34,076 nucleotides of DNA from Erysipelotrichaceae bacterium. Lineage in GTDB: Bacteria; Bacillota_I; Bacilli_A; Erysipelotrichales; Erysipelotrichaceae. Shown here piece by piece: positions 1 to 34,076 of the stretch (positions are counted from its first letter, which is position 1; each line of letters begins with the position of its first letter). The DNA is taken from positions 1 to 34,076 of the forward strand of contig JAQYFP010000068.1 in assembly GCA_028723085.1 (NCBI GenBank), given 5' to 3'. A program made the position numbers and the translations under genes. The notes beneath the pieces are model-generated. The model saw nothing but the letters and a program-made list of their open reading frames with translations, did no database searches and was not told where the DNA came from.

Positions 1-60
1 CCAAACCATGATAAAATATGCCAAAATATGCCAAGTTACGAAAAAAGTCTAAAAGTCAAT

Positions 61-100
61 AAGTGCTTTATATAAAGGGAAAGTGCTATAAATAAAGGAG
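61..100 (+). repeat. Imperfect 20-bp tandem repeat upstream of the first gene
   Basis: AAGTGCTTTATATAAAGGGA / AAGTGCTATAAATAAAGGAG, 16/20 identical; the second copy supplies the Shine-Dalgarno sequence. Confidence 0.6.
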
Positions 101-109
101 AATTTGAAG

Positions 110-553
110 ATGGTAAAAATTATGTTTATATGCCATGGCAATATTTGTAGAAGTCCGATGGCAGAATTTATTATGAAAAAATTAGTAGATGGAAAAGGGT
201 TGAGTTCTGATTTTTATATTGAATCAGCTGCAACTTCAACCGAAGAAATTGGAAATGATATGTATCCACCGGCTAAAAGAATATTAAAAGAAAAGAATGT
301 TCCTTTTAGTCCTAGAAAAGCTCGTCAAATTTGTTTAGAAGACTATAATCGTTTTGATTATATTATTGGTATGGATTCCTATAATATGAATAACCTACAT
401 AGACGTTTTCCAGATGATAACGAACATAAAATATATCCTTTATTAGAAGATAGAAGTGTATCGGATCCTTGGTATACCGATGATTTTAATAAAGCTTATT
501 GGGATATTTATGAGGGATGTAAGCAATGGCTAGAAAGGATTTTAAATGATTAA
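110..553 (+). CDS. Low-molecular-weight protein tyrosine phosphatase
   Basis: N-terminal MFICHGNICRSPMAE matches the LMW-PTP P-loop CxGNxCRSP; ATG at 110 follows AAAGGAG, so the listed upstream start is probably not used. Confidence 0.93.
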   Translation: MVKIMFICHGNICRSPMAEFIMKKLVDGKGLSSDFYIESAATSTEEIGNDMYPPAKRILKEKNVPFSPRKARQICLEDYNRFDYIIGMDSYNMNNLHRRFPDDNEHKIYPLLEDRSVSDPWYTDDFNKAYWDIYEGCKQWLERILND

Positions 554-1373
554 ACAAAATCTTCATACGCATAGTTTATATTGCGATGGTATTAATTCTT
601 TAGAAGAAATGATAGAAAGTGCTATTCAAAAAAAGTTCACTGTTTTAGGTTTTTCTTCTCATGGATATACGCCTTCAGAGTCTTTTGGAATGGATGAAAA
701 TAGACAAAATTCTTATTGTTTAGAAGTAAATAAATTAAAGGAAAAATATAAAGATCAAATTGATATTTTTCTAGGAATTGAACAAGATGAATTGTATCGC
801 ATTAATGATCCTTCTCAATTTGATTATATTATTGGATCAAAGCACTATGTAAAAGGAGAAGGATATGAACATGGCATAGATTGTTCAAAAGAAGTAACGG
901 AACAACTAGTTTCTTCTTATTTTAATAATGATTTTTTATCTTTTTGTCAGTGTTATTTTGGTGATTTAAAAAAAATGGCAACATGGGATGAAGTTGATAT
1001 TATTGGACACTTTGATTTATTTATGAAATTCAATGAAGATGAATCGTTTCTTTCTTTTTCTAATAAACAATACTTAAAAATGGCATATGAAACACTGGAT
1101 TGCTTGATTCAAAACAATAAAATTATTGAAGTCAATACCGGTGCCATTGCTAAGGGATATCGAACAAAACCATATCCAGATTTTCATTTATTACAGTACA
1201 TTAACCAACATAATGGCAAAATTCTATTAAATAGTGATTGTCATAATGCCAAGTTTTTAGATGAAGGATATGACATCGCTATGGATTTAATTCGAAGAGC
1301 TGGGTTTAAATCAATGGAAGTATTAACTTCAAAGGGGTTTGAAACAAAAGATATTGATGAATTTATAATGTAA
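546..1373 (+). CDS. PHP-domain phosphatase, histidinol-phosphatase (HisK)-like
   Basis: NLHTHSLYCDGINSLEEMIESA start, IIGSKHY and NSDCH motifs typical of PHP histidinol-phosphatases; overlaps the upstream gene. Confidence 0.85.
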   Translation: MIKQNLHTHSLYCDGINSLEEMIESAIQKKFTVLGFSSHGYTPSESFGMDENRQNSYCLEVNKLKEKYKDQIDIFLGIEQDELYRINDPSQFDYIIGSKHYVKGEGYEHGIDCSKEVTEQLVSSYFNNDFLSFCQCYFGDLKKMATWDEVDIIGHFDLFMKFNEDESFLSFSNKQYLKMAYETLDCLIQNNKIIEVNTGAIAKGYRTKPYPDFHLLQYINQHNGKILLNSDCHNAKFLDEGYDIAMDLIRRAGFKSMEVLTSKGFETKDIDEFIM

Positions 1374-1425
1374 TTATTGAATGTTTTCTGATACCATTTA
1401 AGTATAAAAAATAGGAGAAAAAATA

Positions 1426-2472
1426 ATGTTTGAGAGTATAATGTGGACGTATATGAAAGAAGAACAAACACTTCTTTCAAATTTATTGAATTCTAAATTA
1501 GATGTACCTGATATGGAAGCTCTTTATATTGTTTGTCATGGCTCTAGTTATAATGCAGCAATGGCTATTTCATCTTTTATTGCCAAATACGCTAAAATTC
1601 GTGTGTACGCCTATACACCATCTAATTTTATGAATACGGCAATTTCCCTTCAATATGAAAATAAAGAAACAACCTATGTTCTAGGGATTTCTCAAACAGG
1701 GACATCAAGTGGAGTATTAAATGCTTTAGAATGTGCTAAAAAAGATGGGTTTTCCATTCTTGGGATTACCAATGAAGTGGATTCACCAATCGATAAGATG
1801 TCAAATCAAACTTACTATTTGAATTGTGGACTAGAAAATAGTAATGCCAAAACAAAGGGATATAGTTCCACATTGGTTTTATTGATGTTGTTTGGTCTTC
1901 AATTAGCTCAAAAGAAGAACACAATATCGGATGAATTGTATAAAGAAATAAAAGATGAGCTTTCAAATCAAGTCAATGATATAAATAATGTTATTGATCA
2001 AACAATTACATGGTGTCAAAACAATCAATATGGAAAAGACATGGATAATTTATATGTGATTGGAAATGGAATGAATTTTGCCACAGCTATGGAAGGACAA
2101 TTAAAATTAATGGAAACACAGTGTATTCCTACGATGTTTAATGACATTGTAGAGTTTTCTCATGGAATGCATCGTTCTTTAAATGAGAAGTCCTTTATTT
2201 TATTAATTAACGATGGACTAGATAGTGTTTTAGTAAACAAGACATTTGATTATTGTCAAAACAAAAAATACAATGTTGTTATGATTGATACAATGAATCA
2301 TAAAGACAATAAAATTATTAATGTGAATTCTTATAAACATTCGCATTCTATTTTATTGATCACAAGCGTGATTCAAGCAATTTCGGCGTTTGTTCCTGAA
2401 TTAAATGGAACAGATCCTAATCGCAATGCCAATGATGATTATACAGACTGGATGGAGACAAGAGTACTATGA
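1426..2472 (+). CDS. SIS-domain sugar isomerase/deglycase (AgaS/FrlB/GlmS-C-terminal-like)
   Basis: VCHGSSYNAAMA, GISQTGTSSGVLNAL and VIGNGMNFATAMEGQLKLMET match a double-SIS architecture. Confidence 0.85.
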   Translation: MFESIMWTYMKEEQTLLSNLLNSKLDVPDMEALYIVCHGSSYNAAMAISSFIAKYAKIRVYAYTPSNFMNTAISLQYENKETTYVLGISQTGTSSGVLNALECAKKDGFSILGITNEVDSPIDKMSNQTYYLNCGLENSNAKTKGYSSTLVLLMLFGLQLAQKKNTISDELYKEIKDELSNQVNDINNVIDQTITWCQNNQYGKDMDNLYVIGNGMNFATAMEGQLKLMETQCIPTMFNDIVEFSHGMHRSLNEKSFILLINDGLDSVLVNKTFDYCQNKKYNVVMIDTMNHKDNKIINVNSYKHSHSILLITSVIQAISAFVPELNGTDPNRNANDDYTDWMETRVL

Positions 2473-3083
2473 CAAAATGGATTATTTTCACAGTGATTGT
2501 GGTATTTGTTTTAGAAGTTGTGTTTCAGGTTAAGAAACAAAAAGATGTTTCTAAATTAGAAAATGAATTGACTTCGGCTTTATTAAAGAAAGATTATCGT
2601 AAGTTTGATGAATTAGTAAATTCAGTGGATGCGAAAAAAAACATTCCTCCTTATAATTTGAATTATTTAAAATTAAATGCAGCAATTATTCGTGGTAAGA
2701 AACAAGACATTGATTCTATTTGTGATAATTTTGAAAATGTTCATATGAATCAAGCACAAAAAGAGAATTTCTATGCGACGGCTTTTGGTTATTATGCCCA
2801 ACAAAATAATAAAAAGAAGGCATTGTATTATAAAGATAAAATTTTAAAAGAGTCAAAGAATGAAAAAAACATCGAGGCTTGTAAGAGAATGTATAGTGTA
2901 TACATTGAATCAAGTGATGAATATTTAGATGTTTTATTAAAAGAATGTGAGTCTTTATCAGGTCAACAAAGAACAACGAACGATGCTTTATTGGCTAAGA
3001 TTTATGAAAACAAAAATGATAAAGAAAATGAAGAGAAGTATTTAAAACAATTAAAAGAGGATTCACTTCAAACAAATAAGTAG
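2469..3083 (+). CDS. Hypothetical protein with N-terminal TM segment and helical (TPR-like) repeats
   Basis: ATGA overlap with the SIS gene; hydrophobic N-terminus followed by charged helical repeats. Confidence 0.7.
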   Translation: MTKWIIFTVIVVFVLEVVFQVKKQKDVSKLENELTSALLKKDYRKFDELVNSVDAKKNIPPYNLNYLKLNAAIIRGKKQDIDSICDNFENVHMNQAQKENFYATAFGYYAQQNNKKKALYYKDKILKESKNEKNIEACKRMYSVYIESSDEYLDVLLKECESLSGQQRTTNDALLAKIYENKNDKENEEKYLKQLKEDSLQTNK

Positions 3084-3111
3084 GCATTCCTAGTGAATGT
3101 CTTTTTTTTAG
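3083..3111 (+). terminator. Intrinsic terminator of the 110-3083 operon
   Basis: GGCATTC-CTAGT-GAATGTC followed by T8. Confidence 0.7.
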
Positions 3112-3123
3112 GTCGAATTCCTA

Positions 3124-3152
3124 TTGACATAGTAGGAAAAGAAGAGTAGTAT
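3124..3152 (+). promoter_or_regulatory. Sigma-70-type promoter upstream of the T-box leader
   Basis: TTGACA (3124) - 17 nt - TAGTAT (3147). Confidence 0.75.
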
Positions 3153-3191
3153 TAACACAACCTACTTAAATGGTAGGAATAAGGAGACAAT

Positions 3192-3260
3192 ATGAAATTA
3201 GTCATTTATTTAAAGTCTCGTTGTACGTTTCGAATGTGTAACGAAAATGATAAAAAATGA
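3192..3260 (+). CDS. Putative 22-aa leader peptide MKLVIYLKSRCTFRMCNENDKK
   Basis: AAGGAG Shine-Dalgarno 5 nt before ATG; short ORF ends just before the T-box stem I region. Confidence 0.4.
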   Translation: MKLVIYLKSRCTFRMCNENDKK

Positions 3261-3264
3261 ATAT

Positions 3265-3503
3265 ATAAAGGTTATGAAAAGAAGAATAGCTTAATAGGAT
3301 TTTAAAGAGAGTCTTTGGATGGTGGAAAAAGATAATGATAATTAAGTGAAGATGGTCTTGGAACTGGATAATCGATAGGTAGGTTATCACGCAAGTAAGC
3401 GTTAAAATACGTAGTCAATAAGACTGATAAGACCATAATTGTGAGGTTATGGTGAATTTAGGTGGTAACACGATATGCTCGTCCTAATTGGATGAGCTTT
3501 TTT
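3265..3503 (+). ncRNA. T-box leader, probably Met-responsive
   Basis: AGAGAGT...GGATGGTGGAAAA stem I apical motif, T-box-like TTTAGGTGGTAACACG (3457-3472), terminator GCTCGTCC/GGATGAGC + T6 (3477-3503); sits before a methionine-pathway gene; candidate AUG specifier in GAAGATGGTC. Confidence 0.88.
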
Positions 3504-3518
3504 ATAAGGAGAAAAATC

Positions 3519-4820
3519 ATGGCATATACAAAAAGAGAAGATCGTAAATTAAAATTTGAAACATTACAACTACATGTTGGACAAGAACAAGCAGATCCAG
3601 CTACAGGAGCAAGAGCTGTTCCTATTTATCAAACAACATCGTATGTTTTTGATAACAGTGCTCATGCTGCAGCTCGATTTGGTTTAGCTGATTCAGGAAA
3701 TATTTATGGACGACTAACTAATTCTACACAAGAAGTATTTGAAAAACGAATTGCGGCATTAGAAGGAGGAACTGGAGCATTAGCCGTTGCTTCTGGAGCT
3801 GCAGCTATTGCCTATACCATTCAAGCTTTAGCTAAACAAGGTGAACACATTGTTGCACAAAAAACTATTTATGGAGGAACATCTAACTTATTAGCTCATA
3901 CATTCCCAAATTATGGAATTAGTACAACATTTGTGAATGCTCATAATTTAGAAGAAGTAGAACAAGCTATTCAATCCAATACAAAAGCTATTTACTTGGA
4001 AACACTTGGAAATCCAAATAGTGATATTCCTGATATCGATGCAATTAGTGAAATAGCTCATAAACATGGATTACCAGTCGTTGTTGACAACACTTTTGGA
4101 ACACCTTACTTGATTCGTCCTATTGAACATGGAGCTGATATTGTTGTGCATTCGGCAACTAAATTTATAGGAGGACATGGAACAAGTTTAGGTGGTGTCA
4201 TTGTTGAAGGAGGAACATTTGATTGGGCAAAAGATGATAAATATCCTTGGTTATCACAACCAAATCCAAGTTATCATGGCGTAAAATTTACAGAAGCTGC
4301 ACCTAATACTTCATTTGTGACATATGTTCGAGCTATTTTATTACGTGATACAGGGGCAACGCTTTCGCCATTTAATGCGTTTTTATTACTTCAAGGAACA
4401 GAAACTTTGTCGCTAAGAATTGATCGACACAATGAAAACACAAAGAAAGTCGTTGAATATTTATCACATCATCCACTTGTAGAAAAAGTAAATCATCCTT
4501 CTTTACCAAATCATCCAGACCATGATTTATATGTTAAGTATTTCCCAAATGGAGGAGGTTCTATATTTACTTTTGATATAAAAGGAGGCGAAAAAGAAGC
4601 CCATAAATTTATTGATTCTCTAGAAATATTTTCTTTATTAGCCAATGTAGCCGATGTGAAATCACTAGTTATTCATCCCGCTACTACAACGCATTCTCAA
4701 TTAACACAAGAAGAATTACTTGACCAAGGTATTAAACCAAATACAATTCGTTTATCAATTGGAACAGAAAATATTGATGATATTTTGTTTGACTTAGAAA
4801 ATGCGTTTTCAAATCTATAA
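3519..4820 (+). CDS. metY: O-acetylhomoserine aminocarboxypropyltransferase/sulfhydrylase (Cys/Met metabolism PLP enzyme)
   Basis: FETLQLHVGQEQADPATGARAVPIYQTTSYVF and HSATKFIGGHGTSLGG (PLP lysine); ATG 3519 after AAGGAG; the track start at 3462 lies inside the T-box. Confidence 0.93.
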   Translation: MAYTKREDRKLKFETLQLHVGQEQADPATGARAVPIYQTTSYVFDNSAHAAARFGLADSGNIYGRLTNSTQEVFEKRIAALEGGTGALAVASGAAAIAYTIQALAKQGEHIVAQKTIYGGTSNLLAHTFPNYGISTTFVNAHNLEEVEQAIQSNTKAIYLETLGNPNSDIPDIDAISEIAHKHGLPVVVDNTFGTPYLIRPIEHGADIVVHSATKFIGGHGTSLGGVIVEGGTFDWAKDDKYPWLSQPNPSYHGVKFTEAAPNTSFVTYVRAILLRDTGATLSPFNAFLLLQGTETLSLRIDRHNENTKKVVEYLSHHPLVEKVNHPSLPNHPDHDLYVKYFPNGGGSIFTFDIKGGEKEAHKFIDSLEIFSLLANVADVKSLVIHPATTTHSQLTQEELLDQGIKPNTIRLSIGTENIDDILFDLENAFSNL

Positions 4821-4826
4821 AAATTA

Positions 4827-4864
4827 CAAAATGCTTAGAGTTTTATAAATTTTAAGCATTTTTT
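4827..4864 (+). terminator. Intrinsic terminator after metY
   Basis: AAATGCTTA ... TAAGCATTTTTTT. Confidence 0.8.
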
Positions 4865-4923
4865 TCATCTTTTTTTTACAAATTCAATTTTTTTTCGAAT
4901 TATATAATGAAGGAGGAAAAAAG

Positions 4924-5835
4924 ATGAATCTTGATACCATCGCAAAGAAAATAAATGCGAATAAAAATGTGATTGCGATATACGCAAAGAATTTATTAGA
5001 TGAATTTAAAGACTATGACAAAGAGACAATTAAAAAATGTATTGAATCAATCGAAGTAGATTCCAATATGATTGTTGGATACAATACCGAAATCAATCTT
5101 AAAGGAAAAATCATTCTTGATTTATTAGTGGGTATTCGTGACCCAAAGACAAATGATTTAATTTATTTAAATATTGAAATGCAGGCAACCGAAAAGAAAT
5201 TGGATTATCCCATTGAGAAAAGAGGAGAATACTATGGCAGTAATTTAATCGTGAATCAAAAAGATATCAACTTTAAAAACGATCATTATGAAGACATCAA
5301 AAAAGTGTATTCGATATGGATCATACTGGATTGTTTCCAATATCGAGATAAAAACAGTATTGTAGCTATAGACAAACATCCAAGAATCCTAACCGGAAAA
5401 CCAAATCTAATCAAGAAAAACTACGACAATCAAACCCAAATCTATATATTCATGGACGAAGAAAGCATCAATCAATGTGAAGAAGAATATAAAGAAGTGA
5501 TTATGATTATCTATGAATTATTTATTCAAAAACAGGACCTAACACAAAAGAAAGAGATATTATCAAAATATGGTATAATCGACATAGAAGAACAGGAGAT
5601 GATGACAATGTGTAATTTATCCTATTATTTTGAACTTAAAGGCGAAGAACGTGGACTAAGTCAAGGAATTGAAATTGGTCGCAGTGAAGGAATTGATATT
5701 GGTCGAACTGCAGAACGTAAAGAAACAATACAAAATCTAATGTCATCTTCTAATCAAAGTTTTGATAAAGTATATGATTTATTGAATTACGATGAAAATG
5801 AAAAAGAAAAGTATCGTAAACTTATAGCCAACTAA
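4924..5835 (+). CDS. Rpn-family PD-(D/E)XK nuclease / putative transposase-like protein
   Basis: KIILDLLVGIRDPKTNDLIYLNIEMQ (PD-(D/E)XK-like DxnV...hnIEmQ), C-terminal RGLSQGIEIGRSEGIDIGR repeats typical of the family. Confidence 0.85.
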   Translation: MNLDTIAKKINANKNVIAIYAKNLLDEFKDYDKETIKKCIESIEVDSNMIVGYNTEINLKGKIILDLLVGIRDPKTNDLIYLNIEMQATEKKLDYPIEKRGEYYGSNLIVNQKDINFKNDHYEDIKKVYSIWIILDCFQYRDKNSIVAIDKHPRILTGKPNLIKKNYDNQTQIYIFMDEESINQCEEEYKEVIMIIYELFIQKQDLTQKKEILSKYGIIDIEEQEMMTMCNLSYYFELKGEERGLSQGIEIGRSEGIDIGRTAERKETIQNLMSSSNQSFDKVYDLLNYDENEKEKYRKLIAN

Positions 5836-5838
5836 CAA

Positions 5839-5874
5839 TAAAAAGATGGATTATTTTACTAGATCCATCTTTTG
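5839..5874. terminator. Bidirectional terminator
   Basis: AAAAGATGGAT ... ATCCATCTTTT between convergent genes. Confidence 0.8.
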
Positions 5875-7050
5875 TTCTTTTAAACCAAATTGTAAAATTA
5901 AAGCCGTGATGAATGATAAACTAGCACCTAATAAGAAAGGAGCATAAGAACCAACATATTCATATAAGAAACCAGCAATCACACTACTAAATAATAAAGC
6001 AATTCCTACTAATGTTCCGTGTAATCCTAACATAGTTCCTTTTAAGTATTTTGGACTGATTTCACTAATAAAGGCTTTTTCTACTCCAGCAATCATAGCT
6101 GTATAGAATCCATATAATACAAAGGCCAATAAAATAGATATTTTATTACTTCCTAGTCCAAATAATAAATAAACTAAAGAAAATAATAAATAACCTTTTA
6201 CTAATATACCTTTTCTTCCTTTTTTATCCGATTTCTTTCCCATGGGAATCGATAATAAAGAACACACTATATTATATATAAAATACAATAAAATCACATG
6301 CGTACTTGTATATCCAACATCTTGTGCTCTCAACAATAAAAATGAATTCGATGAATTTCCTAGTGTAAATAAAACAGCTACGAATAAATATAGTTTTAAT
6401 TGATTATCTAATTTATCTACATTTTTAAAGATGTTTTCTTTCTTGGTTTGAACTCTATTTTTATTTTCTTTGACAAAGATAAAGAAAAATAAAGCGATGA
6501 CAATAGGAATTATCGAAACAATAAATATCTTTTTATAAGAAGAAATAGAATCTCCAAAATATTTTAGAATCAAAAGCGATAATAAAATCCCAATCGCCGA
6601 TCCCAACATATCCAAGGCCTTATGAATACCAAAAGAAGTTCCTAAATTATCTTCTGTACTTTCCGCTACCATTACATCTCTTGGAGCCGTTCGAATTCCT
6701 TTTCCAAAGCGATCAATAACACGAGCAACTAATATTCCTACCCAACTAGTAGATACCAATAAAGCAATCTTATAAATAAAGCCTGTGCAATATCCACAAA
6801 AAGCTAATTTCTTTTTATTTTGATATTTATCCGAAATATAACCACTAAATACTTTTACTAAACTAGCTAAGCTTTCAGCAATTCCTTCAATAATTCCTAC
6901 ATTCGCAGGTGTTGTTCCTAATACTGCTGTTAAATACAAAGGAATAATGGGATAAACCATTTCCGATGAAATATCCGCAAAACAACTAATTAAACCCAAA
7001 AAGACAATATTTCTAAGTCCTTTATTCTTCTTTTCCTTTTCCATTTTCAA
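5851..7050 (-). CDS. MFS transporter
   Basis: Twelve-TM pattern, FADISSEMVYPIIPLYLT and RVIDRFGKGIRTAPRDVM motifs; start overlaps the end of the upstream CDF gene. Confidence 0.88.
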   Translation of the reverse strand: MKMEKEKKNKGLRNIVFLGLISCFADISSEMVYPIIPLYLTAVLGTTPANVGIIEGIAESLASLVKVFSGYISDKYQNKKKLAFCGYCTGFIYKIALLVSTSWVGILVARVIDRFGKGIRTAPRDVMVAESTEDNLGTSFGIHKALDMLGSAIGILLSLLILKYFGDSISSYKKIFIVSIIPIVIALFFFIFVKENKNRVQTKKENIFKNVDKLDNQLKLYLFVAVLFTLGNSSNSFLLLRAQDVGYTSTHVILLYFIYNIVCSLLSIPMGKKSDKKGRKGILVKGYLLFSLVYLLFGLGSNKISILLAFVLYGFYTAMIAGVEKAFISEISPKYLKGTMLGLHGTLVGIALLFSSVIAGFLYEYVGSYAPFLLGASLSFITALILQFGLKEQKMDLVK

Positions 7051-7933
7051 TCACCCCGGGATTCACATGCACCATAATGTGTTTTACTTTAGGAAAGTTT
7101 GTTTCGATTTTTTCATGAACTTGTTCCGCAATTTCATGGGCTCTTTTTAGAGTGTAGTTCTCATTGACTTCAATTTCAACATCAACATAGATTTTATTAC
7201 CAAATATACGAGTTTGAAGCAAGTCAATTTTTAATACTTCTTTATTTTCCATTACACATTGACATAGTTCTTGTTCCGTTTGTTCATCGCAACTATGATC
7301 TACCATTTTATCAACTGCATCTTTGAAAATATCATAAGCCGCTTTAACAATAAACAAGAAAATTATAAGACTGGCAACTGAATCCATAATAGGATATCCC
7401 ATACGAGCACCTACTATACCAATTAAAGCTCCAATAGAAGACAATGCATCCGAACGATGATGCCAGGCATCAGCCATTAAAGCACTGGAATCAATTTTTT
7501 TGGCATAGTGTCGTGTATACCAATACATTGCTTCTTTTACAACAATAGAAATAATAGCCGCTAATAAAGCTAATAAACCAGGAACTTGAATGTTTTTATA
7601 ATTTCCTGAAAAAATCGTTTGAATGGCTTCCATTCCAATGGCAAGTCCTGTAATAAATAAGACCATTGCCAAAACAATGGCAGCTACACATTCCATTCTT
7701 TCATGTCCATAAGGATGTTCTTTATCCGCTTTTTTTGATGAAAGCTTAACTCCAATCATAACAATAAACGTACTAAATACATCACTTGCCGAGTGAACGG
7801 CATCACTAATCATGGCATTGGAATGAGCAAACAGTCCGGCCAATAGCTTTAAAATTGATAAAGCTAAATTGGCAAAAATAGTTACAATCGATACATGATT
7901 GGCAACTTTAGAAAATTCATTTTGATCTGTCAT
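7022..7933 (-). CDS. Cation diffusion facilitator (CDF) efflux transporter
   Basis: MISDAVHSASDVFSTF, DAWHHRSDALSS and C-terminal HVNPG domain characteristic of CDF proteins. Confidence 0.93.
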   Translation of the reverse strand: MTDQNEFSKVANHVSIVTIFANLALSILKLLAGLFAHSNAMISDAVHSASDVFSTFIVMIGVKLSSKKADKEHPYGHERMECVAAIVLAMVLFITGLAIGMEAIQTIFSGNYKNIQVPGLLALLAAIISIVVKEAMYWYTRHYAKKIDSSALMADAWHHRSDALSSIGALIGIVGARMGYPIMDSVASLIIFLFIVKAAYDIFKDAVDKMVDHSCDEQTEQELCQCVMENKEVLKIDLLQTRIFGNKIYVDVEIEVNENYTLKRAHEIAEQVHEKIETNFPKVKHIMVHVNPGVIENGKGKEE

Positions 7934-7983
7934 ATTGTCCTCCTAATCTCTTTACATGACCAGGAAAGTTTTAAAAAATGGTA

Positions 7984-8031
7984 TAAAAAAACTTCCACGA
8001 ATCAGTGTTAGCAACTACTGTCCCATGGAAG
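7984..8031 (-). terminator. Riboswitch expression-platform terminator
   Basis: On minus strand CTTCCATG ... CGTGGAAG followed by T7; 5' arm overlaps the aptamer P4 strand. Confidence 0.8.
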
Positions 8032-8096
8032 AAATGATTTCCACTGTCACTTTTGTGACCCGACTCCATAACTATGTTACGGTCTGCTCAGTTTGT
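8014..8096 (-). ncRNA. NiCo (czcD) riboswitch aptamer
   Basis: Minus strand ACAAACTGAGCAGACCGTAACATAGTTATGGAGTCGGGTCACAAAAGTGACAGTGGAAATCATTTCTTCCATGGGACAGT; shares CTGAGCAG..., G-CGGG-, and ATGGGACAG with described NiCo RNAs; precedes a CDF efflux gene. Confidence 0.88.
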
Positions 8097-8221
8097 ACTG
8101 TAGATTCAATGCAGCGCAAAGAGTATATATATAGTATCGATTATATTTTTTTAAGTCAATTTGATTTGGTTAGGCATATATAATTGATGTATAATAAAAA
8201 ACGAAATTGAAAGAGGTAGTT

Positions 8222-9481
8222 ATGATTTTAGAACAAATTGATAAAGACTTATTAGAACTTTCTAAACAATCCGATATTGTTTTAAAAGACATTTATGAAA
8301 ACATAGATGACATTTGTTTGTACAACTCCAATCGTATTTTATCGTATTTCATTGAAAATAAAGTATCATACTCTGATTTTACTGATATCAATGGATATGG
8401 AAACTACGACGAAGGAAGAGATAAATTAGAACGTATTTTTGCCAGTGTATTAGGATGTGAAGATGCTTTGGTTCGTCCACAAATTATGAGTGGAACCAAT
8501 GCCCTATATCTGACCTTATCAGCTTTATGTAAACATGGAGATACAATGATTTCTATTTCCGGTGCACCTTATGATTCTTTACAAGAAATGATTGGAATTA
8601 TTGGTTCTTCTAGTCAATCCCTAAAAGCCAATGGTGTAAAATACGAACAAATTGAATTAGTAAACGATGACTTTGATGATGATGCCATTATCAATCGATT
8701 AAAAGAAAAAAATGTGAAACTAGTTGAAATTCAACGATCACGTGGATATTCTCATCGTTTATCTTTAAGTATGGATAAAATTAGTCGCATCATCAAAAAA
8801 ATCCGTGAAGTTAATCAAGAAGTTATTATTATGGTTGATAACTGTTACGGTGAATTAGTTGAAAAAATTGAACCCGGACATGTTGGGGCTGATGTTGTGG
8901 TTGGTTCTTTAATGAAAAACTTAGGAGGCGGAATTGCTTCAACGGGTGGATATGTTGCCGGAAATGCGGATTTAATTCACATGGTTGCGGAGCGCTTAAC
9001 TTCTCCTGGAATTGGAAAAGACTTGGGTGCTAACTTTAATTTAAATAATTCTTTCTTCAAAGGAATTTTCATGGCACCTAGTGCAGTTCGTTCGAGTCTA
9101 AAAACAGCTGTTTTCTCGGCTTACATGCTAGAGCAATTGGGATATAAAAATGTATCTCCTCGCTATAATGAACCAAGAACCGATATTATTCAAACACTTG
9201 AACTAGAAACAAAAGAAAACTTAGTTAACTTTACCCAAGGAATTCAAAACACAAGTCCAATTGATTCTTTTGTTCGTGTTATGCCAGCTCCAATGCCTGG
9301 TTATCCATTTGATGAAGTTATGGCAGCGGGAAGCTTTACCCAAGGAAGTACCATTGAATTAAGTGCCGATGCACCGGTTGTTGAGCCATATACTTTATAT
9401 ATGCAAGGTGGTTTAACACTAGAATACGGTAAATTATCAATTTTATTAGCTCTTACAAACATGAAAAGGAAGTTGGATTAA
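8222..9481 (+). CDS. Methionine gamma-lyase family / aluminum-resistance-type PLP protein
   Basis: NGYGNYDEGRDKLERIFASVLGCEDALVRPQIMSGTNALYLTL and VVGSLMKNLGGGIASTGGYVAG; ATG 8222 follows AGAGG. Confidence 0.88.
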   Translation: MILEQIDKDLLELSKQSDIVLKDIYENIDDICLYNSNRILSYFIENKVSYSDFTDINGYGNYDEGRDKLERIFASVLGCEDALVRPQIMSGTNALYLTLSALCKHGDTMISISGAPYDSLQEMIGIIGSSSQSLKANGVKYEQIELVNDDFDDDAIINRLKEKNVKLVEIQRSRGYSHRLSLSMDKISRIIKKIREVNQEVIIMVDNCYGELVEKIEPGHVGADVVVGSLMKNLGGGIASTGGYVAGNADLIHMVAERLTSPGIGKDLGANFNLNNSFFKGIFMAPSAVRSSLKTAVFSAYMLEQLGYKNVSPRYNEPRTDIIQTLELETKENLVNFTQGIQNTSPIDSFVRVMPAPMPGYPFDEVMAAGSFTQGSTIELSADAPVVEPYTLYMQGGLTLEYGKLSILLALTNMKRKLD

Positions 9482-9496
9482 CAACTTCCTTTTTGT
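9470..9496. terminator. Bidirectional terminator
   Basis: AGGAAGTTG gattaa CAACTTCCT TTTT between convergent genes. Confidence 0.8.
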
Positions 9497-10221
9497 CCAC
9501 CATCAATACGAATCACCGTATTATTTATAAAATTAGCTTCACTGCTGATTAAAAATTTCACTAAATATGCGACTTCTTCCGGATTTCCATAGCGATTTAC
9601 CATAATCTTTTCACATTCTTCTTTTAAGAATTCTTCATCATATCCATCTAATTCATTTTCTGTTCCAATGAAACCAGGTGCAATGCAATTCACATTTACA
9701 TAAGGCGCAAATTCAAATGCCAAATTATGTGTTAAAGAAATAAGCGCAGCTTTAGAGGCATCATAGTCAATACACATTGGATAGTATGTATTAATTCCAT
9801 TGGTAGAAGAAATATTAATAATTCTTCCATATTCTTGATCCAACATATGATGATACACTCTTTTAGCACAATTAAACGCCCCAATCACATTAACATCCAT
9901 GGTTTTTCGAAATTCATCGGCTGTTTTTAAGTGAAATAAATTCGATAAATCGATACCAGCATTATTAATCAGAACATCAACGCCACCCATTTCCTTTTCA
10001 ATTTGACTAACCATGTCATCAACTTCTTGTTCCTTGGAAACATCGGCACAAATTGCCATGCATCGAACACCTAAATTAAGGATTGTTTCCTTTAATTCCA
10101 TCGCTTCTTTATGACTTGAACGATAATTGATTACGATATCATAGTGATTCTTAGCTAGTTCTAAAGCAATGGCTTTACCAATTCCTTGAGCGGCTCCTGT
10201 AATTAAAACAACTTTATTCAT
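9478..10221 (-). CDS. SDR-family oxidoreductase (FabG-like)
   Basis: VLITGAAQGIGKAIA Rossmann motif, NNAGID, YDASKAAL catalytic motif. Confidence 0.9.
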   Translation of the reverse strand: MNKVVLITGAAQGIGKAIALELAKNHYDIVINYRSSHKEAMELKETILNLGVRCMAICADVSKEQEVDDMVSQIEKEMGGVDVLINNAGIDLSNLFHLKTADEFRKTMDVNVIGAFNCAKRVYHHMLDQEYGRIINISSTNGINTYYPMCIDYDASKAALISLTHNLAFEFAPYVNVNCIAPGFIGTENELDGYDEEFLKEECEKIMVNRYGNPEEVAYLVKFLISSEANFINNTVIRIDGGQKGSC

Positions 10222-10230
10222 AATTTTAAA

Positions 10231-10257
10231 AAAAAGAGCTTATTATTAAGCTCTTCC
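10231..10257 (-). terminator. Terminator after efp
   Basis: AAGAGCTT attatt AAGCTCTT with T-tract on the minus strand. Confidence 0.75.
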
Positions 10258-10803
10258 TGCGTATTTTCCATCTGCTGTGAAAACAACAACCTTTTCTCCT
10301 TGTTCAATGAACTGAGGAACACGGATTGTTAATCCTGTATCTGTAACAGCATCTTTAGTTTGGTTAGATGGAGCACCTTTGATTGCTGGATCTGTTTCGA
10401 CGATAGTTAATTCAACTTTTTCTGGAACAGAAACAGATAATAATTCACCTTCAAAGAACATTAATGAAACTTCAGAACCTTCAACAACATAGTATTTGTT
10501 TTCTCCCATGTGTTCTTCTGTTAATTCATAAGTATCAAATGTTTCTAAGTCCATGAAATAATAAGTTCCACCTGCTTCATACGAATATTGAGCCGCTTTT
10601 TTAGAAATATTAGCTTGATCAAATTTTGTATTCGCATTGAAGTTTTTTTCTTGAATAGAACCAGTTTTTAAGTTTCTCATCTTAGTTTTTAAGATAGCTG
10701 CACCTTTTCCTGGTTTAACATGTTGAAAATCTAAAACTTGACAAGGATCTCCATCAACGATTAATGTTAATCCTGTTTTAAAATCACCTGCAGAAATTGC
10801 CAT
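10246..10803 (-). CDS. efp: Translation elongation factor P
   Basis: MAISAGDFKTGLTLIVDGDPCQVLDFQHVKPGKGAAILKTKMRNLKTG is canonical EF-P. Confidence 0.98.
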   Translation of the reverse strand: MAISAGDFKTGLTLIVDGDPCQVLDFQHVKPGKGAAILKTKMRNLKTGSIQEKNFNANTKFDQANISKKAAQYSYEAGGTYYFMDLETFDTYELTEEHMGENKYYVVEGSEVSLMFFEGELLSVSVPEKVELTIVETDPAIKGAPSNQTKDAVTDTGLTIRVPQFIEQGEKVVVFTADGKYAGRA

Positions 10804-10865
10804 AATTCATCACTCCTATTTTTTTACACGCTATATTGTATCAGCTTTTAAGGGCAACCTCAAGA

Positions 10866-12092
10866 CTAGAATATTGATACTTCTTTCTTTTCCGAATGAG
10901 AATTTATATATTTACTCCATTTAATGTATCCATAAGTAGTATTTGTGAAATATCCAAGTTTCAATACCAACAATACATATTGCCCAGAAATAATATTAAT
11001 AACTGCTTCTAAGAATGCACAAATATACCAAGCAATCCATTGTTCTCTAAAACGGAAGAAAATGAATAGACCATTGGCAATTCCTACTGCTGATGCACAT
11101 GCATCAATATAAATAATTGCGGTTTCTAGTGTTTCATTGTGATAGAAATCTGTTGCGATATCTAATCCGCTGATTAAATATCCCACACCAAAAGTCCAAA
11201 CCACAATTCCTAAAATAACCAATACTTCTTGCCATCCTTTTAAACGACGAACCACTGTTAATTCATCTTCTTGATCGTCTTTGTGTTTCGACCAGTTAAT
11301 ATAACTGATAATATCAATTGGAAGCCAGAAGAATAGGGTTGTTGCCATGGTTGCGAAGCGATACATTAATACAATACACATCACAATTTCCACGATTTCC
11401 ACTAACACCGAAACCAAGAAATTGTATCGCGATTGTTTTGAAATCAATAGTTCACATAAAATATTTAGGAACGTATCTAATAAATACAACAACATGATTA
11501 CAATTCCATTTACTCCATTGGCACTTTCTTCTGGGAAGATTACTGAAATAACAGTAGCCAAGGCCATAATAGATAAGAACCATGCTTTTTCATAGGTTGT
11601 GAATTGTCTTGAAAATAACATCATAATCACAACTGATAAGGCAAGAATTAAAGAAGCAATGGCTAAGTTAAAAATCGACATTGTTTTATTTGCCATTACC
11701 GATGTATATACATCTTGTGCTTCTGATTTACTTACATCTTTATGATCAAAATAAAGCTTTGTCCCATCTTTACTTTCAAATTCATAAGCCGTAATTGTTT
11801 TTTCATCATGATTCACATATTCATCATAAGAATACGTAATAACCATTGAATCTTTACCTTTTGTATAAGTTACATCACATGAAGCATAGTCTTCGTCATA
11901 GTCTTCTAATGAGAAGTCTCTTGTCATTTCTACTTGTTCAATAAAATTAATTTGACCTACATTGGCATTGATTTTACTTGTTCCCATCGCAAAAGAAACA
12001 ATAGACGTTAAACATAAACCAATTAATAATAGAATTTCAATTGTTTTTACCTTTTTATTAGGTTCAATATTCTTCCTAAAAAATTCAATCAT
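10866..12092 (-). CDS. PnuC-like nicotinamide/NMN transporter with extended N-terminal region
   Basis: C-terminal REQWIAWYICAFLEAVINIISGQYVLLVLKLGYFTNTTYGYIKW resembles PnuC; ATG 12092 (MIEFFRKN) follows AAAGGAGAG, so the track start is too far upstream. Confidence 0.72.
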   Translation of the reverse strand: MIEFFRKNIEPNKKVKTIEILLLIGLCLTSIVSFAMGTSKINANVGQINFIEQVEMTRDFSLEDYDEDYASCDVTYTKGKDSMVITYSYDEYVNHDEKTITAYEFESKDGTKLYFDHKDVSKSEAQDVYTSVMANKTMSIFNLAIASLILALSVVIMMLFSRQFTTYEKAWFLSIMALATVISVIFPEESANGVNGIVIMLLYLLDTFLNILCELLISKQSRYNFLVSVLVEIVEIVMCIVLMYRFATMATTLFFWLPIDIISYINWSKHKDDQEDELTVVRRLKGWQEVLVILGIVVWTFGVGYLISGLDIATDFYHNETLETAIIYIDACASAVGIANGLFIFFRFREQWIAWYICAFLEAVINIISGQYVLLVLKLGYFTNTTYGYIKWSKYINSHSEKKEVSIF

Positions 12093-12176
12093 ATCTATAC
12101 TCTCCTTTAAATTCGAAAACAATTATATAAAAAAATTTTCTATAAAAAAAGAGTTCATTTTCATGAAGCCTAATTT

Positions 12177-12752
12177 TTATCTAAAAGTAATTTCACCAGT
12201 TTCATCATCCATCGCATCCACGATAGCCAATGATTCCAAGTGATATCCTAAATTACGAATGATTTGTCCTCCATTTTGGAATCCTTTTTCAATCGCAATT
12301 CCAATTCCTTCAACGCTTCCACCTGCTTGTTGTACAATTGAAATTAACCCTTGAAGAGCACATCCATTTGCTAAAAAATCATCAATAATCAATACATGAT
12401 CTTCTGGCCCTAAAAACTTTTTCGAAACAATAACTTGGTTCTTTGTTTTATGTGTGAAAGATTCAACTTCAGCTACATACATATCTCCATCTAGATTAAT
12501 GCTATGTGATTTTTTTGCGAATACAACAGGCACATTGAAATATTGAGCTGCAACACAAGCAATTCCAATTCCTGATGCTTCAATGGTTAAGATTTTATTG
12601 ATATTTTCATTTTTAAATCGTTCTTTAAATTCTTGTCCCATTTTTTGATATAAATCAATATCAATTTGATGATTTAAAAAACTATCGACTTTAAGAACAT
12701 TTCCTGGCTTTACAACACCATCTTTAATGATTCTTTCTTCTAAAAAATTCAT
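12177..12752 (-). CDS. xpt: Xanthine phosphoribosyltransferase
   Basis: [31 protein letters not shown] and [21 protein letters not shown]-binding motif. Confidence 0.95.
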
Positions 12753-12859
12753 TTCATTTCTCCTGCGTAATAATATAATAAGAATAACGCATCTTCTTTA
12801 AAAAATCTATCTTTTTATCATATTTTCTGTATATAATAGATATATAGAAAGGACTCTCA

Positions 12860-13300
12860 ATGAAAAAAATACTATCAACAATTCTTTGTGTTTGTTTCCT
12901 ATTTGGATGTGCAAACGACAAACCAACAACACTTCAAGAAGATATTGATGCTCTTTATGAAGGAGTCGACAAAGATTCGATTCCTGCTTATGAAGTCATT
13001 GAACTCAATGAAGAAAACTTTGAATACTTCGCCTTTGTTCCTTGGTGCGATGGCATTGAAGCTGTACACGCTGATGCTCTAATCAATGCTCTACCTCATT
13101 CAGTGGTCTTAATTCGTAAAACCGATGATTCTGTTGATTTAGAAAAAATGGCCGAAGAAATCAAAGAAAATGCCAACCCTGCTAAATGGGTTTGTGTAGA
13201 AGCTGAACAAAGTGAAGTCGTAGTAAATGATGATGAACTATTATTGGTCATGACATCAAAAGACTTAGCAGATCAAATGATTGCGAATTTTATGGATTAG
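12860..13300 (+). CDS. Small putative lipoprotein
   Basis: Signal peptide with lipobox CFLFGC; remainder acidic, no family recognised. Confidence 0.8.
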   Translation: MKKILSTILCVCFLFGCANDKPTTLQEDIDALYEGVDKDSIPAYEVIELNEENFEYFAFVPWCDGIEAVHADALINALPHSVVLIRKTDDSVDLEKMAEEIKENANPAKWVCVEAEQSEVVVNDDELLLVMTSKDLADQMIANFMD

Positions 13301-14155
13301 CCTTGTGCTAATCTTTTTATTTATAAGAACAAGAATTGTTGTACTTACAAATAAAACAATGTATTTTCCTACTATATTAAAAGGAAGGAAAAACACACAA
13401 TTTACTAACCAAGTAACTGTTAAATAAACTTCATAAGAATAATTTCCAATTGTTTCTATTACTTTATTTTGTTTCGAAATGGTTTCCATTAAACAAACAA
13501 AACCAATCGCAAATAAACTTCCAAACATATAAAATAAATTATTTTGTAGGAATTGATTTCGATAAACAATATAAGTAATCAAAACTATAAATGGAAAACA
13601 ATATCCAATGTATTTCTTTATGTTTTCTGTTAACTCAAAATAATATAGTCCACAAACACATACTAGAATTCTTCCGGATAATAAAGGATATGGTAAGGCA
13701 CATGATAAAAATATAGATAGAATCAATACAGTAATTTTATTATTTATTTTATATAAGATAGGTAAAATAAATGACATAAATAAGGCAAATAAAACATACC
13801 AATAATATAATGATTGTTTCATGATGCCATATAATAATATAGTAGAAATATATTTGTTTAGATTAAAGGTATGAAAACAAATATATTTAATCAATGATTC
13901 TATGTTCACAGAAATAAAAAATGGAATATATAATCGTATAAAGCGAAGAATACAATATTGAATGTAGTCTTTAAAAGATACAATTGGTTCTTTTTTCATT
14001 TTGAAACAAAAAGAAATTCCCATACAAAGTGCAAAAATATCAACGCCTAAAATTCCCATTTGAACTAGGTTTCGATCTATTTTATTCATAGGTAATACAT
14101 GAAATAAAAACACCATTATAGTGGCAATTCCCATACATATTTTTCTTGTTTTCAT
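13265..14155 (-). CDS. Acyltransferase-3-like multi-TM membrane protein
   Basis: MKTRKICMGIATIMVFLFHVLP...LGVDIFALCMGISFCFK resembles the acyltransferase-3 N-terminus; about 10 TM segments. Confidence 0.7.
   Translation of the reverse strand: MKTRKICMGIATIMVFLFHVLPMNKIDRNLVQMGILGVDIFALCMGISFCFKMKKEPIVSFKDYIQYCILRFIRLYIPFFISVNIESLIKYICFHTFNLNKYISTILLYGIMKQSLYYWYVLFALFMSFILPILYKINNKITVLILSIFLSCALPYPLLSGRILVCVCGLYYFELTENIKKYIGYCFPFIVLITYIVYRNQFLQNNLFYMFGSLFAIGFVCLMETISKQNKVIETIGNYSYEVYLTVTWLVNCVFFLPFNIVGKYIVLFVSTTILVLINKKISTRLIHKIRNHLIC
13296..13322 (+). terminator. Terminator for the lipoprotein gene inside the convergent CDS
   Basis: GATTAGC cttgt GCTAATC TTTTT. Confidence 0.75.
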
Positions 14156-14268
14156 ATGTAATATTTTACCATATTTATAGTGTAGATTTCTTTACAAAAC
14201 AAGGAAAAAACTATAGAATTAAGCTTTGTGGGTACATGATTTTTACCCCTGGAATGGGAGGAAAAAAA

Positions 14269-15149
14269 TGAAGAAAAATAAAATAAAAACATTAAGTATA
14301 CAAATATTATGGGAAACCATTGGAAGTATTTTTATTGCCATTGGGATCTATAACTTTGCGGTTCAAGCTAAGTTTCCAATGACTGGTTTTTCCGGAATTT
14401 CAATTATTTTATATCGTTTATTTGATATGCCAATTGGTTTATCAACAATTATATTAAATATTCCAGTTGCGATTCTTTGTTACAAGTTGTTGGGAAAGAA
14501 ATTCTTTATTAGCTCATTAAGATGTATGTTTATTTCATCTATGATTATTGACTATGTTGCACCTTTATTCCCCGTCTATACAGGAAGTCGATTATTAGCT
14601 GCATTATGTACAGGCGTATTTGCGGGAATTGGATATGCCCTTGTTTATTCAAAGAATTCATCAACAGGGGGATCGGATTTTATCATCATGGCTGTAAAAG
14701 CTAAATTTCCTTATTTATCATTAGGAAACATCGCTTTCTGGTCAGATGTTGGTATTATCACGATTGGTGGTATTATTTTCAATGATGTCGATGGTATTAT
14801 TTATGGAATGATTATCAATTATATTTTCTCTATTGTAGTTGATAAATTTGTATATGGTCTTAACTCTGGAAAATTAGGATTGATTGTTACCGAACACGGA
14901 AAAGAAATTTGTAAAGTCATTGATGATGTTTGTCAAAGAGGTACAACAATTCTACATGGTGAAGGTGGATATCAAGGAGATACTAAACAAGTTGTTATGT
15001 GTGCCTGTGATACAAAGGAAATGATTCAAGTACAACAAGCCGTTAAAGAAGCAGATCCGGCTTCTTTCATTATTGTATTAGAGTCTCATGAAGTTCATGG
15101 AGAAGGTTTCCACATGTTCCAAATTGGAGAAGAAAAGAAAAATTCATAG
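14269..15149 (+). CDS. YitT family (DUF161/DUF2179) membrane protein
   Basis: GSIFIAIGIYNFAVQAKFPMTGFSGISIILYRLF and C-terminal DUF2179-like YQGDTKQVVMCACDTKEMIQVQQAVKEADPASFIIV; ATG 14269 after GGGAGG. Confidence 0.92.
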
Positions 15150-15155
15150 TGCATT

Positions 15156-15186
15156 AAGTGTTCGATATTTTCGGACACTTTTTTAA
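15156..15186 (+). terminator. Terminator after the YitT gene
   Basis: AAGTGT ... ACACTTTTTT. Confidence 0.75.
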
Positions 15187-15223
15187 ATTATTTTTTTCGA
15201 ATATATATAATGGAGGTTTTATA

Positions 15224-15298
15224 ATGAACAAACATGAAACAAAAGAATTAGATGTCATAGCTAAAAAGATTAATACCCATAAAAGTATCGTTTATATT
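15224..15298 (+). pseudogene. 5' remnant of an Rpn-family gene
   Basis: ELDVIAKKINTHKSIVYISAE parallels NLDTIAKKINANKNVIAIYAK of the 4924 gene, with a similar upstream TTTTTTCGAA..ATATAATG; homology ends at about 15298. Confidence 0.75.
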
Positions 15299-15299
15299 T

Positions 15300-15525
15300 C
15301 GGCAGAGTCCCAAAGTGTTGCTCTGTCAAAATATTCGGGTGGGGCATTTGTCGGAAGCATGATTTCTGTATAAACGACTTCCTTTTGCTTTCGGTGGTGA
15401 TCTTTGTTTTTCTGGTCGTACTCGGAAAACAGTTTTTCTTCGGCTTGATAGTTAGCTCCGGCAACCGCAGAACTGCCTTTGCTTCTCTGAACAATTCGTA
15501 TGTTCAGATGGGGTACTGGCATTTT
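15300..15525 (-). pseudogene. MobA/MobL-family relaxase N-terminal fragment
   Basis: MPVPHLNIRIVQRSKGSSAVAGANYQAEEKLFSEYDQKNKDHHRKQKEVVYTEIMLPTNAPPEYFDRATLWDSAE, abruptly truncated. Confidence 0.85.
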
Positions 15526-15557
15526 CATCAACTCCTTTCGCAATAATGAATAAAACA

Positions 15558-15590
15558 AAAGGCACTAACTTTTTTACTGTTAGTGCCTTT
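15558..15590 (-). terminator. Strong hairpin/terminator
   Basis: AAAGGCACTAAC...GTTAGTGCCTTT, 12-bp stem followed by a T-rich run on the minus strand. Confidence 0.75.
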
Positions 15591-15650
15591 AGGCTTAGTC
15601 ATTATTTGATTTTTGTTGTCTGCGTGAAATTGGAATTTTCCATTCTTAAG

Positions 15651-16466
15651 TCATAGCTTATTTACCAATTTTTCTATCAACGAGTTTACCTCTTCCGGTG
15701 CATCGGTATTAGAATTGTGCCCCGCATTTTTTATCCATGCAATAGGAATTCCTGATTTCTTATGCCATGCTTTGTTATAGCGGATGCAGGAACCCGCATG
15801 ATCCTTTTCTCCGCATATCAACTGTGCAGGACATTTAATTTTATATGGTAGATTTGCTTCCATTGCTTCGGCTAATATTTTGAAACCATGACCTGAGATT
15901 TTGGCGTATCTTTTCTGGTCACCATCATAAGTCATCATTATTTCATGCATTACGTTTCTTCCATACTCAGACATAGCAACACCATTTGTTCCTATCTTCA
16001 ATAATGATTTCCATGGATAATATCTATATACTGGCTCCATTCTTTTAAGAAGCCACAATTCTATTCCCGTCACATAACTTCTCTGCAACGGTGCAGAATC
16101 AATAGAAACAAATCCCTTTAATTTATCTGGATATAGTTCTGAGTATGCTTGTCCGACATAGCCACCCATTGACTGTCCTATAATTATAGGACATTGAATA
16201 TTTTCTGAACACAGAATCTCATCAAGCCATTTCGCTTTATCCATCAAAGAAAATGTAAATGCAAACGGCCATGATTTTGCGTGACCAGGTGCATCCCATA
16301 CAAATACATTATATTTTTCTTCAAAATATGCGATCTGTTTATCAAATAATCTGTGATCTGCGGTTAACCCTGGAAGAAAAATCAAGGTTGGATTTTCTAA
16401 GCCATGTTCCATATTAATCCAATAATGAATCTCTCCACATATAGTTTTATATACTTTTTCCTCCAT
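15651..16466 (-). CDS. Alpha/beta hydrolase
   Basis: IFLPGLTADHRLFDKQ, WDAPGHAKSWP, GQSMGGYVGQ nucleophile elbow, AGHNSN. Confidence 0.92.
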   Translation of the reverse strand: MEEKVYKTICGEIHYWINMEHGLENPTLIFLPGLTADHRLFDKQIAYFEEKYNVFVWDAPGHAKSWPFAFTFSLMDKAKWLDEILCSENIQCPIIIGQSMGGYVGQAYSELYPDKLKGFVSIDSAPLQRSYVTGIELWLLKRMEPVYRYYPWKSLLKIGTNGVAMSEYGRNVMHEIMMTYDGDQKRYAKISGHGFKILAEAMEANLPYKIKCPAQLICGEKDHAGSCIRYNKAWHKKSGIPIAWIKNAGHNSNTDAPEEVNSLIEKLVNKL

Positions 16467-16495
16467 TGCATTTCCTCTGTAAGCTTCAGATTTTA

Positions 16496-17023
16496 CTAAT
16501 TCATTTCTTTTTCAAATCTAAAGAAATAGTTGTTTTCCTCTGGGATATTCCCTGCGGTATCTCCTGTCTGATGTGGGTCTTTATGTTTGGGATTGAAAAA
16601 TTCCACAATCTTGAATCCACAGCGATTTACATAAAAATGTATGTTTCTCTTATCATAATATGGTGTATGTGTTTCCCAAAGAGTTATTTCAGGGTGCAAT
16701 TCCTCGATAGCTTTCCAAATCTTCAATCCGTATCCGGCATTTTGCGAACCCATCTTTACATACAGAAGATGAAGCGAGCCAAACTTTGTTTCATTTTCTG
16801 TAACGATTATTGTGCCGCCGACTCTTTCTCCGCCAACCTCAGCAAAATATGCTTCGGAAGCGTCTGCATTAAAGGATTCTTCAATATCCTCTATTGGAAG
16901 AATTGTTTTATCAAACGCGCCGAACTCATCGGTATAAGCGTTCTGAAAGGCTGCCTGAATTTCGGTTATAAATGTGCTTTTGTCCTCGCCGGTAATTATC
17001 GGTCTTAAAAAAAATTTATCCAT
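16496..17023 (-). CDS. GNAT-family N-acetyltransferase
   Basis: RPIITGEDKSTFITEIQ ... LHLLYVKMGSQNAGYGLKIWKAIEELHP ... RNIHFYVNRCGFKIVEFFN. Confidence 0.88.
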   Translation of the reverse strand: MDKFFLRPIITGEDKSTFITEIQAAFQNAYTDEFGAFDKTILPIEDIEESFNADASEAYFAEVGGERVGGTIIVTENETKFGSLHLLYVKMGSQNAGYGLKIWKAIEELHPEITLWETHTPYYDKRNIHFYVNRCGFKIVEFFNPKHKDPHQTGDTAGNIPEENNYFFRFEKEMN

Positions 17024-17224
17024 ACTTCTTTATTCTCCTTAAAAATATTGTTGCTTTCTTAGACAAAGAAGCATAGTTTATTCTCTCCCACCCCAATTAA
17101 ATAATCTCATTGTTCATTACTCCAAATTCAAATTTTCGTTTGCTCCTATTATACTGCATCTGATTTCAAAATGATAGTAGGCAGAATTACGTGTTAATTG
17201 CTTAATCCCCTAGTAAGAATCACA

Positions 17225-17395
17225 TCATTTGATAATTGTTTTTTAGTGACATGTTGAACCACTTATTGGCAGAGCATTTATCGTTCATCAAAAAATCCAC
17301 AACCATACCATTTTCAGCTTGAATAAATTTCGTGTCTTGTCCGCCAACATCAATAATTGAACAATCGCTTCCATACATAGCACCTCCACTTTTTC
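17225..17395 (-). pseudogene. Remnant of a BadF/HgdC-type acyl-CoA dehydratase activase
   Basis: Minus-frame GSDCSIIDVGGQDTKFIQAENGMVVDFLMNDKCSA matches the IDxGGQDTK...VxDFxMNDKCAAG signature, then degenerates. Confidence 0.7.
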
Positions 17396-17397
17396 CG

Positions 17398-17548
17398 TGG
17401 TAAGTGATGTTTCTTTACTATTCCATCCTGTGGCAGAACAAAATGGGTATCAACATCTCCTATTGTCATTACTTTGGATGCTGTGAATCCTCCAATTCCT
17501 TGTGGTCCTAGTAATACTTTATGTCCCGTAAAAGCTAAAAAATCATAG
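17398..17548 (-). pseudogene. Remnant of a class V aminotransferase / cysteine desulfurase-like gene
   Basis: Minus-frame YDFLAFTGHKVLLGPQGIGGF matches the PLP-lysine region; the rest diverges. Confidence 0.65.
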
Positions 17549-17562
17549 TTTTACTTTTTTTA

Positions 17563-17908
17563 ATGTATTATTATAAACTATATATGAGGTATTTTATGGT
17601 TGGAAAAATTATTTGTGCTTTATGTGGAATTTTATATGCGCTTCCTTTTCTTTATATTGGTTTCTTTAGAAAAGATGACATAGTTCCTATTTCTTTTTGG
17701 AGTGGTGATGAATTAAAAATAAACAATGTCAAAGATTATAATATTCATATGTCTTCTTTGTATAAAAGATATGGATTCATTTTATTAGTTTGTTCAAGTC
17801 TATGTTTTATGAATACTTATATAGGTCTTATTTCATTGTTTATTTGTAGTATATTAGGTCTATTCCTAATTTATCGTAAATACAAACAATATTTAAAAAA
17901 ATACGCAT

Positions 17909-17910
<2 letters not shown>
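17563..17910 (+). CDS. Small multi-TM membrane protein
   Basis: Three or so hydrophobic segments; no family recognised with certainty. Confidence 0.55.
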
Positions 17911-21233
<3,323 letters not shown>

Positions 21234-21242
21234 TTCTTTTTC

Positions 21243-21268
21243 CTCCTATAAGTACGTAAATAAGAGGT
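21243..21268 (-). promoter_or_regulatory. Shine-Dalgarno-sequestering hairpin before bglP
   Basis: Minus strand CCTCTTAT-TTACGTACTT-ATAGGAGG; 8-bp stem including one G-U pair; the GGAGG is the bglP Shine-Dalgarno. Confidence 0.6.
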
Positions 21269-21293
21269 TTGGCCAACTTAATGTTACCATCCA
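21267..21293 (-). promoter_or_regulatory. RAT (ribonucleic antiterminator) site for the BglG/LicT protein
   Basis: Minus strand GGATGGTAACATTAAGTTGGCCAAACC folds as a RAT: GG/CC, A3 versus AA, TGG/CCA, internal loop, AAC/GTT. Confidence 0.8.
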
Positions 21294-21310
21294 ATATAAG
21301 AACTGATTTC

Positions 21311-22153
21311 TCAGTCATTATCAAAACAATGTACAATACGATGAATATGGATTGTTAAATACAATTTCTCTCCATCACTTACGGAATACTCATAATTACT
21401 CTTTAACATCTTAGCAATGTTTTCAACGCAATTATAAGAATTCTTATATTTCATTTTCACAATATCTAATAACTCTGCATCGTCTTTGTCATCTAATGTT
21501 TTATTATAGACAAGACGCTGTGCAAAGAACTTAATATGTGTAATAAAACGATCATAGTAAACTGAATCACTTGAAAAATCTGTTTCATAATAGTTACGAA
21601 CTACTTTTAAAATTTGTTTAATGATTTCCGTTGCCTTTAAAGTTTCTTCTATATAAGAGTTTTCTGTTTCCGCATTCACAATATGTAACGCAATAAAAGA
21701 GGCTTCATCTTCTTTTAAACCAGCACCTGTTTTTTTATTAATCATTTCTAGTGCTTTAATTCCTAATTTATGTTCTTGACTATAATAACGAGAAATTTCC
21801 CAAGACATTGAATTAGTCAAATAAATTCCTTCTTTAGCTCGTTTAATGGCTTCATAAATATGATCGGATAAAGAAATATAAATAATATCAGATATATTTT
21901 GATTGATATTCGCACGTACCATTTCAATAATTTCACAAGTTAAGTCAATAATTTCAACGGGAATGTGTTTTGTGATTTCTTGAAACTTCGACATGTTTTC
22001 TTCTTTTAAAACAAAGATTTGCGTAATACGTGATTCATCAATCGCATCTCCTACTTTTTTAGAAAAGGCAATTCCTCTACCACTAACAACTTCATCTTTA
22101 CCATTGTTTTCGACAACTACAACATTATTATTAAAGATTTTCTTGATGATCAT
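21311..22153 (-). CDS. licT: BglG/LicT-family PRD transcriptional antiterminator
   Basis: MIIKKIFNNNVVVVENNGKDEVVSGRGIAFSKKVGD RNA-binding domain plus two PRDs. Confidence 0.95.
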   Translation of the reverse strand: MIIKKIFNNNVVVVENNGKDEVVSGRGIAFSKKVGDAIDESRITQIFVLKEENMSKFQEITKHIPVEIIDLTCEIIEMVRANINQNISDIIYISLSDHIYEAIKRAKEGIYLTNSMSWEISRYYSQEHKLGIKALEMINKKTGAGLKEDEASFIALHIVNAETENSYIEETLKATEIIKQILKVVRNYYETDFSSDSVYYDRFITHIKFFAQRLVYNKTLDDKDDAELLDIVKMKYKNSYNCVENIAKMLKSNYEYSVSDGEKLYLTIHIHRIVHCFDND

Positions 22154-22177
22154 TGTATTACCTCCTAAAAAAATAAA

Positions 22178-22212
22178 AAACCTATAGAAAAAAAGGGATT
22201 CTCTATAGGTTT
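22178..22212 (-). terminator. RAT-overlapping leader terminator upstream of licT
   Basis: Minus strand AAACCTATAG...CTATAGGTTT followed by a T-rich tract. Confidence 0.85.
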
Positions 22213-22232
22213 AGCTCTTTCGATTACTATCC
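22208..22232 (-). promoter_or_regulatory. RAT site upstream of licT
   Basis: Minus strand GGATAGTAATCGAAAGAGCTAAACC; 3' end overlaps the terminator stem; apical C(GAAA)G. Confidence 0.8.
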
Positions 22233-22328
22233 ATAACTTATTATACTGAAGTTGAAAGCGATTTCAAGTGGTTTTTTGTTTTTTATTAAAAATATTTGAT
22301 ATACTAAAATCAAAGGAAGGAATACATT

Positions 22329-22973
22329 ATGGAAGACAACAAACAAATTGAAACAAAGAAAGAAAGTAAAGTTAAATCATTCTTTAAGAAGCTTATTTTT
22401 AATAAATATGTGTTCAGTGTACTAATCGTTATTATATTGGTATTAGGTTTATTTATCGGATTTGGTGATAAATTCATCACTCGTAGTGATCCTACTAATT
22501 TAGTTTTAAAAGACATCGGTGAATTGGCCACACAATGTGCGTATGTAACAGAAGTTAATGAAGTGAAAGATACAAGAACACTATGGAATGTCGATATACC
22601 TCTTACTACTTCTCATCTAATCTATAGTTATGATTTTGAAATAAAAGCTGGTTTTAATGTAGATGAGATAAAACCAGTCGTTAATGAAGAAAAGAAAACA
22701 GTGACAATCAAAATGCCTAAAGCTGAGATTTTATCAAATGAAATCAAACTTGAAACTTTTAAGGTTTATTTAGAAGATGAAAGTAAATTCAATAACATCA
22801 AATTAAACGAAAACAACGAAGCTATTATTGCGATGCAAAAAGAAGCTCAAGAACATGCCATTCGTAATGGTATCTTAACAGAAGCAGAAGAAAACGGTAA
22901 AAAGGTTATTACTTCTTTATTTTCTAATACTTTTGATCCTGAAGAATATGAATACAAATTTAAATTTAATTAG
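22329..22973 (+). CDS. DUF4230-like membrane-anchored protein
   Basis: N-terminal TM then LKDIGELATQCAYVTEVNEVKDTR...VDEIKPVVNEEKKTVTIKMPKAEIL. Confidence 0.8.
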   Translation: MEDNKQIETKKESKVKSFFKKLIFNKYVFSVLIVIILVLGLFIGFGDKFITRSDPTNLVLKDIGELATQCAYVTEVNEVKDTRTLWNVDIPLTTSHLIYSYDFEIKAGFNVDEIKPVVNEEKKTVTIKMPKAEILSNEIKLETFKVYLEDESKFNNIKLNENNEAIIAMQKEAQEHAIRNGILTEAEENGKKVITSLFSNTFDPEEYEYKFKFN

Positions 22974-22982
22974 GAGTTCAAT

Positions 22983-23066
22983 ATGAAAAAGACAGTATTA
23001 ATGATTTTAGCGATTGTAGTAGTTGCTTTAATCTTATTTTATGGTTATTTATTTTTTACAGCTTAA
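22983..23066 (+). CDS. 27-aa single-TM microprotein MKKTVLMILAIVVVALILFYGYLFFTA
   Basis: TAGGAG Shine-Dalgarno, 9 nt downstream of the DUF4230 stop, then a terminator. Confidence 0.6.
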   Translation: MKKTVLMILAIVVVALILFYGYLFFTA

Positions 23067-23073
23067 ATAGACA

Positions 23074-23097
23074 AAAAAACAGGTTGCCCTGTTTTTT
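23074..23097. terminator. Bidirectional terminator
   Basis: AAAAAACAGG ttgc CCTGTTTTTT. Confidence 0.85.
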
Positions 23098-23738
23098 TAT
23101 ATGTTCAAATATTGTTCAACTTTTTGAACAGCTTCATCTATTGTACTTTCTTTTGTTCTTTCATACCAAAAATATATGCTCTTTTTAATGTCATTGTAAT
23201 ATGGTTCATTAATGCTTCTAAGTGTTTCATTACATGTTTTCTTAGCTTGATTGGGATTGGTTGCACTATTAATGAATTCATTAAAATCTTGATGATCTTT
23301 ACGATTACAATAGTCTTCAATTATATTCGTTGGATCTTTAATTAAGAAAACAATTCGTTCTGATTCTGTGATTTGTTTTGCTTGATTCAGATTTAAGTGA
23401 CAGTCACATATTATTTTTTGGTTTTGAGAAAGACGAATTAAGTCCAATAAAATAAAATCTAATTGTTCACGTGTATTTTCTAATAACCATTTTCTGTATT
23501 CTTCTACACTTCTTCCAAAGAATTCATCGGCATCTTGAAAGTCTTTATTCATTGCTGATTGGTCATTTGAATTGGATAGTTTTAAATGATTACTGAATTG
23601 TTCATCTACATCGTATACAAATAAATTATGTCTTTTTCCTATTTCTCTTGAAATGGTTGTTTTTCCTCCACATGGAGTTCCTGTTATAAAATATACGTTT
23701 TTTAAGTATTCTTTAATTACATTATCTTGAAATATCAT
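23097..23738 (-). CDS. P-loop nucleoside/nucleotide kinase-like protein
   Basis: VYFITGTPCGGKTTISREIGKRHN Walker A. Confidence 0.8.
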   Translation of the reverse strand: MIFQDNVIKEYLKNVYFITGTPCGGKTTISREIGKRHNLFVYDVDEQFSNHLKLSNSNDQSAMNKDFQDADEFFGRSVEEYRKWLLENTREQLDFILLDLIRLSQNQKIICDCHLNLNQAKQITESERIVFLIKDPTNIIEDYCNRKDHQDFNEFINSATNPNQAKKTCNETLRSINEPYYNDIKKSIYFWYERTKESTIDEAVQKVEQYLNI

Positions 23739-23817
23739 TTTAAATGCTCCTTTTCTTTTATTTAATTTGATATTTCTTTATCGTGTAAATGCCACCATTT
23801 CTATCATCTCCTTTATT

Positions 23818-23860
23818 TCTTATTCCGAAAAAGTGAAAAAAATTCAAATTGTCGGAATAA
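23818..23860. repeat. 43-bp palindromic direct repeat, copy 1
   Basis: TCTTATTCCGAAAAAGTGAAAAAAATTCAAATTGTCGGAATAA; TTATTCCGA/TCGGAATAA arms; abuts the stop codon at 23861. Confidence 0.85.
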
Positions 23861-25042
23861 CTAGTTTGTAAGTAACCATCTTTCAATATCAATAATTTGT
23901 ATACCTTCGTATTGATATTGTTCATGATGCGTATTAGCTAATAATATTTTAGGATAGTTGTCTTTGATTTGTAGTAGTGAAGATACTTCTCTTTCGAATG
24001 TCTTTTCATTTGTGATGTCATCACTGACTTGAATATATATTTTCTCACTTTGTTTCATCGCAACAAAATCTACTTCTTTTTTATATAGTTTTCCAACATA
24101 TATTTCATATCCTCTTCTTAACAATTCAATCGCAACGATATTTTCATATATTCTTCCATAGTCCATATTTCTTGTACCAATGTTGGCATATCGAAAAGAA
24201 TGATCTGTTAAATAGTATTTGTCATTGGTAAACAAGTATTTTTTTCCTTTAATATCATAGCGACGTACTCTATAGAATAAAAACGCATCTGTAAAGTATT
24301 TCATATACAATTTAATTGTTTTGTCACTGATATTAAAATTAGCTTTTTCTATTGTTTTAGAAATACTGCTTGCAGATGTTAGCGCACTTACGTTATCCAT
24401 CATAAAATAAGCTAAATCTCGTAGTATTTCTTTATTTCTCATAGCGTGTTTACTTGTGATATCTCTAATAATAAGTGTTTCAAATATATCACGGATGTAT
24501 TTGTACTTTTCGTTTCGTTCTCTATAGACAAATGATCCTGGCATTCCGCCTTCTAAAACGTATTTTTCTAAAGTATATTCGTTTCCATAGTATTCCACAC
24601 ATTCGGAATAAGAAAATGGAAATATTTCTATTTCATAGGTTCTTCCTGTAAATAGGGTTGCCAAATCACTGCTTAATAAAAAGGCATTGGAACCAGTAAT
24701 GTATATGTCATATTTTCTACTATTATGAAGACTATTAATGACTTTTTCAAATCCTTCGCACATTTGAACTTCATCAATGCAAACATAATTATTTTTAGTG
24801 GGGTTGTAACAATTATTAATGTAATTGTTTAAGGCATGGTATTCCAAGTATGGTTCACTGTCCAATGAATTGAAGTCAATAAAAATGATATTCGCATTGG
24901 CATCGTTTTGTTTAAGATATTCCATGAACTGCATCAATAAAAAGCTTTTTCCTGATCTTCGAATTCCTGTAATTACTTTTATATCAGGAGTTCCTAATAC
25001 GTTAATCATTTTTTGTAGGTAATTTCTTTGTATTATTTTCAT
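23861..25042 (-). CDS. ATP-binding protein, AAA_14/DUF4143 type
   Basis: VITGIRRSGKSFLLMQFMEYL Walker A, YVCIDEVQMCEGFEKVINSL Walker B, ITGSNAFLLSSDLATLFTGR, C-terminal YVGKLYKKEVDFVAMKQSEKIYIQVS nuclease-like motif. Confidence 0.92.
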   Translation of the reverse strand: MKIIQRNYLQKMINVLGTPDIKVITGIRRSGKSFLLMQFMEYLKQNDANANIIFIDFNSLDSEPYLEYHALNNYINNCYNPTKNNYVCIDEVQMCEGFEKVINSLHNSRKYDIYITGSNAFLLSSDLATLFTGRTYEIEIFPFSYSECVEYYGNEYTLEKYVLEGGMPGSFVYRERNEKYKYIRDIFETLIIRDITSKHAMRNKEILRDLAYFMMDNVSALTSASSISKTIEKANFNISDKTIKLYMKYFTDAFLFYRVRRYDIKGKKYLFTNDKYYLTDHSFRYANIGTRNMDYGRIYENIVAIELLRRGYEIYVGKLYKKEVDFVAMKQSEKIYIQVSDDITNEKTFEREVSSLLQIKDNYPKILLANTHHEQYQYEGIQIIDIERWLLTN

Positions 25043-25067
25043 GATTGATCCTCTTTTTTATTATATC

Positions 25068-25110
25068 TCTTATTCCGAAAAAATGAAAAAAATTCAAGTT
25101 TTCGGAATAA
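25068..25110. repeat. 43-bp palindromic direct repeat, copy 2
   Basis: TCTTATTCCGAAAAAATGAAAAAAATTCAAGTTTTCGGAATAA; about 3 mismatches to copy 1. Confidence 0.85.
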
Positions 25111-25115
25111 GAAAA

Positions 25116-25138
25116 AACTCGTCTTTTTTTGACGAGTT
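25116..25138 (-). terminator. Terminator of the LDH-YjiH operon
   Basis: Minus strand AACTCGTC aaaaaaa GACGAGTT TTTTC; overlaps the stop codon. Confidence 0.85.
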
Positions 25139-26480
25139 AGAATACAAAAGAACTGAATAATACAATTAAAGGAATTGCGATAATTGTTCTTTCTAAGAAT
25201 ATAATTAATAGTTTCCAGAAATTTAGTGGCACTTCACTTTTAATGGCAATGACTCCTACTTCGGTTAAGTAAATGATTTGAACTAAAGATAGAGCCGCAA
25301 CCACAAATCTTGTTTTAACAGATTGAATTCCAGTTAATAATAGGGCAGGGATAAACATGTCTGTGAATCCAATCAATGTAGCTGGAGCAGCTGCAAAGGC
25401 TTCTTCTATTCCAAATAATTTCAAATACATTCCCATTGGATAGGAAATAATATCAACCAATGGTGTATATGTCGCAACAATTAAAGCTAATGTTCCCCAT
25501 GCGATTACCGTAGGCACTAAGTCAAACAACATACCCATAACAACTTCCATTCCATTGGTAATAATGTTTTTTAGGGTAAATGTTGAGGCTCTTTTACATC
25601 CCATTTCCACGGCATATTTAAAGATATGATGTTCATCTGGGATATCTTCTTGGATTTGTTTTCCTACTTGTTCTTGGTATGTGTTTTCTATATTACAAAT
25701 TGGAGGGATTCTTCTAATAATAATGGCCAGGATAATTCCAGTCACACATATAATCAAGTAAAAAGCAGGGAACAAATGGGCTACGCCTACACTATTGGCA
25801 ATCAATAAACAAAATGGAATGGATACTAATGAGAAGTTAGTCATAATATAGGCTGCTTCTCTTTTCGTATAAAAGCCTTTCATGTATTGTTCTCTAGTTA
25901 AAATAACCGCGGCATTGCTTGCTCCAAACCATGAAGCAATCAAGTCTACCGATGCTCTTCCGGGTACTCCAAATAGTGGTTGTACAATGGGTCTTGCCAT
26001 AACGCCTAAAAATTCCATGATTCCACAATCTGTTAAAAAAGGAAGCATGAAGCTAAATCCTAAAACAATGCATAGAAGTGTTCCTGCGAGTCCTACAATG
26101 GTTCCTCCTACATCAACTCCAATAATGAATTCGGGTCCAATGTTGAAGACAACCATAAAACAGATAATAGCTCCCATTATTTTAAATGTTAGGTAAAAAG
26201 GAGTTGTAGAGAATGCTTTTTTTAAATAGTGGTTGTTTTCAATCCATTTTGGTTTAAAAATCGTATCGTATAGACTTCCTATTGCAGCAATCATCATTAA
26301 AGTCAATAAAACATAAGGAAGTGCATTTCCTAATAAATCATGAATAAAGTTTTTTACGTAATCTATAAATGTTGTGAAGGCTCCATCTTGGGGAATTGGG
26401 AAAAGGAACATAAAAATTCCTAATCCAGAGCCAATCACAAATTTCGTTAAGTTTTTCTTATTTATGTATTTTTGTTCCAT
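25137..26480 (-). CDS. YjiH-family / nucleoside-recognition-domain membrane protein, paralog 2
   Basis: GAFTTFIDYVKNFIHDLLGNALPY, GVDVGGTIVGLAGTLLC, paralogous to the upstream gene. Confidence 0.8.
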   Translation of the reverse strand: MEQKYINKKNLTKFVIGSGLGIFMFLFPIPQDGAFTTFIDYVKNFIHDLLGNALPYVLLTLMMIAAIGSLYDTIFKPKWIENNHYLKKAFSTTPFYLTFKIMGAIICFMVVFNIGPEFIIGVDVGGTIVGLAGTLLCIVLGFSFMLPFLTDCGIMEFLGVMARPIVQPLFGVPGRASVDLIASWFGASNAAVILTREQYMKGFYTKREAAYIMTNFSLVSIPFCLLIANSVGVAHLFPAFYLIICVTGIILAIIIRRIPPICNIENTYQEQVGKQIQEDIPDEHHIFKYAVEMGCKRASTFTLKNIITNGMEVVMGMLFDLVPTVIAWGTLALIVATYTPLVDIISYPMGMYLKLFGIEEAFAAAPATLIGFTDMFIPALLLTGIQSVKTRFVVAALSLVQIIYLTEVGVIAIKSEVPLNFWKLLIIFLERTIIAIPLIVLFSSFVF

Positions 26481-26483
26481 AGA

Positions 26484-27842
26484 CTAGAAAATCAAGAAAC
26501 TAATTAAAACAACAAATGGTAAAGAAATAATTGTTCTTTCTAAGAAAATAATAACAATGTCAATGAATTTTTGTACTAATTTAGTTGAAGTTAATAAAGC
26601 ACCGATTTCTGACATAAATACGATTTGTAGAATACTCATAGCTCCTACAATGAATTTAACTTGAGGATCTACTAATCCTTTAGCTAAGATAACTGGTAAG
26701 TAGTTATCGGCAAATCCAGAAAGAATAGCTGAAGATGCTACGTATGCGTCTTGAATTCCTAATACGTCCATGAATAATCCAATTGGATATGAAATGTATT
26801 CAAGAATTGGTGTATAAGTTGATAATACTAAGGCAGCTGTTCCCCAGAAAATAATAACTGGTTGTAGACATAAAACATAAGTTAACATGTTTTGAATCTT
26901 ATTTTTGAAGTTGTCTACTGTTACAGTTTCAACACGTTCACAAGCTAATGTTAAGGCTTGTTTACAGATTCCACCTTCTGTTTCTTTTTCAACAACACGA
27001 TCACTTGTTTCTTTACCATTTACATATAAGTCTTGGTAATGAGAAATAGGTGGAATACGAATTCCAATAATCGCAACAATTACACCAACCAAAGTAATTG
27101 TTAAGAAGAACCATCCGAATTTATCCATTAAACCTAATACATTGGCAACTAATACAACCCATCCAATACTTGAAGTTGAGAAAGTTGTTCCAATGATTGC
27201 AGCTTCTTTTAATGTATAGTATCCTTCATCAAATAATTGACGAGTTCCCATAATAGCAGCGTTTCCAGGTCCTACCCAAGCACTAATGATACTTACGGCA
27301 GCCATTTTACTTACTTTGAATAATGGTTTAACAATGAATCCAAATAAAGTACCTACAAATTCCATGAAACCGAATTCTAAGATAAATGTTTGGAAGAAAA
27401 TCATTGGTGGAATGATAATTGATAATTGAGCTGACAATGGTAACATTGTTCCTCCTGTATCAATTGAAGTAAGCATTTCCACTGGGAAATTGAAACAAAC
27501 GATTACGGCGATAATTGCTCCACATACACGATTGATTACATCAAAACGTGAACAAGAAAATAATTTTTTCATTAATTTGTTTTCTTCGATGAATTTAGGT
27601 TTTCCAAAGAAATCAATTACCGCTAATACAGCTGATAGCACAACTAAACAAGTAATGGCAATTTCTAAGTAGTGACCAGCAAAGGCTACGAATTTCTTTA
27701 AGTAATAGAAAGTAAATGTATCCATGCTGTCAGTAAAATTTAATGGAATAACAACTAAGAATAATCCTAGAAGAGTTCCAAGTGCAAATTTCAATGTACT
27801 TTTTAAAGTACTTTTAGTTTCTTTCATTTTTCTCTTCTCCAT
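26484..27842 (-). CDS. YjiH-family / nucleoside-recognition-domain membrane protein, paralog 1
   Basis: LTSIDTGGTMLPLSAQLSIIIPP, VGPGNAAIMGTRQLFDEGYYTLKEAAIIGT. Confidence 0.8.
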   Translation of the reverse strand: MEKRKMKETKSTLKSTLKFALGTLLGLFLVVIPLNFTDSMDTFTFYYLKKFVAFAGHYLEIAITCLVVLSAVLAVIDFFGKPKFIEENKLMKKLFSCSRFDVINRVCGAIIAVIVCFNFPVEMLTSIDTGGTMLPLSAQLSIIIPPMIFFQTFILEFGFMEFVGTLFGFIVKPLFKVSKMAAVSIISAWVGPGNAAIMGTRQLFDEGYYTLKEAAIIGTTFSTSSIGWVVLVANVLGLMDKFGWFFLTITLVGVIVAIIGIRIPPISHYQDLYVNGKETSDRVVEKETEGGICKQALTLACERVETVTVDNFKNKIQNMLTYVLCLQPVIIFWGTAALVLSTYTPILEYISYPIGLFMDVLGIQDAYVASSAILSGFADNYLPVILAKGLVDPQVKFIVGAMSILQIVFMSEIGALLTSTKLVQKFIDIVIIFLERTIISLPFVVLISFLIF

Positions 27843-27846
27843 TTAT

Positions 27847-28785
27847 TTATTCTGCTTCAAGTTCCGCAATTAAACTCTTAAGCATATTTCCTGATTTTAA
27901 TAATTTTTCTTTTTCATCTTCAGCAATTTCTACTTCTAATGTACGAACCACTCCGCTTTCCGCTACAATAGCAGGAACAGATAAACATACATTATCTAAT
28001 CCGTATTCTCCTTCTAAGAAACTTGAAACAGGTAAAATAGTGTGTTCGTTTCTTAAAATAGCACATACAACAGATTTAATCGCATCGGCTACGCAATAAC
28101 AGTTAGGTCCTTTTTTCTCCCAAACATCGAAGGCACTTTGTTTAACGTTGTTTTCAACTAAGTCATGGTATCCTTCTGGTAATTCTTTACCAACCACTTT
28201 AGCGTATTCTTCTACGGATACACCGGCAATATTTGTTAAAGACCAAGCCGCAACTTGAGAATCTCCATGTTCTCCTAACATAAATCCATGTACCGATCTT
28301 CCATCGATTCCAAAGTCATTTGATAACATGCAACGGAATCTTGATGAATCTAATACAGTACCTAATCCAAATACTTGGTTTTTAGGTAATTTAGAAATCT
28401 TATATGTTAAGTAAGTTAAGATATCTACTGGATTTGATACAACTAAGATTTTTCCATTTGGACTGTTTTCTACGATTTGAGGAACAATACTATTTAAAAT
28501 CGCAGCATTTTTTCTTAATGGAACTAGTCTTGATTCCCCTGTTACTTCAGGAACACCAACAGTAATCACAACTACATCAGAGTCTTTACTATCGGCATAA
28601 GATCCATTTCTTACTTTAACAGGTTGAATTAGTGGAACACCGTGTGCAATATCCCATGCATTTCCCCATGCACGGTCATCGTTAATATCAACGATTACGA
28701 TTTCATCGACAAGTCCACTTTCGGATAACGCAAATGCTGCAGTAGAACCTACAGCCCCTGCACCTACAATTGTTACTTTTCTCAT
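27847..28785 (-). CDS. L-lactate dehydrogenase-like 2-hydroxyacid dehydrogenase (LDH/MDH superfamily)
   Basis: KVTIVGAGAVGSTAAFAL, SNPVDILTYLTYK, GTVLDSSRFR, GEHGDSQVAAWS catalytic His. Confidence 0.92.
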   Translation of the reverse strand: MRKVTIVGAGAVGSTAAFALSESGLVDEIVIVDINDDRAWGNAWDIAHGVPLIQPVKVRNGSYADSKDSDVVVITVGVPEVTGESRLVPLRKNAAILNSIVPQIVENSPNGKILVVSNPVDILTYLTYKISKLPKNQVFGLGTVLDSSRFRCMLSNDFGIDGRSVHGFMLGEHGDSQVAAWSLTNIAGVSVEEYAKVVGKELPEGYHDLVENNVKQSAFDVWEKKGPNCYCVADAIKSVVCAILRNEHTILPVSSFLEGEYGLDNVCLSVPAIVAESGVVRTLEVEIAEDEKEKLLKSGNMLKSLIAELEAE

Positions 28786-28843
28786 TCTTTCTCCTTTATC
28801 CTGATTTTTCAGGTAATATACAAATTTATTTAATAAATATTTA

Positions 28844-28870
28844 AAAAGTGAAACGCTGTTTCGCTTTTTA
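28844..28870. promoter_or_regulatory. Palindrome between divergent LDH operon and IclR gene; candidate operator
   Basis: AAAAAGTGAAAC GCT GTTTCGCTTTTT, 12-bp arms with one G-T mismatch. Confidence 0.6.
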
Positions 28871-28958
28871 TTGTATTAAATTTTTACCATTTGTAAAGAA
28901 AAAATAAATATTTTTTAAACCAAAAAATATGTTATTATAAATCGATAGGAGAAAACAC

Positions 28959-29720
28959 ATGGAAAAAGAACCAACATTTATCACTATCCTTGGAAAAGCC
29001 TTCCATATCTTGGATTATTTATATGAAATTGACCAACCCGTAGGCGTCACAGCCATCTCAAAATCATGCGAAATACCTAAAGCCAATACGTTTCGTATTT
29101 TAAAAACTTTGGAAACTTTAGGTGTAATTGAAGAGAAAAAAGATGGATATGTATTAGGAAAGAAACTAATGACATATGGAAACAATGCAGCGAATCAAAA
29201 TGATTTAGTTACTTTAGCTAAACCATATATGAAACAGCTATGTGAACAAACCAATGAAACTATAAATTTAGGAATACAATATGAAGATCAAGTATTAATG
29301 ATGCACTCGGAATTAGGAGCCAAAACATCATTAGTTTCTAGATTATTGCCTGTTTGTCCTTTGTATTGTTCATCAATAGGAAAATTATTCTTAGCTAATT
29401 TAGAAGATAATTTAATTGAAGAATACTTTAATAGTATTACACCTGAACAAAGAACTATCTCAACAATCACAACAGCACAACAATTCAAAAAAGAAAAAGA
29501 CACAATCCTAAAAGAAGGATGTGCCTATGATAGAGAAGAATATGAATATGGTCTATCTTGTATGAGTGTTCCTATCTATGATAGAAATAAAAAAATAATA
29601 GCAGGTATCTCCCTTTCAGGTCCTACTACTAGACTACAAGTACATGGTTTCAATAATTTAATGGAACAACTTCATAATACAGCTAAACAAATCAATCATG
29701 ATGTTGAGATGTTTCTATAA
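28959..29720 (+). CDS. IclR-family transcriptional regulator
   Basis: KAFHILDYLYEIDQPVGVTAISKSCEIPKANTFRILKTLETLGVIE HTH and IclR effector domain. Confidence 0.93.
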   Translation: MEKEPTFITILGKAFHILDYLYEIDQPVGVTAISKSCEIPKANTFRILKTLETLGVIEEKKDGYVLGKKLMTYGNNAANQNDLVTLAKPYMKQLCEQTNETINLGIQYEDQVLMMHSELGAKTSLVSRLLPVCPLYCSSIGKLFLANLEDNLIEEYFNSITPEQRTISTITTAQQFKKEKDTILKEGCAYDREEYEYGLSCMSVPIYDRNKKIIAGISLSGPTTRLQVHGFNNLMEQLHNTAKQINHDVEMFL

Positions 29721-29728
29721 AAGAAAGA

Positions 29729-29760
29729 GCCAATCAAACTAAATCTGATTGGCTTTTTGA
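29729..29760. terminator. Terminator
   Basis: AGCCAATCA...TGATTGGCTTTTT. Confidence 0.8.
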
Positions 29761-29761
29761 T

Positions 29762-30019
29762 TCATCGTTTAAATTTATCTAGATCTGCTATCGTTTTATA
29801 TTTATCTCCTATTTCAGCAAATCGAAGGGCCTCTTCGAAAGTAAATCTATAAATTATATTTACAAATAAGTGAATAAAATCTTCACTATCTTCATACACT
29901 CCTTCTCTTATTAGTTCTCGAGCAGTTTCATATACATTTCCAAATAAACAATCTTCTAAATCCACAGCAATACTATTAGTATCTGCATATTTAAATTCAA
30001 GAACTTTTGATATTTCCAT
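29762..30019 (-). CDS. Hypothetical 85-aa acidic protein
   Basis: ORF immediately downstream of the 30034 gene on the same strand; ends in a terminator. Confidence 0.6.
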   Translation of the reverse strand: MEISKVLEFKYADTNSIAVDLEDCLFGNVYETARELIREGVYEDSEDFIHLFVNIIYRFTFEEALRFAEIGDKYKTIADLDKFKR

Positions 30020-30033
30020 ATTTCTTAGTTCTT

Positions 30034-30708
30034 TTAATGTTCCAATTTTTTACTTGGTGGATCATACGAAAATATTTCTTCATCTTCATGGTCTTTAAAA
30101 TAATATCTAACATACGATGTCATAGAATGTCTAAAATACTCACCAATTTCACGATTATCTTTGTAGTATTTAATTTGCTTCATTTCCTTTAATTCTTTAT
30201 CAACCGCATCCAATATCCCTTTACTAACCATTTCATATAGTTGCCCTACTTTTTGATCAATTTCTTCTTGTGAATGCGGATCAAAAGAAATACCTATTTT
30301 CTTATCTATAAGATTAACCAATTGAGCATAGTCTTTTGAAATCTTTATGATTTTCTTTGATACAATGGATTCCACTATTTTTCCCAATATAAACTCATAA
30401 AAACTCATTCTTTTCAATTTTCTTAAACATGCATTTAATCGTTCTCTTTGGATAGATAAATCATCAATCCCATACATTGCCAAAGTCAATGGATTCAAAT
30501 TCTTCAATTCATCAAAATCAACTCCATCAAAAATAGGCATACATTTTTTAAAGGATTTTTCATATATTCCATTAAAAGTAACCAATGAATCAATTATATC
30601 CAATTCAATAGAACCTAAATCGACTAAAGACTCAGGATAAATAAAGCTAGATACTCCATCAATTGGTTTGTTGCGACTTTTTAAAATATCATAATCATGT
30701 TCATTCAT
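30034..30708 (-). CDS. Hypothetical 224-aa helical protein
   Basis: Good ORF, no recognised motif. Confidence 0.65.
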   Translation of the reverse strand: MNEHDYDILKSRNKPIDGVSSFIYPESLVDLGSIELDIIDSLVTFNGIYEKSFKKCMPIFDGVDFDELKNLNPLTLAMYGIDDLSIQRERLNACLRKLKRMSFYEFILGKIVESIVSKKIIKISKDYAQLVNLIDKKIGISFDPHSQEEIDQKVGQLYEMVSKGILDAVDKELKEMKQIKYYKDNREIGEYFRHSMTSYVRYYFKDHEDEEIFSYDPPSKKLEH

Positions 30709-30798
30709 AAATCAAAACCTCACTTTACTTTATAGGACTGCTTCTTGTATCTTAATTCTATAAACATAATTGACATTATGGATGATGAAAAAGAAAAA

Positions 30799-30834
30799 AG
30801 CTCTGATACACACATCAAAGTGTTTTTCAGAGCT
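30799..30834 (-). terminator. Terminator of the radical-SAM/peptide operon
   Basis: Minus strand AGCTCTGA...ACACTTTGATGTGT...TCAGAGCT TTTTTTC, nested stems. Confidence 0.75.
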
Positions 30835-30845
30835 TAATTTTTTTA

Positions 30846-30952
30846 ACGAAACCCCAGTTAACCATGGTAAAAAAGGAGACCACGGTTAATGACCCCGGTG
30901 TTGACCCCAATTAAATTTGGTAAAACCCCGCTTAAGTTGTTACCCTTGATTA
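30846..30952. repeat. ACCCC-centred repeat cluster, possible IS21-like terminal remnant
   Basis: ACCCCAGTTAACCATGGTAAAA (30851) and ACCCCAATTAAATTTGGTAAAA (30904) 18/22 identical, plus further ACCACGGTTAA, ACCCCGGTGTT, ACCCCGCTTAA units. Confidence 0.5.
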
Positions 30953-30973
30953 TTTCAATATATTTGAATAGAA

Positions 30974-31804
30974 TTACTTTTTATTAATTCTTTCATTATA
31001 AATTTTTTCTTTATCAACAAGATCAGAAATCATGTTTCTTCGTATTTTTACTTGATCATTCATTTCATTTATTTTTTCTAACAAATCATCTGCCTTTGAT
31101 GCTTGTCTATCAAATAAAAATCCAAATCCATTTACTGAATCAAACATTTTATCTTGAATTCTATCCAATTGTTTATCTAAACTACATATATTTTTTTTCA
31201 ATTCCTCTATTTCATAATTTAGTATTTCTTTTTCATTTTCACAAAATTCATGTGCTAAATTTTCATATTTTCCTTTTAATTGTTCAAAGTCATCTCGTAT
31301 TTCAGTTAATTTCACTAAATCATTTGATTCTTCATTTTGATCATATTCATCGCATAATTTTATATATTCATCATTAATAGAACATAATTCCCTAGTACTA
31401 TCGTGTACTGGCGTATTACCGAAAATTTCTAGAAACAATTCTATTTTTTTTGAGCACATTCTCATATTTATGCAAATATCAAATTTAGTTACAGTAATAC
31501 TTGCTTTTTCATTTTTCGTATTTTGTACATTTTCATCCTGGAGATTATTTTTCTGTTCTTGTTTTTTCTTATTATCATAATACGTATTTTTCATTTTTTG
31601 CGCATTTCTATGACTATTATTCGCTTTATTTTTTGCTGATTGTATTTCACTATTACTTTTATCAGATAGCGTTGTGCCAGCTTTTTTTGCACTATTCTCT
31701 GCACTTTTCTCTATTTCTGATACTTTCTTTTGTGCTTCTTTTGCAATTTTTTCGTTGATATCCAAAGAAGCCTCCATCACTTTATCAAAAAAATTTGATT
31801 TCAT
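30974..31804 (-). CDS. Coiled-coil hypothetical protein, downstream gene of the radical-SAM locus
   Basis: 276-aa ORF rich in K/E/N with long predicted coiled coils; 30 nt after the maturase stop. Confidence 0.75.
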   Translation of the reverse strand: MKSNFFDKVMEASLDINEKIAKEAQKKVSEIEKSAENSAKKAGTTLSDKSNSEIQSAKNKANNSHRNAQKMKNTYYDNKKKQEQKNNLQDENVQNTKNEKASITVTKFDICINMRMCSKKIELFLEIFGNTPVHDSTRELCSINDEYIKLCDEYDQNEESNDLVKLTEIRDDFEQLKGKYENLAHEFCENEKEILNYEIEELKKNICSLDKQLDRIQDKMFDSVNGFGFLFDRQASKADDLLEKINEMNDQVKIRRNMISDLVDKEKIYNERINKK

Positions 31805-31834
31805 ATATTAATCCTTTCCTCAATAACAATTCGG

Positions 31835-33308
31835 CTATTCATTCATAACTAATGGTAAATCAATATAAATGACATACTTTTCATTTACTATTTCTACTTT
31901 ATTTACTTTTTTATCTTTGAAAGCATTTACTGCTTTCTTGCTATATGCTTGAGAATACTGATCTTTAACAAAAGGATTCTCAGTTTCTTTTTCACATATG
32001 ATTTTATCAATTTTGAAATCTTCTTTTTCAAGAACCTCCACACAATCTAATAGTGTATATCCAATTAATGAATCTAAATTCAACATCAACTTATAGCAAG
32101 TATTTCCTAACATATCGTCAATAAATTCCTCCTTATTTTTCCATGTTGATTCATAAGGATTATATGTACAATACCAAGGTTGAGCATACACATTTTTTGA
32201 AATACTGTCCGCTCTGCAATCATAGCAAGCATACCTTAACTCACAATCCTTACACACATCAATTTTGTCTTTATTCATAAAATAGATTTCTTGGTTTAAA
32301 ACATCTTTTAACCTTTTCCCATACAAATTACCATGACTAATTCTTCTTTCCATTACACATGGAAAAATATCAAGATTTGCTGATATATAAATTTTTTTTT
32401 GAAAAACATTTATGATATTTAAGACCATTTATAAACATTGTCGAAAATACTTTATTTTTAAAATTTTGTTCCGTAATCAATTTCTTTTCTAATAATTCTC
32501 GATTAAGTAAATTTACCTCAGCTCTTCCACTCATTCGTACAATATCCCTGCTTGGGTTAAGAGTAAATAGATCATCTCTTTTAACTCCTAAAATACAACC
32601 ATCCATATGAACGGTCGCAATCTTATAGGGTATTCCCTTTTCCTTTAAAATTCTTATTGCGTTTGTGGTTTTATTAAACGAGCCTTTAATTTTTGTTACT
32701 GAATCATGAAAATAAGCATTATAAGAATATAATGATAATGCAACTTTTATGTTATTTTCTTTAAAGAAATTTGCCCATTCTTCATTTAATAACGTTCCGT
32801 TTGTAAAAACTTCAATATATTCAAATTTATCTTTGGCATATTCAATCATTTTCTTTAAATTATCACCAATCAACAATGGCTCACCACCAATAAATTGTAT
32901 TTTTGATATTTTATTTTCAAATAATTCATCAAGTATATATTTAGCTGAATCATAATCTAAGCTACTGTTGCATTCACTTGAAGATTCTTCATAACAATGT
33001 TTACAATACAAATTACACTTTGTAGTTACTTCAATCCAAGCAAATTCGATATTATTTTTCCCTATTTGTATATTTTCAATTTCTCCATCACTAAATTCTG
33101 ATTCACTTACATCTACTAGAATTTCTTTTTCAAAACATCTATCAAGGAAACTATCATTTCCACCATAGCATTGATTATCTAAAAGTAAGTTCTTTATTTT
33201 ATTTGTATCGCTTTTATAAATTTGAAAATATTCCCCAGTATTTAAATTGTATATACAATCCTTTTTTGCACCATAAACGAGATACACATTTTTATTAAAA
33301 GATAACAT
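31835..33308 (-). CDS. Radical SAM/SPASM peptide maturase, split by a frameshift at an A9 tract
   Basis: N-terminal ORF 32370-33308 has a PqqD-like region and TTKCNLYCKHCYEE (CxxxCxxC); C-terminal ORF 31835-32428 has IFPCVMERR...CKDCELRYACYDCRADS...PWYC (SPASM-like). Frames rejoin if A9 at 32392-32400 becomes A8. Confidence 0.88.
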
Positions 33309-33325
33309 AGTAGCCTCCTCTATAC

Positions 33326-33351
33326 AAAAATAGGAACACTAAGTTCCTATT
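33326..33351 (-). terminator. Attenuator-type hairpin between precursor and maturase
   Basis: Minus strand AATAGGAAC ttagt GTTCCTATT then TTTTG. Confidence 0.75.
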
Positions 33352-33357
33352 CTTTCA

Positions 33358-33537
33358 CTATACATACAATGCGTTTAAATCATTATCATACGTTGTAGTA
33401 TGTATACTATTCAAAAGACCATTAGCAAAATCAATATCAGGTTGACAATCTTGATCACTTGGATAACATACAGGATAACAAGAAGCATCAACCGGTTCAC
33501 AATCTCCATTTGGATAACATTCAAATATCATTTTCAT
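33358..33537 (-). CDS. Cys-rich 59-aa putative RiPP precursor MKMIFECYPNGDCEPVDASCYPVCYPSDQDCQPDIDFANGLLNSIHTTTYDNDLNALYV
   Basis: AAAGGAGG 7 nt before ATG at 33537 (track start at 33558 contains the Shine-Dalgarno); five Cys in CYP-x2-3-DC[EQ]P repeats; next to a radical SAM/SPASM gene. Confidence 0.85.
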   Translation of the reverse strand: MKMIFECYPNGDCEPVDASCYPVCYPSDQDCQPDIDFANGLLNSIHTTTYDNDLNALYV

Positions 33538-33617
33538 ATAAGTTCCTCCTTTCTTCACAAATTTTGAATAGATAAAAATTTATATGCCATGACAACAATT
33601 GTCATTGCTTCGATACA

Positions 33618-33797
33618 TTAGAATTTTTTCCACCAATCTTTATGCTTATCTATAAATTCAGCTCTTTTTTCAATCTCGCATTCATACCATTCTTTATTAG
33701 TTGGATTATCCTCACAATTAGAAGCTAATAACCATTCTTCATAATTCTCAGGCTCTTTTGACCAATCCCAACTGCTATCATCTCTACTATTTCCCAT
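33618..33797 (-). CDS. Trp-rich 59-aa small protein MGNSRDDSSWDWSKEPENYEEWLLASNCEDNPTNKEWYECEIEKRAEFIDKHKDWWKKF
   Basis: Below the 60-aa cutoff of the ORF track; ATG preceded by GGAG with suitable spacing; 7 Trp in 59 aa. Confidence 0.65.
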   Translation of the reverse strand: MGNSRDDSSWDWSKEPENYEEWLLASNCEDNPTNKEWYECEIEKRAEFIDKHKDWWKKF

Positions 33798-33895
33798 ACT
33801 TATTTCTCCATTTCATACTAAGATTTCAGTAAAAGAAATCCCATATTATGCTTCAGTATTAAATTATCTAATTTTTTTATCTGCAAAATCATTTT

Positions 33896-33906
33896 CCCCC
33901 CCCCCC
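33896..33906. repeat. Poly-C(11) / poly-G(11) homopolymer
   Basis: TTTTCCCCCCCCCCCGTATG in otherwise AT-rich DNA. Confidence 0.9.
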
Positions 33907-33958
33907 GTATGTTTATTCAATATAAATTTTTCAGTTCAAAAAAAACAAACCTCTATTT

Positions 33959-34076
33959 TGAACCGAACCCAATAATTTGGACAAATTAATTTTTAAGCTG
34001 ATGCTAAGGATTGGCTTCTGTATTGTGCAGGAGTTAATCCTTTTAATTTTGTTACTATTCTTTGATTATTATAATA
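33959..34076 (-). mobile_element. IS3-family element end, right-truncated by the window
   Basis: Minus-strand YYNNQRIVTKLKGLTPAQYRSQSLASA* (IS3 OrfB C-terminus, stop at 33993) followed by a candidate terminal repeat TGAACCGAACCCAATAATTTGGACA. Confidence 0.82.

Follow-up and report, generated by a model that had tools for sequence, protein, structure and literature searches.

A repeated Cys-x-Pro peptide beside a radical SAM/SPASM protein: a putative RiPP family with separate and enzyme-fused candidate substrates

Main finding

A short peptide with cysteines set in repeated Cys-x-Pro (C-x-P) motifs is encoded beside a radical SAM/SPASM protein in the genome of an Erysipelotrichaceae bacterium. 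It is likely that this peptide is the precursor of an unnamed RiPP family built on repeated C-x-P, and that the adjacent protein is its maturase. The substrate would be offered in trans at this locus and in cis at others. C-x-P is regarded as the substrate because the motif is invariant, co-occurs with the enzyme, alternates between cis and trans arrangements and is restricted to one clade. The existence of the locus was confirmed and it resembles RiPP loci, though it is no recognised sactipeptide or ranthipeptide locus. The fused relatives described below suggest, from their sequences, an unrecorded family of enzymes that would modify their own tails.

The locus in the window

The stretch of DNA analysed here (the window; 34,076 nucleotides) is from contig C68 of a 1.9 Mb genome in 184 contigs, and the host has been described as a gut-type bacterium. 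On the minus strand, four neighbouring co-oriented ORFs with small intergenic gaps were found, encoding Trp-rich, Cys-containing, radical SAM and Lys/Glu-rich proteins (Table 1). A purine-rich site is located 5' of every ORF start, with the exception of the internal start of the maturase. The original prediction had placed four such ORFs between a poly-G tract and a terminator; the layout, the tract and the inverted repeats were all recovered, and the maturase turned out to occupy two ORFs. The C11 tract is possibly a phase-variable promoter spacer; apart from it, the genome contains a single run of nine C. Neither a dedicated transporter nor a dedicated protease was observed next to the C-x-P peptide.

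Table 1. Positions of features of the locus in the window
Feature	Position	Strand	Basis or remark
Trp-rich ORF, 59 aa, orphan	33618..33797	-	sequence; link to the system unsupported
Gene of the C-x-P peptide (59 aa), a putative RiPP precursor	33358..33537	-	5/5 Cys in C-x-P
C-x-P core CYPNGDCEPVDASCYPVCYPSDQDCQP	33439..33519	-	sequence
Cys-free C-terminal part DIDFANGLLNSIHTTTYDNDLNALYV, possible follower (recognition) segment	33361..33438	-	resembles L002 leader
Maturase part 1: RRE-like N-terminal region and radical SAM core	32370..33308	-	PF04055; homolog alignment
A9 tract, one base extra relative to the homologous frame, splitting the maturase	32392..32400	-	T9 on the + strand
Maturase part 2, other frame: SPASM domain and C-terminal extension	31835..32428	-	PF13186
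C-terminal extension of the maturase, about 90 aa	31835..32122	-	lacking in L002 and L005; matches no family
Lys/Glu-rich protein, 276 aa, probably coiled-coil	30974..31804	-	30 bp downstream, co-oriented; link to the system unsupported
C11 tract (G11 on the operon strand), upstream of the operon	33896..33906	.	sequence
Inverted repeats resembling a terminator, downstream of the operon	30789..30896	-	30896-30876 minus; arms 30789-30844

The complete sequence of the peptide is MKMIFECYPNGDCEPVDASCYPVCYPSDQDCQPDIDFANGLLNSIHTTTYDNDLNALYV, and the start of its ORF is preceded by AAAGGAGG. Its earlier description as Cys-rich holds only in part: there are no more than five Cys, all of which stand in C-x-P, and none of 200,000 shuffles of the same residues gave five such motifs. 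The peptide is single-copy in the genome and has no family match among the NCBIfam and Pfam profiles. When its Cys-free C-terminal part was compared with the leader of the peptide in a locus of the same genus (L002, see below), a local alignment score of 35 was obtained, which was reached by 5 of 20,000 shuffles in this post hoc comparison.

The radical SAM ORF, with GAGGAGG 5' of its start at 33308, stops a few residues past the A9 tract, and the protein resumes in the next frame; the homologs are unbroken across this position. PF04055 matches the first part with 78.6 bits (core motif CNLYCKHCY) and PF13186 the second with 22.8 bits, where the SPASM sequence reads CKDCELRYACYDC. The CX3CX2C motif, the GGE motif and the SPASM cysteines expected of a radical SAM/SPASM protein are all present, though spread over two ORFs, and the RRE-like region covers approximately residues 1-85.

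The frameshift is one of several signs by which the locus might be read as a decaying remnant, i.e. an inactive cassette acquired horizontally. An insertion-sequence end is located nearby (33993-34076), the GC content of the locus is 27% against 31%, and a relative was found in only one of the four same-genus genomes searched. Such decay is nevertheless rather unlikely, in that the reading frame that follows the shift stays open over 197 codons and keeps its SPASM cysteines, and ribosome-binding sites are present; a change of one base in a 9-base homopolymer may reflect phase variation, slippage or an assembly error as well as mutation. The insertion-sequence end itself, at the end of the contig, looks like the C-terminus of a transposase, YYNNQRIVTKLKGLTPAQYRSQSLASA, presumably of the IS3 type.

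Relatives with a separate peptide

Three independent full-length relatives of the maturase, 29-32% identical to it, were identified, each beside a different C-x-P peptide. Together with the window these make four separate-peptide loci, the only ones found, with the genome contigs covered by one maturase scan. In the same-genus genome G004 (locus L002, of which L004 is a named copy), the maturase is 32% identical and unbroken, and a peptide ending in GCLPQDEHGCYPSCPPCNPCWPDA is encoded just upstream. The scan of 84,980 species gave the other two full-length relatives, in a Clostridium MAG with a 10-motif peptide downstream (L005) and in a Ruminococcus MAG with a 4-motif peptide upstream (L006). 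Broader sampling of genomes from the order, class and phylum yielded no locus beyond those of the window and G004. Over the four loci, 24 of the 24 core Cys are in C-x-P and the flanking residues are variable. Because the position, length and leader of the peptide differ from locus to locus, the motif is considered to be the conserved element.

The pairing of a Cys-motif peptide with a SPASM-type radical SAM protein, which had been proposed from the window alone, was borne out by these relatives. Maturase homologs without the Cys peptide had been named beforehand as the finding that would speak against it; the pair is kept across phyla and therefore the proposal withstood that test. As is general for RiPPs, an encoded candidate precursor is kept beside the modifying enzyme among relatives. 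As a separate observation, the Ruminococcus maturase (L006:4971-6710) has a C-terminal domain of the uracil-DNA-glycosylase superfamily (PF03167, 29 bits).

Relatives with the array fused to the enzyme

The fourth and fifth best matches, from Sungbacteria (L007) and Obscuribacterales (L008), have no separate peptide; the array instead forms the end of the radical SAM protein itself. The fused array was also found in proteins from plasmids and prophages (Streptomyces, Amycolatopsis, Rhizobium, Paraburkholderia) and on IMG/VR contigs, and this form spans a large actinobacterial and proteobacterial group, including actinobacterial prophages. The tail was not involved in the search patterns. Matches of L002 to plasmids by tblastn looked like generic radical SAM proteins, and it was the translation of their tails that revealed C-x-P. 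The 33 fused tails have 3 to 42 motifs each and 213 Cys in total, of which 202 belong to a C-x-P; all 42 tail Cys of a 585-aa radical SAM ORF on an IMG/VR contig (L143:3959-5716) are in the motif. The tails of L130, L139 and L145 contain internally repeated units (for example GGCPPNDSNDCNPASTEACAP in L139), which look like multiple cores.

The separate-peptide enzymes have an N-terminal RRE-like domain that is missing from the fused enzymes, which begin almost at the radical SAM core and whose SPASM domain ends after its first half. A comparable arrangement is known from the borosins, in which the enzyme bears its own substrate as a C-terminal tail; the borosin enzyme is an N-methyltransferase, whereas that of the C-x-P system is a radical SAM enzyme. 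In the structural model of L008, most of the core has a pLDDT above 90 and the tail 31-43; SkfB was the best match, and SkfB, SuiB and CteB are the closest folds to the fused form. The modelled tail appears flexible, which suits a substrate, although low pLDDT alone is no proof of disorder.

Since the array begins at the place expected for the last SPASM cysteines, some tail Cys may bind an Fe-S cluster. In its full form, this reading makes C-x-P a ligand of Fe-S or another metal, the fused tail replacing the second SPASM half and the Firmicutes peptide being a detached metal carrier or electron-transfer partner. It would account for the retention of the first half (C-x2-C...G-x4-C) with the array in the place of the second cluster motif, and for the three C-x-P near the protein end that are common to fused forms. 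It is quite improbable as a general explanation, in that the motifs vary in number as widely as given above, are irregularly spaced and lie in internal repeats, the tail is predicted to be unstructured, RiPP methyltransferases adjoin the fused enzymes, and the separate-peptide enzymes retain a complete SPASM domain yet have a C-x-P peptide. Metal binding is thus weakened though still standing. Fe-S ligation as the sole role of C-x-P was judged unlikely given the 42-motif tail.

An unusual tail was observed in the Mycobacterium prophage protein prophi68-1 gp78 (L117:2071-2990), where a TGA stop is located exactly at the first tail Cys (SSG*GPNCNPQCTPQTICAPTHCVP). The annotated protein lacks the tail because of this stop, which may be a nonsense change or a case of special decoding.

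Restriction of the array to one clade

Among the loci L004-L083, the array was found only with the five best relatives, L004-L008. The control loci of other radical SAM proteins (n=110) gave only 4 chance matches, all on the opposite strand. A tree was built on the radical SAM core, with the tail excluded, from 29 C-x-P enzymes and 27 other radical SAM proteins. The C-x-P enzymes, fused and separate, lie on one side of a branch (support 100/99) against the others, which are all motif-free. Among the C-x-P enzymes the fused forms are a single group (support 100/96), whose separate-peptide counterparts have no resolved order in this tree. The maturase of the window lies inside the clade with its array adjacent. 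At the level of sequence, these comparisons show that the C-x-P array, whether a separate gene (in Firmicutes) or an enzyme tail, goes with one radical SAM clade only.

Comparison with known families

The locus had been assigned to the sactipeptides or ranthipeptides, and this part of the original prediction was not sustained. No NCBIfam maturase model reached its cut-off with the window maturase, the scores being far below it for the sactisynthases AlbA (86 bits, cut-off 850) and StsB (66, 625), the ranthipeptide enzyme PapB (67.4, 340) and CcpM (TIGR04068; 67.8, 500). The ranthipeptide motif CX3D is not kept, with D at +4 of the Cys in 6 of 24 cases in the separate peptides.

An ordinary sacti- or ranthipeptide, with thioethers of known type from Cys to an alpha-carbon or to Asp/Asn and with C-x-P as a quirk of sequence, is possible though somewhat doubtful. 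SkfB and CteB are the nearest solved structures by sequence, and SkfB and SuiB the nearest by fold. SuiB and SkfB are also the best fold matches of the L005 model (weak, with a mean pLDDT of 60). D is the most frequent residue at +3 (9/24 separate-peptide Cys, 41/213 tail Cys), and PapB is reported to accept Cys-Xn-Asp with n=0-6 (PMC9413430), which was counted for this reading. The distance from the maturase models stands against it, as does the conservation of Pro at +2 for 226 of 237 Cys, with Asp/Glu conserved at no offset. It also overlaps with the preferred explanation of an unnamed C-x-P family, and would settle the chemistry of that family rather than overturn it.

Several likenesses to described systems can be pointed out. 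With the ranthipeptides (PapA/PapB, freyrasin), the locus shares a short Cys-repeat peptide with many motifs beside a SPASM radical SAM enzyme, but the repeat is CX3D/E there and C-x-P here. With the sactipeptides (SkfB, AlbA, StsB), it shares the closest solved structures and, in the separate form, possibly an RRE-like N-terminal region; the literature searched describes neither a repeated C-x-P nor an enzyme-fused form for these systems. In the L005 model this region consists of strands 9-12, 19-22 and 27-31, helices 35-44 and 55-61 and strand 65-68 (pLDDT about 55-76), i.e. the order bbb-aa-b expected for RRE domains, which are PqqD-like winged helices. CcpM aligns from the N-terminal region through the radical SAM core (residues 8-236), but at the low score given above. 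TvgA/TvgB and the Asp-Cys repeats (PMC9062424) likewise combine a precursor of repeated short motifs with one radical SAM enzyme; their motifs are TVGG and Asp-Cys, and neither C-x-P nor an enzyme-fused precursor was found described for them. In the open-licence literature searched, no C-x-P precursor and no enzyme-fused radical SAM precursor was found. A defence role of the viperin kind was rejected, in that the pVip models match through the shared radical SAM core only and the NCBIfam viperin model gives 82 bits against 180 (L002).

Neighbouring genes and methyltransferase clusters

Directly downstream of the enzyme in at least 16 fused loci lies a relative of the graspetide methyltransferases (PF01135), whose best NCBIfam match is TIGR04188 (graspetide methyltransferase; 246-266 bits, cut-off 380). 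Asp-Gly/Ser/Thr is present in 16/16 tails beside this methyltransferase versus 5/17 without it; these are raw counts that ignore relatedness, and L139 was left out of the 16 since its neighbour lies beyond the contig. It was reported that 249 two-gene clusters of a radical SAM enzyme and a PAMT exist in which no precursor was detected (Adv Sci 2023, PMC10787088). These clusters and the fused relatives share the same gene pair, in which a radical SAM enzyme is accompanied by an aspartyl methyltransferase of the RiPP type; no substrate was found in that study, and the enzyme's own C-x-P tail is proposed here. The published clusters may belong to the same family as the fused C-x-P enzymes. The window locus differs from them in that no aspartyl O-methyltransferase, which would mark a Pamtide or PAMT-associated RiPP, is present beside its peptide.

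The coiled-coil and Trp-rich proteins of the window had been counted as members of the system. No homolog of either was found beside the maturase relatives and none that was credible in 59 related genomes, where the coiled-coil protein gave marginal matches only; for these reasons a role as conserved partners is unsupported and their membership is not claimed. Other neighbours were noted among the fused loci. L114, L116, L119, L128, L129 and L132, all methyltransferase-free, have a conserved APH-like phosphotransferase neighbour in common, and on a Streptomyces plasmid haaN, annotated as a cyclophane-RiPP N-acetyltransferase, is located near a fused C-x-P enzyme (L122:913-3340).

Proposed mechanism and significance

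In the proposed mechanism, the enzyme would modify each C-x-P unit. Given the known chemistry of the nearest enzymes, the likeliest reaction is one driven by the 5'-deoxyadenosyl radical, linking the Cys sulfur to a nearby carbon as a thioether with a change of -2 Da per unit; by this analogy, C-x-P is probably cross-linked through its Cys. The invariant Pro could be the acceptor or set a turn. The peptide of the separate form would be held by the N-terminal RRE-like domain. This domain and the second SPASM half are absent from the fused form, where the tail would be delivered in cis. In many actinobacteria the neighbouring aspartyl O-methyltransferase would then probably act on Asp-Gly/Ser between the C-x-P units. 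The A9 tract in the window may mean that the system is inactive here, that it is phase-variable or that the assembly is wrong at this point.

A wider proposal can be put forward tentatively, as a real possibility rather than an expectation. Radical SAM enzymes that modify themselves may form a widespread class. Each would carry its own precursor at the C-terminus, as an array of 3 to 42 Cys-x-Pro, and a cross-link of undescribed type would tie every Cys to the Pro or to a neighbour; the window would hold the split form of this class, and the class would account for the radical SAM-methyltransferase clusters that have no substrate. The two-gene rSAM-PAMT clusters left without a substrate by genome mining are thereby given a concrete candidate. 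The fused tails also suggest that RiPP precursors can hide as maturase tails, invisible to searches for small separate genes, and the split form in the window connects the two-gene and the fused architectures. Cross-linking would make the C-x-P unit a compact modification that can be repeated; metal binding would make it an unusual Cys-rich tail for a radical enzyme to carry.

Two regulatory elements elsewhere in the window scored above the Rfam gathering score, a T-box leader at 3265-3489 (+) and a NiCo riboswitch at 8016-8101 (-).
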